DNA from: an uncultured bacterium
GTDB lineage: Bacteria; Cyanobacteriota; Vampirovibrionia; Gastranaerophilales; Gastranaerophilaceae
Length of the DNA stretch: 57,665 bases
Assembly (NCBI GenBank): GCA_902777855.1
Contig: CACYVN010000010.1
Coordinates: 1-57,665 of the forward strand
Direction: 5' to 3'
Below the pieces are notes generated by a model. That model saw only the letters and a program-made list of their open reading frames with translations, was not told the DNA's origin and searched no databases. How positions within the stretch are numbered: the first letter of the stretch is position 1; every line of letters starts with the position of its first letter. The position numbers and the translations under genes are program-made. Positions 1 through 57,665 of this stretch are shown in pieces.

Positions 1-20
1 GTTTTAGGCGCGCTAAGAGA

Positions 21-86
21 TTTTTGCCTGAAAGGCAAAAACACATATTACCGCTTTAGCGGTCTTATACCGCCGTAAGGCGGTAT
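21..86. repeat. Cluster of three short perfect hairpins
   Basis: Three palindromes lie in a row: 21-29 with 33-41 (TTTTTGCCT/AGGCAAAAA), 50-55 with 58-63 (ACCGCT/AGCGGT), and 67-74 with 79-86 (ATACCGCC/GGCGGTAT). No reading frame covers them. They look like dispersed palindromic repeats and not terminators, because none is followed by a T run. Their function is unknown. Confidence 0.7.
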
Positions 87-114
87 TGTGACATTGCGTT
101 TTTCTCTTTCTTTG

Positions 115-161
115 GTTCATTTCTTTCTCTTTTAATCGCAATAAAAGAGAAAGAAATGAAC
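115..161 (+). repeat. Long hairpin repeat, left copy
   Basis: A perfect 20-bp stem (115-134 with 142-161) encloses a 7-base loop ATCGCAA. It is rich in TTTCTTTCTC on one arm and GAGAAAGAAA on the other. A related hairpin in inverted orientation closes the window at 57596-57638, with a loop sharing TCGCAA. This is probably a dispersed repeat family of the genome. Confidence 0.75.
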
Positions 162-191
162 TACTGATAACATATATTATGTAAAAACAAG

Positions 192-225
192 CAAAAAAAG
201 AGTGCGATTAACGCACTCTTTTTTT
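192..225. terminator. Bidirectional intrinsic terminator
   Basis: The stem AGAGTGCG (199-206) pairs with CGCACTCT (212-219). It is flanked by seven A on the left and seven T on the right, so it can terminate from either side. It sits immediately after the stop codon of the leftward acyl-CoA ligase gene. Confidence 0.85.
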
Positions 226-226
226 A

Positions 227-1903
227 TTATATGCAAATCATTTCTCTGACATCTTTACGTTTAACTTTGAGAGTTGTTGTTTTTGGCAATGCCTCTTTGG
301 ATATTACAACAGATGTCGGACGTTTGTACGGAGCAAGTTGTTGTGACAGAGTTTTAACATCAAGTTTAATCATTCTGTCAATATCATCCTCAGAGTATGT
401 ATTATACATTTCTGCTTTCGGAACAATAACTGCGGTTACTTCTTCAGCTCCGTCTTTTGCGCCGAAACTTCTTGAAACGCCAAGTACGCAAACTTCTGCA
501 ATGTAATGACTGTTTTCAAGTACTGATTCAACTTCTTCAGGGAATACTTTTTTCCCGCCCTGTAAAACAATCATATTTTTAATACGACCCGTAATGTAAA
601 TATGACCGTCTTTGTCAATTTTTGCAATATCGCCTGTGTGTAACCATCCATCCTCGTCGATTACTTCTGCCGTCATTTCCGGCTGATTATGATAACCTTT
701 CATAACAGATGGTCCTCTGAGCCATAATTCACCGGTTGTTTCTTCAATTTTTGCCTCAAAGTGTCTCAGCGGATGTCCGACTGAAGCCAATTCGCCGCGT
801 TTATCGTAGTTTACAGATACGACAGGACTTGTTTCTGAAAGTCCATAGCCCTGATATACTCTGATACCGATTCTTTCAAAGAACTCTCCGACTTCAACGT
901 CAAGCGGTGCCCCGCCCGAGATACATCCAAAGAATCTTCCGCCCCAGCTCTGGTGAATTTTTTTGAACAATTTTCTTCTCATTTTGTATGAAGGAATAAA
1001 TTGTGCTACAAAATACATTATTTTAAACAACATCTGAACAAATTTTGGTGCGGTTGAAAGTTCTTTTTCTATCCCTGCTTTTAAAAGTTTTAAGAATGCA
1101 GGAACGGCAATCATAAACTGAATACCTTTTTCCTTCATAACACCTGTTATGTCTTTTGGTTTAAAACTGCTTGTGTAATAAACCGAAAACCCCGAATTTA
1201 AGAATGTTGAAAATCCGACGGTCATTTCAAACAAATGATTCATCGGTAAAATGGATAACATATGAATATTTTGATTTCTTGGCAAAATAATATCTACGAC
1301 TTCCATTAAGTCAACAAGCTGTGCGTTGACATTTTGAAACGAGATTTCAACTCCTTTTGGTGCACCCGTTGTACCTGATGTGTAGATAATGAATGCGGTT
1401 GATTTTGAACTTCTCTGACGCCATTTGCCGTCATATTTATCAGGAAAATCGTAAATATTTTGTGCATTAGCATTGTCTGTATGTTCATCTATTACATAAA
1501 TATATTTGATTTCCGGAATCATTTTTTGCAATTCGAGTGCTGTCGGCAAATAATGTTGAGATGCAAACATTACTGTCGGCAAACAATCTGACAGAATAGA
1601 TTTTAATTCATATTTTGAAAGTTTAATATCCAAAGGAACAGTTGTTGTACCTGTCAAAACAGATGCAAATACACACGCACCGTATTCGGGTTTTGATTCT
1701 GATAAAATTGCGAGACATTCCCCTTTTTTGATACCGACATCTTCAATCAGATATCTTGCAATTTTTCTTGATAAAAGCCCAAGTCCTTTGTAAGTAAATT
1801 CTTCCCAGCCGTATTGACCTTTTATACCAAGTGCAACACGCTCTTCGTAGTCGGCTGTTTTGTTTTGAATGTGAGATAAAATGTGACTATTCCGTAATTC
1901 CAT
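227..1903 (-). CDS. AMP-dependent acyl-CoA synthetase/ligase
   Basis: This 558-residue enzyme of the ANL superfamily would activate a carboxylic acid (probably a fatty acid) with ATP and join it to CoA through an acyl-adenylate. The phosphate-binding motif YTSGTTGAPKG is at residues 174-184. The second core motif GYGLSETSP lies near residue 355. The hinge region carries GWLHTGD followed by the ITGR motif. The C-terminal lysine motif (LPKTTTLKVKR) is present, so the protein looks complete. The ATG is preceded by GGGG about 8 bases upstream. It is transcribed alone and ends at the terminator at 192-225. The exact chain length of its substrate cannot be read from sequence; an acyl-ACP ligase is a possible alternative. 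Confidence 0.88.
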   Translation of the reverse strand: MELRNSHILSHIQNKTADYEERVALGIKGQYGWEEFTYKGLGLLSRKIARYLIEDVGIKKGECLAILSESKPEYGACVFASVLTGTTTVPLDIKLSKYELKSILSDCLPTVMFASQHYLPTALELQKMIPEIKYIYVIDEHTDNANAQNIYDFPDKYDGKWRQRSSKSTAFIIYTSGTTGAPKGVEISFQNVNAQLVDLMEVVDIILPRNQNIHMLSILPMNHLFEMTVGFSTFLNSGFSVYYTSSFKPKDITGVMKEKGIQFMIAVPAFLKLLKAGIEKELSTAPKFVQMLFKIMYFVAQFIPSYKMRRKLFKKIHQSWGGRFFGCISGGAPLDVEVGEFFERIGIRVYQGYGLSETSPVVSVNYDKRGELASVGHPLRHFEAKIEETTGELWLRGPSVMKGYHNQPEMTAEVIDEDGWLHTGDIAKIDKDGHIYITGRIKNMIVLQGGKKVFPEEVESVLENSHYIAEVCVLGVSRSFGAKDGAEEVTAVIVPKAEMYNTYSEDDIDRMIKLDVKTLSQQLAPYKRPTSVVISKEALPKTTTLKVKRKDVREMICI

Positions 1904-2083
1904 AAATAAACCCCAAATCTTTTACTAAATCATACTTTTATCCCTATATTTTATAATTTATACATGTAAATGTCAATTATTGAAAAAGTATATATATTTT
2001 GAATGGAATATGGCACAATTCCTTAATAATTTTAATGCATCTCAAATTTATGCTATCATTGTAATTAAACAAGGATTTTAAGT

Positions 2084-4435
2084 ATGAAAAAAGAATGGTT
2101 TTTAAAAAATAACGGGGATATTAAAGGCTCTTTGATAGAGAAACTTTTGATTTCAAGAGGAATTTCAACTCCGGAAGAAATTAAAAATTTTCTAAATCCT
2201 TTGGAAATGGAACTCACCTCTCCTAATGTTTTTACCGATATGGGAAAAACTGTTGAAAGGTTTTCAAGAGCTATTGATAATAATGAGCCGATTTTAATTT
2301 ACGGAGATTTTGATGCTGACGGTGTAACCTCAACCTCTGTTTTGTATAAAACTTTTAAATATTTGGGCGGGAACGTAAATTATTTTATTCCGGACAGAGA
2401 AACTCAGGGTCACGGGCTTGATACAAAGGCTATCACAAATATAATGATAAAATTAAAGCCAAAGGTTATAATTACCGTTGACTGCGGAATTTCTAATGTT
2501 GACGAAGTAAAATTTATAAACAGTTTCAAAACCATTGATGTTATAATAACCGATCACCACGAAGCGCCGGAAATTTTGCCGGATGCTTATGCTATAATTA
2601 ACCCGAAAGCGCCTGATGCTCTTGATGAAAAATTGAGTGCAAAACAAATTGAACATCTTACATATCTTGCCGGCTGCGGGGTTGCGTTAAAAGTTGCTCA
2701 AGGACTTTTGGCTCACTACAATAAAGGTGCCTTTGTAAATGAAATTTTACCGTTTACGGCGGTTGGGACAGTTGCCGATATTGTTCCTCTCTTAGGTGAA
2801 AACAGGTATTTTGTAACAAAAGGGCTTGATTTGATTTCACGTGGGAAACATGAGGGGTTAAAATTGCTTCTTGAGAGTGCCGGTTATGATATTTCAAAAG
2901 GGATAACTTCAGAAAATATTGCTTTCGGTGTTGCTCCGAGAATTAACGCATCAGGCAGACTTGACAGTGTTGATAATGCAGTAAAAGTTTTGATTTCAGA
3001 CAATATCCAGGAAGTAAAAATTGCAATAGAAAACTTAAACGAATTAAACTCCGTTCGTCAAAGGCTTTGTGACGATACGTTTGAACAGGCTGAGCAGATG
3101 TATTTAAAAGAAGGTACAAAAGCCTCTGCGATAATCCTTTATCATGAGGACTGGCATGTGGGAATTATCGGGATAGTTGCTTCAAAATTTGTTGAAAAAT
3201 ATTATAAACCGACATTTTTGATGACAAAAAAAGACGGGGTTTACCGCTGTAGTGCAAGAAGTATTGAGGGTGTGCCTTTGTATGATGTTATAAGCGAAAA
3301 TTCTGAACTTTTAGACGGTTTCGGGGGACATAAACTTGCGGCAGGTTTAAGCTTTGATGAAAATAAATCATCGTTTGAAGATGTTAAAAAAGCGCTCTGT
3401 GAAACAGTTTCGCACTATGTATCGGGTCAGGAATTAAAGCCTTTTATAAATATTGATTTAAAACTTGAAGCGCCCGAAATTACGCTTGATTTTATTGAAC
3501 ATCTGTCAGAACTTGAACCGTTCGGAGCAAATAATCCAAGCCCGATTTTCGAAACGGACGATTTTGTTGTGAGTGAAAAACGGCTTATGGGTGAGAGCGG
3601 AAAGCATTTAAGGTTGATGGTTTCAAAAGACGGTTATACTTTTCCTGCGATTTGGTGGAGCAGGGGGGATGTGTCGTTGGGTGTCGGAGACAGGCTTAAT
3701 TTAGCTTTTCATCCGCAGAAAAATGAGTATAACGGGAATACGCTTATTCAGTTGATTGTGGATGATATTCACAGCGACAGGCTCACGGATGATGAGCAGT
3801 CAGAAGAAAAATTAAAAATTTATGATTACCGTCAAAAAACTGATTTTTTGAACAATGTAAATGATTATTTAAAAAATACCACCTCAAAAATCGGGGTTTT
3901 TGCCGAATGTAAGACGGTTTTAGACAGTATAAAACCGTATTCTGCAATAAGTTCAAGGACTTTTACAAGAGAAAATGTGCCGGAGTGTGATTTTGTAATG
4001 TTTTTTGATTACCCGTCAGACAGGGGAACTTTTGATTATATAATAAATAGCGCAAAGCCAAAAGGTCTGCATTTTATGAACTTTGAGCCGAAAGTTTTTG
4101 ATGAAATATCGCTTTTAAATACCTTTAGCGGAATGATAAAATTTGCCATTAACAATAACGGCGGGAAGGTTGAATTTGTACGCTGTGCAAGTTTTTTGGG
4201 TAAATCATTTGAGGTTGTGAAGTCTTTGCTTAAATTGTTTGAAGATTCCGGGTGTATAGAAATTTCTCAAAAAACTGACAGTTATTGCGTTATTAGTGCA
4301 AAAAATATGGATAATGCCTCAAAGATTTTGAAAAGTCCTCAATATGAACAGATTTTTGAACTTGCGCAGGAATGTGACATCTTCCGCCAAAGCCTGTTAG
4401 AGGATGATTTAGAGCAGGTTATTTACGGTGGGTAA
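2084..4435 (+). CDS. recJ: Single-stranded-DNA-specific exonuclease RecJ
   Basis: This 783-residue DHH-family 5'-3' exonuclease acts on single-stranded DNA in recombination and repair. Seen in sequence: the metal-binding motif DFDADGVTS near residues 80-88, the ITDHHEAP motif near residue 158 (the DHH signature), APRINASGRLDS, and the DHHA1 motif GFGGHKLAAGLS near residue 410. An OB-fold region and a long C-terminal extension follow, giving the ~780-residue size seen in Bacillus-type RecJ rather than the ~570 of E. coli. The start has AAGGA about 9 bases upstream. The next gene, prfB, begins 21 bases after the stop and is probably co-transcribed. Confidence 0.93.
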   Translation: MKKEWFLKNNGDIKGSLIEKLLISRGISTPEEIKNFLNPLEMELTSPNVFTDMGKTVERFSRAIDNNEPILIYGDFDADGVTSTSVLYKTFKYLGGNVNYFIPDRETQGHGLDTKAITNIMIKLKPKVIITVDCGISNVDEVKFINSFKTIDVIITDHHEAPEILPDAYAIINPKAPDALDEKLSAKQIEHLTYLAGCGVALKVAQGLLAHYNKGAFVNEILPFTAVGTVADIVPLLGENRYFVTKGLDLISRGKHEGLKLLLESAGYDISKGITSENIAFGVAPRINASGRLDSVDNAVKVLISDNIQEVKIAIENLNELNSVRQRLCDDTFEQAEQMYLKEGTKASAIILYHEDWHVGIIGIVASKFVEKYYKPTFLMTKKDGVYRCSARSIEGVPLYDVISENSELLDGFGGHKLAAGLSFDENKSSFEDVKKALCETVSHYVSGQELKPFINIDLKLEAPEITLDFIEHLSELEPFGANNPSPIFETDDFVVSEKRLMGESGKHLRLMVSKDGYTFPAIWWSRGDVSLGVGDRLNLAFHPQKNEYNGNTLIQLIVDDIHSDRLTDDEQSEEKLKIYDYRQKTDFLNNVNDYLKNTTSKIGVFAECKTVLDSIKPYSAISSRTFTRENVPECDFVMFFDYPSDRGTFDYIINSAKPKGLHFMNFEPKVFDEISLLNTFSGMIKFAINNNGGKVEFVRCASFLGKSFEVVKSLLKLFEDSGCIEISQKTDSYCVISAKNMDNASKILKSPQYEQIFELAQECDIFRQSLLEDDLEQVIYGG

Positions 4436-4456
4436 ATTTTATATTAAAATAATCTT

Positions 4457-5546
4457 ATGGAAACTGAATTAAAGCAGGAATTGAATATAGTTAAACCTCG
4501 ATTTGAAAAAATCAAGGAGTGTCTTTGACCCGAAAACACTGGAAAAAGACCTTGAAAAATTAAATTCCCAAATGCAGAACCCCGATGTTTGGAATGACAG
4601 TGAAAAGGTTTCAAAAATCGGTCAGGAGGTCAAAGAAAAAAAAGAAATTCTTGACAAATTACAGGCTTGGGAACAGGTTATTGACGATGCTATAACCTCA
4701 TTGGAACTTGGTGACAACGAACTTATCACGTTGAGTCTTGACGGGTTAAAAACTCTGTCCAAAGAACTGGAAAAATTTGAGTTGCAACAAATGTTATCGG
4801 GTGAATATGATAGTGCTGATGCGATTTTGACGATAAACTCGGGTGCCGGCGGAACGGATGCGCAGGACTGGGCAAGTATGCTTTTGCGTATGTATATGCG
4901 CTGGGTTGAAAATCGGGGCTGGAAGTGCGAACTTTTGGATAAACTTGACGGTGAAGAAGCAGGAATAAAATCTGCAACCATAAAGATTACGGGCAAATAC
5001 GCTTTTGGCTACTCTAAAGCTGAAAAAGGAGTGCATCGTCTTGTGCGGATTTCACCGTTTAATGCAAACGGCAAGCGTCAGACAAGTTTTGCATCAGTCG
5101 ATGTTTCACCGATAGTTGAAAATTTTGAAAAAGAAATTGTCATACCTCCCGATGATTTGGAAATAACCACAATGCGTTCAGGTGGTGCGGGCGGACAAAA
5201 TGTTAATAAGGTAGAAACTGCGGTGCGGATTTTGCATAAACCGTCGGGAATCGTTGTTAAATGCCAGCAAGAGCGTTCGCAGCTCCAAAATAAAGAGTAT
5301 GCTATGCAAATCCTTGTGTCTAAGCTCCTTGCCATAAAAGAGGAAGAACATGAACAGAAAATGGCACAACTTCGGGGTGAAACGGCAAATATCGATTTCG
5401 GTTCGCAAATTCGCTCTTATGTTTTTCATCCGTATAAAATGGTCAAAGACCACAGGACAGGTTTTGAAGTCGGAAATGTTGACAGTGTGATGGATGGCGA
5501 TTTGGACGGATTTGTTGAAAGCTGGCTTAGAAGTAAAATTAATTAA
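4457..5546 (+). CDS. prfB: Peptide chain release factor 2, programmed +1 frameshift
   Basis: Release factor 2 frees the finished protein at UGA and UAA stop codons. The gene starts at ATG 4457, reads 23 codons to CTT, and meets an in-frame TGA at 4526-4528. Ribosomes slip +1 at CTT-TGA-C and continue at 4527, giving 362 residues. The internal Shine-Dalgarno-like AAGGAG (4514-4519) just before the slip site is the classic stimulator. The stop-recognition tripeptide SPF is at residues 199-201 and the catalytic GGQ at 245-247, close to E. coli RF2 (205-207 and 250-252). The apparent TTG start at 4503 in the downstream frame is an artefact of reading without the shift. The gene follows recJ closely. 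Its last four bases overlap the convergent SGNH hydrolase gene. Confidence 0.95.
4514..4529 (+). promoter_or_regulatory. RF2 autoregulatory frameshift site
   Basis: The order is AAGGAG, then TGT, then CTT TGA C. Low RF2 lets the ribosome pause at the UGA and shift +1; high RF2 terminates at codon 24. This is the established prfB feedback mechanism, and all its parts are visible here. Confidence 0.95.
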
Positions 5547-6211
5547 TGCTTATAAGTTTTTAAAAATTCTGTTATTATTGTATCTGCGAGAAGTTTATCT
5601 CCTTTGCTATTCATATGCACTCCGTCAACTGTTAAGACATTTTTAGGGTTTTTGTATTGTTTTAATTCATTTTTTAATACCGTGTTTACATCAATGTATT
5701 GAATATTATTTTTAGCGGTATATTTTTTTAGATAATTATTAAATTCATCAATTTTTTTGTTTTCCGATGCGTTGATATCTTCTGTTATTAATGTAAGGCT
5801 TATAATTATCGGAGTTGCACCGCTTTGTTTTATTTTGTCCGTTATGTTTTCTATGTTGTGTGAATATGTATCTAAAGTTCCCCCAAAAAGCCAAATATCA
5901 TTTATTCCACCCATAAAAAATACTATATCAGGTTTTTTATCAAGAATATCTTTGTCTAATCTCTGCAGCATATCTGATGTTGTATCACCTGCTATTCCTG
6001 CCGGTATAGGTTCTAAATGAATACCTGCCAAACTTAAACCTTGTGCAACTCTGCGGACATAACCATTTTCCAAATCCCAGCCGTATTCGGTTATTGAATC
6101 GCCAAGGAATGCAATTTTTGTTGTTTTGTTGTTTTTAAATACGGTTGCTGTAACCAAAAGTCCTGCTAAAATAGCTATTGTTAAAAATATTTTCAAGATT
6201 ATATTTTTCAT
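5543..6211 (-). CDS. SGNH/GDSL-family hydrolase, membrane-anchored or secreted
   Basis: This 222-residue esterase/lipase-like protein begins with a hydrophobic segment (residues 4-24) that would anchor or export it. SGNH blocks are visible: GDSIT (block I, nucleophile Ser) near residue 37, a Gly-containing region [14 protein letters not shown] (block III, Asn), and DGVHMNSKG (block V, catalytic Asp-x-x-His) near residue 197. Members of this family deacylate lipids, sugars or peptidoglycan; the substrate is not clear. It converges on prfB and overlaps it by four bases. A TAACAT hexamer lies seven bases before the ATG with no ribosome binding site, so the transcript may be leaderless. Confidence 0.85.
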
Positions 6212-6296
6212 AAGTTAAATGTTATCAGCTTTTTATTGATAAGGCAAATAACTGTTTATGTTATAATTTTTTTGTAAATTTGAAGGAATTAGTTTT

Positions 6297-7385
6297 ATGG
6301 AAGTTACTGATAAAAATATTTTAAAACATTATTTATCATCAATTTTGGTTTACGGAATTGTTCTTTTAATTCTTTTTGTCAGTCCGCTATTCAATCAAAA
6401 CATTGAAAATCCTTGGACAAGTTATTTTGTTGTCCTGCTTATATATTATATTTTGTATGTAATTTTTGCCTATCCGATTTTTAAAAAATTCAGACCACAG
6501 TCGATTTTGGACTCAAGAAATGTTGTTATAATTGATTATTTTAAACGCCAGTTTGCCAAAGGCAGAAATATTGAGCAGAAATTGTTTGAAATGAATTTGA
6601 ATGAGAACGAAAAACAAGCGTTTGTAATTCTTTTTATAAAGACCTTTTTCGGGGTGTATTCTCTAAATCTTTTATGCAATAAGTTTTTACCGCAAATGAG
6701 TTACAATTTTGATTTTTTGAGTGAAATGTTTTCACAAAGTGCACAGTATATGGAAATGAACGGAATTTGGGGCGGGATTTTACAGTTCATTGATGATACC
6801 GCAGATATGTGGCTGAGTTTTGTGTTTACAATAACTGCTTTTGTGTTCGCATTTAGTTATCTCACAGAAGCTGATTTCCTGAAAAACAGAATAAAATATG
6901 CGGATACAACTCCTTTGGGAATTTTGAGTTGTATAATGTGTTTTTACCCGTTTATTCTAATAAGTGAAAGGCTTTTGCCCGTGAATATGCAGGAACTTGT
7001 GCCAATTGACGGTTTGCATGTCAGACTAACAGTTTATATTCTTGCAATTTTTGTCAATTTTATTTCTATGGTTGCAATTTTAAGGCTCGGTACAAAATCG
7101 GGAAATCTTACAAACAGGGGGATAGTAACAGGATTTCCATATAATATAATCAGGCATCCTGACTATGCAATGCAGATTTGCTACATAATTTTGACTTTTA
7201 TTCCGCTATATTTGGCGGGGGATTTGAATGTTTTAGGCGATATTGTTTTAACAGTCGGAATGATATTGTGGATTGGGGTTTATGTCTTGCGCGCAATAAC
7301 AGAAGAACGTAATCTGATTAAAGATGATGAATACAAAAAGTATTGTCAAAAAGTAAAATACAGATTTATACCAAAAGTGTATTAG
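6297..7385 (+). CDS. Polytopic membrane protein with isoprenylcysteine methyltransferase-like C-terminus
   Basis: This 362-residue protein has several membrane segments (about residues 15-30, 40-57, 108-125, 172-192, 208-222, 245-262 and more near the C-terminus). The C-terminal third carries the ICMT/PEMT-type pattern: GIVTGFPYNIIRHPDYA, then membrane segments, then RAITEERNLIKDDEYKKYC. In that fold the RHP..Y and EE motifs bind S-adenosylmethionine, so a membrane methyltransferase acting on a lipid or lipid-like substrate is likely. The N-terminal half matches nothing I recognise. The start has GAAGGA upstream, and a TATAAT box lies at about 6262. It stands just before aroC, but no functional link is evident. 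Confidence 0.7.
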   Translation: MEVTDKNILKHYLSSILVYGIVLLILFVSPLFNQNIENPWTSYFVVLLIYYILYVIFAYPIFKKFRPQSILDSRNVVIIDYFKRQFAKGRNIEQKLFEMNLNENEKQAFVILFIKTFFGVYSLNLLCNKFLPQMSYNFDFLSEMFSQSAQYMEMNGIWGGILQFIDDTADMWLSFVFTITAFVFAFSYLTEADFLKNRIKYADTTPLGILSCIMCFYPFILISERLLPVNMQELVPIDGLHVRLTVYILAIFVNFISMVAILRLGTKSGNLTNRGIVTGFPYNIIRHPDYAMQICYIILTFIPLYLAGDLNVLGDIVLTVGMILWIGVYVLRAITEERNLIKDDEYKKYCQKVKYRFIPKVY

Positions 7386-7445
7386 TCGGTTATTGAAAAA
7401 GATAGAAAAAATTGTTAAACTTAAACATAATTGAAAGGCAAAATT

Positions 7446-8495
7446 ATGGAAAAATTCAGATTTTTAACGGCAGGCGAAAGCCACGGCAAATGTTTGACTG
7501 CGATAATTGAAGGTGTACCTGCAGGAGTTGAAATTGATATTGATTTTATAAATTCGGAACTTCACCGCCGTCAGCAGGGTTATGGGCGTGGTGACAGAAT
7601 GAAAATTGAAAGTGATACAGTTGAAATCACATCAGGCGTTCGTTTTGGTAAAACTCTCGGGTCGCCGATTACTCTTGTTATTAAAAATCGTGATTTTGAA
7701 AACTGGCAAAAGATTATGAGTGTTTCTCCGGATGATAAAACAGATGACAAAAGTTTTTCTGTTTATCGCCCAGGTCATGCTGATTATGCGGGGTCTGTTA
7801 AGTATAATCAGAAAGATTTACGTAATATTTTAGAACGTTCAAGCGCAAGAAAAACTGCAGCAGATGTGGCTGTCGGTGCGGTGGCAAAACTTGTTTTAAA
7901 AACTCTCGGGATAGAAGGAGCAAGTGAAGTTACCCAAATCGGAAGTGCTTGTTGTCCTGATAAATTTCACAAGGAAATCGATTTAACAAAAGAAAAAGGA
8001 GACAGTGTCGGGGGAAAATTCTCTGTTGTGTATAAAAATGTTCCTGTCGGTTTAGGTTCTCATGTCCACTGGGACAGAGGAATAGACGGCAGGTTAGCGC
8101 AGGTTTTGATGAGTATTCCTGCAGTAAAAGCCGTTGAAATAGGGGATAATCCTTTAGGACTTTGCGGAAGCGAGTATCATGATGAATTTGAAATAAAAGA
8201 CGGAGAAATTTGCAGAAGTTCAAACCACGCAGGCGGGGTTGAAGGCGGAATGACAAACGGGCAGGATTTGGTAGTTTCAGTTGTAATGAAACCGATTCCG
8301 ACAATGTTAAAACCGTTAAATTCTGTTGATTTAATAACAAATGAAAGTGCTCAGGCACATTACGAAAGGTCTGATGTTTGTGCTGTTGAATCTTGTGCAG
8401 TCGTAGCAGAAGCACGTGTTGCATGGGTTTTACTCAATGAAATCTTGCTAAAATATGGCGGAGATTCAATGGATGAACTAAAAAGCAGAATATAG
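7446..8495 (+). CDS. aroC: Chorismate synthase
   Basis: This 349-residue protein catalyses the last step of the shikimate pathway, converting EPSP to chorismate with reduced FMN as cofactor. Family signatures are clear: FLTAGESHGKCLTAIIEG at the N-terminus, RRQQGYGRGDRM near residue 43, the SSARKTAADVAVGA block near residue 135, and SNHAGGVEGGMTNGQ near residue 262. I chose ATG 7446, preceded by GAAAGG at 7433-7438, over the upstream in-frame TTG at 7431, which lacks a binding site and adds non-conserved residues. The gene ends before the terminator at 8533-8555. No other shikimate gene is in the window. Confidence 0.96.
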   Translation: MEKFRFLTAGESHGKCLTAIIEGVPAGVEIDIDFINSELHRRQQGYGRGDRMKIESDTVEITSGVRFGKTLGSPITLVIKNRDFENWQKIMSVSPDDKTDDKSFSVYRPGHADYAGSVKYNQKDLRNILERSSARKTAADVAVGAVAKLVLKTLGIEGASEVTQIGSACCPDKFHKEIDLTKEKGDSVGGKFSVVYKNVPVGLGSHVHWDRGIDGRLAQVLMSIPAVKAVEIGDNPLGLCGSEYHDEFEIKDGEICRSSNHAGGVEGGMTNGQDLVVSVVMKPIPTMLKPLNSVDLITNESAQAHYERSDVCAVESCAVVAEARVAWVLLNEILLKYGGDSMDELKSRI

Positions 8496-8532
8496 TCAAG
8501 TCATTAGAACGATAAGATGATAGATTTGTAGG

Positions 8533-8555
8533 GGTGCGATGTTTCGCACCTTTTT
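8533..8555 (+). terminator. Intrinsic terminator after aroC
   Basis: GGTGCGA (8533-8539) pairs with TCGCACC (8544-8550) and is followed by TTTTT. It is preceded by TGTAGG, the start of the palindromic repeat family also seen at 17317 and 17366, so a repeat may have been adopted as a terminator. Confidence 0.8.
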
Positions 8556-8661
8556 CAATTGTTATTTTTTTGTTAAAAAATCATTGTTTTTAGAAAAACA
8601 GATAAATAATATAAATGTAGTTAAAAGTTATCCGATATGAAAATTGAAAGGAGTGTAGATT

Positions 8662-9108
8662 ATGAGATTTTTAGTTAGACAGACACCGGACAATTTTATT
8701 AAATCAGTCAATGATGAAATCAGCACCATTTTGAACAGACATTTTGACGATATTTATCCTGATTATGAGGATAAAATGACTATGCCCGTAGAAATTCGTG
8801 ACAAAAAAGACGAATATGATATTCGTGCAGAATTGCCGGGAGTAAAAAAAGAAGATTTAGACATTGACCTGAACGAAAACTATTTGACTATAAGAGCCAA
8901 AAAAATTGAAGAACACAATGAAGAAGAAAAAGATGGTTCTTATAAAAAATCAGAATTTAAGTATGGCGAATTTTCAAGAAATATCTATCTTCCTCAAGAT
9001 GTTGATGCTGAAAAAATTGATGCAACATTAGAACATGGTGTATTGAAAATTAAAGCACCAAAACTTGAAAAAGAAAAAGATACAGTTAAGAAAATTACCG
9101 TAAAATAA
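8662..9108 (+). CDS. Small heat shock protein, Hsp20/alpha-crystallin family
   Basis: This 148-residue ATP-independent chaperone would hold unfolding proteins. The alpha-crystallin domain covers about residues 42-140, with DIRAELPGVKKEDLDIDL near residue 52 and the C-terminal GVLKIKAPK (the conserved G-x-L strand) near residue 128. A flexible N-terminal arm precedes it. GAAAGGAG lies about 10 bases before the ATG. No CIRCE or other heat-shock operator could be seen in the 165 bases upstream. The gene is monocistronic, between the terminators at 8533 and 9129. Confidence 0.93.
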   Translation: MRFLVRQTPDNFIKSVNDEISTILNRHFDDIYPDYEDKMTMPVEIRDKKDEYDIRAELPGVKKEDLDIDLNENYLTIRAKKIEEHNEEEKDGSYKKSEFKYGEFSRNIYLPQDVDAEKIDATLEHGVLKIKAPKLEKEKDTVKKITVK

Positions 9109-9128
9109 AATTGAGTCACACATACTAT

Positions 9129-9159
9129 AAAGGTGCGTAATAACTTATTACGCACCTTT
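9129..9159. terminator. Bidirectional terminator between hsp20 and the sigma factor gene
   Basis: A perfect 15-bp inverted repeat (9129-9143 with 9145-9159) contains GGTGCG/CGCACC and is flanked by A and T tracts. It can end both converging transcripts. Confidence 0.85.
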
Positions 9160-9181
9160 TAAATTTTATAAATAATCAAGA

Positions 9182-10006
9182 TTAAACAATTGATTTATTT
9201 AATCTTTCACTTCTGTTCTCATTAAGAATATTTTTAAGTTTCATCAACCCTTGTGCGTGTAGTTGGCAAACTCTTGATTCTGACATGTTAAGAGTTTCAC
9301 CGATTTCTTTCATTGTCATGTTTTCCTGATAGTACAAGACCATTAGCACTCTTTCTCTTTCCGGTAATCTCATAAGCGCCCTCTGCAATTCGCTTTTAAC
9401 ATTTTTCTCCTCCGCCGCTTCATGTGGGTTTAATTTATTCTCATCTTCTATGGTGTCAATTATTTCCATGCTGTCATCTGATGAACCTCTTTTATCGTAA
9501 ATTGATGTAATAGTTACATCTTCAGACATTATTTGAGTGATTTTTGCCGGTTCCATGTCAAGATATTGTGCTATTTCACTTGTTGTCGGAACTCTGCCGT
9601 ATTCTTGTTTTAAAACTTCTATCGCCTGTTTAATTTCTTTAATTTTTTTGCGGACACTTCTTGGTAAAAAGTCTTGCGAACGGATTTTATCGAGTATTGA
9701 ACCGCGTATTCTGATAAGTGCGTATGTTTCAAATCGAGAATTTTTCTGAGGTGAAAATCTTTCTACTGCGTTTATTAAACCTTCTACTCCGTAGCCTGCA
9801 ATGTCTTCAACAGAAATGGTTGCGGGGAGTGAAACTTTAACACGACCTACAACATATCTTACAAGATAAATATACTGAACAATGAGTTTATCTCTTGTTT
9901 CTTTATCTGTTTTATCTTCAAGATATTTAGTCCAGAGATTTGTCAATTCTTCTTCAGATAAGCGTTTTATGTGGCTGTATGAGGAAAAATCAAAATCTTG
10001 TTCCAT
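9182..10006 (-). CDS. RNA polymerase sigma factor, FliA/WhiG (sigma-28) type
   Basis: This 274-residue alternative sigma factor would direct RNA polymerase to a special promoter class. Region 2 is visible around residues 40-110 (QYIYLVRYVVGRV, the GYGVEGLINAVERF core-binding helix, ETYALIRIRGSILDKIR). Region 3 follows near 120-165 (RSVRKKIKEIKQAI and PTTSEIAQYLDM). Region 4 is near 205-262, with LPERERVLMVLYYQENMTMKEIGETLNMSE-type helix-turn-helix order. The overall design matches the FliA/WhiG/SigF group. No flagellar, anti-sigma or anti-anti-sigma gene is in the window, so the regulon is unknown. GAGGG stands 4-8 bases before the ATG. Confidence 0.88.
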   Translation of the reverse strand: MEQDFDFSSYSHIKRLSEEELTNLWTKYLEDKTDKETRDKLIVQYIYLVRYVVGRVKVSLPATISVEDIAGYGVEGLINAVERFSPQKNSRFETYALIRIRGSILDKIRSQDFLPRSVRKKIKEIKQAIEVLKQEYGRVPTTSEIAQYLDMEPAKITQIMSEDVTITSIYDKRGSSDDSMEIIDTIEDENKLNPHEAAEEKNVKSELQRALMRLPERERVLMVLYYQENMTMKEIGETLNMSESRVCQLHAQGLMKLKNILNENRSERLNKSIV

Positions 10007-10141
10007 TAACCCTCGCCCTTTTCTTCCTTCTTACATTTTAATTTTATAATATTGAAAATTTTTCACATCATTTAAAAGTATGAAAAGGGATTATGAATGA
10101 TAGTGGTTTTCTAATGCATGTAGAGGAATGTCTTTTTATTG

Positions 10142-10147
10142 TATAAT
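10142..10147 (+). promoter_or_regulatory. -10 box TATAAT six bases before an ATG (leaderless start)
   Basis: TATAAT is followed by TTAGTC and then ATG 10154. There is no room for a ribosome binding site. One of about eleven cases of this arrangement in the window. Confidence 0.7.
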
Positions 10148-10153
10148 TTAGTC

Positions 10154-11149
10154 ATGGCACAGGAAAAGAAAATACTTGTAATAAATTTTGGCGGAATCGG
10201 TGATGAGATATTCTTTTTACCGACTTTAATTTCACTTAAAAAAGAGTTTCCAGACTCCCATATTACCCTTGCACTTGAGCCAAGAAGTAAGGGTATTAAA
10301 GACCTCACAGATGTTATTGATGATTTGATTTTGGTTGATGTTAAAGGGGAAAACAAATATTTTGAAATGCTAAAACTTTTAATGCGTGCAAGATGTGGTA
10401 AGTTTGACATGGTGATAAGTTCAGGAGGCAATAAACTCATAAGTATTTTATTGTTTTTAACGGGTATAAAAGAGCGCTATGGCTACTATACAGGCAAACT
10501 TAGTAAACTTCTTTTGACCCATGCCGTTACTTTAAACAAAAATCAATACGCATGCTCAATGTATCATGACCTGATAAGGGCAATAACTTCACATAACACC
10601 CAATTACCAGAAATAAATGTAGAAAAACGAGAGGTAATTGCCAATTCGGTTTTAATTCACCCGGGCGTAAGTAAGATGAGCGTGGTAAAAAACTGTATTA
10701 AAACTATTCCGCCGAAGACTTGGGCAAAGGTCATTGATTTACTTGTTGCAGAGGGTAAAAAAGTCATGCTTGCCGGCGGACCGGATGACCAAGATTGTAT
10801 AAAAGAAATTTTGGAAAATGTCAGAACTCAGAATTTTGAAAACTTGTACGGAACAACGAAAAATTTAAAAGATTTGGCGCAGTTGATTTCTTCTGCTGAA
10901 AAATTTTTATGTTCTGATTCTGCGCCGTTGCATGTTGCCGTTGCATTGGGGGTAAAAACTTATCCTATTTTCGGACCGACGGATGATAAGGTTTTAATTC
11001 CGCAAACACCTATGGTTGTGCCAATTAAAGCGGATGACAAGTGTAAATTAAAACCATGCCTTTGGGCACGACGGATGACAACTTGTGAAAAATTAGACTG
11101 TCTTAAAATTACTCCGTCGAAAATTGTGGAGATGGTATTAAGTGAATAG
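10154..11149 (+). CDS. Glycosyltransferase family 9 (ADP-heptose:LPS heptosyltransferase-like)
   Basis: This 331-residue cytoplasmic glycosyltransferase would add a heptose or related sugar to the lipopolysaccharide core. Seen: the N-terminal Rossmann start ILVINFGGIGDEIFFLP near residue 7, the mid-protein LIHPGVSK near residue 172, LAGGPDDQ near residue 215, and the C-terminal acceptor/donor motif SDSAPLHVAVALGVKTYPIFGPT near residue 255. All are typical of family 9. I chose ATG 10154; the longer TTG start at 10139 would put the -10 box inside the coding region. With lpxA downstream it supports an LPS-making cell envelope. The gene ends inside a GTGAATAGT palindrome. Confidence 0.85.
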   Translation: MAQEKKILVINFGGIGDEIFFLPTLISLKKEFPDSHITLALEPRSKGIKDLTDVIDDLILVDVKGENKYFEMLKLLMRARCGKFDMVISSGGNKLISILLFLTGIKERYGYYTGKLSKLLLTHAVTLNKNQYACSMYHDLIRAITSHNTQLPEINVEKREVIANSVLIHPGVSKMSVVKNCIKTIPPKTWAKVIDLLVAEGKKVMLAGGPDDQDCIKEILENVRTQNFENLYGTTKNLKDLAQLISSAEKFLCSDSAPLHVAVALGVKTYPIFGPTDDKVLIPQTPMVVPIKADDKCKLKPCLWARRMTTCEKLDCLKITPSKIVEMVLSE

Positions 11150-11167
11150 TCGATTTCACTACTCACT
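11141..11167 (+). repeat. GTGAATAGT palindrome overlapping the end of the glycosyltransferase gene
   Basis: AGTGAATAGT (11141-11150) faces ACTACTCACT (11158-11167) with one mismatch. The stop codon TAG at 11147-11149 lies in its left arm. The same motif forms the larger palindrome at 18050-18121. Confidence 0.6.
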
Positions 11168-11245
11168 ATAAAACAGATATTAAAATAATATAAAGTTTTC
11201 TGATATTTCAGGGTTTTATACTATAATTGACATAATGGATAGTAG

Positions 11246-11330
11246 GTTGGTATTCCAATTTTAAAATGTAACATTCCCTCTACCTTTGGGAGAGGGTGCC
11301 CGCAGGGCGGGTGAGGGTTGTGATACCGAC
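11246..11330 (+). repeat. Nested palindromic repeats in the lpxA leader
   Basis: The outer arms GTTGGTAT (11246-11253) and ATACCGAC (11323-11330) match the hairpin before groES (46168-46187). Between them lies a second palindromic element with CCCTCT/AGAGGG (11276-11281 with 11291-11296) and GCCC/GGGC. The outer right arm ends 19 bases before the lpxA ATG, so the whole structure would be in the messenger leader if transcription starts at the TATAAT box near 11222. Confidence 0.65.
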
Positions 11331-11349
11331 AATTGAGAGGGTATAGAAC

Positions 11350-12159
11350 ATGATAGACAAAACCGCAATAATTGATCCGTCGGCACAAATTGCTGATGAT
11401 GCCATAATCGGACCTTACGTTGTAATCGGAAAGAATGTAAAAATAGGAAGCGGAACAAGAGTTATTTCAAACGCTCATATTGAGTATGCGGAAATCGGGA
11501 AAAATTGTACAATTGCACCGTTTGCAACAATAGGCTCAGAGCCTCAGGATTTGGGTTATAAAGGTGAAGAAACAAAGGTAATTATCGGTGATGAAACAAT
11601 TATCAAAGAAAATGTAACTATTCACAGAGCGGCCGCTTGTGGTGATTTTACAACAAGAATCGGAAATAAATGTTTATTGATGGTTGGTTCACATGTTGCT
11701 CATAACTGTGTGTTGGAAGATCAGGTTATTTTGGCAAACCTTGTTACTCTCGGCGGGCATGTTCATGTTGAATTTGGCGCATTTGTCGGCGGAATGAGTG
11801 TATTCCACCAGAATATAAGAATTGGCACAATGTCTATTGTAAGCGGTTTTAGTGCTTCAAGACAGGATATTTTACCGTATTCAAAAGGTGAAGGTCGTCC
11901 GCCTGTCCCGAGAACAATCAATGTAATAGCCCTCAAGCGCAGAGGGGTTGATTTGGAAACAAGAACTCATCTTAATGAAGCATTTAAACTTTTAATCAGT
12001 GAAGATTACAATACTACTCAGGCCATTGAAAAGATTAAAGCGGAAATTCCGACAAATGAATATATTGAAAAAATGATTGACTTCATTCAAACTTCAAAAC
12101 GCGGGGTTTTATTAAAAACCCACAAGACAGGACATCAATCACTGAGTGATGAAGAATAA
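11350..12159 (+). CDS. lpxA: Acyl-ACP--UDP-N-acetylglucosamine O-acyltransferase
   Basis: This 269-residue enzyme starts lipid A synthesis by moving a hydroxyacyl chain from ACP to UDP-GlcNAc. The left-handed beta-helix is visible as hexapeptide repeats from residue 7 to about 185 (IDPSAQIADDAIIGPYVVIGKN and on). Conserved positions include IGSEPQDLGYKGEET, the catalytic histidine in GSHVAHNCVLED near residue 120, and GGHVHVEFGAFVGGMSVFHQNIRIG. The helical C-terminal domain follows. The size is close to the ~260 of the family. GAGAGGG stands 10-16 bases before the ATG. No lpxD, lpxC or fabZ neighbours it, unlike the usual cluster. Confidence 0.94.
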   Translation: MIDKTAIIDPSAQIADDAIIGPYVVIGKNVKIGSGTRVISNAHIEYAEIGKNCTIAPFATIGSEPQDLGYKGEETKVIIGDETIIKENVTIHRAAACGDFTTRIGNKCLLMVGSHVAHNCVLEDQVILANLVTLGGHVHVEFGAFVGGMSVFHQNIRIGTMSIVSGFSASRQDILPYSKGEGRPPVPRTINVIALKRRGVDLETRTHLNEAFKLLISEDYNTTQAIEKIKAEIPTNEYIEKMIDFIQTSKRGVLLKTHKTGHQSLSDEE

Positions 12160-12161
12160 TA

Positions 12162-12191
12162 AAAAAGCGGGATTTTAAAATCCCGCTTTTT
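12162..12191. terminator. Bidirectional terminator after lpxA
   Basis: A perfect 15-bp palindrome (12162-12176 with 12177-12191) has GCGGGAT/ATCCCGC in its core and A and T tracts outside. It serves lpxA and the converging gene at 12215. Confidence 0.9.
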
Positions 12192-12214
12192 GTTGCTTAA
12201 CTTTGTATTACGGA

Positions 12215-13774
12215 TTATTTTATTTCTACTTTTTTATTCTGTTGTAAAAGAATATTCAAGTCATAATATTTACCATTCAATTGTACTGCAACTTTATTTT
12301 TATATTTGAGTACTTGTGCGCCGTTGAGTTCACCTTTTCCTTCAAAATAAATTTTTTCAGGATTTCTGTCATATTGGGATTCAAACAATCTGCTATTAGG
12401 ATTTAATGTTCCGGTTTCACCATTTATAAATCCATATTGTTTATTTGATTTCAAATCTCCATAATCAAGAGTAGTGGTAATTAATCCGTGTCTGCTTTTT
12501 TTCAGATTATATTTCCCGCCTCCTATCTTGAAGGATGCATCAGAATCCCAAACACTTTTTTTATCTTCGGCTTCAATAGAATTTCCGTTTGGGAAACTAA
12601 GCCCTCTTTCATATTTGTGTTGTGTGGTAATAATCTTTTTAGGCATTGTTGGGGTCTTTGTTGTGGTCGCAGTTTTTTTAGGTTGTGGTGTTTCTTCCGC
12701 TTTCGGTTTAGGTGTTGCACTTGGTTTAGTTTCTACACTCGGTTTAGGAGTTGTTTTTGATTGTGCTTTTGTTACCGGTTCATCGGAAAATTCTTCCATA
12801 AGCCATTGAACATTTGGAATATCGAGTTTTTTATAATCTGCATCTTTTCTTATTGACCCGTCAGGATTATATACACTTGGGTTTTGTCTGATAAGAACTT
12901 CTTTAAGATGTGCGGCTTTTTCTGGAGAAAGAGGTCCTTTTGCCGAAAATCCGCCTAAACGTGCAGCCACTTCATCTACAGTTTTATTTTCAAATTCTTT
13001 CTCAAAATCAGTGAATTGTCTTTGGGTTGCTCTGAACCAAGTTGCCTCTTTTGAATGTGGTTTTGCTGCAAGAGATACCCATGCTGGTTTTTTAGGTGCC
13101 TGTTGTTTTACTTTTGGCTTAATAACAGGTTTATTGCTTGCTGCAGAAGCATCTGCAGATTTTTCTTCATTATTTTGCACGGTAAACTCAGAAATTTTTT
13201 CAATATTTATTTCCAGGGTTTTATCAAAATTAGGAGCAACTTTTACTTTTTCAATTTGAGTAAGTGCCATTTTTGCTGCCTGTGCCCGTGCCTGTTCCCG
13301 CGCTTCTGCTTCTGCTTTTTCTTTTTGTCTTTGAGCAATTAAACCTGCATCTTCACGAATTTCTTTTGCGGTTAATATATCTCCGCCTCTTTTAAATACA
13401 ATATGACCGTGTTGAAATTCCGCAGTCATACCTTCCGGCAATTCTTTTACATTTAAAACTTGTTCTATCATTTTATTAAATTCTGATTTTGTTATGTATT
13501 TATTTTTCCCTGATGTATCAACGGCAACGAGTTCTTCCAATGTTTCGGCATTTACACGTACTTTTTTCCCGTCAACACCTTTTCCGACGAGAATTTCTTG
13601 TTTTTCACCACTGACTTCTCTTTTTAATGATTTGGTTTCATTATCTCCAAAAATAGATGTTTTTTTTGTTTTATAATCCGCATCCGCTTTTTGTTTTGTT
13701 TCAGCTTCTGCTTTTGCAAGCAAATGTTTTTTTTCTACACCAAATCCACTCGCACCGTTAATGCCGTTTTTCAT
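12215..13774 (-). CDS. Unrecognised 519-residue low-complexity protein
   Basis: I do not recognise a family. The N-terminal 45 residues are charged and follow MKNGINGASGFGVEKK. An Ala/Glu/Lys/Gln-rich stretch near residues 143-170 is probably a coiled helix. A Pro/Lys/Thr-rich linker spans about 335-385, with repeated TKPSATPKP-like blocks. The C-terminal ~130 residues alternate in beta-like fashion (KYERGLSFPNG through YYDLNILLQQ) and could be a globular surface-binding or adhesion domain. There is no signal peptide or membrane segment. GAAAGGAG is about 9 bases before the ATG, with a TATAAT box a little further up. The linker-plus-domain plan suggests a structural or envelope-associated role, but this is a guess. 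Confidence 0.75.
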   Translation of the reverse strand: MKNGINGASGFGVEKKHLLAKAEAETKQKADADYKTKKTSIFGDNETKSLKREVSGEKQEILVGKGVDGKKVRVNAETLEELVAVDTSGKNKYITKSEFNKMIEQVLNVKELPEGMTAEFQHGHIVFKRGGDILTAKEIREDAGLIAQRQKEKAEAEAREQARAQAAKMALTQIEKVKVAPNFDKTLEINIEKISEFTVQNNEEKSADASAASNKPVIKPKVKQQAPKKPAWVSLAAKPHSKEATWFRATQRQFTDFEKEFENKTVDEVAARLGGFSAKGPLSPEKAAHLKEVLIRQNPSVYNPDGSIRKDADYKKLDIPNVQWLMEEFSDEPVTKAQSKTTPKPSVETKPSATPKPKAEETPQPKKTATTTKTPTMPKKIITTQHKYERGLSFPNGNSIEAEDKKSVWDSDASFKIGGGKYNLKKSRHGLITTTLDYGDLKSNKQYGFINGETGTLNPNSRLFESQYDRNPEKIYFEGKGELNGAQVLKYKNKVAVQLNGKYYDLNILLQQNKKVEIK

Positions 13775-13900
13775 AGGTTAAACTCCTTTCAGATATTATA
13801 ATTCTACCTTGGCGTTATTAACGGCAAAGTGACTTTAAAACTTTAAAGCTTTTTGGATATTGTTAATATTTTTTAATAATAATTAGAATGCGATTTTTTA

Positions 13901-16900
13901 TTAATCAACCGAGAAGATTTCGCGGATATCATCCATTGTGAGAGATTTTGTTATATTTCTGTCAACTGAAATTACGCTGTCAACAAGGTCACGTTTAACC
14001 CCTTTGAGTTTCTGAATCTTTTCTTCAACCGTATTTTTGGTGATAAGTCTGTAAACAAAAACTTTTTTGGTTTGCCCGATACGGTATGCTCGGTCTGTTG
14101 CCTGATCTTCAACGGCAGGATTCCACCACGGATCGTAATGGATTACGTAATCTGCACCCGTAAGGTTCAAGCCTGTTCCGCCGGCTTTTAAGCTGATTAA
14201 GAATATTGGTATTGTCGGGTCATTGTTAAATCTGTCAACTGCTTCTTTGCGGTCTTTTGTTTTACCGGTAAGATATTCATACTTAATGCCTTCACGATTG
14301 AGCCAATCTTTAATTATATCAAGCATATTTACAAATTGGCTGAATAACAGAATTCTGTGACCTTCTGATACAATTTCTTCAAGTAATGATTTAAGTTTCT
14401 CAAATTTACCTGAAGAAATGATATTTTTAACGTTATCTTTATCATAAAGTCTTGGGTGACAGCAGATTTGACGCATACGTAAAAGTGCAGAGAAAATTGA
14501 CATTCTGCTCTTTTCAAGACCGTTTTGCTCAATAGATTTGAACAATTCTTCCTTGGTTGAGTCAAGAACCTGCAGGTAGAAATCTCTCTGGTCATCGGTC
14601 ATTTCACAGTATGCAACGTTTTCAACCTTATCAGGCAGGTCTTTAGCTACATCTCGTTTCATACGACGCAAGATAAACGGATAAATCTGTAATTTCAAAC
14701 GTTTTTCAACAACCTTGTCATGGCGTTCCATAATCGGATTAACGTAATGCGAATTGAAATCAGCCATTGAGAATAAAAATCCCGGCATAAGAAAATCAAA
14801 TACCGACCACAATTCTTCAAGTTTGTTTTCAATCGGTGTACCTGAAAGTGCCAATTTGTGCATTGATTGAAGTTTTTTTACAGCTTGTGCGGTCTGGGAA
14901 GTCGCATTCTTGATATTCTGAGATTCATCAAGGATTATATATCTGAAATTGATGTCTTTTAATTTATCGATATCACGTCTGACAAGTGCGTAGCTTGTAA
15001 TAATTACATCGTATTCAGGGATTTTTTTGAAAAATTGCTTTCTTTCTCCGCCCTGTAATTTTAAACATGTAAGCTCCGGGGCGAATTTTTGGATTTCGTT
15101 TTCCCAGTTAAATACAACTGTTGTCGGGGCAATTACAAGTGTCGGCATAGGTCCGTCAACTTCTTTTGCTTTTTGGATAGCTGTCAGTGCCTGCAAAGTT
15201 TTACCAAGCCCCATATCGTCAGCCAAAATACCGTTCAAACCGTACTTATACATAAACCATAACCAGCCGAAACCTTTTAACTGATATTCACGGAAATCAG
15301 CCTTAATTCCTGCCGGGAGTTCAAGATTTTCCGATGTCGAGAATGTTGACATCTGATCCCAAAATTCTTTGAATTTATCACTCAGAATCAGTTCAATACC
15401 GAGGTTTTTAAGTTCGTTAATCAAACCGGCACGAAAAGTTTTAACCGTAAATGTGTTGTCCTCGTTACGATAAACATCAAAAGAATTGAATGTCCGCATC
15501 ATAGCGTAAATGCTCTGGACAGGATATTCTACAAATCCGTTGCTTCTTATTCTTGAATATTTTTCGTCTTTTTGTGCCGTATCGTAAATCTCGTCAAAGT
15601 CAATGATTTCATCCCCAACTTGACCAAAGATTTTTACATCAAAACTATCCGGTTGTTCTTGTGAAAAATCGATTTTTGCGCAAAGTCTGAACGGATTTTC
15701 CATAATTTTGAAAAACGACATATCGTCTTTTTCTTCAAATTTCCAACCGTCGCCTGCCTGTTTTAAGTAATAGTTATAAAAATCTATTGCGGTTTCTTTT
15801 TCTAAAGCTAAATTATTAGTCTGCATAGGAACAAATTTGCATGCCAAAAGCATAGCATAGGCTTCGTTTTCGTGTTTAAGATTTCTCTTAACCCAGTAAA
15901 TAACGTCTGAATCGGGCTTTTTGACGGTAATATACGGAGCTTTATCCTGTGCGGTTTTTGAATAAGGTACTCTTACACCGTCATATTCAAAGTTTAATTC
16001 CGCTTTCAGGCTCTGATCATAATCAATCCCCATTGTTACAACGTTGATTGGCGGACGTTCTTCAAGCATTAATTTTGAAATTTCCTCATCCACTACAACA
16101 TCCATAACTTCACGAAGTTTAGGCAAATCCTCATAGATAAACTTTCCGCACTCTGCATCTTTTAAGTCCGTAAACGATGATTTTGTAATGCTTTGTGGTA
16201 ATGCCTGAATTGCAACATTTGTAGGGAACATGACATTTTTGTATCTTCCCCATTTTAAATGTCTTGAAAAATATCTGACTTCTTCAAACGGGTATACATC
16301 GTCCCTGTCAGGTCTTTGCCATTCCAAGGACAATAACAGAGTCCCGGGGGTTTGTGATTTATTTACATAAAGAACGAGTTTCCATTCTTCGTCCATAAAT
16401 TTCAGACGTTCTTTTGTACGTTCGTCCAAAACTTCATCAGCTTTTGCAAGAAGCGGGAAGATTGAACCGAATTTTGCTATCGGAACATCGTACCAGCCTG
16501 CTTTTTTATCCTGTCTTGAAATCTGTAAAAGCTCTTTAAATATTAAAAATTCAACCTTTTGGGAGTCATTTAATACAAATTTTTTATCTTTTTTCTGAGC
16601 TTCCAAAATTGCTCTGAATAACGGCTCAATCTGCCTTATGATTTTGCCTGTTTCTCTTGAACGTACCAAAACAGAGAAAAAGTTTGCTTTACGTTTTGAA
16701 TTGAAGTGGAAAATGTAACTTCCCTGCGGTTCTTCGGTCAGGGCAGTATTTTCATCGGGGAAATCAAATTCCATTCCGAATTTTGTAGAAAGCCAATCTT
16801 CATAAGCATGAGCATCAATGGCTTTGAGGGCAACAGCTACCGCATGCTTGCACCATTCTTCTTTCAACGGACAATTACAACGTGCTTCAACCTTATTTTT

Positions 16901-17083
16901 TTTGAAAATCAGGTCGGTATTATAGTGGTCCTGGAAGTTGCCTTTGACCTTACCCATATAGAAATTCTTTTCGGGATAATTGTCATAAACCATGTCTTTT
17001 AAATGGTACTCATAGCCGCGACGCCAGCTTCCCGCACTTGAATTTTCTTTAATATACTTGTAATTAAATTCTGTTGTACTCAT
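13901..17083 (-). CDS. SNF2-family helicase with N-terminal SWIM zinc finger
   Basis: This 1060-residue ATPase would move along duplex DNA and remodel protein-DNA complexes; bacterial members include RapA/HepA-like proteins. A SWIM finger (ARCNCPLKEEWCKHAVAVAL) lies near residues 68-87. The helicase core starts near residue 600: the Walker A motif DDMGLGKTLQAL, motif Ia VIAPTTVVFNWENE, a Walker B of the form LDESQNIKN (DESQ in place of DEAH), ALSGTPIENKLEELWS, and in the second RecA lobe GGTGLNLTGADYVIHYDPWWNP followed by DRAYRIGQ. All are hallmarks of SNF2. The gene is transcribed alone. Its 5' side is the 447-base repeat-rich gap at 17084-17530. Confidence 0.92.
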   Translation of the reverse strand: MSTTEFNYKYIKENSSAGSWRRGYEYHLKDMVYDNYPEKNFYMGKVKGNFQDHYNTDLIFKKNKVEARCNCPLKEEWCKHAVAVALKAIDAHAYEDWLSTKFGMEFDFPDENTALTEEPQGSYIFHFNSKRKANFFSVLVRSRETGKIIRQIEPLFRAILEAQKKDKKFVLNDSQKVEFLIFKELLQISRQDKKAGWYDVPIAKFGSIFPLLAKADEVLDERTKERLKFMDEEWKLVLYVNKSQTPGTLLLSLEWQRPDRDDVYPFEEVRYFSRHLKWGRYKNVMFPTNVAIQALPQSITKSSFTDLKDAECGKFIYEDLPKLREVMDVVVDEEISKLMLEERPPINVVTMGIDYDQSLKAELNFEYDGVRVPYSKTAQDKAPYITVKKPDSDVIYWVKRNLKHENEAYAMLLACKFVPMQTNNLALEKETAIDFYNYYLKQAGDGWKFEEKDDMSFFKIMENPFRLCAKIDFSQEQPDSFDVKIFGQVGDEIIDFDEIYDTAQKDEKYSRIRSNGFVEYPVQSIYAMMRTFNSFDVYRNEDNTFTVKTFRAGLINELKNLGIELILSDKFKEFWDQMSTFSTSENLELPAGIKADFREYQLKGFGWLWFMYKYGLNGILADDMGLGKTLQALTAIQKAKEVDGPMPTLVIAPTTVVFNWENEIQKFAPELTCLKLQGGERKQFFKKIPEYDVIITSYALVRRDIDKLKDINFRYIILDESQNIKNATSQTAQAVKKLQSMHKLALSGTPIENKLEELWSVFDFLMPGFLFSMADFNSHYVNPIMERHDKVVEKRLKLQIYPFILRRMKRDVAKDLPDKVENVAYCEMTDDQRDFYLQVLDSTKEELFKSIEQNGLEKSRMSIFSALLRMRQICCHPRLYDKDNVKNIISSGKFEKLKSLLEEIVSEGHRILLFSQFVNMLDIIKDWLNREGIKYEYLTGKTKDRKEAVDRFNNDPTIPIFLISLKAGGTGLNLTGADYVIHYDPWWNPAVEDQATDRAYRIGQTKKVFVYRLITKNTVEEKIQKLKGVKRDLVDSVISVDRNITKSLTMDDIREIFSVD

Positions 17084-17201
17084 CTATGGAGTAATCCGCT
17101 TTCTTTCCAAAGGGCTGTAAATAACCTAATAGACATCCAAAATCTATAATCTCTTCACCCTTCAATATGATTATACATGCAAATTTCATAAATTGCAAGA
17201 G

Positions 17202-17272
17202 GGGGTGGGTAAATGTATGCTGACGTTTGTTGTGTGATATTCCATAGAGTAGTAAGTCTGGATACCCACCCC
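17202..17272 (+). repeat. 10-bp inverted repeat with a 51-base spacer
   Basis: GGGGTGGGTA (17202-17211) pairs perfectly with TACCCACCCC (17263-17272). It lies in the 447-base gap between the helicase gene and 17531. No reading frame fills the spacer. Origin and function are unknown. Confidence 0.6.
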
Positions 17273-17316
17273 GACATTAATATTTATATGAAATGTAATG
17301 TTTTTGCGGGATAGTT

Positions 17317-17421
17317 GTAGGGTGGGCAAAGCGATAGCGTGCCCACAATTTAAAGAATGTAGTTTTGTAGGGTGCGATGTATTACAACAAAAGTATTTGT
17401 AAGGCTAAAGCCTGACCTACT
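17317..17421 (+). repeat. Three TGTAGG-type palindromic repeats in a row
   Basis: Units start at 17317 (GTGGGCA 17322-17328 with TGCCCAC 17340-17346), 17366 (TGTAGGGTGCGATGTATTACA) and 17398 (GTAAGGCTAAAGCCTGACC). The second matches the repeat at 8526 in its first bases. The rest of this 447-base gap holds AT-rich DNA, with a TATAAT box (about 17457) that may serve the gene at 17531. Confidence 0.6.
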
Positions 17422-17530
17422 CCTTTCAAAAATTGACTTTTTGATAAAAACAGATAATATATAATAAGGCAGTACAAATATTGTTATTTGTGTGCTAAAC
17501 TTTTTTGTGTATCGTTATTAAGAGGTTAAT

Positions 17531-18031
17531 ATGAAAAAAATAAGTATAATTCTGGCTTTGGTTATTTCATTAGGGATTGGTGCGGGTGTTTATTCCCAAA
17601 CTACGACTACTGCTGTGACAAAGGCAACGGTAAGCAACTATGCGGTGCAATACACAACAGTCAATGCTTTGGATGTTGTGGCAAGTCCGTTCAAGTTTCT
17701 GCACAGAAATATTCGTATCAAAGCAAAGTTTGACAAGTTTTCTACATTAGGTCTTGATTATCCGCCTGCATTGAGGGCTTCCGATAAGTATATTTCTATT
17801 CTTATCCAAAGACCTGATGTTGCAGACCACAATATTCCGCTTTCTGAAATGAAAATTTTTCTCAAAAAAGATCTTGCGGAAAAAAATATCAGTCTTGATG
17901 CGGGTGACGAAATTGAGTTTACGGGACGTGTATTTTCGACTGCGCTTGGTGATGCGTGGATGGATGTTGATAACCTGAAAGTTATAACTAAGAAAAACCC
18001 GCCTAAAAAAGAAGACAATGTGATTGAATAG
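17531..18031 (+). CDS. Secreted protein of unknown function, OB-fold-like
   Basis: This 166-residue protein opens with a clear signal peptide (MKKISIILALVISLGIGAGVYS, cleavage near residue 22). The mature part alternates short beta segments: NIRIKAKFDKFSTLG, KYISILIQRPD, AGDEIEFTGRVFSTALGDAWMDVDNLKVI. The last block, a request for a limited-size group followed by a strand that ends the domain, resembles bacterial OB-fold proteins of the envelope. I cannot name the family. AGAGG is 6-10 bases before the ATG. It stands 107 bases before the GH57 gene in the same direction. Confidence 0.75.
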   Translation: MKKISIILALVISLGIGAGVYSQTTTTAVTKATVSNYAVQYTTVNALDVVASPFKFLHRNIRIKAKFDKFSTLGLDYPPALRASDKYISILIQRPDVADHNIPLSEMKIFLKKDLAEKNISLDAGDEIEFTGRVFSTALGDAWMDVDNLKVITKKNPPKKEDNVIE

Positions 18032-18049
18032 AGTCATGAATAGTGAAAC

Positions 18050-18121
18050 GTGAATAGTTGGTTTCATGGTTAAATATAATAATTTTAAAGGTCTATTTAC
18101 TACTTACAATTTACTATTCAC
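18050..18121 (+). repeat. GTGAATAGT inverted repeat before the GH57 gene
   Basis: GTGAATAGT (18050-18058) pairs with ACTATTCAC (18113-18121), leaving a 54-base interior. It ends 16 bases before the ATG of the next gene, so its right arm may fall in the leader. It is related to 11141-11167. Confidence 0.6.
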
Positions 18122-18137
18122 TCAATAGGAAAGAATT

Positions 18138-20636
18138 ATGGAAGAAAAAAAAGATATATTTTTAACGATACATGGTCACTTTTATCAACCTCCGAGAGAA
18201 AATCCGTGGCTTGAAGCTATTGAGTTACAGGAAAGTGCTTTGCCTTGCCATGACTGGAACGAAAGGGTTTGTAGTGAATGTTATACTCCAAACTCCGTTT
18301 CAAGAGTGGTGGACAGCAGAAACAAAATTCTTGATATCGTCAATAACTACGAAAAAATGAGTTTCAATTTTGGTCCGACCTTGTTGTCGTGGATGGAAAT
18401 TTATGCCCCTTTGACTTATGAAAGAATTATTAAAGCGGATATTGTAAGTGTCAGTGAGCATGGCGGACACGGAAACGCTATTGCGCAGGTTTATAATCAT
18501 ATAATTATGCCTCTTGCAAACGAACACGACAAAGAAACCCAAATAAAATGGGGGATTCGGGATTTTGAATACCGTTTCGGCAGAAAGCCTGAAGGTATGT
18601 GGCTTGCTGAAACGGCAGTTGATGACGACACATTAAGACTTCTTGCCGATAACGGAATTAAATTCACCGTGCTTTCTCCGTATCAGGCATTAAAAATCAG
18701 AAAAAGCGGGGATAAGGACTGGCAGGATGTCAGCTGGGGAAATATTGACCCTGCAAGAAGTTACAAATATATAATCAAATCAGACTCGAAAAAATCAATA
18801 AATTTGTTCTTCTATGACGGTGCAATTTCACGTTCTGTTGCCTTTGATGAGCTTTTAAAAGACGGAAATAAGTTTATTCGCAGATTAAAAGAAGGGGTGT
18901 CAGAATCAAGAGATTATCCGCAACTTGTTAATATAGCAACTGATGGAGAAAGTTACGGACATCACACAAAATTTGGCGATATGGCACTTTCTTATGTGTT
19001 GAAAATCAAAGCGGAATCGGAAGGATTTAAGATTACCAATTATGGTGAATATCTTGAAAAATATGAAAGCGATTATGAAGCGGATATTAAACAGGCTTCA
19101 TCTTGGAGCTGTTTTCATGGTGTCGGCAGATGGAAAGAGGATTGCGGATGTTCAACAGGCGGTCAGCCCGGGTGGAACCAAAAATGGAGAAAACCTTTAA
19201 GAGAATCTCTCGATTTTCTTAGAGATAAACTTGCGATTATTTTTGAAAACGAAGGTAAAAAATACTTTAATGCTGATGCTTGGGATATTAGAAACAAATA
19301 CATTGATGTTGTTTTAAACAGAAATAATGCCGTAATAAAGAATTTTCAGAAAGCAAATTTCAGACCTGATTTGACTGAAACCGAAAAAGTCCGGGGGATG
19401 GAACTTTTGGAAATGCAAAGACAGGCAATGCTTATGTACACAAGTTGCGGCTGGTTTTTCAATGAAATTTCCGGTATTGAAACTGTTCAGATTATGAAAT
19501 ATGCAGCGAGAGCAATGCAGCTTGCCGCAAACTTCAGTAATGAAGATATTGAAACTCCGTTTTTGAGTATTCTTGATGAGGCTAAGAGTAACTTAAAAGA
19601 GCACGGGACAGGTAAAACTATTTATGAAAAATGGGTAAAACCGTCCGTTGTGAGCCTTAAAGAAGTTGCTGCTTTGTGGGCTATATCGTCTTTATATCAG
19701 GAATTTGAAGACGAAGAAGATGTTTATTGCTACAAAGTTCAGAGAAATAATTATCAGATGGTCGAAAAGGGTAATTCAAATCTTGTTATCGGTAATATTG
19801 AAGTTACTTCTAAAATAACTCTGCAAAAATCTAATCTTGTGTTTGCCTTAATGCAGTATGCTGACGGCGATTTCCATTGTGCGATTAAGGAATTTTCGTC
19901 TAATGAAGATTACAATGAGCTTAAAAATACGCTTATTAAAACATTTGTCCTTTACCCCCAGACAGAGATTATAAGAGCGTTAGACGAAAAATTTGGCAAA
20001 GAATACTTCACGCTTAAAGATATCTTCATTGAGGAAAGAAAGAAAATTTTGCAGATATTGTTAAAAGATCAATTGAAAAAATTCGCTACCCGCTATGAAG
20101 AAATGTACGATCAGGGCAAGAGTTCAATTTATCACATGCAGAGTTTAGGGCTTGAAATTCCGAAAGAATTTAAAATTAGTGCAGGTTATACATTAAGCCA
20201 CAGATATAACGAACTTTTGCAGGATAGCTCCGGATTTGTTGAAGAAAATGTTATTCAACAGATTATGGCTATAAATTATGAAGCTAAAAAGATGGGCATT
20301 GAAATTGATAAGGCTCCGTCAAATAAGAATTTTGCTAAAAAAGTTATCACAAACTTAAATCGTCTGACAAAGAGTTTTGAAGCACGACAGGCAGATTCTG
20401 TATCAGAGCTTTTTGCAGTGATTGAAAAACTTGAACTTAATATTGATATGTCGGAAGCTCAGAACATTTACTATAACAAAATTTATCATAGAATTGGCGA
20501 TATTATTGAGAATTATACAAAAGAGCCTAATCAGAAAGATATAGATTTTATAAATCTGCTTTTGTCAATCGGGGAAAAACTCAGCATTAATGTAGATTTT
20601 TATCGTATGAAACTTGATAAATTAGTGAATGTTTAG
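18138..20636 (+). CDS. Glycoside hydrolase family 57 protein with DUF3536
   Basis: This 832-residue cytoplasmic enzyme would act on alpha-glucans such as glycogen (amylase or 4-alpha-glucanotransferase chemistry). The N-terminal GH57 barrel begins IHGHFYQPPREN at residue 11. The PEGMWLAETAVD block places the likely nucleophile Glu at residue 158. NIATDGESYGHHT near residue 270 is a further conserved block. SSWSCFHGVGRWKEDCGC near residue 325 is typical of the DUF3536 subgroup. The C-terminal half is helical and family specific. GGAAAG precedes the ATG by 6-11 bases. No other glycogen gene is present nearby. The exact reaction of DUF3536 enzymes is not settled. Confidence 0.88.
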   Translation: MEEKKDIFLTIHGHFYQPPRENPWLEAIELQESALPCHDWNERVCSECYTPNSVSRVVDSRNKILDIVNNYEKMSFNFGPTLLSWMEIYAPLTYERIIKADIVSVSEHGGHGNAIAQVYNHIIMPLANEHDKETQIKWGIRDFEYRFGRKPEGMWLAETAVDDDTLRLLADNGIKFTVLSPYQALKIRKSGDKDWQDVSWGNIDPARSYKYIIKSDSKKSINLFFYDGAISRSVAFDELLKDGNKFIRRLKEGVSESRDYPQLVNIATDGESYGHHTKFGDMALSYVLKIKAESEGFKITNYGEYLEKYESDYEADIKQASSWSCFHGVGRWKEDCGCSTGGQPGWNQKWRKPLRESLDFLRDKLAIIFENEGKKYFNADAWDIRNKYIDVVLNRNNAVIKNFQKANFRPDLTETEKVRGMELLEMQRQAMLMYTSCGWFFNEISGIETVQIMKYAARAMQLAANFSNEDIETPFLSILDEAKSNLKEHGTGKTIYEKWVKPSVVSLKEVAALWAISSLYQEFEDEEDVYCYKVQRNNYQMVEKGNSNLVIGNIEVTSKITLQKSNLVFALMQYADGDFHCAIKEFSSNEDYNELKNTLIKTFVLYPQTEIIRALDEKFGKEYFTLKDIFIEERKKILQILLKDQLKKFATRYEEMYDQGKSSIYHMQSLGLEIPKEFKISAGYTLSHRYNELLQDSSGFVEENVIQQIMAINYEAKKMGIEIDKAPSNKNFAKKVITNLNRLTKSFEARQADSVSELFAVIEKLELNIDMSEAQNIYYNKIYHRIGDIIENYTKEPNQKDIDFINLLLSIGEKLSINVDFYRMKLDKLVNV

Positions 20637-20638
20637 TA

Positions 20639-20760
20639 AGGACGTTAGGACTATAAGATGTCAGGTTCTTTACAAGAATTATTTATTTTTAATATAGTAC
20701 TATTTTTACTAACATTAATTACCCGATACGAACTTAATGACTTAACCTCCTAATGTCTTT
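20639..20760 (+). repeat. Long imperfect inverted repeat between GH57 and murA
   Basis: GACGTTAGGA (20641-20650) faces TCCTAATGTC (20748-20757) with one G-T pair. Flanking bases extend the stem to about 13 pairs. The interior is AT rich. It may act as a terminator or be another dispersed repeat. Confidence 0.5.
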
Positions 20761-20898
20761 TAAACATTTTGAAACAATTTAACGGTTTTTCCGATTTTTC
20801 ATTTTTTCTTTACATATCGTAATTTATTTACATCAAACTTATAAGATTGTATTATGATATATTGTAGGATATGTAAATAGTTTCTTTTGGAGGCAAAA

Positions 20899-22215
20899 TT
20901 GACTCAAAAGTTTTATATAAAAGGCGGAACCCCACTAAAAGGCGAAGTACAAATCGGAGGTGCCAAAAACTCTGTACTCAAACTAATCGCAGCCGCTTTG
21001 CTTGTTAAAGGTTCAACAAAAATATATAATGTTCCTGAGTTAACGGATGTTGATATAATGCTCAAAGTTGTTGAACAGCTTGGGGCAAAAATTGATTATA
21101 ACAGAAAAGAAAAATCGGTTATAATTAATGCAACGGAGTTAACCAGCGTTACTGCGACCTATGAACTTGTAAGTAAAATGAGAGCATCATTTGTTGTTTT
21201 AGGTGCCCTTGTTTCTCGCTGCAGAGAGGCAAAAGTTGCAATGCCCGGCGGTTGTGCAATCGGCGAACGCAGAGTTGATTTTCATATCAAGGGTTTAGAA
21301 GCTCTCGGTGCAAAGATTAAAATAGAAAACGGTTATGTTATTGCCAAGGCAAATAAACTTGTCGGTGCGGAAGTTTATCTTGATATCCCGTCTGTTGGGG
21401 CAACCGAGAATATAATGCTTGCATCTGTTTTGGCAGAAGGTTCAACCCGTATTCAAAATGCAGCGCAGGAACCTGAAATTATTGATTTGGCAAACTTTTT
21501 AAATACAATGGGCGCAGATGTTAATGGAGCAGGTACATCTGAAATTATAATTAATGGTGTTAAACCTGAGCATTTGCATTCAATTGAATATACTACTATT
21601 CCTGACAGAATTGAAGCCGGAACTTATATGACTGCAATTATTGCGACTAAAGGTAAAGGTATTATCAGAAATATTTATCCTGCGCATTTGACTTTCTACA
21701 CAAACAAATTGCTGAAAATGGGTGCAAATATTAAGCTTTTGGACCCGACATCAATGGAAGTCAGCTGCAAAAACAGATTAAATTCCATTAATTATATAAC
21801 TCAACCGTATCCTGGATTCCCGACAGATTTACAATCAATGGCTATGGTGCTTTTGACAACATCAAACGGTGTAGGGATTATTACCGAAAGTCTGTATGAA
21901 AACCGTTTTATGCAGGTCCCTGATTTAAACAGAATGGGAGCAGATATTCATCAGGACAGAAACCATGCAATTATTAAAGGAGTAAAAAAGCTTTCAGGAA
22001 CTAATCTTACGGCAAGCGATTTAAGAGCAGGAGCAGCTTTGGTTGTTGCGGCTTTGATGGCTGACGGAGAATCTATTGTTGAAAAAATACATCATATAGA
22101 TAGAGGATACGAAAATTTTGAAAATAAGATAAGATTGTTGGGAGGGAAGATAGAAAGAAGAGACGAGAATTCCCTGAACCTAACGGAGGCTAAACATAAT
22201 GAGTCCTACTTATAA
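20899..22215 (+). CDS. murA: UDP-N-acetylglucosamine 1-carboxyvinyltransferase
   Basis: MurA makes the first committed peptidoglycan precursor by moving enolpyruvate from PEP to UDP-GlcNAc. The protein is 438 residues if read from TTG 20899, which has GGAGG at 20889-20893, five bases upstream. The in-frame TTG at 20887 overlaps that binding site and is unlikely. Lys23-Asn24 of the GGAKNSVLKL motif and the catalytic Cys119 in AMPGGCAIGERRVDFHI are present; Cys here predicts fosfomycin sensitivity by the usual mechanism. Other EPT-family blocks include FPTDLQSMAM and DLRAGAALVVAAL. Its last 17 bases overlap the RWYD-repeat gene, so the two are translated together. Confidence 0.95.
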   Translation: MTQKFYIKGGTPLKGEVQIGGAKNSVLKLIAAALLVKGSTKIYNVPELTDVDIMLKVVEQLGAKIDYNRKEKSVIINATELTSVTATYELVSKMRASFVVLGALVSRCREAKVAMPGGCAIGERRVDFHIKGLEALGAKIKIENGYVIAKANKLVGAEVYLDIPSVGATENIMLASVLAEGSTRIQNAAQEPEIIDLANFLNTMGADVNGAGTSEIIINGVKPEHLHSIEYTTIPDRIEAGTYMTAIIATKGKGIIRNIYPAHLTFYTNKLLKMGANIKLLDPTSMEVSCKNRLNSINYITQPYPGFPTDLQSMAMVLLTTSNGVGIITESLYENRFMQVPDLNRMGADIHQDRNHAIIKGVKKLSGTNLTASDLRAGAALVVAALMADGESIVEKIHHIDRGYENFENKIRLLGGKIERRDENSLNLTEAKHNESYL

Positions 22216-22546
22216 ACGCTGGTATGATCATGACCCGTTATTGTTGGAAGTAATCGATTTGTTAAGAAATTATCAAACCGAGTTAAAAGCACAGGCGGAA
22301 ATATTTTTACAAAAGATTGAAGAAAAAGTTTCAAAAGAAACCATTGATAAGTTTTATGCAATGGTAAAGCCGGTTAATGCTAATAACAGATGGTATGACA
22401 AAGATCCGGTTATTTCCAAGACGGTTGAAATTTTGAGAATAGTTCCTCCTGAAGCACAGAGATTATGTGCGGAAAACTTTATCAAAACCCTAAAAGATAT
22501 GGGTATTGAATACACAAGTCCTAACACCCCGAATACAGCCAATTAA
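22199..22546 (+). CDS. Small RWYD-repeat protein (paralogue of 28742-29110)
   Basis: This 115-residue protein is unrecognised. It contains two copies of a ~57-residue unit: RWYDHDP at 7-13 and RWYDKDP at 64-70. Each is followed by a hydrophobic helix-like stretch (LLLEVIDLLRNY and VISKTVEILRIV) and a second helix with alternating Ala, Gln and Glu. No signal peptide or membrane segment is present, so it is probably a soluble helical protein. The ATG lies inside the end of murA and has GGAGG at 22185-22189. A paralogue ends the fixCX operon. The position suggests a small partner protein for the operon it sits in, or simply a conserved rider. Confidence 0.85.
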   Translation: MSPTYKRWYDHDPLLLEVIDLLRNYQTELKAQAEIFLQKIEEKVSKETIDKFYAMVKPVNANNRWYDKDPVISKTVEILRIVPPEAQRLCAENFIKTLKDMGIEYTSPNTPNTAN

Positions 22547-22570
22547 AAATAAAAACAGAATAAAATTAAA

Positions 22571-22605
22571 AGTAAGGTGTACAATTTTGTACACCTTACT
22601 TTTTA
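22571..22605 (+). terminator. Intrinsic terminator after the murA operon
   Basis: AGTAAGGTGTACA (22571-22583) pairs with TGTACACCTTACT (22588-22600), followed by TTTTT. This is a strong 13-bp stem. Confidence 0.88.
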
Positions 22606-22657
22606 CGTAATACATATTAATAATTATATAAATGTATTATAAAATATGTGTATTGTT

Positions 22658-23095
22658 TTATTTTTCAATCATAAATGTTACGGGGCCGTCATTAATCAGT
22701 TCAACATCCATCATTGCACCAAACCTTCCTGTTTTGGTTTCAATTCCCTGCGCTTTTATTTGAGATACAAAATATTCATAGAGTTTGTTTGCCCTGTCAG
22801 GTATTTCTGCGTTGTCAAAGCTCGGGCGTGTGCCTTTTTTGCAATCTCCGCACAGGGTAAACTGCGAAACCACAAGCATTTGCCCGCCAACATCTTTAAG
22901 TGACAGGTTCATTTTGTCGTTTTCGTCCTCAAATATACGCAGATTAACAAGTTTTTGAGCCAGTTTATCAGCATTTCCCTCACTGTCGCCTTTTTGAACT
23001 CCCAAAAATACAAGCAAGCCGCTATCAATTGAAGAAAATAGTTTTCCCTCTATTGTGACTGATGCTCTTTTTACTCTTTGAATTAATGCTTTCAC
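22658..23095 (-). CDS. dtd: D-aminoacyl-tRNA deacylase
   Basis: This 145-residue enzyme removes D-amino acids (and glycine) wrongly attached to tRNA. It starts with GTG 23095 ([13 protein letters not shown], the normal DTD N-terminus). The active-site motifs SQFTLCGDC near residue 76 (family SQFTL) and the C-terminal GPVTFMIEK (family NxGPVT, here with NDGPVT) are both clear. The length is that of the family. It begins three bases after the stop of thyX and is co-transcribed with it. An AGGA lies right before the start. Confidence 0.95.
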
Positions 23096-23098
23096 TTC

Positions 23099-23818
23099 CT
23101 ACACACCTGCTTTGGCAAAGAGTTCTGATTTTGTTATTTTTCTTCCGCAGGATTTGTGTTCGTCGCAGAAGCCGAGAAATTCGCATTTTGGTACAAGGTA
23201 TTCTTTGAGCCACGGTTCTTCTTTGGTAATCTCATCGCACATAGCCTTGACCATCATCCTGATTTCATACTGGGCTCGTGTGCAGAGTCTTAATTGTGCA
23301 AGATGAATGAGTTCTCTTAAATTCAGACTTGCAACAAGCGATGAAGATGTGGCATTCGGAAGAACAAATCTTGCATCTTCAGCAGGAATCCCCGCATCAA
23401 CAAATTCCTGATATTTGTCTGAAATTTCGCCCATAAATGCGATAAATTTTTCTTTTAATTCCGGATTTTTATCTATAGTTGGCGGAATAATATAGTCAAA
23501 CTGCCCTTTTTCCTGAACGTATCTTTGAGATTTTTGGGAGAATGACATCAGTCGGTGGCGCACTAATTGGTGAGTGCATGCTCTTGAAACATTTGATATC
23601 GCAAAACTTACCTGAATATGCTCAATAGTTGAATGATGACCTGATGCAACAACATTTTTTATAAGTTTTAACATTTTTTCTTCATCTGTAGAACTTTCAT
23701 AAATATTAATTGGCGTATCTGCGCTGTAACATGTTCTGCATGCCGTGTAAACCGTTCTTAACATATCTTTTGGTTTTGAAATCAACTTCACAACCGGTTT
23801 GTTATTTCTTTCTTCCAT
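23099..23818 (-). CDS. thyX: Flavin-dependent thymidylate synthase
   Basis: ThyX makes dTMP from dUMP with FAD and methylenetetrahydrofolate; no thyA-type gene is in the window. The 239-residue protein has the ThyX signature RHRLMSFSQKSQRY near residues 83-96 (RHRxxSxxxxSxRY). Other conserved parts are STIEHIQVSFAISNVSRACTHQ before it and LVASLNLRELIHLAQLRLC after it. A cysteine-rich C-terminus (CEFLGFCDEHKSCG) is unusual and could bind a metal, though I cannot show that. GAGGAG is 10-15 bases before the ATG. dtd follows three bases later. Confidence 0.95.
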   Translation of the reverse strand: MEERNNKPVVKLISKPKDMLRTVYTACRTCYSADTPINIYESSTDEEKMLKLIKNVVASGHHSTIEHIQVSFAISNVSRACTHQLVRHRLMSFSQKSQRYVQEKGQFDYIIPPTIDKNPELKEKFIAFMGEISDKYQEFVDAGIPAEDARFVLPNATSSSLVASLNLRELIHLAQLRLCTRAQYEIRMMVKAMCDEITKEEPWLKEYLVPKCEFLGFCDEHKSCGRKITKSELFAKAGV

Positions 23819-24264
23819 AATCCCTTAACTCCTCTTTTATAAAAATGATAGTAAAAAAAAATGCTTATTGCAATTATTAAAATATCTTCACAATTCAAGC
23901 ATGGGGGGAAATTCAAGCCGGATGACATGTTTGAATGTGTGCAAGAGTATTTTAATTTTTTTTTACAAAATTATTGTAAATTTTTCATCAAAAATTAATA
24001 ATTGTGCAAATTTACTCAAAGTGTGAATTTTTGAGATTTTGTCAAAAAAAATTGTAAAGACTTTGGCATGTAAATAAAAAAATATTGGTCAAAATTTAAA
24101 ATTTATTCTATGATAAATTTACTTAATCGGGAACGAGATTTTTAAACAAGCAATCAGAAATTTTTTTTCTTTTTACTTCATTTATCCATCCATTGAACGA
24201 TTAAATTTTTATGGGAAACAGTTTATTATATAGAAAGAGAAAGTGTAGTCCGGAGGTAGTTTAG
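23819..24264. other. 446-base AT-rich intergenic region before cobO
   Basis: Divergent promoters for thyX (leftwards) and cobO (rightwards) must lie here. A possible promoter is TTGGTC, an 18-base gap and TATGAT near 24085-24115, which would give a ~150-base leader before cobO. No reading frame longer than a few codons with a binding site is apparent. I saw no cobalamin riboswitch B12 box in the leader. Nothing else could be recognised. Confidence 0.5.
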
Positions 24265-24798
24265 GTGTTAGAGCACGGTTATATACAAATTTATACGGGG
24301 GATGGCAAGGGAAAAACAACTGCAGCATTAGGTCTTGCTTTACGTGCATTGGGTCATGGCTGGAAAGTTTTGGTTATTCAGTTTACCAAGGGTGACGGTG
24401 CAACTACTTACGGTGAAATGCTTTCATCATCAAAATTTTTGCCTAATCTTGAAGTAATTCAGTTTGGGATGGACAGAGTTTGCTATTCACACAATGTCTG
24501 CTTGGAAGACTACAAAGAAGCCAAAAAAGGCTGGGAAAAAGCCAAAGAAGCCATCAATTCCGGCGAATATCAGCTTGTAATTTTAGATGAAATCAATATT
24601 TGTACGGCAATGAATATGATTAAAGTCAGTGATATTAAAGATGTATTATTGCATAAACCTGAGAACTTAGAGGTTGTATTAACAGGTCGCTATGCACACC
24701 CTGAACTTATTGCTATGGCTCATTTGGTTACCGAAATGAAGCCGATTAAGCACTACTTTGATATTGGTGTTATGGCAAGACAGGGTATTGAATATTAA
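24265..24798 (+). CDS. cobO: Corrinoid adenosyltransferase (CobO/BtuR family)
   Basis: This 177-residue enzyme moves the 5'-deoxyadenosyl group of ATP to cob(I)alamin or a precursor, giving the coenzyme form. The P-loop GDGKGKTTAALGLALRALG is at residues 13-31, followed by VLVIQFTKGD, and LVILDEINIC near residue 106 (Walker B). The length is typical. The start is GTG 24265, with GGAGG at 24252-24256, eight bases away. It stands alone, so it may serve salvage of corrinoids and not de novo synthesis. The terminator at 24820 follows. Confidence 0.93.
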   Translation: MLEHGYIQIYTGDGKGKTTAALGLALRALGHGWKVLVIQFTKGDGATTYGEMLSSSKFLPNLEVIQFGMDRVCYSHNVCLEDYKEAKKGWEKAKEAINSGEYQLVILDEINICTAMNMIKVSDIKDVLLHKPENLEVVLTGRYAHPELIAMAHLVTEMKPIKHYFDIGVMARQGIEY

Positions 24799-24819
24799 TA
24801 AAGGATATTAAGAAGAGAT

Positions 24820-24848
24820 AAGACGGATTATTTTAATCCGTCTTTTTT
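24820..24848. terminator. Terminator shared by cobO and the WG-repeat gene
   Basis: AAGACGGATTA (24820-24830) pairs with TAATCCGTCTT (24834-24844), followed by a T run. It overlaps the stop of the converging gene. Confidence 0.85.
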
Positions 24849-25746
24849 AATTCATTTTGCGTTTTAAATCGTTACGAAAATCCGTCAGAGGCCCCGAATT
24901 AGGATTACGCATAATCTGGTAGTATTTCTGGGCATAAGTTATCGGATATTTGGGAACCCAGCTGAATTTTTTATAAATATTTATTGTATCTGCCCCGTAT
25001 GAGAGCATAAGATCATCAATAGTCTGTTCGTGTGCAGGAGAAATAGAGGATATAATTTTTATGATGTAATCCGAAAAAGTAAGTACCGAATAACCTGATA
25101 CAACTCCTGTATCCTTAATGAATTTGTATAAATTCAGTCCGCTGTCTTCATCATATATATGAGTTTTTGCATTTTCAGGTAATATAAGTGCTCCGGAGTC
25201 CGCTTTTTCTATTTCATACCATTCACCTTTGTATAAAATTCTCATTACACTCTGAGACGGCATATATATATCATCAAACTCGTTGTCTAACAATATTTTT
25301 CCATCAAAATTCATCACTCCGTATTTGTAATTTTTATATGTTAAAAACATTCTGCCGAAAAGCAGATCAATTTTTTGGTATTTGTGCGGAATAATCAATT
25401 TACCGTATTCATCGTATAACCCGAAATCATTTGAGTTCCCGAATTTAGCATATTTCCCGATAATTCTGTCACTGTGGCGGTATTTTGGTTCAATTATAAT
25501 ATGTCCTTTTTCATCAGTTAGCCCGAATTTATCGTTTTTACCCTGAACAAGCCATGTGTGGTATCCTATACGAATCATTTTTTTATAAATGGCATCTGTT
25601 AAAACAGTACCGTCTTGGTCTTTTAATCCCCATTTTTCATTTTCCTGATATAAAATGACGTCATCATTTGTAAAACCTGTATTATCTGCATAAACAGGTG
25701 TATACATAAAACAAAAAAGACTTAATATAACCAAAAATTTCTTCAT
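24847..25746 (-). CDS. Secreted WG-repeat protein
   Basis: This 299-residue protein begins at ATG 25746, which opens a signal peptide (MKKFLVILSLFCFMYTPVYA). The longer frame to 25845 would put 33 odd residues before it. The mature part has WG-type beta repeats, each ~25-30 residues: KWGLKDQDGTVLTDAIYKKM, KFGLTDEKGHIIIEPKYRH, DFGLYDEYGKLIIPHKYQK, KYGVMNFDGKILLDNEFDD. WG repeats form beta-sheet surfaces for unknown ligands. The C-terminal ~80 residues are not repeats. TATAAT ends six bases before the ATG, so the transcript is probably leaderless. It diverges from the HExxH gene across 46 bases. Confidence 0.85.
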   Translation of the reverse strand: MKKFLVILSLFCFMYTPVYADNTGFTNDDVILYQENEKWGLKDQDGTVLTDAIYKKMIRIGYHTWLVQGKNDKFGLTDEKGHIIIEPKYRHSDRIIGKYAKFGNSNDFGLYDEYGKLIIPHKYQKIDLLFGRMFLTYKNYKYGVMNFDGKILLDNEFDDIYMPSQSVMRILYKGEWYEIEKADSGALILPENAKTHIYDEDSGLNLYKFIKDTGVVSGYSVLTFSDYIIKIISSISPAHEQTIDDLMLSYGADTINIYKKFSWVPKYPITYAQKYYQIMRNPNSGPLTDFRNDLKRKMN

Positions 25747-25752
25747 AATCTG

Positions 25753-25758
25753 ATTATA
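25753..25758 (-). promoter_or_regulatory. -10 box TATAAT six bases before the WG-repeat gene
   Basis: Read on the minus strand, TATAAT is followed by CAGATT and then ATG 25746. No ribosome binding site fits between them. Confidence 0.7.
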
Positions 25759-25792
25759 GCAAAAAATTTCATATCTGAGTTTTATATCAGGC

Positions 25793-26617
25793 ATGATTAT
25801 AAATAAATTGTCTAACAGTGTAAAAATCCCATATGAACTTGTCAAAGGCTCTTTTGCTCAAAGACAGGCAAAAGCGGATAAAATGACAGAGAAGATACAT
25901 GCAAATTTATTTTTAGGGTTAAAAGATGATTATACAATTTTTACTTTTGAGCAATTGCAAAAAACTATAAAAGATGTATTACCCGATAAAAATTTAAAAG
26001 TCATAGTTCAGAGCCTTTCAGAAGAACAAAGTAAACATTGTGAAGGTTTATGCGAAGTTTTATATAACAAGGACAAAGAAATACGAGCAATATCTATCGG
26101 TATGGGCGGAATATCCGAGTCAATTCGGAGTGTACATATTCCGGCGTTCTTACATGAAGTTCAACATTTTGCTGATGATATTTACCATCCGAAATATTTA
26201 TCAAGATTACAAAGTTTGAATAAAAAAGGACTTGCTAATAAAAAATACGATATTTTTTATGATACTTATTACTATTGCCCTGAGCTTATAGAAAGCAAGC
26301 AGGATAAAAAAGATGCCCTGAAAATTATCAAAAACAGAACAAAAAAATTTTTAAGACGTTTAAGTATTGGGCAAAAAATGGACTATCTTCAGGATATGCG
26401 TTATTCTTTATTAAGTGAAATTGAAGCCTACAGAAGACAAAGAACGATTGCTCAGGAATTGAAATCTAAAGGATTTAGGATTAAAGATTTTGACTTGGGA
26501 AATTATCCGAAGAACGGACTTTTTGAAGAAAAAATTGAATTATTAAAAAATCTTGCTCTTGAATACATGACAAAAGAACGTTCAAAACACGCAAGCCGTT
26601 TAAATAAACATAAATAA
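25793..26617 (+). CDS. HExxH metallopeptidase-like protein of unknown family
   Basis: This 274-residue protein has a zinc-peptidase motif, HEVQH, at about residues 121-125 (context AFLHEVQHFADD). A glutamate in SEIEAYRRQ near residue 208 is well placed as a third ligand, as in minimal gluzincin-type proteases. No signal peptide is seen; it may act inside the cell or be released by another route. The rest, rich in Lys and Tyr, matches nothing I know. The start has no ribosome binding site; TATATC stands four bases before the ATG. It is followed by a convergent secreted protein gene. Confidence 0.65.
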   Translation: MIINKLSNSVKIPYELVKGSFAQRQAKADKMTEKIHANLFLGLKDDYTIFTFEQLQKTIKDVLPDKNLKVIVQSLSEEQSKHCEGLCEVLYNKDKEIRAISIGMGGISESIRSVHIPAFLHEVQHFADDIYHPKYLSRLQSLNKKGLANKKYDIFYDTYYYCPELIESKQDKKDALKIIKNRTKKFLRRLSIGQKMDYLQDMRYSLLSEIEAYRRQRTIAQELKSKGFRIKDFDLGNYPKNGLFEEKIELLKNLALEYMTKERSKHASRLNKHK

Positions 26618-26619
26618 TT

Positions 26620-27012
26620 CTATTTGAATTTACATAGTTTAGTGGTCATTACATAAATAGCTGTGCCTTCAACAACCGGCTGAAACTGGGCATATTTGTT
26701 ATAATCACCGTTTATAAAGCCGTCATTTTCGTCATAAGAATCTAATACCCCGATTTTATAAGTTCGTTTTGCGCAGTTTATTTCATACTGCCCTAATGTG
26801 TAATGTACCTGTTTACCGTTAACCGGTTCATATTGACCTTTGTTGTAGGCTTTTAAAAGAAATGAGTATCCGTACATATTTCCTAATCCGGTTATTCCGT
26901 CTTTATAAACGTAATTATTCGGTGCAATACGTTCCCATTCTTCTGATTCTTTGCTCATTACCGGCATGATGCAAAATAAAAATAATATAAGAAGTGAAAT
27001 GAACTTTTTCAT
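26620..27012 (-). CDS. Small secreted protein of unknown function
   Basis: This 130-residue protein has a signal peptide (MKKFISLLILFLFCIMPVMS, cleavage near residue 20). The mature part is Tyr-rich and beta-like (NYVYKDGITGLGNMYGYSFLLKAYNKG, then CAKRTYKIGVLDSYDEND). Two cysteines near residues 85 and 126 could pair. It starts as a leaderless transcript would: TATAAT then seven bases then ATG. I cannot name the family. It is compact with the HExxH gene (2 bases between the stops). Confidence 0.7.
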   Translation of the reverse strand: MKKFISLLILFLFCIMPVMSKESEEWERIAPNNYVYKDGITGLGNMYGYSFLLKAYNKGQYEPVNGKQVHYTLGQYEINCAKRTYKIGVLDSYDENDGFINGDYNKYAQFQPVVEGTAIYVMTTKLCKFK

Positions 27013-27019
27013 ACTAATT

Positions 27020-27025
27020 ATTATA
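27020..27025 (-). promoter_or_regulatory. -10 box TATAAT seven bases before the gene at 27012
   Basis: On the minus strand TATAAT is followed by AATTAGT and ATG. No ribosome binding site is visible. Confidence 0.6.
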
Positions 27026-27127
27026 ATGATTTATTGTTGATTTGCCAATATTATCCTATGTAAAGTCAGTTAAACTAATTTACAATGGGTAAAATTTATT
27101 GTATAATTAGAACGAATAAGGAGTGAT

Positions 27128-28426
27128 ATGTTTAATAAGAGCAACAAAACCGATGTCATAGTCGTTGGGGCAGGTCCGGCGGGGATTGCTTGTGCGATTA
27201 CGCTTGCAAGAGCAGGCAAAGAGGTTGTACTTATTGAAAGAGGGCTTTTTGCGGGCAGCAAAAATGTTTTTGGCGGCGCTATTTATACAAAGCCGACCAA
27301 AGAAATTTTCCCGAATTTTGAACAGGAAGCACCGCTTGAAAGACGTAATATCACCCATAATTTTATGATTTTAGGTGAAAAAAATTCCACATCAATTGCT
27401 TATCGCAAGGAAGGGAATGAGAGTTATTCCGTTATCAGAGGAAAATTTGACCGCTGGATGGCACAAAAAGCCAAAGAAGCAGGGGTAATTCTTGTTGAGC
27501 AGACAGTGGTGCGTGAACTTATCAAAAACGGTACAAAAGTTGTCGGAGTCAAAACCGAGCTTGAAGACTATTTTGCAGATATTGTCGTTTTGGCTGACGG
27601 AGTTAATTCACTTCTTGCAAAACAGTTAAAATTAAGAAAAGAAATTGAGCCAAAAGATGTTGCCCTGAGTGTCAAAGAGGTTATCAAACTTGATAAAGAT
27701 ATTATTAACCAAAGATTTAATATTAAAGATGATGAGGGGGTAATCGGAGAAATTTTCGGCGGTTCAATGCTCGGAATTTTAGGACTGGGATTTTTATACA
27801 CTAATAAAGATTCTGTAACCATAGGACTTGGCGTGACATTAGACGATTTGGTGGAAAATAATTACCGCCCGTTTGAAGTTTTGGAAAAATTAAAACAGCA
27901 TCCGACAATTGCGCCGTTAATTGAGGGTGGAACCTTAAAAGAATACAGCGCTCATTTAATTCCTGAAGGCGGATATAATAAAATACCGAAACTCTGTGAT
28001 GACGGGGTTATGATTGTCGGTGATGCTGCAATGCTTGTAAATAATCTGCATTGGGAAGGTACAAACCTTGCGATGCTGTCTGGTAAACTTGCTGCAGAAA
28101 CAGCAGCCGAAGCGTTTGAGAAAGGGAATTTTTCACGAAAAACTTTGAAAAATTATGAAAAGAAACTGCAAAATTCTTTTATAATGAAGGATTTGAAAAC
28201 TTACCGTAACCTGATGCCAATTGCACACGAACGCAAAAAAGCATTTATGAGTTACTATTTGAAGAAAATTAATTCGTTTTTTGAGATGTTTACATCGGTT
28301 GATGGTACTCCCAAAAAAGAAAATTATCATAAATTTATCAAAAGCATCTTTGCGGACAGAAAATTTGGCGAACTTCTCAAAGATGTTTGGGCGCTAATCA
28401 GACTTGTATGGAGTATTTTAATATGA
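27128..28426 (+). CDS. fixC: FixC-type flavoprotein, ETF-quinone oxidoreductase family
   Basis: This 432-residue FAD enzyme would pass electrons from electron transfer flavoprotein to quinone or to ferredoxin, by comparison with the FixC family. The dinucleotide-binding motif VIVVGAGPAGIACAITLARAG is at residues 10-30, followed by a Glu-rich end VLIERG. The second FAD motif DGVMIVGDAAMLVNNLHWEGTNLAM is near residue 297. The length matches FixC (about 430). AAGGAG is 5-10 bases before the ATG, and TATAAT is close upstream. The stop overlaps the fixX start as ATGA. No fixA or fixB (electron transfer flavoprotein) is in the window. Confidence 0.88.
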   Translation: MFNKSNKTDVIVVGAGPAGIACAITLARAGKEVVLIERGLFAGSKNVFGGAIYTKPTKEIFPNFEQEAPLERRNITHNFMILGEKNSTSIAYRKEGNESYSVIRGKFDRWMAQKAKEAGVILVEQTVVRELIKNGTKVVGVKTELEDYFADIVVLADGVNSLLAKQLKLRKEIEPKDVALSVKEVIKLDKDIINQRFNIKDDEGVIGEIFGGSMLGILGLGFLYTNKDSVTIGLGVTLDDLVENNYRPFEVLEKLKQHPTIAPLIEGGTLKEYSAHLIPEGGYNKIPKLCDDGVMIVGDAAMLVNNLHWEGTNLAMLSGKLAAETAAEAFEKGNFSRKTLKNYEKKLQNSFIMKDLKTYRNLMPIAHERKKAFMSYYLKKINSFFEMFTSVDGTPKKENYHKFIKSIFADRKFGELLKDVWALIRLVWSILI

Positions 28427-28698
28427 ACTTAGACCAAAAATTATACACATTAAAATATATGTCTGACACAGAGTCACACCTGAACCCTGACCAAAGCAAG
28501 TGTAAAACTTGTGTTTCACGAAACTGTACTTATATATGCCCTGCCGGGGTTTATGAGTGGAAAGAAGAAAAACAGGAACTAATTATCAATTTTGAAAACT
28601 GTCTTGAATGCGGTGCATGCAGAATTGCCTGCGAACATAAATGTATTGATTGGCGCTACCCAAAAGGCACAAAAGGAGTGACTTTCAAGCAGGGATAA
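28423..28698 (+). CDS. fixX: FixX ferredoxin-like protein
   Basis: This 91-residue iron-sulfur protein partners FixC. Start ATG 28423 overlaps the fixC stop (ATGA), which marks it as the true start; the longer frame from 28387 is in fixC. Cysteines are at about residues 27, 30, 35, 39 and 60, 63, 66, 70, with the second run (CLECGACRIACEHKC) typical of a 4Fe-4S centre. The C-terminus WRYPKGTKGVTFKQG fits FixX. It is followed 43 bases later by the RWYD-repeat gene. Confidence 0.9.
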   Translation: MNLDQKLYTLKYMSDTESHLNPDQSKCKTCVSRNCTYICPAGVYEWKEEKQELIINFENCLECGACRIACEHKCIDWRYPKGTKGVTFKQG

Positions 28699-28741
28699 TC
28701 GAAAAATAAAAATATAGTTGTAAATAAAGGAGAACGGAATT

Positions 28742-29110
28742 ATGAAAGAAGAGTATTCAAACCAACACAGACGCTGGTATGACAAAGACCCCGTCTTATC
28801 TGAAGCAGTCAGAACTTTGGAAGAAACGGATGACCAGACGCAAATTAGGGTTGCGCTAAATTTGATTAAAATTATCATTGAACACAATATTGAGGACGAA
28901 AAATTTGAAGCGGTGGATGATATTATCAATGCGGTCGGCTCCGGTCTGGATGATAACCGCAGGGGCAGATGGTACGATATTGATACGACACTCAGGACTG
29001 CTATGAATATGTTGCAAAATTGTCCTGCCGATACTCAAAAGGTTATCGCAAAAGAGATGGCAAAGATGGTTGTCGAACGCATTAAAAAAGAAGACGAGGA
29101 TGAAGATTAG
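28742..29110 (+). CDS. RWYD-repeat protein (paralogue of 22199-22546)
   Basis: This 122-residue protein has two copies of the RWYD unit: RWYDKDP at 11-17 and RWYDIDT at 76-82, 65 residues apart. Each is followed by a helix with hydrophobic spacing (SEAVRTLEE and LRTAMNMLQ) and then a Gln-containing helix. The tail is acidic (KKEDEDED). It has AAAGGAG 9-15 bases before the ATG. Its place at the end of the fixCX operon parallels that of its relative after murA. The family is unrecognised. Confidence 0.85.
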   Translation: MKEEYSNQHRRWYDKDPVLSEAVRTLEETDDQTQIRVALNLIKIIIEHNIEDEKFEAVDDIINAVGSGLDDNRRGRWYDIDTTLRTAMNMLQNCPADTQKVIAKEMAKMVVERIKKEDEDED

Positions 29111-29135
29111 AGTTTAAAAATAAATTTTTGAGAAG

Positions 29136-29161
29136 GTCGGCGTTGCTATGCCGACTTTTTT
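29136..29161 (+). terminator. Terminator of the fixCX operon
   Basis: GTCGGC (29136-29141) pairs with GCCGAC (29150-29155), followed by TTTTTT. The stem resembles the hairpins in the groES and lpxA leaders (GTTGGCA/TGCCGAC). Confidence 0.75.
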
Positions 29162-29249
29162 GTGTTGGCATAACAATGCTAAGCTGCATTTAACAAACCA
29201 CTTGCGTGAAAATCTTTTCGTGTTAATATAGTTTATGCAAACAGATTGT

Positions 29250-29307
<58 letters not shown>

Positions 29308-29323
<16 letters not shown>

Positions 29324-29490
29324 AATTAAAAGGACGGGTTTATCTCGTCCTTTTAATTTGTGTTGCGAGCATGAGAGAATGTTCTTGCGTTCGAGCGAGG
29401 TGCGAGCAGAGGGCGAAGCAGATTTTGCTTGTGGCTGAAAGCCACTTAAAGCAAAATGCGTAGTCCCGTTTATTGCGAGCACCTCAAGAC
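29308..29490 (+). repeat. tRNA-linked structured repeat, unit 1
   Basis: The unit begins with the tRNA 3' end. It holds a 14-bp terminator (29323-29336 with 29346-29359), then a GAGCATGAGAGAATG and GTTCGAGCGAG block, and then a hairpin ATTTTGCTT...AAGCAAAAT near 29421-29457. It closes with GCGAGCACCTCAAGAC. A 23-base stretch at 29308-29330 recurs exactly at 29491-29513, 183 bases away. Confidence 0.75.
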
Positions 29491-29678
29491 AATCGCATCC
29501 AGGGTAAATTAAAGAGGATAGGATTTATTCCAATCCTCTTTAATTTTGTCTGTGCCAAGATGAGAACGCTTTTTGTGTTCGAGCGGGAGCGAGCTGAGGC
29601 TGGAGCAGTTTTGTTTGAAAGAAGCTTTGCTTCTGAAAACAAAATGCGGAATTGCCGTTAAACGCGAGCGACCAAGAC
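29491..29678 (+). repeat. tRNA-linked structured repeat, unit 2
   Basis: This copy starts with the exact 23-base tRNA-end repeat. It has a different terminator stem of the same design (29506-29519 with 29533-29546) and the GTTCGAGCG block. Its hairpin is TTTTGTTT/AAAACAAAA near 29609-29644, ending in GCGAGCGACCAAGAC. Sequence differs from unit 1 mainly inside stems, and pairing is kept. Confidence 0.75.
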
Positions 29679-29735
29679 AATCGCGCCGGGCGTAAATTAA
29701 AATGGACTAGTATAAACTAGTCCCTTTTAATATTT
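29679..29735 (+). repeat. tRNA-linked structured repeat, unit 3 (truncated)
   Basis: The unit begins AATCGCGCCGGGCGTAAATT, a diverged copy of the repeat. A terminator follows (GGACTAGT 29704-29711 with ACTAGTCC 29716-29723, then CTTTTAA and TATTTTTATT). After that the copy is cut by the end of the leftward gene. The terminator may also serve that gene. Confidence 0.65.
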
Positions 29736-29753
29736 TTATTTTTGTGTGAAAAC

Positions 29754-30485
29754 TTATCCCAATTCTTTTCTTAGTTTTATTACATTTTGGAAATGTTGAT
29801 TATTTTGAATTTCATAAATCTTTGCAAGTGCCCATTCTGTCGTGCTTAATGCATTGGATTCAGAAATTCTTCCTGATTCACTACATGATTTCAAATTTTT
29901 ATCTATTACATTATAAACCTTGAGCATAGTCTTATTATCAAGTCTGCGATGAGGAAACATAAAATAATTTGCAATTCCCAAGGAGTTATAATCTAAAGTA
30001 TGATAAAGTGTATCCAGTATATTTTCTGTATGGTGCAATTCATAATCAAGATTGATTATTACCTGTTTTTTTGAACCCATACGATAAACGTGTGTTCTAA
30101 TTGTCTTATAAACATCTTCGGTAATTCCCAAAGTTTTTAAATCTTCCATTGTCGCCAATTTATTAACAATATCTCCCATATATCCTTTAACTTCAGGTGG
30201 TTTTATACCAAGAGCATGAGCCGTAAGTTTCCAATCAACATATTTGATACCTATGTTTTTTAGTGGATTTTGAAGTTTTAATGGTCTGACATCTATCATT
30301 TTTTCATATTCAGTACCTGAAATCTTTTCCTCTGCCAAACTTTTGATTTTATCATGATTTTCCTGCAGAAACTTTATTTTTTCTGTTTGTGTTATTTTAT
30401 TAGAAGTCATAATTTCACGAACCTTATATAAATCAAGGTGTCCTACAGATTGAATTGAATTTATTCTGCCAACTGATATATTCAT
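29754..30485 (-). CDS. Unrecognised 243-residue protein (paralogue of 35256-35987)
   Basis: The two paralogues align over their full length; shared blocks include LDLYKVRE near residue 18, RPLKL near residue 67, a middle DYEL..HT/AKNIL block near residue 145, and RLDN.TML..YNV near residue 180. The C-terminal helix region (EWALAKIYEIQNNQ) is also common. The protein is helical and soluble, with no signal peptide and no known motif. TAGAAT lies six bases before the ATG and no binding site is seen. It sits inside the tRNA-linked repeat array. Confidence 0.75.
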   Translation of the reverse strand: MNISVGRINSIQSVGHLDLYKVREIMTSNKITQTEKIKFLQENHDKIKSLAEEKISGTEYEKMIDVRPLKLQNPLKNIGIKYVDWKLTAHALGIKPPEVKGYMGDIVNKLATMEDLKTLGITEDVYKTIRTHVYRMGSKKQVIINLDYELHHTENILDTLYHTLDYNSLGIANYFMFPHRRLDNKTMLKVYNVIDKNLKSCSESGRISESNALSTTEWALAKIYEIQNNQHFQNVIKLRKELG

Positions 30486-30497
30486 ATGAGTATTCTA
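30485..30497 (-). promoter_or_regulatory. TAGAAT box six bases before the gene at 30485
   Basis: On the minus strand TAGAAT is followed by ACTCAT and ATG. The paralogous gene at 35987 has the same arrangement (TAGAAT then GCATCT). Leaderless start likely. Confidence 0.6.
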
Positions 30498-30596
30498 TAC
30501 ATTTTGACTTAATAAATCAACATTTTATTTTCACTGCAAACTGTAAAAATGCTTAAGCCACATTTTTTAGTAACCAAGTTCTGAACTCGTCAACTC

Positions 30597-30785
30597 TGGG
30601 GTAAATTAAAGGGACGGGTTTATCTCGTCCTTTTAATTTGCATTGTGAGCATGAGAGAATGCTTTTGCGTTCGGAACGAGCGAGCTAAAGCCGAAACGGT
30701 TTTGCCTTGTGGTATACCTGTCACAAAAGGCAAAACGTGGAGTGCTGTCGAAGGCGAGCGAAGTGATTAATCGCATCCGGTCCGT
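30597..30785 (+). repeat. tRNA-linked structured repeat, unit 4
   Basis: This copy lies upstream of the paralogue gene and carries GTAAATTAAA, a terminator stem near 30602-30638, GAGCATGAGAGAATGC, GTTCGG...GAGCGAGC, and a long hairpin (TTTTGCCTTGTG with CACAAAAGGCAAAAC near 30695-30738). It ends with AATCGCATCCGGTCC, which starts a further partial copy. The gap 30486-30814 holds little else. Confidence 0.7.
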
Positions 30786-30814
30786 AAATGTTCGGTGCAA
30801 ATAACTGTAACCAC

Positions 30815-31699
30815 TTATTCTGTCTTATTTATAAGCTGATTATATTCTTTCGCTTCTTTTTCTGTCATTATAGAGTTTAAATCAAGGACATACCCCGGGT
30901 AAAAATCATGGAGAAAATCCAGTATCCCTTCATTTGAATAACCTGCTTTCAAACATTTATCGACATATTCATATTTTTTTTCGGAATACCCGCCATAAAC
31001 TTTTTTATAAATAGGGATTCTGATTTCATCCATAATTGCTTTTTCTGTTTTGTCCCATATCTCTGAATTTCTAAACAGTTTAACCGCGAGAATGCATAAT
31101 TTAGGACTTACTTTTTCTTCTCCGTTTGTTAGTAAAGATGAACTTTTAAATATTTCTTTAATAGTTTTATAGTCGGCTTTATCAATGCATCTTAATTCTT
31201 CGTATATCAATTCTTCGTATTTTTCTTGTTCTTCTTCTGCTTTTTTCATTAGAATATTTTTCCAGGGGTTATACAAAGCATCATAGCAATCTCCAAAACA
31301 ATCGGCAGGAATATTTGTGTCAGGAGCATAATTCCCCGTAATTTTTCTGAACGGCCCCATCCAAAGATTTCTGTCAAGCGGCACATCATCTGTGTCATAT
31401 TTTGTAGGAACAAAATCTATTGAATCTATGTCATCATAAAACAATTCATTTTCTCTGAAAGAGTTTTTGTTCTGGCGGAACATACGAACACTCGGCAATA
31501 CTCCGGGTCTGCCATGAACACATGTGGTTTTTTCATATTTTATCGGCTTATACTCGGTATTATACGTATCATTATAATTCCCTTCAAAAAATTCGTCTAT
31601 GTTAATTTGTTCTGCGTTGGAATTTTCTTCCCCTTTGAAAGATGTTTTTGGGAAAGTAAATTTATTTATGTAACTGTGTTGTATATTTGAAATTTTCAA
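30815..31699 (-). CDS. Unrecognised 294-residue protein with an N-terminal SFKG motif
   Basis: The likely start is TTG 31699, with an AGGA about 9 bases upstream. The N-terminus reads MKISNIQHSYINKF and soon TSFKGEEN. Similar openings (MxIxxI...F-x-G) occur in other unknown proteins of this window. The rest is charged and rich in Tyr, with two short Cys-containing stretches (DCFGDC near residue 134). No signal peptide, membrane segment or known domain is visible. Confidence 0.65.
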   Translation of the reverse strand: MKISNIQHSYINKFTFPKTSFKGEENSNAEQINIDEFFEGNYNDTYNTEYKPIKYEKTTCVHGRPGVLPSVRMFRQNKNSFRENELFYDDIDSIDFVPTKYDTDDVPLDRNLWMGPFRKITGNYAPDTNIPADCFGDCYDALYNPWKNILMKKAEEEQEKYEELIYEELRCIDKADYKTIKEIFKSSSLLTNGEEKVSPKLCILAVKLFRNSEIWDKTEKAIMDEIRIPIYKKVYGGYSEKKYEYVDKCLKAGYSNEGILDFLHDFYPGYVLDLNSIMTEKEAKEYNQLINKTE

Positions 31700-31847
31700 T
31701 ATTCTAATCCTGTTTATATATAGATATGTAAAACATGTAAAAAAAAAATTTGCCTGATTAATTTATGAAGATAAAAATGCCGGTCAGATTTTAAAAATAT
31801 AAATCAGATTTTGGTCTGATACATAAATTAGGGTTAAACATAAAATC

Positions 31848-32855
31848 TTAAATATTGTTTGTTAATATTTTATATATTTTATTTGTACATATTGCTAATA
31901 ATGTTGAACAAATAAATACTATTGGAACTATAATAATAAACCACTCTAATTTAGCAGTTGTGTTTGTTATGTAAGTATTAAAATAATGATAAACTACTTT
32001 GTCGCATAGATAAGATGACAGATAAATGCTTAATGATAAATTTGCTATATAACTAATGATATTCTTGATTTTTTCGGATAATTTATTAAGATTTATATTC
32101 AGTAATATAAGAAAAAATAGAGTAGAATTTATTGCATTTTCTATAACCCCCCAATTATCTAAACCATATAATTGAAAATTATGTCCTCGTGTTAAAAATA
32201 TGTTTATTAGAGAAAATATTATTATTGAGCATAAAAATGCGCTTAGCAGATATTTCTGATTAACTTTTACTTTATATTTATAAATATATGCACCTATCAT
32301 ATAATATGTAATTATCCACAATTTTGACCAATATTTAATGACAACAGGAGTGACCGTCAAAAAAGAAAATGTTATCAGTAGTGCTGTATCTTGTAATCTG
32401 TTATTAGAACACATTTTATTAATGAATGGAACTAATAAAAAAAGTCCTATGTACATTTCAACGTACCAAGCATATCCAATGATATGAAATTTATAAAATT
32501 CTTTTAAATAATAATCAGTATTTCCTGTATCAAATATTCCATATTGGCAAAGAAAAATTCTGGCAAATAATGTAATTATTGTAAGTATCAAATAGGGTAT
32601 AACAATTTTTTTTAATCCGTTGTAATACTTAATTGAAAATACTTTTTTATTCATTAAATAACCTGTTATTAAAATAAATAAAGGAACACACATCATAAAG
32701 AATGTTCTCATACCTACCATAATATACATTCTTGGGCAGGAAATATTAGTTTTATAAAAACCTGTATTTAAAAAGAAATGAATTGAAATTACAAAGAAAA
32801 CTGCGCATACCTTTATAAAATCAATATTAATATTTCTCTTTGTCAATTCTTTCAT
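31848..32855 (-). CDS. Membrane acyltransferase, family 3 type
   Basis: This 335-residue polytopic protein resembles OatA/WecH-type acyltransferases that add acetyl or other acyl groups to sugars at the envelope. The opening is typical: RNINIDFIKVCAVFFVISIH (the conserved D and H near residues 12 and 26). About ten membrane segments follow at regular spacing, such as TFFMMCVPLFILITGYLM and FLLVPFINKMC. It lies in the AT-rich accessory block, and its own composition is strikingly AT rich. Substrate unknown. Confidence 0.75.
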   Translation of the reverse strand: MKELTKRNINIDFIKVCAVFFVISIHFFLNTGFYKTNISCPRMYIMVGMRTFFMMCVPLFILITGYLMNKKVFSIKYYNGLKKIVIPYLILTIITLFARIFLCQYGIFDTGNTDYYLKEFYKFHIIGYAWYVEMYIGLFLLVPFINKMCSNNRLQDTALLITFSFLTVTPVVIKYWSKLWIITYYMIGAYIYKYKVKVNQKYLLSAFLCSIIIFSLINIFLTRGHNFQLYGLDNWGVIENAINSTLFFLILLNINLNKLSEKIKNIISYIANLSLSIYLSSYLCDKVVYHYFNTYITNTTAKLEWFIIIVPIVFICSTLLAICTNKIYKILTNNI

Positions 32856-32972
32856 GGTACCCCATTAAACTATATAGTATAGTTCTAAATATAAGAATAA
32901 AACTTTAATAATTTTGATGTTAACATCATAAATATTAATCAAAATATCATAGAAAAATTTAAATGTAAACAT

Positions 32973-32978
32973 TAAGAT
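32973..32978 (+). promoter_or_regulatory. TAAGAT box six bases before the XRE gene
   Basis: TAAGAT is followed by AATTTC and ATG 32985. No ribosome binding site is present. Confidence 0.5.
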
Positions 32979-32984
32979 AATTTC

Positions 32985-33191
32985 ATGGATTATAATTTGA
33001 AAAATTTTGGAAAAATAATAAGGATAGAACGTATTAAAAATGATTTATCGCAAGAAAAACTTGCAGAATTGTTAAATGTATCAATGCGGACAATTTCATT
33101 GATTGAATCAGGAAAACAACACCCGAAATTTTTCTTAGTTGTACAAATATCAAAAATTTTAAACTTTGATTTGAATATTTTAAAACAATAG
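32985..33191 (+). CDS. XRE-family helix-turn-helix regulator
   Basis: This 68-residue DNA-binding protein is almost all HTH: FGKIIRIERIKNDLSQEKLAELLNVSMRTISLIESGKQHP spans residues 8-48 (the domain from LSQEKLAELL to TISLIESG). It is the size of restriction-modification controller (C) proteins. It converges on the DNA methylase gene, with 10 bases between the stops, but is on the other strand. Whether it regulates that gene is inference. Confidence 0.85.
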   Translation: MDYNLKNFGKIIRIERIKNDLSQEKLAELLNVSMRTISLIESGKQHPKFFLVVQISKILNFDLNILKQ

Positions 33192-33201
33192 TAAATGTGC
33201 T

Positions 33202-35193
33202 CTATTGTTTGTCAGAAATTACATTATATTCCTGTTTTGTTAAATCGTATAACTTATAAATTTTTTCTTCTAAAATTTCAAGCAAATCATTTTGATTTTT
33301 GTCATTATTTATAATTGTGTCAACGATATTTATAATTTCGTTTTGGGTTTCATTGTTGCAAATCGGTATCGGGATATTTTCCAGGTGGGTGCGTAAAACT
33401 TTTACCGAATTATATTTTTTTTCAAATATAAATTGTGCAATTTTTGAATTTAAAATTGCCATTACATATTTTATATTCATATTATTGATTTTGGGTATAA
33501 GAATATTACAGCTGTTTAGTGACAGAGTTTTTTTATTATCATAGGCAAATATCAGTTTTTTACTGATAAATTTGTAAAATAATTTTTCTTTGGCTCTGTA
33601 AATTTCGGTCGGGGCAGTCTGTTGGAATTTTTCGGGGGTATATTCAATATAATTTGATGTCTTTTTAATCTTAAATTTTTCTATATCAGAGCCTTTAAGT
33701 ATAATTTCGTTAGAAACAGTTTTTTTATCTGTTATATATTTTTTGTTGTCGCCTGTTACTATTCCCAAAGCAAAAATGGCATTATTTTTCAGATAAACTT
33801 TTTGTCCTTCAAAGATTTTTTTGTAAAGTTCGTATTGTTTATCATTCATAGAAAAATCAAAAACTTCCGGGGTAATTTTCCGTTCTTTTTTTATAAAAAA
33901 TTCTTTATTCTTATTGACGATTTTCATTCCTGTGCAAATTGTATTTTTATTTGTATGTTCGATTTGCAAAATTATGCTTGGACATTGAACTTTATCAAAC
34001 ATGTTGCCTAAAAATTCAATGTATTTTATTGAATTTTTATTACAGATAATTTTTCTGATGGGTTTGTGGCTTTTTACCGTTAATATTGCTTCCGGAATTA
34101 CAAATAAAATATTGCCGTTTAATTTTAAACTTGAAATAGATTTTTCAACAAATATATCATAAGATTCAATATTTTTATTTTGTGCGGTCAGATATTTTTT
34201 TTGTAAAATTTTTATAGTGTCCGAATCAAAATTTGCTCCCCACGGAGGATTACCGATTATATAATCGAATTTTTTATCAATATTATTTAATAGAAAGTTT
34301 TTATCCGTAAAATTTTTATATAAGATTTTTGTATTTTTTAAATTAAATTTCAATGCCATATTGAGTCTGGTGATTTGAATTGCCGTATTATCAATATCGT
34401 TGCCGTAGATTTGTTCAATATTGAGATTATCCGGTAATTGCAGTAAGAAATTCCCGGCTCCGCAACAAGGGTCAAGAATGGTTATATCCGAAAATTTTTC
34501 AAAATTGATTTCATGTATGATTTTTTTTACGACTTTTGTCGGGGTATAATATGTCCCGCTTGCTTTTCTGTTATTCAAATCAGACAGTGAGATATATAAA
34601 AGGCCCAAAATATCCTGATTTTTTTCATATATATAATTTTTAAAAATATCGGAATAATTTTGTACAAATTCATTTGCATTTTTTCTATTATCTATTAAAT
34701 CATTTATTAATTCGGCATAAATTCCTAAATTTATTTTATTTTTTAAATATTCGCTCAGGTATTTATTAGGGAGTTTTTTATTTGGATTATTTTTTTGTAA
34801 AATAAGTTGTATTGCACAATCTGCAATTATGTATTTAATTTCTTCTGCTGATAAATTGTAGCTTTCATTTGTAATATAGTTTAACAATTCTTCAATAATT
34901 TTGGTGTTTTTTGAAGATTCCGAAATGTAATCTTTGTAGAAAAATGAACCGGATATATATTTTTTATTCCTGCGGGATTTTAAAAGGTTAGAGTTGTCTG
35001 AATTTAATTGTTTAATCAGTTTGTCTGTGTAGTCTTTTGTAAAAAGAATTTGTGAGTTTTCAATGAAACTTGGTTGTATTTTATTCAATTTTATCCAGTT
35101 TTTAACAGTGGTTCGGGATACAGAAAGCTTTTCACTCAAATCTTTAATTGAGATATAATTTTTTGTCGGTTTTTTATCAGTAAAAATAGCCAT
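33202..35193 (-). CDS. N6-adenine DNA methyltransferase (TaqI/Eco57I type) with N-terminal HTH
   Basis: This 663-residue protein has three parts. Residues 14-60 are an excisionase-like helix-turn-helix (SIKDLSEKLSVSRTTVKNW). Residues ~205-440 are an N6-adenine methylase core: TYYTPTKVVKKI, SAM motif LDPCCGAGNFLLQLP near residue 243, and the catalytic motif IIGNPPWGANFDSDT near residue 310. The C-terminal ~200 residues resemble the TaqI specificity domain, with INNMNIKYVMAILNSK and HLENIPIP. No nuclease motif is obvious, and no restriction gene adjoins. So it may be an orphan methylase or a modification subunit. It is very AT rich compared with its neighbours. AGAGGG stands 9-14 bases before the ATG. 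Confidence 0.85.
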   Translation of the reverse strand: MAIFTDKKPTKNYISIKDLSEKLSVSRTTVKNWIKLNKIQPSFIENSQILFTKDYTDKLIKQLNSDNSNLLKSRRNKKYISGSFFYKDYISESSKNTKIIEELLNYITNESYNLSAEEIKYIIADCAIQLILQKNNPNKKLPNKYLSEYLKNKINLGIYAELINDLIDNRKNANEFVQNYSDIFKNYIYEKNQDILGLLYISLSDLNNRKASGTYYTPTKVVKKIIHEINFEKFSDITILDPCCGAGNFLLQLPDNLNIEQIYGNDIDNTAIQITRLNMALKFNLKNTKILYKNFTDKNFLLNNIDKKFDYIIGNPPWGANFDSDTIKILQKKYLTAQNKNIESYDIFVEKSISSLKLNGNILFVIPEAILTVKSHKPIRKIICNKNSIKYIEFLGNMFDKVQCPSIILQIEHTNKNTICTGMKIVNKNKEFFIKKERKITPEVFDFSMNDKQYELYKKIFEGQKVYLKNNAIFALGIVTGDNKKYITDKKTVSNEIILKGSDIEKFKIKKTSNYIEYTPEKFQQTAPTEIYRAKEKLFYKFISKKLIFAYDNKKTLSLNSCNILIPKINNMNIKYVMAILNSKIAQFIFEKKYNSVKVLRTHLENIPIPICNNETQNEIINIVDTIINNDKNQNDLLEILEEKIYKLYDLTKQEYNVISDKQ

Positions 35194-35255
35194 ATATCCC
35201 TCTTATAAAATTATACTATAAGTGTAGAGATTGTGACAATTGTGATAATTACAAA

Positions 35256-35987
35256 TTACTCTAACTTATTTCTTAATTTTATGGCATTTTTAAGCTGTTG
35301 ATTATTCTGGATTTTATAAATCCGCGCAAGTGCCCACTCTGCTGTTTCCTGTGCCTGAACATCTGAAATTTTTCCTGATGCACGACCGGCTTTTAAATTT
35401 TTATCAACAACATTATAAATCCCAAGCATTGTACCATTATCAAGTCTGTGAATAGGGCGTATAAAATAATCTGCAACTCCGCCCGAATTGTATTCTAATG
35501 TGTGGTATAAAACATGCAAAATATTTTTTGCGTGAGAAAGTTCATAGTCAAGAAAATTTATAACTTGTTCTTTTGTTCCGTGGCGAAATACGTAAGTTTT
35601 TATTTCCTCGTACTTATCTTTTGTCATCCCCATAGAATTTAAGTCCTGCATTGAACGAACTTGCAGCGTAACGTTTTTTATGTACCCGTCAACGTTAGTT
35701 GGCGGAATTTCAAGTGCCATAGCAAGAAGTTTTTTATCCCCTGCTTTGGTGTACGAATTTTTAAGCGGGCGGAAAAGTTTTAGCGGTCGGTTTTCCATAA
35801 TTGTTTTAAAATCTGAACCTGAAATTTTTTCATCAACAAGATGTTTAATTTCAGAATGATTCTTTTTCAAAAACTGAACTTTTTGTTCTGTTGTTATTTT
35901 ACTTGAAACCATAACCTCACGAACCTTGTATAAATCAAGATTCCCGACAGGATTAATATTATCTATTTTATCAACTCTTATACCCAT
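35256..35987 (-). CDS. Unrecognised 243-residue protein (paralogue of 29754-30485)
   Basis: Same length as its paralogue and similar throughout, though clearly diverged. Shared blocks include NLDLYKVREVM at residue 16, NRPLKL at 66, FLDYELSHAKNIL near 143, RLDNGTMLGIYNVVDKNLKAG near 180, and EWALARIYKIQNNQQ near the C-terminus. No known domain. TAGAAT then GCATCT precedes the ATG. The two copies bracket the acyltransferase, XRE and methylase genes. Confidence 0.75.
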   Translation of the reverse strand: MGIRVDKIDNINPVGNLDLYKVREVMVSSKITTEQKVQFLKKNHSEIKHLVDEKISGSDFKTIMENRPLKLFRPLKNSYTKAGDKKLLAMALEIPPTNVDGYIKNVTLQVRSMQDLNSMGMTKDKYEEIKTYVFRHGTKEQVINFLDYELSHAKNILHVLYHTLEYNSGGVADYFIRPIHRLDNGTMLGIYNVVDKNLKAGRASGKISDVQAQETAEWALARIYKIQNNQQLKNAIKLRNKLE

Positions 35988-36018
35988 AGATGCATTCTAC
36001 AAATTTTTCCGCAAGAAA

Positions 36019-36672
36019 TCAAGAGGATTTTTTTGCAAGTTCGTAACTTCGGTCAATGAATTTGTAAATTTCATCTAATGACATTGAACCGTCTAAAATT
36101 ATTGTTATCCAGTGTTTTTTGTTCATGTGGTAAGCGGGGTAAATATTTGGCTGTTTTAATAAATTCGGAACTTCCGCAAAAGGCACACGCAAATCAACAA
36201 GTTCAATAATTTCGTCTGTTTTTAGTCCGATTTTTGAACCCTGAACGGATAATAGGGCAAAATACCATTTTTCGTTGTCCTGTCGTCTGCAAACCGCATT
36301 GCGGGGGAACTTTTCCCATAAGTATTCCGCAGGGGAATTATATTTTTCTTTTGCATAATCAAGAATTTTGTAACTGTATTCCCACTCAAAAGCCTTTATT
36401 TCAAAACATTTTTCTTTAATTTCGTCAATAATTTTTTCGTACTGTTCACGAATTTGTCCGACAAAAGTCCCCTGTGCATCTTCAACAAGATGCAGTGTAT
36501 ACGGCTCATTAAAGGCTTTTTCTATAAGTTCGGTGCGGATTTCATTTTCGTTTATAATGTCGATATTGAGTGTAAAATCACCATTCATGATATTGACGGA
36601 ATAACTGTATTTGTCTTTGTCTTTTTTAAATCCGTAATCTTTTAACTTTTGAATATTTGCCTTTTTCTTCAT
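36019..36672 (-). CDS. MmcQ/YjbR-family protein with N-terminal extension
   Basis: This 217-residue protein has a C-terminal YjbR-like domain: SPAEYLWEKFPRNAVCRRQDNEKWYFAL near residue 113, RVPFAEVPNLLKQPNIYPAYHMNKKHWITIILDG near residues 162-195, and a final helix DEIYKFIDRSYEL. The family has a cyclophilin-like fold and no firm function. The first 90 residues are an extension not common to the family. TAAAAT lies six bases before the ATG, and the hairpin just upstream belongs to the neighbouring gene. Confidence 0.75.
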   Translation of the reverse strand: MKKKANIQKLKDYGFKKDKDKYSYSVNIMNGDFTLNIDIINENEIRTELIEKAFNEPYTLHLVEDAQGTFVGQIREQYEKIIDEIKEKCFEIKAFEWEYSYKILDYAKEKYNSPAEYLWEKFPRNAVCRRQDNEKWYFALLSVQGSKIGLKTDEIIELVDLRVPFAEVPNLLKQPNIYPAYHMNKKHWITIILDGSMSLDEIYKFIDRSYELAKKSS

Positions 36673-36678
36673 AATAAA

Positions 36679-36684
36679 ATTTTA
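36679..36684 (-). promoter_or_regulatory. -10 box TAAAAT six bases before the YjbR-like gene
   Basis: On the minus strand TAAAAT is followed by TTTATT and ATG 36672. There is no ribosome binding site in between. Confidence 0.6.
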
Positions 36685-36690
36685 GCATGA

Positions 36691-36716
36691 AAAAAGGCGG
36701 AATTTTTAGTTCCGCC
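36691..36716 (-). terminator. Terminator of the ferritin-like gene
   Basis: On the minus strand GGCGGAA (36716-36710) pairs with TTCCGCC (36702-36696), followed by five T. It directly precedes the promoter of the next leftward gene. Confidence 0.8.
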
Positions 36717-36727
36717 TGTGTTTTATT

Positions 36728-38023
36728 TTAAAATTCAAATTCTTCTTCAGACATTTTTTCGTATTCTTCCGGTGTCACCGTATCGCAGGTCATACCGTCT
36801 TTTTGCATTGATTTTTTTGCAAGTTTCGGTAAATCTTTTTTGAGTTCATCAGAAGCACAAACCAAATCTCTGCTTTTTTGTTCAGCAATTACACGAATGG
36901 TTACTTCAGATGGTGAACCGTCCTCTCCAACGGCTTTTTGTACTTCATAACTTGCCCAATCATCAGGAATATCTTTTGTAAACTGATAATCTTTATCTGA
37001 ACCTAAACGCTTATCAATTTCTGCGCGCAATACTTTTTCAACATAATCTTTTTGGGAAGTAAAGTGGCACGGATGAACGATATCTTCACCAATAACCTCT
37101 TGCGGGTCACGTTTTTCGTATTTTTTGAATAATTTTGCTGCGGTTTGGAGATGGTCAAGTTCCATTGCCAAAAATTCTTCCCAAATCGGCATTAAAGTTT
37201 CATCTTTTTCGTCAGTCATGCAGTTGTGGTATGTGCAGACTTCGGTAAATTCGTGGAGCAGTAATTTTTCGTAGAAGGATTCAGACGGGTCGATTAAAGA
37301 TTCATACATTGTAACGTGTTCTTCTTCAACATCTTTGATTTCTGCATAAGTTTCTCTTAATAACTCGCTTCCGTATGCAAACCCGTGTTCGCCGTAGTAG
37401 TTGTGTGTTTGCTGTTCCCCTGCAACAAGGGTTAGGATATTAACTTTGGTTTGCGGGGAAGCTTTTTCTTTGTCATAGTGTTTACGCAGCCTTACAATGT
37501 TGCAGTTGTGATGGTTTTGTGTCGGGCGCCCTATGATTACATCAGTCTGCCCCTGTACAATTGCATTTGGGGTAATTCCATGAATCATATATGCCCATTG
37601 TGAATATCTGTAGAGGTGGTCAAAATCTTCTAAAAGTCCAAAATCGAAGGTCTCTTTTACATAAGAATCCGGTTCATTCTGTGCCATCCAGGCAGTTAAA
37701 TCTACCGCAACCTGTTCATAACCTAAAGTTGTTTCCAAAACGGACTGATCGCATGGCGCAAGCCAGTTTACTGTTGTCTGCTGCGCATCTTCAATTCTTT
37801 TTGTTTGTGCAAGAAATTCTAAGGTATCTTCGTCTTGGCATACTCTTGCAAAATTATGTTTAAAATTCCAAGCTTCGACTTCAATTCCGTTCATCAAAAT
37901 TTGTCGGGTTCGGCTGTAACAATCAACCTCGTTTTTGTTGTATTTTCTGTGCGCAATATCATGCCATGTGCGTATTTGTTTTTCTAACGGTAAGCCTTTT
38001 TCTTTTAAAGCATTAAAAGTCAT
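36728..38023 (-). CDS. Ferritin-like di-iron protein, unrecognised subgroup
   Basis: This 431-residue soluble protein starts at ATG 38023 (MTFNALKEKGLPL), which has AAAGGAG 8-14 bases upstream; the longer frame to 38122 has no such site. Several paired metal-like residues suggest a four-helix iron site: EDFDH (132-136), AGEQQTH (203-207), a first E-x-x-H at 233-236 (EEEH), HEFTE at 257-261, and a second E-x-x-H at 288-291 (ELDH). Rubrerythrin-like proteins carry such pairs. The C-terminal 120 residues have no clear match. Its function may be oxidative stress or iron handling, which is inference. The leader carries two palindromic repeats. Confidence 0.6.
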   Translation of the reverse strand: MTFNALKEKGLPLEKQIRTWHDIAHRKYNKNEVDCYSRTRQILMNGIEVEAWNFKHNFARVCQDEDTLEFLAQTKRIEDAQQTTVNWLAPCDQSVLETTLGYEQVAVDLTAWMAQNEPDSYVKETFDFGLLEDFDHLYRYSQWAYMIHGITPNAIVQGQTDVIIGRPTQNHHNCNIVRLRKHYDKEKASPQTKVNILTLVAGEQQTHNYYGEHGFAYGSELLRETYAEIKDVEEEHVTMYESLIDPSESFYEKLLLHEFTEVCTYHNCMTDEKDETLMPIWEEFLAMELDHLQTAAKLFKKYEKRDPQEVIGEDIVHPCHFTSQKDYVEKVLRAEIDKRLGSDKDYQFTKDIPDDWASYEVQKAVGEDGSPSEVTIRVIAEQKSRDLVCASDELKKDLPKLAKKSMQKDGMTCDTVTPEEYEKMSEEEFEF

Positions 38024-38066
38024 TTTATTTTCTCCTTTCAAACAAAATATATTAACCTCTTCCCAA

Positions 38067-38090
38067 CCCTCTCCTGAAATCAGGAGAGGG
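38067..38090. repeat. 11-bp palindromic repeat in the ferritin-like gene leader
   Basis: CCCTCTCCTGA (38067-38077) pairs with TCAGGAGAGGG (38080-38090) with a two-base loop. It shares CCCTCTCC-type bases with the inner palindrome at 11276-11296. Confidence 0.65.
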
Positions 38091-38153
38091 AGATGTTGTA
38101 AACGTGAGAGTTTATGCATCATTGAGCAAGGCTTTCATATACGAATGTGTAAG

Positions 38154-38171
38154 TTGGGGTTTCTACCCCAA
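38154..38171. repeat. TTGGGGT palindromic repeat between divergent genes
   Basis: TTGGGGT (38154-38160) pairs with ACCCCAA (38165-38171), preceded by TGTAAG. It resembles the TAGG-type repeats found elsewhere in the window. Confidence 0.6.
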
Positions 38172-38252
38172 CATAGTGATATTAAAAAATAAAATGAATT
38201 TTAAAGTTTTTAAATCGTCTGATACGGCAAACCTATATTGATAAATTTTTGC

Positions 38253-38258
38253 TATAAT
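38253..38258 (+). promoter_or_regulatory. -10 box TATAAT six bases before mfd
   Basis: TATAAT is followed by ACATAT and ATG 38265. No Shine-Dalgarno sequence is present. Confidence 0.7.
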
Positions 38259-38264
38259 ACATAT

Positions 38265-41200
38265 ATGTTCAACATCAACGAAAATGATATACCCTATCCT
38301 TATGAGCGGTTCAGGGCAAGGTTAAAAGAGGGAGAGTCCTTTGCCGTAACCGGTTTGACAACTTTTTTGCGCCTGTTTTTATTATCCAAAATTAAAACTT
38401 ACGCAAAGAAAAAAATTCTTATGGTGACCTCCACTGAGCAAAACGCCCTGAAATATCAAAGCGATCTGAAAACTATTTTTGACCTTGATGCTGAAATAAT
38501 GCCGTTTCAGGATGTTTCTATGTATGAAACGGTCAGCCCGAATTTATACGATTATGCCCGTCAGGTTGAAATTCTTTTAAATAAGCCAAATGTTGTTATT
38601 TGTCCCGTAAAATCTCTGCTTGAAAAATTCCCTAACGAAGATTTTTTCAAAAAAAATTGTCTGAAAATCAAAGTGGGTGATACTCTTGATTTAGGTAAAT
38701 TTTCAAGGCAGTTGGTTAATTTGGGTTACAAAAAGACTACAATGGTCAGCGATATATCGGAGTTCAGCATAAGAGGGGATATTGCAGATGTTTTTTCCCT
38801 GAATTCTCATCCTGTCCGTATTGAACTTTGGGGAGATGAGGTTGTTGATATCCGCTATTTTGATAACGAAACTCAAAAATCAGTTGAAAAAGCGAAAGAA
38901 ACAACCATTTATCCTGTTTACAAATTCATTACCGCAGGTCAAGAAGAACTTGTAAGAGAATTACAGGGCGGACTTGATGATGTACCCGAGGAAAATTATT
39001 TTGAAGGAATAGAAGTTTATCAGGGTTATTTTAATAAGCAATTAATGGGAATTTTAGACTATTTCAAAGATTATGCGCTTGTTTTTGATGAAACAACAGA
39101 AATCTACTCAAAATACGAATTTCTTGATGAGGAATGTGAAAAAAGAAAAGAAGATTTGCGTAAATATTCTGCCCCCTTTCAGGGGGAAGTGTACGAAGTC
39201 CGTAGGGGGTTAAGAAATAAAAAGATCCCGAATCAAGTTCGGGATGACAGTATAAATAACCACTTTTCGTATGAAGAATTTTTGAGGGAAACTTCATATT
39301 TTCAAAAAATCGGGTTTAATAATTTTATTGACGGAAGCATGTTTGATTTAATCGAGTTTAATTCTCAGCCGTTGCGCAATTTTGAGGCTAATATTGATGA
39401 TATTTCAAACTACATAACAGAATGTACCAATTATAAAATTATAATTGCAACAGATTATCCTGAACGAGTAAAAGAAATTCTGTCAGAACGTGAAATTTTC
39501 AATGTTGATTTTCATGGTGCAATTGTCTGTGGCGGGTGTATTCTTGATGATTTTAAAACGATTATTATTACTGACAGGGAGATGTTTAACAAACGTCCGA
39601 AAGAAATTACATCGGCGAAAAAATCTTATTACAAGGAAAAACCTGAATTTATTGAAAACATCAACGATATTAAGCCCGGCGAATTTGTTGTTCATACAAT
39701 TCATGGTCTTGGAATTTATAAAGGGCTTTCAAAACAGGAAATTGACGGTCAGTTAAAAGATTATCTGACTATTGAATACGCAAATAAGGACAAATTGCAT
39801 ATTCCGGCGGAACAAATAAATCTTTTATGCAGATACAGAGGTTCAGGCAGTGCTAAACCGAAGCTCTCCAAAATGGGCGGTCGGGATTGGGAAAACACCA
39901 AAACCAAAGTCAAAAAAGCAGTTGAAACTGTTGCTTATGACCTGTTGCGGCTTTATGCAAAACGCAAAATGCAACAGGGAATTGAATTTTTACCTGATAC
40001 AAATTGGCAGATAGAGATGGAAGAAGCATTTGAATACACCGAAACCCCCGACCAGTTAAAAGCTATAACAGAGGTTAAATCAGATATGGAATCTTCTCAA
40101 CCGATGGACAGACTGATTTGCGGGGATGTCGGGTTTGGCAAAACAGAGGTTGCAATGAGGGGGATTTTTAAGGCAATAACCTCAGGAAAGCAGGCTGCCG
40201 TAATTGTTCCGACAACTATTCTTGCACTTCAGCATTATCAAACAATGGAAGAACGATTCAGACCGTTTGGGGTAAAAGTAGAACTTTTATCAAGATTCCG
40301 CAGCCCAAAAGAGCAAAAAGGAACAATAAAGAGGCTTGCAACGGGTGAATGTGATGTTGTTGTGGGTACTCACAGGCTTTTACAAGACGGAATAATATTC
40401 AAAGATTTGGGAATGTTAGTTATAGATGAAGAACATCGTTTTGGTGTTCGTCATAAAGAAAGATTAAAACAATTAAGGGAAAACATTGATATTCTTTCTA
40501 TGTCTGCAACACCTATCCCCAGAACACTTTATATGTCATTATCAGGAATTAAAGATATTTCACTAATAAATACTCCGCCTAAAAATCGTTTGCCCATTAA
40601 GACTTATGTCGGGAATTGGGATGAAAATATGGTTCGGAATGCTATTAATCATGAAATCGACCGAGAAGGGCAGGTTTTTTATCTTTATAACAGGGTTGAA
40701 ACAATTATGGAAATGAAAACTCTTTTGCAAAGAATTGTGCCTAATGCAAGAATAGCTGTCGGGCATGGGCAGATGGACGAAAAAGAACTTGAGCAGGTTA
40801 TTGTCGATTTTGCTAATCATGAATATGATGTTTTGCTTGCCACAACCATAATTGAAAACGGTATAGATATCCCAAATGCAAATACAATGATAATTCATGG
40901 GGCAGATAAATTCGGACTGGCACAGTTATATCAGTTAAGAGGGCGTGTCGGGCGAAGTGAAAGACAGGCTTATTGTTACTGTTTTTATAAACGCAGTAAA
41001 GAGCTTTCAAAAGATGCAACTGACCGTTTAAAAGCCATAAAAGAATTTACTACGCTTGGAAGCGGTTATCAGATTGCAATGAGAGATGTTGAAATACGCG
41101 GGGTCGGGAATATCTTAGGTACAAAACAACACGGACATATGGTAAATGTCGGGTTCGATACATATTGTGAGCTTTTGGAGGAAGCCGTAAAAGAGTTGCA

Positions 41201-41699
41201 GGGAGAAAAAATTGACCGAACTCAGCCGACAATAGTTGATATAAATGTAACGGCATACATTCCTGATGAGTGGGTTGGCTCGTCGGATCAAAAAATGATT
41301 GAATATAAACGATTAGCGGATGTAAAATCTGTCACTGAACTTGATTATATAGTTGATGAGTGGAAAGATCGTTTTGCCAAACCGCCCGAACCTGTTGAAA
41401 ACTTAATCAGGCTGATAAGATTAAGGCTTGGGGCAACAGAAATTAAAATTGGTGCAATAAGAGAAGTTCAGGATAATATCAGAATTTATACACCATATTC
41501 TAAAGCAGAATGGAATCTTGTTTCAAGAATCCTGCCTCCAAATATCTCACGTAAAATAAAATTTATAACAGCTCCAAATACATGTACCGAGGGTAAATCC
41601 ATACTTATATTAAATACTTCTTATGTAAATTTTAATGAAATATTTAACATTTTAAATGATTTGTTTTATTATATACGCAAGGTTAGTTATGAATATTAA
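38265..41699 (+). CDS. mfd: Transcription-repair coupling factor
   Basis: Mfd pushes stalled RNA polymerase off damaged DNA and recruits UvrA. The protein has 1144 residues from ATG 38265. The UvrB-like N-terminus ends near residue 300. The polymerase-interacting CarD/RID-like domain (GEFVVHTIHGLGIYKGLSKQ) is near residues 475-530. The helicase core has GDVGFGKTEVAMRG (Walker A), the DEEHRFGV box and TTIIENGIDIP. A C-terminal TRCF domain (KMIEYKRLADV) follows. Residues ~303-329 are an in-frame block of dispersed palindromic repeats absent from the normal family. Start chosen from the TATAAT box six bases upstream; the TTG at 38238 lies before that promoter. Confidence 0.94.
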   Translation: MFNINENDIPYPYERFRARLKEGESFAVTGLTTFLRLFLLSKIKTYAKKKILMVTSTEQNALKYQSDLKTIFDLDAEIMPFQDVSMYETVSPNLYDYARQVEILLNKPNVVICPVKSLLEKFPNEDFFKKNCLKIKVGDTLDLGKFSRQLVNLGYKKTTMVSDISEFSIRGDIADVFSLNSHPVRIELWGDEVVDIRYFDNETQKSVEKAKETTIYPVYKFITAGQEELVRELQGGLDDVPEENYFEGIEVYQGYFNKQLMGILDYFKDYALVFDETTEIYSKYEFLDEECEKRKEDLRKYSAPFQGEVYEVRRGLRNKKIPNQVRDDSINNHFSYEEFLRETSYFQKIGFNNFIDGSMFDLIEFNSQPLRNFEANIDDISNYITECTNYKIIIATDYPERVKEILSEREIFNVDFHGAIVCGGCILDDFKTIIITDREMFNKRPKEITSAKKSYYKEKPEFIENINDIKPGEFVVHTIHGLGIYKGLSKQEIDGQLKDYLTIEYANKDKLHIPAEQINLLCRYRGSGSAKPKLSKMGGRDWENTKTKVKKAVETVAYDLLRLYAKRKMQQGIEFLPDTNWQIEMEEAFEYTETPDQLKAITEVKSDMESSQPMDRLICGDVGFGKTEVAMRGIFKAITSGKQAAVIVPTTILALQHYQTMEERFRPFGVKVELLSRFRSPKEQKGTIKRLATGECDVVVGTHRLLQDGIIFKDLGMLVIDEEHRFGVRHKERLKQLRENIDILSMSATPIPRTLYMSLSGIKDISLINTPPKNRLPIKTYVGNWDENMVRNAINHEIDREGQVFYLYNRVETIMEMKTLLQRIVPNARIAVGHGQMDEKELEQVIVDFANHEYDVLLATTIIENGIDIPNANTMIIHGADKFGLAQLYQLRGRVGRSERQAYCYCFYKRSKELSKDATDRLKAIKEFTTLGSGYQIAMRDVEIRGVGNILGTKQHGHMVNVGFDTYCELLEEAVKELQGEKIDRTQPTIVDINVTAYIPDEWVGSSDQKMIEYKRLADVKSVTELDYIVDEWKDRFAKPPEPVENLIRLIRLRLGATEIKIGAIREVQDNIRIYTPYSKAEWNLVSRILPPNISRKIKFITAPNTCTEGKSILILNTSYVNFNEIFNILNDLFYYIRKVSYEY
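39171..39250 (+). repeat. Palindromic repeats inserted in frame in mfd
   Basis: The first stem is CCCCCT (39172-39177) with AGGGGG (39181-39186). The second is ATCCCGAA (39225-39232) with TTCGGGAT (39238-39245). The block keeps frame and encodes APFQGEVYEVRRGLRNKK and then IPNQVRDDS. Its minus strand would read CHPELDSGS, matching the insertion in nif3. Confidence 0.8.
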
Positions 41700-41718
41700 A
41701 AAAGAAAGAGGGATATAT

Positions 41719-42852
41719 ATGAAATCAACAAAACTTATTGCAACTTTACTTGTTGCAGGAATGTTATTTACCGGATGCGGTCTGAAAAATTCTCAGGCGA
41801 TAATCAAAGTAAATGATGGTGTTATTACTCAAAATGATTTCGATAAGCTTATGGACAGGCAGCTTGCGGCATCTCCGTTTGCAAAAATGGGATTGGGTGA
41901 TATTAAAAATGACAAAGAAGGTGTTTTATATTTAATGAGCGAACGTGCTGTTATTACCCAGCTTGTTATTCAAAAACTACTTGATCAGGAAGCAAACGCA
42001 AGAGGTATAAAAGTTTCAAACAAAGATGTTGATGAAGCAATCAATAAAGTTATAGACAAACTTGGCGGGAAAGAAAATTTATCTAAAGTACTTAAACAGA
42101 ATAATGTAAGTATCAAGCAATTCAAATCTGATATTAAAACACAGGTAAAAATGCACAAACTTGCGCAAACTTCAAAAAATATAAAAGTTTCTGATAAAGA
42201 AGTTAAAGATTTTTATAATAAAAATATTGACAAATTTAAGCATGACGAGCAGATTAGAGCATATCACATTCTTTTGATGACGGATCCAATGCAGCTTGCT
42301 CAGGAAATTTCAGGGGATGGTAAAAAAGAAATTTCCGAAACAGAAATGAATAAAAAAATCGGAGAAAAAGTAAAAGAACGTGAAACACTCGCAAATAAAA
42401 TTGCAAAGGAATTAAAAGCGGATACTTCAAAGTTTGGCGCTTATGCAAAAAAATATTCACATGATACGACAACAGCGCAAAAGGGCGGAGATTTGGGTTA
42501 TTTTGAAGCCAAAGTTATGGTTCCTGAATTTTCAAAAGCAGCTTTTGCTGCCAAACCAAACACTGTTGTAGGTCCGGTAAAGACTCAGTTCGGATATCAC
42601 ATAATCCTTGTAACAGACAGACGTCCTGCCGGGGTTGAATCTTTTGATAAAATTAAAAATAACTTGAAAGAAAGCCTTACAAATGAAAAAGAAATAAAAG
42701 CGATTGACGATATTTTGAATGCTTCAAAGAAAAAAGCAAATATTGAATATATTGACAAACAGTATAATCCTGATGAAATTACCAAGAAACTTACAAAACA
42801 ATTGGAACAAATGCAGAAAGAAGCTAATCAGGTTTCACCAGCTAAAAAATAA
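41719..42852 (+). CDS. Lipoprotein parvulin-type peptidyl-prolyl isomerase
   Basis: This 377-residue PrsA/SurA-like chaperone helps fold exported proteins. Start ATG 41719 opens a lipoprotein signal (MKSTKLIATLLVAGMLFTGCG, lipobox LFTGC, lipidated Cys at residue 21) and has AGAGGG 8-13 bases upstream. The N-terminal SurA-like helical part reaches about residue 165. The parvulin domain follows: IRAYHILLM near residue 177, KYSHDTTTAQKGGDLGYFEA near residue 246, and FGYHIILVTDRRPAG near residue 290. The tail is helical. It starts 19 bases after the mfd stop and may share its transcript. Confidence 0.88.
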   Translation: MKSTKLIATLLVAGMLFTGCGLKNSQAIIKVNDGVITQNDFDKLMDRQLAASPFAKMGLGDIKNDKEGVLYLMSERAVITQLVIQKLLDQEANARGIKVSNKDVDEAINKVIDKLGGKENLSKVLKQNNVSIKQFKSDIKTQVKMHKLAQTSKNIKVSDKEVKDFYNKNIDKFKHDEQIRAYHILLMTDPMQLAQEISGDGKKEISETEMNKKIGEKVKERETLANKIAKELKADTSKFGAYAKKYSHDTTTAQKGGDLGYFEAKVMVPEFSKAAFAAKPNTVVGPVKTQFGYHIILVTDRRPAGVESFDKIKNNLKESLTNEKEIKAIDDILNASKKKANIEYIDKQYNPDEITKKLTKQLEQMQKEANQVSPAKK

Positions 42853-42870
42853 ATTAAAAATAATATTAAA

Positions 42871-42900
42871 AGAGCGGAGTTTTAAACTCCGCTCTTTTTT
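42871..42900. terminator. Bidirectional terminator after the isomerase gene
   Basis: AGAGCGGAGT (42871-42880) pairs with ACTCCGCTCT (42886-42895), with a T run right and A run left. It also ends the leftward gmk operon. Confidence 0.88.
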
Positions 42901-43637
42901 ATGATTTCCGTTAATCCTTTGTAATAAGCAAGATTTAAAACCTGCTGTAAATAAGATGTTATGCACAATATTATTAGAATAGTGAGCAGTTGTATAGTTC
43001 GGGATTGCCCGTTTATTAACATTTTCAGGCAAACAGTACTTAGTGTAGATATAATAAATCCTATTGCTATAAATTGGAGCAAAAACAGAAAAATTTTTAC
43101 AAAAGTTTTTTTCATAATTTCTGCAACAATCAAAGGATTAAAGATTTTTAAATCATATTTAAAATCTTTTGAGAATTTTATAAATACCATATTTATAAAT
43201 GGTAAAAGTACAATTAAAAATATTATATATGCATAAAATACGGAGTTAGATGTTCCAAAAAGCGTTATCCCAAGATAACCGGCAATTCCTAAATAAATCC
43301 CCCAAACGAACATTACCGGAAAAACTTTTATAAAAGTTGTGAAACAATTCATTGAAACCGACGGTAGTGATGTTGTGGTGTTTTCATAACTTTCATGGAT
43401 AAATTTGTATATATAGCCAGTAAAAAATATGAAAATCATAATTCCAATCATTGAAAATATTATGACTTCATCATTAGAAGGAACTGCAAAAACCGCATAT
43501 AAAGTGTTACCCGTAAAAACAGAAATTACTTCATTGAATGCAATTGCCATAATTCCCACAAGTGCAAATATTGTTGTCTGGGCTATAAGATTATCTTTGC
43601 CGGTATATAGTTCTTTGATAATTTTTAAGATGTTCAT
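42882..43637 (-). CDS. Polytopic membrane protein of unknown function
   Basis: This 251-residue protein has about six membrane segments (for example IFALVGIMAIAFNEVISVF at 23-41, VIIFSMIGIMIFIFFTGYIY, FVWGIYLGIAGYLGITLF, FYAYIIFLIVLLPFINMVF, IFLFLLQFIAIGFIISTL, QLLTILIILCITSYLQQVL). It has no signature I recognise. It is the last gene of the gmk-coaBC-nif3 cluster, nine bases after nif3. TATAAT/TAATAT boxes lie close to its start as well, so it may also have its own promoter. Confidence 0.75.
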   Translation of the reverse strand: MNILKIIKELYTGKDNLIAQTTIFALVGIMAIAFNEVISVFTGNTLYAVFAVPSNDEVIIFSMIGIMIFIFFTGYIYKFIHESYENTTTSLPSVSMNCFTTFIKVFPVMFVWGIYLGIAGYLGITLFGTSNSVFYAYIIFLIVLLPFINMVFIKFSKDFKYDLKIFNPLIVAEIMKKTFVKIFLFLLQFIAIGFIISTLSTVCLKMLINGQSRTIQLLTILIILCITSYLQQVLNLAYYKGLTEIIKKSGV

Positions 43638-43646
43638 AACAAAATA

Positions 43647-44363
43647 TTATATCAATTCAAACGGACTGTGTTCATCCGCATAAACTATTTTTACACCATT
43701 TCCGATAATTTTTTCAAATACCGGTAAAATAAGGATTTCACTTTCAAAATGACCTATATCATAAACAACTATAGGGCTGTCTAAAGCTGTATGAAATTTT
43801 AAATCGCCGGTTACAATACAATCCGCCCCGAGTTCTTTTGCTTCGTTAATAAATTCGCTACCCGAACCGGCACAAAATGCGATTTTTTTTAGTTCGGTTG
43901 CGTGATTATTGTTAATAATTCTCGTATTTGGCGAAATTTGTTTTAGCAGACTGTTAAACTCTCGTATTGTTGTTTTGTAATTAATTATTCTTAAAAATTC
44001 ATGTTCAATATTTATTTTGTATTCGGAAAGTCCCAGATTCTCAATTATGGTATCTGTTGTTCCGCCTTTTGCTTTGTCCATATTTGTATGAGCGCAGTAT
44101 ACATTAATTTGAGGGATGTAAGATTCTGAAACAAGTTCAGAATGACAATCAATGTGAAACAGTGGGTGATGCGATATTATCATGTCGCAATTTTGTTCTT
44201 TTGCCTGTTTTACAACATTGTTTGTTACGGTCAGGCATAACATTACTTTGCTGACGTTATTATAGTTTTCAACATTTACTCCCCAGCCTGAACAGTCCCA
44301 TTCCTCTTGGGTTTCTAATGGTGCAAATTGCTCTATTTTTTTTGTTATCTCGTACTTATACAT
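43647..44363 (-). CDS. Nif3-like dinuclear metal center protein with an inserted palindrome
   Basis: This 238-residue protein belongs to the Nif3/YqfO/GTP cyclohydrolase 1 type 2 family, whose true role is unsettled. Metal ligands are visible in CDMIISHHPLFH (residues 59-70), YCAHTNMDKAKGG near residue 89, and the C-terminal VYDIGHFESE near residue 210. Residues 73-81 read CHSELVSES, the translation of a dispersed palindromic repeat (44121-44147) that replaces the usual loop after HHPL. The start overlaps the end of coaBC by 19 bases, so the two are translationally coupled. Confidence 0.9.
   Translation of the reverse strand: MYKYEITKKIEQFAPLETQEEWDCSGWGVNVENYNNVSKVMLCLTVTNNVVKQAKEQNCDMIISHHPLFHIDCHSELVSESYIPQINVYCAHTNMDKAKGGTTDTIIENLGLSEYKINIEHEFLRIINYKTTIREFNSLLKQISPNTRIINNNHATELKKIAFCAGSGSEFINEAKELGADCIVTGDLKFHTALDSPIVVYDIGHFESEILILPVFEKIIGNGVKIVYADEHSPFELI
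44121..44147 (-). repeat. CHSELVSES palindromic repeat inside nif3
   Basis: On the minus strand the repeat reads TGTCATTCTGAACTTG and then TTTCAGAATCT; TTCTGAA pairs with TTCAGAA. The mfd copy has CCCGAA/TTCGGG instead, so both arms changed together. The frame is kept. Confidence 0.8.
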
Positions 44364-45523
44364 TCCAAAATCTTTCTTGCGATAATACTTTTTGGTGCTT
44401 TTGAAATCTTTTTAATTGCTCCGTTTTGCGATAAAACTGTTACTTCGTTTTCTTCGGAATTAAACCCGATATCTTTTCTTGAAATATCATTTGCAATCAA
44501 ATAATCACAGCCTTTTTTCTCTATTTTGGCTTTGGCATTTTCCATCAGATTTTCGCTTTCCGCGCAGAAACCGACAATTGTTTGGGAAGTTTTGTTTTTA
44601 CATAATTCTGCCAGAATATCAGGGTTTTTGACAAGTTCAAGCGTAATTGAGTCATTATCTCCTTTTTTTATTTTTTGTTCGGAGTATTCTTTTACTCTGT
44701 AATCTGCGACTGCGGCAGCCATTATTATATAATTTGCGGTGTCAAATTCTTCATTGATTGCATTTTGCATATCTTGTGCGGATTTAACCATAACTTTTTT
44801 AAACGGGACATCAAAATCTTTTGTTGAGATAAACACAACCTCAGCACCCATATCATAAGCCGATTTTGCAAGTGCTAAACCCATTTTACCTGAGGAATAG
44901 TTTGAAATATAACGAACGGGGTCGATTTCTTCTATCGTTCCGCCTGCTGTAATTACAACCTTTTTGCCCTTATACATTTGTGAATAATTTAATGCTTCAT
45001 CTACGGCATTATATATTTTGTCTAATGAACAAAGCCTGCCTTTCCCCATATATCCGCAAGCCAAAAATCCGCTTTCCGGTTCAAGTATTTCTATCCCTCT
45101 TTTTTGTAATATTTTCAGATTGTTTTGAACAGCATCATTGTTCCACATATTGACATTCATAGCGGGTGCGACAATCATTTTTTTTGAAAATGCACAGGCA
45201 ATTGATGTCAGCAAATTGTCAGCTATTCCTTGTGCAATTTTGCCTATTGTGTTTGCACTGGCAGGGGCAATAAGCATAATATCCGCCCAATCGGACAAAG
45301 AAATATGTTCAGGTTTCCAGTTTTTTACATTAAATTCTTCCACATAAACTTCGTTTTGCGAAAGATTTTGCAAGGTAAGTTTTGTGACAAAATTCAGTGC
45401 ATTCGGGGTTGCAATTACCTGCACATCTGCTCCTGATTTTTTGAAATATCGAATGAGGGTGCAGATTTTGTATGCCGCAATCCCGCCTGTTATACCGAGC
45501 AAAATATGTTTACCTTGCAACAT
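44345..45523 (-). CDS. coaBC: Bifunctional CoaBC, coenzyme A synthesis
   Basis: CoaBC joins cysteine to phosphopantothenate and then decarboxylates the product to phosphopantetheine. The 392-residue protein has an N-terminal FMN-binding CoaC half: LLGITGGIAAYKIC at 8-21, HISLSDWADIMLIAPASANT near 75, PAMNVNMW, and SGFLACGYMGKGRL with the catalytic Cys near 160. The C-terminal CoaB half begins KKVVITAGGTIEEIDPVRYISNYSSGKMG near residue 185. It overlaps gmk upstream by 14 bases and nif3 downstream by 19. Confidence 0.95.
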   Translation of the reverse strand: MLQGKHILLGITGGIAAYKICTLIRYFKKSGADVQVIATPNALNFVTKLTLQNLSQNEVYVEEFNVKNWKPEHISLSDWADIMLIAPASANTIGKIAQGIADNLLTSIACAFSKKMIVAPAMNVNMWNNDAVQNNLKILQKRGIEILEPESGFLACGYMGKGRLCSLDKIYNAVDEALNYSQMYKGKKVVITAGGTIEEIDPVRYISNYSSGKMGLALAKSAYDMGAEVVFISTKDFDVPFKKVMVKSAQDMQNAINEEFDTANYIIMAAAVADYRVKEYSEQKIKKGDNDSITLELVKNPDILAELCKNKTSQTIVGFCAESENLMENAKAKIEKKGCDYLIANDISRKDIGFNSEENEVTVLSQNGAIKKISKAPKSIIARKILECISTR

Positions 45524-46073
45524 TTCCCCTCACAATTCTTTCTATTTCTTCAACTGCTCGTTCAATGCTGTCGTTAATAACGGTGTAATCATATTTTTGC
45601 GAGCGTTCAAGTTCAATTTTGACTTGTGCAAGACGTTTTTGGATAGTTTCTTCATCCTCTGTATGACGACCGCGCAGGCGATGTTCAAGTTCTTCAACAC
45701 TCGGAGGCGCTATAAAAATCAAAACCGCTTCCGGCATTTTTTCTTTGACCTGCAATGCACCCTGCGTATCAATTTCTAACAAAACATTAAATCCTTCATC
45801 CATTTTTTGCTGAACATATTTTTGTTTTGTCCCGTAATAATTACCGGCAAAATTTGCATATTCAAGAAATTTGCTGTCTTTGATATTTTGTTCAAATTCT
45901 TCTTTCGTTATGAAAAAATAATTTACTCCGTCAGCCTCCCCGGGGCGTGGGTTTCTTGTGGTACAGGAAACGGACAAAATAAAATTATCTGAATTTCGTT
46001 TCATAAATTCATTGATAACAGTACCTTTTCCGACACCTGAACAGCCTGAGATTACAAATAATTTTTTATTCAT
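45510..46073 (-). CDS. gmk: Guanylate kinase
   Basis: This 187-residue enzyme phosphorylates GMP to GDP. The P-loop ISGCSGVGKGT is at residues 8-18. The GMP-binding stretch SVSCTTRNPRPGEADGVNYFF is near 34-54, with ANFAGNYYGT after it. The RLRGR lid is near 130. Start is ATG 46073, with TATAAT six bases upstream and no binding site; the longer frame to 46088 would include that box. It leads the gmk-coaBC-nif3 operon. Confidence 0.95.
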   Translation of the reverse strand: MNKKLFVISGCSGVGKGTVINEFMKRNSDNFILSVSCTTRNPRPGEADGVNYFFITKEEFEQNIKDSKFLEYANFAGNYYGTKQKYVQQKMDEGFNVLLEIDTQGALQVKEKMPEAVLIFIAPPSVEELEHRLRGRHTEDEETIQKRLAQVKIELERSQKYDYTVINDSIERAVEEIERIVRGNVAR

Positions 46074-46079
46074 GGAATA

Positions 46080-46085
46080 ATTATA
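46080..46085 (-). promoter_or_regulatory. -10 box TATAAT six bases before gmk
   Basis: On the minus strand TATAAT is followed by TATTCC and ATG 46073. A leaderless start is likely. Confidence 0.7.
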
Positions 46086-46163
46086 CAATGAATAATTAAT
46101 TTTTCCTTAAAAATTTTAATTATTTTTCAAAACCGTTATATAAATGTATTGTATATGCAAATA

Positions 46164-46187
46164 GTAGGTTGGCATTGCCATGCCGAC
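46164..46187 (+). repeat. Hairpin repeat in the groES leader
   Basis: GTAGGTTGGCA begins the element. GTTGGCA (46168-46174) pairs with TGCCGAC (46181-46187). It ends 18 bases before the groES ATG. The lpxA leader has the same arms at the same distance. Confidence 0.7.
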
Positions 46188-46205
46188 AACGAAAGGAGAG
46201 AAATT

Positions 46206-48154
<1,949 letters not shown>

Positions 48155-48175
48155 TTGTTAAAATCATATTTCGTT

Positions 48176-48215
48176 AAAAGAGTGTTGAATATTTATTCAG
48201 CACTCTTTTTTAATT
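48176..48215 (+). terminator. Terminator of the groESL operon
   Basis: AAAAGAGTGTTGAAT (48176-48190) pairs with ATTCAGCACTCTTTT (48195-48209) with one G-U pair, followed by T. Confidence 0.88.
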
Positions 48216-48228
48216 TTAATAATTGATA

Positions 48229-48666
48229 CTATATAAAATTATAAATTGTAAGTTTATCTTTCTTTGCATATTCGTCTAAATATTTTACAATTTTCCCCGT
48301 ACGCATAATTTGAGTTTCACTTTGCACGATATCTTTGTGAATGCTATCAGCTTCTTTTTTAGTGTTTAATTTTAATTTGTGTGATACTGTTTGTGCCCCA
48401 CATCGACCTCTTATAAAAAGATTATTGCCTGCTTTACTTAATGTGTATGGCGGATACATTTTATCTTTGTTAATAATATTGCGTATAACAGGAGTATCTG
48501 CTATTTCAAGATTAAAATATTCCGTATCTTTTAAATTTTCACGCACAATATCAACATCAGATATGGCTTTTTTACCTAACGTTGACAAATAATGTGATGC
48601 ATTTGGTCTAAATACTAATGCTCCAAAATTCGGATATTTATAATTTGGTATATTGTTTATTCCCAT
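48229..48666 (-). CDS. Unrecognised 145-residue protein
   Basis: ATG 48666 (MGINNIPNYKYPNFGALVF) is a better start than the longer frame (48762), which overlaps rpoD by 86 bases. TAAAAT lies seven bases before it, inside the 3' end of rpoD, and no binding site is seen. The N-terminus shows the MxIxxI...FGA pattern shared by other unknown proteins here. The body is charged, with no signal peptide, membrane segment or known domain. Confidence 0.6.
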   Translation of the reverse strand: MGINNIPNYKYPNFGALVFRPNASHYLSTLGKKAISDVDIVRENLKDTEYFNLEIADTPVIRNIINKDKMYPPYTLSKAGNNLFIRGRCGAQTVSHKLKLNTKKEADSIHKDIVQSETQIMRTGKIVKYLDEYAKKDKLTIYNFI

Positions 48667-48676
48667 TTCTAAAATT

Positions 48677-49693
48677 TTATGTTGCAAAATAGTTAACCAA
48701 ACCGTCACGAAGTTTTTCGTCTTTACAGAGTTTTTTGAGTTTTGAAATAGCTCTTGTTTCAATCTGTCTAATACGTTCTCTTGAAACGTTATATTGCGTG
48801 CCGATTTCGTCTAAAGTTTTCTTAGTCCCGTCATTATCAAGTCCGTAGCGCAAAATCAAGACGTCACGTTCTTTTTGACTTAATTTATCAAGAATTGTTC
48901 TTATATCTTCTAATAAATTATCCTGCGAAACCTTACTATCAGGTGTAATTGTTGAATTATCCACGATAAAATCCGCAATTTTTGATGATTCTTCATCGCC
49001 GGTTGCAGGGGTGTCCATACTTATTGTAGACTGTGCGGATTTAATTATAGAAGTCAGTTTTTGAACGGATAATCCCATACGGTAAGCAATTTCTTGCTTT
49101 GTAGGAGTTCTTCCGAGTTCTGATGTCAAATCGAGTGTTGCTTTTCGAATTTTACTTATTGAATCAATCATGTGAATCGGAAGCCTTATAATTCGGGCTT
49201 TATCAGCAATAGCTCTTGTGATAGACTGTTGAATCCACCATGTGGCATAAGTTGAAAATTTGTAACCTTTACGATAATCAAAACGACCGGCAGCCTTGAT
49301 TAAACCAACATTACCTTCCTGTATTAAATCTAAAAATGACAAACCTCTGCCAATATATTTTTTCGCAATACTTACAACAAGTCTTAAATTAGCATTAACA
49401 AGCAAATCTTTTGCAAATCTATCATTGTCTTCTTGAATTTTTTTAGCAAGTTCAAGTTCTTCTTCTGTTGTTAAAAGCGGAATTTTCCCTATTTGTCTCA
49501 AATATATTTTGACACTGTCATCAGCATTAACAGACCCCAAACTTTCCTGAACTTTTGGAGTTTCAACAGATTTTAATACATCTTCTCCGTCTTGTTCTTC
49601 ACCTTCTTCTTCAAGTTGAAGTTTGTGAAAATCTATGCTCTCATCTGAAATTTCATCAGATATTATCCCAAAACTATCAAAATCTTTACTCAT
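48677..49693 (-). CDS. rpoD: Primary RNA polymerase sigma factor
   Basis: This 338-residue sigma-70 directs housekeeping transcription. Regions in order: 1.2 [21 protein letters not shown] near residue 59, 2.1-2.4 [30 protein letters not shown] and [20 protein letters not shown] near 105-165, region 3 near 185-235, and region 4 [15 protein letters not shown] with [20 protein letters not shown] near 270-315. A short acidic N-terminus replaces region 1.1. AGAGGA precedes the ATG by 6-11 bases. Region 2.4 is normal, so standard -10 boxes are expected. Confidence 0.96.
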
Positions 49694-49734
49694 TTTTGTC
49701 CTCTTACATTTCTTATATTAGCACGAAATGAATT

Positions 49735-50487
49735 TTATTTCTTTAATTTTTGTCTGAGTGTCTCAAAAATAACTGCGCTTAAGGCATTTGACACGTTAAG
49801 AGAATTAAAGTTATTTTGCATAGGGATTTTTACGGTAAAATCGGATGCATTTAAAAGTGATTTTGAAACTCCTGCGTGTTCGGCGCCCATAATAATTGCA
49901 AAATTCATATCGTCATATTTAACATCATAATAATTATCTTTTGCTGATGCATCTGTTGCAATTATCCACCAGTTGTTTTCTTTTAGTCTTTGGACTGCGT
50001 TAATCAGGCTATTTACTTTTATTATAGGAATAAAATTTATTGCTCCTGCGCTGATTTTTTCTACCGTTGAATTTACCAAAACATTTCTGCGTGATGGAAT
50101 TATAATTCCGTCAACTCCTGCACAAACACATGTTCTGATTATTGCTCCAAGATTATGCGAATCTTCTACTCCGTCTAAAATGACAACTGAACTAAATCCG
50201 TCTTTATTATCTGATTTCTCAATAAAATCTTCTAATTCCATATATTTTATCGGAGAAATTTGAGCAATGATTCCCTGATGATTAAACTCTTCATAAGGTT
50301 GGAATTTTTCTTTTCCTACAAACTGGAAAATGATTCCTCTGCTTTGACATAATTCTTTAATTTTTGCAATCTTTACATCAGTATGAATATTTTTTGAAAT
50401 AAGAATTTTGTTTATTTCTCTGTTATTAGCATTTAGTGCTTCAAGGACAGAATTTTTACCGTAAATTATATCAAAATTATTCTCCAT
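49735..50487 (-). CDS. rlmB: TrmH-family rRNA 2'-O-methyltransferase (RlmB-like)
   Basis: This 250-residue SPOUT enzyme probably methylates G2251 of 23S rRNA. The N-terminal substrate-binding domain (IIYGKNSVLEALNANNREINKILISK) covers residues 8-70. The SPOUT knot has VVILDGVEDSHNLGAIIRTC near 103 (motif 1), IIMGAEHAGVSKSLL near 198 (motif 2), and IPMQNNFNSLNVSNALSAVIFE near 220 (motif 3). The ATG overlaps the nadA stop as TAATG, so the pair is one transcript. Methylation of another site is possible. Confidence 0.9.
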   Translation of the reverse strand: MENNFDIIYGKNSVLEALNANNREINKILISKNIHTDVKIAKIKELCQSRGIIFQFVGKEKFQPYEEFNHQGIIAQISPIKYMELEDFIEKSDNKDGFSSVVILDGVEDSHNLGAIIRTCVCAGVDGIIIPSRRNVLVNSTVEKISAGAINFIPIIKVNSLINAVQRLKENNWWIIATDASAKDNYYDVKYDDMNFAIIMGAEHAGVSKSLLNASDFTVKIPMQNNFNSLNVSNALSAVIFETLRQKLKK

Positions 50488-51395
50488 TATTTTGAAACCT
50501 CAAGCATTCTGTCTAAACAATGCACAGCTCTTTTTGCAATTTCTTTATCTACAAAAATTTCATTTTCTTCTGTTTCAAGAACGTATAAAATATCTTCTAA
50601 TGAGGTCATCTTCATATTAGGACAAATCAGATGGCTTTTTATCGGAATAATTTTCTTATTCGGATAATCTCTTATCAATCGGTCTGTTACGCCTTGTTCT
50701 GTTGCAATAACAAATGATTTATTTTTACTTTTTTCAACAAATTTCATAATTCCTGCTGTTGAACCTACATAATCTGCGACAGCAGATACTGACATGTGGC
50801 ACTCCGGATGTGCAAGAATGAGGGCATCCGGATATTTTTTTCTTGCATTTTCAATATCCTGCGGTCTTATTTGCAAATGTGTAGGACAAAATCCGGGGTA
50901 TGTAATTACTTCAACATTACCTAATTGTTTTTCGACCCATTTGCCAAGGTATGTGTCAGGAACAAAAAGCACTTTGCTTTTGCCAAGACTTTTTACTATT
51001 TTTTCGGCATTTGAACTTGTACAGCAAATGTCACATTCTGCTTTGACTTCAGCAGTCGAATTAACATAACATACTGTCGGTAGTGACGGATGCTGAGATA
51101 AAAAATCTTTTAACTGTTTATAACTGAGCATATCTGCCATCCTGCACCCTGCCTCAATTTGTGGAAGCAAAACTTTTTTATCCGGAGAAAGCAGTTTTGC
51201 GGTTTGAGCCATGAAATATACGCCTGCAAAAACTATAATATCGGCATTGGTTTTTGATGCGATTTGGCTTAAATACAGAGAATCTCCGACATAATCTGCT
51301 ACGGTATCAATTTCTACCGGTTGATAACAATGTGCTAAAACAATTGCATTTTTTTGTTTTTTTAATGCTTTAATTTTATCAGTAATATTTGCCAT
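50487..51395 (-). CDS. nadA: Quinolinate synthase
   Basis: NadA condenses iminoaspartate with dihydroxyacetone phosphate in NAD synthesis, using a 4Fe-4S cluster. The 302-residue protein has the blocks VLAHCYQPVEID near residue 20, VCYVNSTAEVKAECDICCTSSN near 108, FCPTHLQIRP near 170, LAHPECHMSV near 195, and the C-terminal AVHCLDRML. Three of the cysteines should bind the cluster. nadB and nadC are not in the window. rlmB follows with overlapping stop and start. Confidence 0.95.
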   Translation of the reverse strand: MANITDKIKALKKQKNAIVLAHCYQPVEIDTVADYVGDSLYLSQIASKTNADIIVFAGVYFMAQTAKLLSPDKKVLLPQIEAGCRMADMLSYKQLKDFLSQHPSLPTVCYVNSTAEVKAECDICCTSSNAEKIVKSLGKSKVLFVPDTYLGKWVEKQLGNVEVITYPGFCPTHLQIRPQDIENARKKYPDALILAHPECHMSVSAVADYVGSTAGIMKFVEKSKNKSFVIATEQGVTDRLIRDYPNKKIIPIKSHLICPNMKMTSLEDILYVLETEENEIFVDKEIAKRAVHCLDRMLEVSK

Positions 51396-51508
51396 TTGCT
51401 GAGAATATTATCCTTTCAAGGGTGTAAATTTATGTTAAGATTTTTTTATTTATAAAATATATTGTATAATAAAAATAGGATTATAGTAAAGAAAATTACA
51501 GGTTATAT

Positions 51509-53215
51509 ATGGCAAATTTTTTGGATAGCATTTTGGGAGGGGCGACAGAGGTTTATATTGCTGTATCTCCGACTAATATTGTAGAGCTCGGCGTCGTTGA
51601 CCCGCATAGTCATCTTATGACAAATTATGCATTAGCTTCTATTGAATATAACGAAGCAATAAGAGAAATCTCAGATTATGATATTTTTAGTGCAAAAATC
51701 GAAAAATTATTTGAAGAATGCCACCTTACTCCGTCTAAATGTAATGTCCATATAAGTTTGCCGACAGTTTGGTTTGCATATAAGGATAATATTCCTTTGA
51801 CAAGTGATGAGGAAAGTATAAAAAATATAGTATTTAGTGAACTGGACCAGACTTATATTTTTAAAAGAACCGATCCGATACCATATTGGTTTGATGCTCC
51901 TATATCTTTAAACAGTGATACAAAGAGTATTTTTTATTCCGCAATGCAGTCGGAAGTATTGGAAACTCTGAGAAATATGTTTAAGGAAATGGGTGCGAAT
52001 CTCATTGAAGTCGGCTGTTCTTTAGTATCTGATTTGAAAGCATTAAGCAGTTGCGGTTTTGCGGAAGCTGAAATGAACAGTGATGTTGCAAACTGGAGCC
52101 TTATGATTGTTAATAACAGCGGATTTCAATTGTTCGGATTTCAGGGGAAAAAGCTTCAGGATTTTTATGAAGAACCTCTGCCGATAAAATCTTTTGAAGA
52201 TGATGAAATTTATTCTGCGATTGATAATGCGGCTCAGATTGCGCTAATGAGTTCTTCTGCCAAGTCACTGGTTATTATTTCTGAGACGGATATAGTTTCG
52301 GCAAGAGAATTGTCAAAACGTTTGCAATTTAATGGCAGGGTAACTATCATTGAGGATAACAAATTTCGTAAAAAACCTTTGTCGGATATTTCTCGTGCAC
52401 TTATTCCGGAACAGCAGGAAGAAGTATCGCTGCATTTATTGGGGATGTTTCCGGATTCTGCAATATTCCCGATCAATATAAATTATTTGACATGTATTGA
52501 GGGTTATGCAAGAAATGATATTCTCGAAATTCCGATTAGTGCGGATAAAACTATTGTTTTAACAAAACCTAAAGCAATGTTATACAGTTTAATTTTGTTA
52601 GTTGCTCTTGTTGTTCCGCTTTCTGTCGGCTGGATTTCGGCATCCGTTATGAGTCAAAAATATCAGAGCCAAATTGAAGAACTGGATTCTGAAATTACCA
52701 ATATAACAGCCCAGTTGAAAAATTATCAGAATAAAGGCGGTCCGGGTTTTGATCCTTACAGTGAAATAAAAAGAGTATTAAAAAATAACAGAACAAAAAT
52801 TATGGCATATGGTGCCTTGGGTGATTCTGTTCCTCAAAATTTGTATTTAAGTTATTTCATGACCGGCGATAACGGATATGTTGATATCCAGGGTTATGCA
52901 AACACTGTAGAAGATGTCTATACGTTTTATCAAAATCTTAAAGATTCTCTTGTTGAATCCAAGTTACGTCTCAGTAAATTAGATTTAAAAACATCATCTC
53001 TCGAAGAAGTAATACAGAATACTCCTAATTTGAGCAGTGCTCCTTATACGTTTGAAATTACAAATATGGATGAAGGTCAGTTATCATCATTTATGAATGC
53101 TCTGAGAAATTCGGGACAGGATAATCAGGATCCTAACAATCAGGACCCTAATAATCAGGACCCTAATAATCAGGGGAATCAGAATCAGGGGAATCAGAAT
53201 CAACCGACAAATTAG
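51509..53215 (+). CDS. Fused PilM-PilN type IV pilus assembly protein
   Basis: This 568-residue protein looks like PilM joined to PilN. The first ~330 residues have the actin-like PilM pattern (YIAVSPTNIVELGVVDP at 16-32, IPLTSDEE, SLMIVNNSGFQLFGF near 196). A single membrane segment follows near 357-380 (MLYSLILLVALVVPLSVGW). After it come a coiled coil (QIEELDSEITNITAQLKNY) and a PilN-like fold (YFMTGDNGYVDIQGYANTVEDVYTFYQNLKDS). The tail is 15-base tandem repeats encoding NQDPN-type residues (53123-53197). Two genes later lies PilO. The family assignment is by architecture; a GspL-like role is the alternative. Confidence 0.75.
   Translation: MANFLDSILGGATEVYIAVSPTNIVELGVVDPHSHLMTNYALASIEYNEAIREISDYDIFSAKIEKLFEECHLTPSKCNVHISLPTVWFAYKDNIPLTSDEESIKNIVFSELDQTYIFKRTDPIPYWFDAPISLNSDTKSIFYSAMQSEVLETLRNMFKEMGANLIEVGCSLVSDLKALSSCGFAEAEMNSDVANWSLMIVNNSGFQLFGFQGKKLQDFYEEPLPIKSFEDDEIYSAIDNAAQIALMSSSAKSLVIISETDIVSARELSKRLQFNGRVTIIEDNKFRKKPLSDISRALIPEQQEEVSLHLLGMFPDSAIFPININYLTCIEGYARNDILEIPISADKTIVLTKPKAMLYSLILLVALVVPLSVGWISASVMSQKYQSQIEELDSEITNITAQLKNYQNKGGPGFDPYSEIKRVLKNNRTKIMAYGALGDSVPQNLYLSYFMTGDNGYVDIQGYANTVEDVYTFYQNLKDSLVESKLRLSKLDLKTSSLEEVIQNTPNLSSAPYTFEITNMDEGQLSSFMNALRNSGQDNQDPNNQDPNNQDPNNQGNQNQGNQNQPTN
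53123..53197 (+). repeat. Tandem 15-base coding repeats in the pilus protein tail
   Basis: Three units of AATCAGGACCCTAAT type (53123, 53138, 53153) are followed by two units of AATCAGGGGAATCAG (53168, 53183). They encode an Asn/Gln/Asp/Pro-rich tail and can change length by slippage. Confidence 0.85.
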
Positions 53216-53239
53216 TTAAAACAAAGGATTTAATGACTT

Positions 53240-53833
53240 ATGGATAATGAAAAACTTAAACAATTTATAGTCCCGATTTTGATAGTTGTTGTAGCCTTAA
53301 TTGCTGCAGTTTATCTTAGTATGCAGGTAGTCCAGAATGTTCAGGATATTATGGGTTATAGAAATGATATAGAAGCTAAAGAACAATTACTAAAAGAGAA
53401 AAAAAATCAGCTCGAAAAATTTATGAAAGAAGAAGCTGATGAAGCAAAGAAAGCCGCAGAAGATGCTGCGAAAAGTAAACCTTTTTATAAGCCTGCGGCA
53501 ACTGGTATGAATACGGAAGCAATTATTCAGGGAGAGTTTACGGAAATTCTTGAACTTATAAGAGTGAATAAAATTAAGGTACGTACTATAAAGTATGAAT
53601 ATGACCCTCAGGACGATGCTTTTGTCAAAGGTGCAGGCGGGAAGTATAAAGCTGCGAGATTACATATGGAAATGATTGCAACTTATACAAATTACAACAA
53701 TTTCTTAAAAGAACTATATAAGCACGAACATTTTCTTGATATTCAGTCTGTTGAAGTTGTTCCTTACAGAAAAAATAAACAAATATTGCTTATCAATTTT
53801 AAAATTAAGTTGTATTCTCAGGAAGCGAATTAG
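53240..53833 (+). CDS. PilO-like type IV pilus inner membrane protein
   Basis: This 197-residue protein has one N-terminal membrane segment (residues 10-33), a coiled coil (residues 36-80, AKEQLLKEKKNQLEKFMKEEADEAKKA), and a ferredoxin-like C-terminal domain (ILELIRVNKIKVRTIKYEY near 110 and LHMEMIATYTNYNNFLKELYKHEHFLDIQSVEVVP near 138). This is the PilO plan. It follows the PilM-PilN fusion by 24 bases. No pilus ATPase, pilin or PilQ gene is present, so the rest of the machine must lie elsewhere. Confidence 0.75.
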   Translation: MDNEKLKQFIVPILIVVVALIAAVYLSMQVVQNVQDIMGYRNDIEAKEQLLKEKKNQLEKFMKEEADEAKKAAEDAAKSKPFYKPAATGMNTEAIIQGEFTEILELIRVNKIKVRTIKYEYDPQDDAFVKGAGGKYKAARLHMEMIATYTNYNNFLKELYKHEHFLDIQSVEVVPYRKNKQILLINFKIKLYSQEAN

Positions 53834-53837
53834 TTTT

Positions 53838-54677
53838 CTAATTTATACCAAACATTTGTGTTGAGTTCTTAATGCATGTCATGCAAAAACTGGTTTCAAG
53901 CGGAATATTTTTGGAGTAATCTTTAAAATTGCTTCCGCATCTGCCTCTGTAATCTCCCGATAAAAACGGGCAGGAATAAATTCCTTTTGTACTCAGAGTT
54001 CTGCCATATTCACAGTCAAGTTTGTGCTGTATTTTTTCAGCTATATTCGTATTTACAACCGAATTTTTGTCATGCCATTGTTTTATTTCAATCAGAGTTT
54101 TTCCCGGATTCTTATCGGAAAATAATTTATTAATTCCTTCCCAAAGGACTTGTTGATTTTCATTGTAATAATTAGTTACTGTTATAATTGGGGTAAAATT
54201 ATATCTCATAAGGTGTTTCACGGCAAAAACAGCCTGCCTGTATGCTCCTCTGTATCTTATATCGTCATTTTTTATTTCATCATAATGATCAAGACTTATT
54301 CTAAAAAAGATTTCGTTTGTAGATTCTTCTTCTACCTTTTTTAGAAATCGGGCTTTCTTTTCATTAATAAACGAACCGTTTGTACAGATACAAACCGCAG
54401 ATTTTTTCAGACATAATCGTAAAATTGAATTAAAATTCGGATGTGTCATTGGTTCAGCTCCGGTCAGGTAAATACATTTAATTTTTGTATTACTCAAATC
54501 TTTGAGAGCATTTTCTATGATTTCTGTTTCTATAAAATCCTCGACTTTTTTAAATGGGGGGAAATCTATGTAGCAATATTTACATTTTTGGTTGCAATAC
54601 TTTGCAGTCATCTCTATAAATAAATTATCAAAATTTTTCATTGTCGCAATTTGCGATTTACGGACAGTTGTATTCAT
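53838..54677 (-). CDS. Radical SAM protein with C-terminal cysteines
   Basis: This 279-residue enzyme has the radical SAM motif CNQKCKYC near residues 28-35 and the following IYLTGAEPMTHPN (the GGEP-like SAM contact). The C-terminal part has CPFLSGDYRGRCGSNF and SFCMTCI, which look like ligands for a further iron-sulfur cluster as in SPASM-type maturases or sugar/peptide-modifying enzymes. The substrate is unknown and no precursor peptide could be identified next to it. Start at ATG 54677 with AAAGGAG 9-15 bases upstream. It converges on PilO, five bases apart. Confidence 0.8.
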   Translation of the reverse strand: MNTTVRKSQIATMKNFDNLFIEMTAKYCNQKCKYCYIDFPPFKKVEDFIETEIIENALKDLSNTKIKCIYLTGAEPMTHPNFNSILRLCLKKSAVCICTNGSFINEKKARFLKKVEEESTNEIFFRISLDHYDEIKNDDIRYRGAYRQAVFAVKHLMRYNFTPIITVTNYYNENQQVLWEGINKLFSDKNPGKTLIEIKQWHDKNSVVNTNIAEKIQHKLDCEYGRTLSTKGIYSCPFLSGDYRGRCGSNFKDYSKNIPLETSFCMTCIKNSTQMFGIN

Positions 54678-54773
54678 ATATAAACTCCTTTACAAAATTT
54701 ATATTAAACCTGTAAAATTAAAAATAAATTACCCGATAAGGTATATATTTTATAGTTAACAGATAATTATCTC

Positions 54774-55154
54774 TTATAAATACTGTCTGTATATTTCAGC
54801 ATCTGAGTTTCTTAAGGTGAATTTTGAAAGATAATTCACATTATGTCTCTTTGCTATTTGTTCAATAGATGAAGATGCAGAAATGATTGTTATTTTTGTA
54901 TTTTTATATTCGTCAAACATTTTAATCTGTTCTACAAGCCATTCGCCAGCAGCTTTTGGCAGAAAATTGCTTTCCATCTGCAGGTCGGTAAAAATAACAT
55001 CATAAGGTTTATCTATTGCAGTTTCAATTTTTGATAGTGCTTCATTCGCGCTTGCTGCACTGTCAATTTCAAGATTTTCAATACTAAGATATTCAAGATT
55101 TATTTGGTGAAACCTAATCCATCCGGGGACATCATCGACAATTAATATTCTCAT
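54774..55154 (-). CDS. Stand-alone response regulator receiver domain
   Basis: This 126-residue protein is a receiver only. It begins MRILIVDDVPGW (acidic pair near residue 8), then VIFTDLQM with the phosphoacceptor Asp near residue 57, then ITIISASSS (Ser/Thr switch near residue 92), and NYLSKF (conserved Lys near 111). No output domain is present. TAAGAT lies six bases before the ATG without a binding site. The partner kinase is not in the window. Confidence 0.85.
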   Translation of the reverse strand: MRILIVDDVPGWIRFHQINLEYLSIENLEIDSAASANEALSKIETAIDKPYDVIFTDLQMESNFLPKAAGEWLVEQIKMFDEYKNTKITIISASSSIEQIAKRHNVNYLSKFTLRNSDAEIYRQYL

Positions 55155-55160
55155 AAATGA

Positions 55161-55166
55161 ATCTTA
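55161..55166 (-). promoter_or_regulatory. TAAGAT box six bases before the receiver gene
   Basis: On the minus strand TAAGAT is followed by TCATTT and ATG 55154. This has the same shape as the box before the XRE gene. Confidence 0.5.
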
Positions 55167-55232
55167 GCACAAATAGTAAAAACGAGTTAATATAAATAGC
55201 AAAAAATATTTTTTTTGTGTTTTATATCCGGT

Positions 55233-55547
55233 ATGAATATTTCTTCAGATTTCAACAGCATCTATTTTGGTCAAAAAATTCCTACTTCGTCGTTTTTGAA
55301 AATGGGCTCGGGAATATTTGAATTTGAAGCTGCAAAGAATTTATGCCATACGTTTGATGAAAGATTTCCGGAGCATATTGGCTATTATCAAAAGGCTCTG
55401 CATTATGTCGAATTGATAGAGCAAAAAAATCCGAATATGAGGAATATTTTAAAAGATATAAGCTACCTTAAATTCAAAGATAAAAAATTGAATGAAATCG
55501 AAAAACTTACAAAAGAATTAGGTGAAGAAATTGATGTGGTTATTTAA
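55233..55547 (+). CDS. Unrecognised 104-residue protein
   Basis: I read it from ATG 55233 (MNISSDFNSIYFGQKIP), an opening like those of other unknown proteins here. The body is helical and charged (HYVELIEQKNPNMRNILKDISYLKF). No ribosome binding site precedes it; TATATC lies four bases before the ATG. It overlaps the end of lipA by eight bases. No known domain. Confidence 0.6.
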   Translation: MNISSDFNSIYFGQKIPTSSFLKMGSGIFEFEAAKNLCHTFDERFPEHIGYYQKALHYVELIEQKNPNMRNILKDISYLKFKDKKLNEIEKLTKELGEEIDVVI

Positions 55548-56385
55548 TTAGTCCTGAAGCATTGTATGAACTTCGTACCAAAGGACCTATCTGATAATTT
55601 TTGTAACCGGCATTTTTTGCCATTTGTTTTAAAGTTTCGTATTCTTCCAAAGTATAATACTTTGATACTTCAAGATGCTTTTTTGACGGCTGAATGTATT
55701 GCCCGATTGTCAAAATATCGCACCCTGCATTTTTTAAATCCTTCATTGTATTTTCAATTTGTTCAAAAGTCTCGCCTAAACCAATCATAAGTCCTGATTT
55801 TGTTTTGATGTCGCTGTTTTCTTTTATATATTTTAAAACAGCAAGTGAGTTCTCATAATTTCCCTGCGGACGTGCAGTTTTAAAAACTTCTTTTACAGTT
55901 TCAATATTATGATTAAACACATCAGGTTTTGCCTTAATGATTACATCAAGCGAATTTTTATTATTTTTAAAATCAGGTGTAAGAATTTCTATTTTTGTTT
56001 CAGGACAAAGTTTTCTTATTTCATATATGCAATTTGCAAAATGTTCTGCTCCTCCGTCATTTAAGTCATCTCTTGTAACGGATGTTATAACCGCATACTT
56101 TAAATTAAGCGCTTTTACTGCCTGTGCAATATGTTTGGGTTCTTCTATATCTATAGGTTCGGGTTTTGCGCAGGTAATATTACAGTATCTGCAGTTTCTT
56201 GTACAATTATTACCCATAATCAAAAAGGTTGCGGTATGTTTTGTATAACATTCATTTTTGTTCGGGCATCTTGCATTTTCGCAAACAGTGTTCAGACAGT
56301 TTATTTTCAGTATTTTTCTGACTTCTCTTGTTTTATCAGTATCCATTATCGGTCGTTTTAAGTATTGTGGTAATCTTGTGCGCAA
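55540..56385 (-). CDS. lipA: Lipoyl synthase
   Basis: LipA inserts two sulfurs into the octanoyl chain on lipoyl-domain proteins. The 281-residue radical SAM enzyme has both cluster motifs: the auxiliary CENARCPNKNEC near residues 36-47, and the SAM cluster CTRNCRYC near residues 62-69. The C-terminal serine motif RSSY is near residue 273. Start is TTG 56385 with GAGGGA 7-12 bases upstream. No lipB, lplA or lipoate-using dehydrogenase is nearby. Confidence 0.95.
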   Translation of the reverse strand: MRTRLPQYLKRPIMDTDKTREVRKILKINCLNTVCENARCPNKNECYTKHTATFLIMGNNCTRNCRYCNITCAKPEPIDIEEPKHIAQAVKALNLKYAVITSVTRDDLNDGGAEHFANCIYEIRKLCPETKIEILTPDFKNNKNSLDVIIKAKPDVFNHNIETVKEVFKTARPQGNYENSLAVLKYIKENSDIKTKSGLMIGLGETFEQIENTMKDLKNAGCDILTIGQYIQPSKKHLEVSKYYTLEEYETLKQMAKNAGYKNYQIGPLVRSSYNASGLIK

Positions 56386-56501
56386 ATTTTATCCCTCATT
56401 TGTTTTATATATAGATATAGCAAATTTATTTTTGTTTGGATTTATGATATAATATTATTATAATATAAAATGTAATATAGAATGAATAACAGGAGTAAGA
56501 A

Positions 56502-56882
56502 ATGAAAAAATCAGCATTATTATTGGCAGTTATGATGTTAATTCCGTCATTTGCTTGCGCAGAAAGTCTTTTGCCATTGCAGACTGTTTTGTCAGTCGGA
56601 CCTGAACCAATAGCACAACCGTCAGTGACAAACAGTGCAAACCAAGCTGTTCAAGCAGATACAACAGCAAACAATATAAATAACGGGACTTATGAGGCAA
56701 CCTATATTACTCCAAGTCAGGTTGAAACAGATCCGAATATGATTCCGCAAAATGCTGCAGCAAAAGGACAACCGGTTCCGGAACAAAAAAATCCAAGGGT
56801 GAGAATCCGTACAAAACAAAGGAGTCAGGGTAATTCTTACTGGAACGCAGGAGGCAAGGGTTTTAAATCGTATTATAACTAA
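56502..56882 (+). CDS. Small secreted protein of unknown function
   Basis: This 126-residue protein has a signal peptide (MKKSALLLAVMMLIPSFACA, cleavage near residue 20). The mature part is rich in Gln, Pro, Asn and Ser, then basic (VRIRTKQRSQG) and ends in Tyr and Asn. No domain is evident; it may be a disordered envelope or surface protein. AGGAG is 8-12 bases before the ATG. Confidence 0.7.
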   Translation: MKKSALLLAVMMLIPSFACAESLLPLQTVLSVGPEPIAQPSVTNSANQAVQADTTANNINNGTYEATYITPSQVETDPNMIPQNAAAKGQPVPEQKNPRVRIRTKQRSQGNSYWNAGGKGFKSYYN

Positions 56883-56904
56883 AATGAATTTATACAAAAC
56901 AAAA

Positions 56905-56930
56905 GGGCATAAACAATTTGGTTTATGCCC
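56905..56930. terminator. Hairpin between converging small genes
   Basis: GGGCATAAAC (56905-56914) pairs with GTTTATGCCC (56921-56930). The T run after it is weak, so it may be a partial terminator. Confidence 0.6.
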
Positions 56931-56962
56931 TATAAATTTGTGTAAATCTGTCTTGGTAGCCG

Positions 56963-57199
56963 TTAATCTGTGGCAAAACCGTTGTTGTGATATTCAATCA
57001 GCTTTGCCAAATGCCATTGTCTTTCTCTGACATCCTCAATGTGGTGCTTGATGTCTTCAAGTTCTGCAAGCAAAGTATTCAAATCTTTGTCCTGCAATTT
57101 AGAGACTGATTCAATAGGAGTTTGGTTTTGCGGAACAATGTCATCATTCCAACAACCCAAGAAACATCCTTTTTCAAACAACCATCTTTCTTCGTTCAT
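56963..57199 (-). CDS. Unrecognised 78-residue protein
   Basis: ATG 57199 (MNEERWLFEKGCFLGCW) has GGAG about ten bases upstream, which favours it over the longer TTG start at 57214. The body is acidic and helical (DLNTLLAELEDIKHHIEDVRERQWHLAKLIEYH). Two cysteines (GCFLGC) may bind a metal. It follows the next gene by 27 bases. Confidence 0.6.
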   Translation of the reverse strand: MNEERWLFEKGCFLGCWNDDIVPQNQTPIESVSKLQDKDLNTLLAELEDIKHHIEDVRERQWHLAKLIEYHNNGFATD

Positions 57200-57226
57200 C
57201 TTACATATCTCCAAAATCTTCAGCGA

Positions 57227-57436
57227 TTAACCTCTGTCTGACAACAATTCCTGGAAGAAATCTGCCATTTTAAAGTTGCCATATTTAAACGGAATAGGTT
57301 TTTTCATATACTCTTTATTTGTAATTCTGTTTAAAGTATCCATTTCTTCGTTAGATAAGGTGCCAAAATCAAAACTTGTCATTTCAGCATAATCAATCAT
57401 TAAATCTTCAACATCCATAATTCTTTTTTCAGACAT
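57227..57436 (-). CDS. Unrecognised 69-residue protein
   Basis: This small acidic protein (MSEKRIMDVEDLMIDYAEMT) has a clear GAAGGAG upstream of its ATG. It ends GNFKMADFFQELLSDRG. No known domain. It seems to form a two-gene unit with 56963-57199. Confidence 0.6.
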   Translation of the reverse strand: MSEKRIMDVEDLMIDYAEMTSFDFGTLSNEEMDTLNRITNKEYMKKPIPFKYGNFKMADFFQELLSDRG

Positions 57437-57595
57437 TTCTACACTCCTTCATATGTATTAAACTCAACATACTTTTAGTCGGAAGGATTGCTGAAATTCT
57501 TTAGAAAATTAAAGTAATTTGTAACAATAATTTACAAAGCATAATATTTTTATAAAACATATTATCGTATATTATTTGATAAATTATTTTTTCTT

Positions 57596-57638
57596 GTTCA
57601 CTTTTCTTTTTGATTGCGACGCAAAAAGAAAAGTGAAC
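57596..57638. repeat. Long hairpin repeat, right copy
   Basis: GTTCACTTTTCTTTTTG (57596-57612) pairs with CAAAAAGAAAAGTGAAC (57622-57638), loop ATTGCGACG. It is the inverted relative of 115-161. Confidence 0.75.
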
Positions 57639-57665
57639 CGAAAAGAAAAACACGCTGTGGTACAA

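Follow-up and report, generated by a model that had tools for sequence, protein, structure and literature searches.

The methylase locus and the architecture of the enzyme

The window analyzed here, that is, the whole stretch of 57,665 nucleotides from an uncultured member of the Gastranaerophilaceae, contains a gene encoding an N6-adenine DNA methyltransferase (methylase) that converges on a small gene encoding an XRE regulator. According to the ORF calls, the stop codons of these genes are 10 bp apart, in agreement with the original prediction, made from the nucleotide letters alone, of a small tail-to-tail XRE gene ten bases from the methylase stop. The genome that contains the window comprises 1.94 Mb on 31 contigs with a completeness of 99.5%. 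The relevant features are the following.

31777..35232, no strand: segment of ~3.4 kb containing the acyltransferase, XRE and methylase genes, delimited by blastn of the window against relatives; ends approximate
31848-32855: acyltransferase gene, part of the ~3.4 kb segment that also holds the XRE and methylase genes
32915..32928, no strand: palindrome of 14 bp without mismatches, TGATGTTAACATCA, putative operator for the XRE gene, 70 bp before its start
32985..33191, + strand: XRE regulator of 68 amino acids, HTH_3 match 8.3e-13 (Pfam), convergent with the methylase
33202..35193, - strand: N6-adenine DNA methyltransferase of 663 amino acids (ORF call), orphan type II modification enzyme by its match to PADLOC PDLC03348
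33364..33726, - strand: TaqI-like target-recognition domain (TRD), residues 490-610, with TaqI_C at 498-609; the best-conserved part of the family
33994..34623, - strand: SAM-binding and catalytic core, residues 191-400, from Pfam matches, alignment and domain table
34576..34938, - strand: helical domain, residues 86-206, from the secondary structure of the model; no nuclease fold seen
35002..35166, - strand: winged helix-turn-helix (HTH), residues 10-64, from weak HTH_11 and HTH_17 matches and the structure model
35210..35239, - strand: sigma-70-like promoter match of the methylase gene, TTGTCA-18-TATAAT, 11 of 12 consensus positions
35230-35249: near-palindrome of 20 bp that covers the -35 element of the methylase promoter match

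Two paralogous proteins of 243 amino acids, neither with a significant Pfam match, are encoded on either side of the acyltransferase, XRE and methylase genes (window 29754-30485 and 35256-35987). Genome G004 contains matches to both of these flanking paralogues and lacks the 3.4 kb segment.

The methylase has strong Pfam matches to N6_Mtase (1.8e-27), Eco57I (1e-19) and TaqI_C (1.4e-28). Motif I is followed by motif IV and then by the TRD, which is the gamma-class order found in type II N6-adenine modification enzymes. In an alignment of 30 sequences D241, C244, G245, G247, F249 and N315-W318 are invariant. The PADLOC model MTase_II (PDLC03348) matches residues 11-662 at 4.2e-127. Because this match spans the HTH, the fusion of an HTH to the methyltransferase is a trait of the family and not a peculiarity of the window. 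The HTH itself is matched below the curated Pfam cut-offs by HTH_11 (4.8e-5) and HTH_17 (8.5e-5), and excisionase-type matches were obtained with TIGR01764 "excise" (0.078) and an excisionase PHROG (6.9e-4). A structure model of the methylase, built from 4 input sequences, had a mean pLDDT of 67.7, and the other four models averaged 43-48. In this model, residues 13-64 form the order strand-helix-helix-strand-strand-helix of a winged HTH, with helices at 16-23, 27-36 and 53-64 and strands at 43-45 and 48-52.

Residues 86-206 are predicted to be entirely helical with zero strands (block-mean pLDDT 75-93 over residues 91-200). Given that the PD-(D/E)XK nuclease fold requires strands, no such nuclease is apparent in this part of the protein. 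The linker at residues 65-85 is poorly modeled, as are residues 464-571 of the recognition part (pLDDT <50). The architecture is thus as originally proposed, with an excisionase-like HTH in front of a TaqI/Eco57I-type core and no visible nuclease. The structural check suggested at the time for a nuclease hidden in residues 60-205 revealed none in the model, in which residues 65-85 are of low confidence. A profile of 30 methylase relatives matches solved chains of HsdM-type and related proteins from profile positions 107-163 onward, for example, 2f8l (107-395) and 2okc (122-375).

We rejected an assignment as a type IIG enzyme based on the helical nature of residues 86-206 and on the PADLOC comparison, in which MTase_II scored best and the best IIG model reached 3.1e-17 with its best stretch at residues 306-512. 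Membership in the methylation-associated defense system MADS was also rejected, with NCBIfam MAD2 scoring 46.3 bits compared to a cut-off of 720. The HTH has a weak match to mad1 (7.1e-6), there was no match to mad genes among the 4 neighboring proteins scanned, and a search of the literature on MADS yielded no relevant paper.

The XRE neighbor and the methylase promoter

The XRE gene has the size and the fold of a C protein, and only a few base pairs separate its stop codon from that of the methylase gene. The two genes could accordingly be read as a functional pair, in which the XRE protein would serve as the C protein and the restriction-modification system would have lost its nuclease, and there are weak matches to PADLOC Control_protein models (best 2e-5). 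Another HTH model, PDLC02926, matches the XRE protein better, however, at 1.9e-12. Moreover, when we scanned 1.5 kb around the methylase genes with a profile of 29 XRE proteins, an XRE gene adjoined the methylase in only 1 of 48 loci, which is the window itself, and a weak XRE-family ORF match was located 904 bp from the methylase in one further genome, G030; 7 of the 48 loci have less than 1 kb of sequence on one side. XRE-like genes as such are abundant: at E<=1e-5 the genus has matches in 39 of its 46 genomes, with up to 46 in a single genome.

The palindrome upstream of the XRE gene also argues against this pairing. Variants with 3 mismatches each are positioned 70-73 bp from the start codon in three of four close XRE relatives from other genomes, and in the fourth (L061) a match with 3 mismatches lies at 100 bp. 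Such a match anywhere upstream had P values of 0.016-0.038 in shuffled sequences, and a match at 67-73 bp had P values of 0.0005-0.002 for those three relatives, although the palindrome is not rare in itself (43 of 100 shuffled versions of the window contain it with <=2 mismatches). Upstream of the methylase, the best match has 6 mismatches of 14. A role of the XRE protein as a C protein or other partner of the methylase, as contemplated earlier, is therefore very improbable: the gene pair is not conserved, and the palindrome recurs at XRE relatives but is absent from the methylase promoter. The XRE gene is probably an unrelated passenger with its own predicted operator.

The original prediction also considered that the HTH might allow the methylase to regulate its own gene. 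C5 enzymes of the M.SsoII type are known to combine a fused HTH with regulation of their own genes, according to the available part of PMC3978073. In a corresponding scenario, the HTH of the window enzyme would repress its own promoter at the near-palindrome over the -35 element. The presence of a winged HTH is consistent with this, and the strong promoter match overlapped by the 20-bp near-palindrome is the best case for self-repression. Promoter-like sites numbered 25 in the region compared to 19.6 in shuffles, and an idealized version of the near-palindrome was matched at <=3 mismatches in 4 of 100 shuffles. By contrast, upstream of 46 other family members, comprising both long and short forms (see below), the near-palindrome did not occur beyond chance, and only one member (G067) had P <0.05.

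The set used for the search for shared upstream motifs comprised 16 of the 18 short forms and 22 of the 29 long forms of the two genera together with one long form from Lachnospiraceae. Among these 23 long forms, no motif scored above shuffled controls. Upstream sequence is common to short forms at k 12, in 14 of the 15 other rows compared to at most 10 in shuffles, as is expected because nine of these rows are located at one shared site. Further counterevidence is that several members of the family begin 2-50 bp behind a co-directional gene, and that the same role is filled by a short form that lacks the first helix of the HTH. As a conserved property, self-regulation through the HTH is thus not upheld, with no motif shared by the long forms and the first part of the HTH missing from the short form, and we consider self-regulation in the manner of M.SsoII unlikely at this locus. 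M.SsoII and the window enzyme are alike in the position of an HTH N-terminal to the methyltransferase. They differ in that M.SsoII, as described in the same source, is a C5-cytosine enzyme with a nuclease and a defined regulatory site, whereas the window enzyme is of the N6-adenine type and has no conserved operator. The HTH is most likely an additional DNA-contacting element and at most a local autorepressor.

Distribution, nuclease partners and changing gene position

Homologs of the methylase are present in 47 of 54 genomes of two genera, with one copy per genome. In the genus of the window, 40 of the 46 genomes have a match at E<=1e-20, as do 30 of the 34 high-quality genomes among them; in the second genus, g37, 7 of 8 genomes have one. 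Genomes without the gene include G013, G022, G024 and G062. A sample of the order, 383 genomes, gave 44 matches at E<=1e-40, which are confined to 3 of 52 genera. The family is therefore near-universal in this lineage and rare outside of it, and the nuclease described below accompanies it in 3 of the 54 genomes. The methylase is not essential, given that 4 of the 34 high-quality genomes of the genus are without it. Apparent duplicates were resolved as pieces of one gene (G017) or as gene ends on two contigs (G026 and G028, which were excluded from both methylase trees and from the domain table). Two equal matches on two contigs of G002, an assembly with 8% contamination, were counted as one, and L022, which is the same gene as the G066 methylase, was counted once. 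A match at 2.5e-92 in a further genus (G388, genus g53) was left out of the fetched sequences.

There are two forms of the methylase, which constitute two fully supported clades on the tree. The long form has about 600-700 amino acids and an HTH. The short form has 548-593 amino acids and begins, as judged by eye, at the recognition helix of the HTH, so that it retains half of an HTH. In the genus of the window, 25 genomes contain the long form, 15 the short form, 6 neither and 0 both; pooled with g37, the numbers are 29 long, 18 short and 7 none. The chance of zero overlap between the two forms is 1e-7, a figure that ignores kinship among the genomes. The mfd tree requires the long and the short form to have replaced each other at least 8 times.

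The methylase genes have low dN/dS ratios, 0.12-0.22 in 12 pairs, none of which has an intact nuclease; six of these pairs have dS >1, which renders the ratios rough, and some pairs share a genome, so that not all are independent. We compared domain identities among 39 sequences, namely 23 long forms of the genus, 1 from Lachnospiraceae and 15 short forms. Mean identity in the TRD was 64.5% among long forms, 65.9% among short forms and 47.7% between long and short forms. The catalytic core gave corresponding values of 52.4%, 60.3% and 36.0%, and the helical domain gave 28.4%, 40.7% and 14.5%. Recognition domains typically vary between enzymes of different specificity. The TRD is nevertheless the best-conserved domain here, which makes it likely that the methylases of this family share one target motif. 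On the strength of the 47.7% TRD identity between them, the long and the short forms would have the same specificity.

Nuclease genes were sought with a single restriction endonuclease (REase) profile, PADLOC REase_II PDLC03414. It identified a nuclease gene in 3 of 54 genomes: 2 of 46 come from the genus of the window, and 1 of 8 from g37, which belongs to the same family. The nucleases of G036 (L030; 253 amino acids, 1.3e-33) and G011 (L031; 185 amino acids, 1.6e-11) and that of G355 in g37 (187 amino acids, beside a homologous methylase) are all encoded tail-to-tail at the 3' end of the methylase gene, with overlaps of 4 bp, 4 bp and 9 bp, respectively. In G035, whose methylase is 61% identical to that of the window, an ORF of 72 amino acids beside the methylase matches the C terminus of the G011 nuclease over 49 residues at 69% and constitutes a nuclease remnant. 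It was the only remnant detected by tblastn of the three nucleases against the 3' flanks of the methylase genes. The neighborhood of G036 is present without the nuclease in G018 and G067, and that of G011 in G066; in these three genomes 1 to 8 bp separate the methylase from the next gene. The window XRE gene occupies the slot that is held by the convergent nuclease in the three relatives. Tight convergence is also observed with unrelated genes, and the location of the XRE gene in this slot therefore implies no partnership.

The genome of the window had 0 matches to PDLC03414 up to E 10, and the search for a nuclease remnant in the window gave only a 15-residue match elsewhere (E 5.2). By this profile, we therefore rejected a complete type II restriction-modification system. 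The earlier suggestion that the methylase could be the modification part of a defense locus with missing parts is borne out by the finding of a separate, convergent REase gene in relatives. With respect to the type II families PDLC03348 and PDLC03414, the methylase is a full-length match and G036 and G011 hold methylase and nuclease side by side, whereas the window genome and 51 of the 54 genomes are without a PDLC03414 match. The nuclease-bearing rows are scattered on the methylase tree, requiring 3 changes, and across ~120 residues the REase of G036 shares no more than 26-30% identity with the other two. For these reasons, gain of the nuclease is possible beside its loss.

The position of the methylase gene changes between genomes. 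Neighborhoods of 48 rows, defined by up to two neighbors of >=75 amino acids per side, fell into 17 groups, of which the Lachnospiraceae row is one and about 16 are within the two genera; rows near contig ends may have been split wrongly, and one group links G011, G035, G066 and G355 partly via the nuclease itself. By mfd, the nearest genome to that of the window is G002 (93-95%), followed by G016, G004 and G063. The methylase genes of these relatives occupy a different position, designated site B, and their products are only 50-52% identical to the window enzyme. The window genome has an uninterrupted site B with no methylase gene, and a search there for a methylase remnant recovered only AT-rich intergenic similarity. 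Conversely, in G004, G016 and G012 the genes that flank the window segment adjoin one another and the 3.4 kb segment is absent (blastn; regions L110, L111 and L113), with the junction alignment made for L110 at the edge of the segment. No match to the segment was found in the 8 regions fetched, of which those of G031, G063 and G034 offer too little shared sequence for a conclusion, and no convincing target-site repeats were found at the segment. Given that site B is empty in the window genome and the window site is empty in the relatives, the window lineage has probably swapped its own methylase for another one of the same family. Inside individual clades (sites A, B and C and short-form pairs), members have the site in common and the gene tree is largely congruent with the mfd tree, indicating that the methylase is then inherited vertically.

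A proposed retained adenine mark and the alternatives

Taken together, these results lead us to propose, with reasonable confidence, that the window encodes a member of a clade-wide family of orphan N6-adenine methylases of the type II modification kind, and that the mark would be kept while the gene for its writer is repeatedly displaced. The enzyme would place its mark on the adenine of a single short motif throughout the chromosome, and all enzymes of the family would methylate the same motif. The nuclease would have been lost in most lineages, with gain in three as the less likely course. What is retained may be the mark itself, for a role in gene regulation, in the timing of replication or repair, or in protection from nucleases that have the same specificity. 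If a newly arrived gene encodes the same specificity, either copy could be lost, which would leave one writer per genome at changing sites. Low dN/dS and a single copy in most genomes, despite changes of place and form, suggest that the mark itself would be useful to the cell. An epigenetic role, which had been raised earlier for the HTH-fused enzyme, is plausible for a lineage-wide methylase that is mostly free of a nuclease.

More tentatively, it is possible that a single adenine mark is the entity conserved in the two genera, and that interchangeable writers of one specificity rotate, one per genome. As part of this tentative reading, the long HTH form with or without a nuclease and the short form with half an HTH would displace each other at many chromosomal sites. 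If true, a restriction-modification lineage would have turned into a standing, replaceable epigenetic function.

Alternatively, the methylase could be a decaying remnant of a selfish restriction-modification system that lingers by chance or after recent horizontal gain and has no cellular role. The segment of 3.4 kb that harbors the window gene is missing at this site in close relatives, and an identity of only 52% to the G002 methylase, at an mfd of 93-95%, suggests that it was probably brought from elsewhere. However, decay is at odds with the retention of one copy by 40 of the 46 genomes in the genus and by 7 of the 8 in g37, the low dN/dS among nuclease-free pairs, the conserved catalytic motifs and the inheritance at shared sites in clades A, B, C and others, and we regard it as quite improbable. 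A less remote alternative is that the methylase shields the chromosome from same-specificity nucleases carried by plasmids, phages or neighboring cells, in the sense of vaccination or anti-restriction. Nuclease-bearing forms do occur within the same genera, and the many sites and two forms would be the expected outcome of repeated gain under a pressure of this kind. On the other hand, a nuclease in only 3 of 54 genomes makes exposure in these genera look rare; a scan of viral_contigs matched 131 stretches, none of which codes for a methylase relative, and phage (55) and plasmid (597) records contained partial matches, of which not one extended over 80% of the query. We consider this protective role rather unlikely; it overlaps with the proposal of a retained mark and does not exclude it.

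To our knowledge, lineage-wide orphan methylases with a known role, such as Dam, CcrM and CamA, are few. Among known systems, CamA (PDB 7lni), the orphan N6-adenine methyltransferase of Clostridioides difficile, appears to be the nearest functional parallel. CamA is of the gamma type and lineage-wide, according to the available part of PMC8187626. It is the best match among solved structures, both with the profile of the relatives (9.1e-26) and by Foldseek, where it ranked first (E about 1e-11). The top Foldseek rows for CamA structures had TM-scores of 0.42-0.46 by target and an rmsd >10 A, so that the likeness lies in the core and the domain order and is not a close overlay. CamA and the window methylase have in common a gamma-type core, the orphan state and a near-universal presence in one lineage with rarity outside of it. 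The recognition domain of CamA fails to align with that of the family (domain score -3.9 bits in the profile alignment), and we therefore rejected the window methylase as a CamA orthologue. In addition, the available part of PMC8187626 makes no mention of an HTH in CamA, whereas the window methylase has a winged HTH, and CamA marks one species, whereas the family described here is present in two genera of gut bacteria with a changing gene position.

Conserved orphan methylases beside patchy restriction systems are also described for Halobacteria in the available part of PMC6471742. That is another lineage, and displacement of two forms at many sites is unmentioned in this part of the source. 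In the open-licence literature, the scope of our search exclusive of subscription papers and preprints, no report on DNA methylation in Gastranaerophilales/Melainabacteria was found. For the repeated exchange of equivalent writers we found no description in a search that centered on this lineage and was limited elsewhere.

The family offers many natural comparisons within one genus, including the same site with and without a nuclease, long and short forms, and a few genomes without any methylase. These comparisons allow a direct test, in gut samples and with uncultured hosts, of how a restriction-modification gene turns into an epigenetic writer of the cell.

Several minor observations concern more distant relatives and neighboring genes. 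On a contig titled Lachnospiraceae (L023:3699-5729), a methylase is 47% identical to that of the window, with 66% identity in the TRD and no adjacent nuclease. It lies between genes that by eye are response-regulator-like and YebC-like, and transfer between phyla is possible. A relative on an Acetobacter pasteurianus plasmid (L178:5485-7422) is 37% identical over residues 194-610; the 13 kb inspected around it contain no gene annotated for restriction, though many neighbors are hypothetical. The window genome also contains a dispersed repeat of ~55-110 bp (within L035:9312-9421) at 10 places on 8 contigs. Behind the orphan methylase of G031 (L024:1976-6002) are an 89-amino acid gene with a weak AbiEi match (0.0064), a gene for a KAP-family NTPase of 958 amino acids with a PifA match (1.6e-39), and a 248-amino acid gene with a sub-threshold Abi_2 match, which together look like a defense island.
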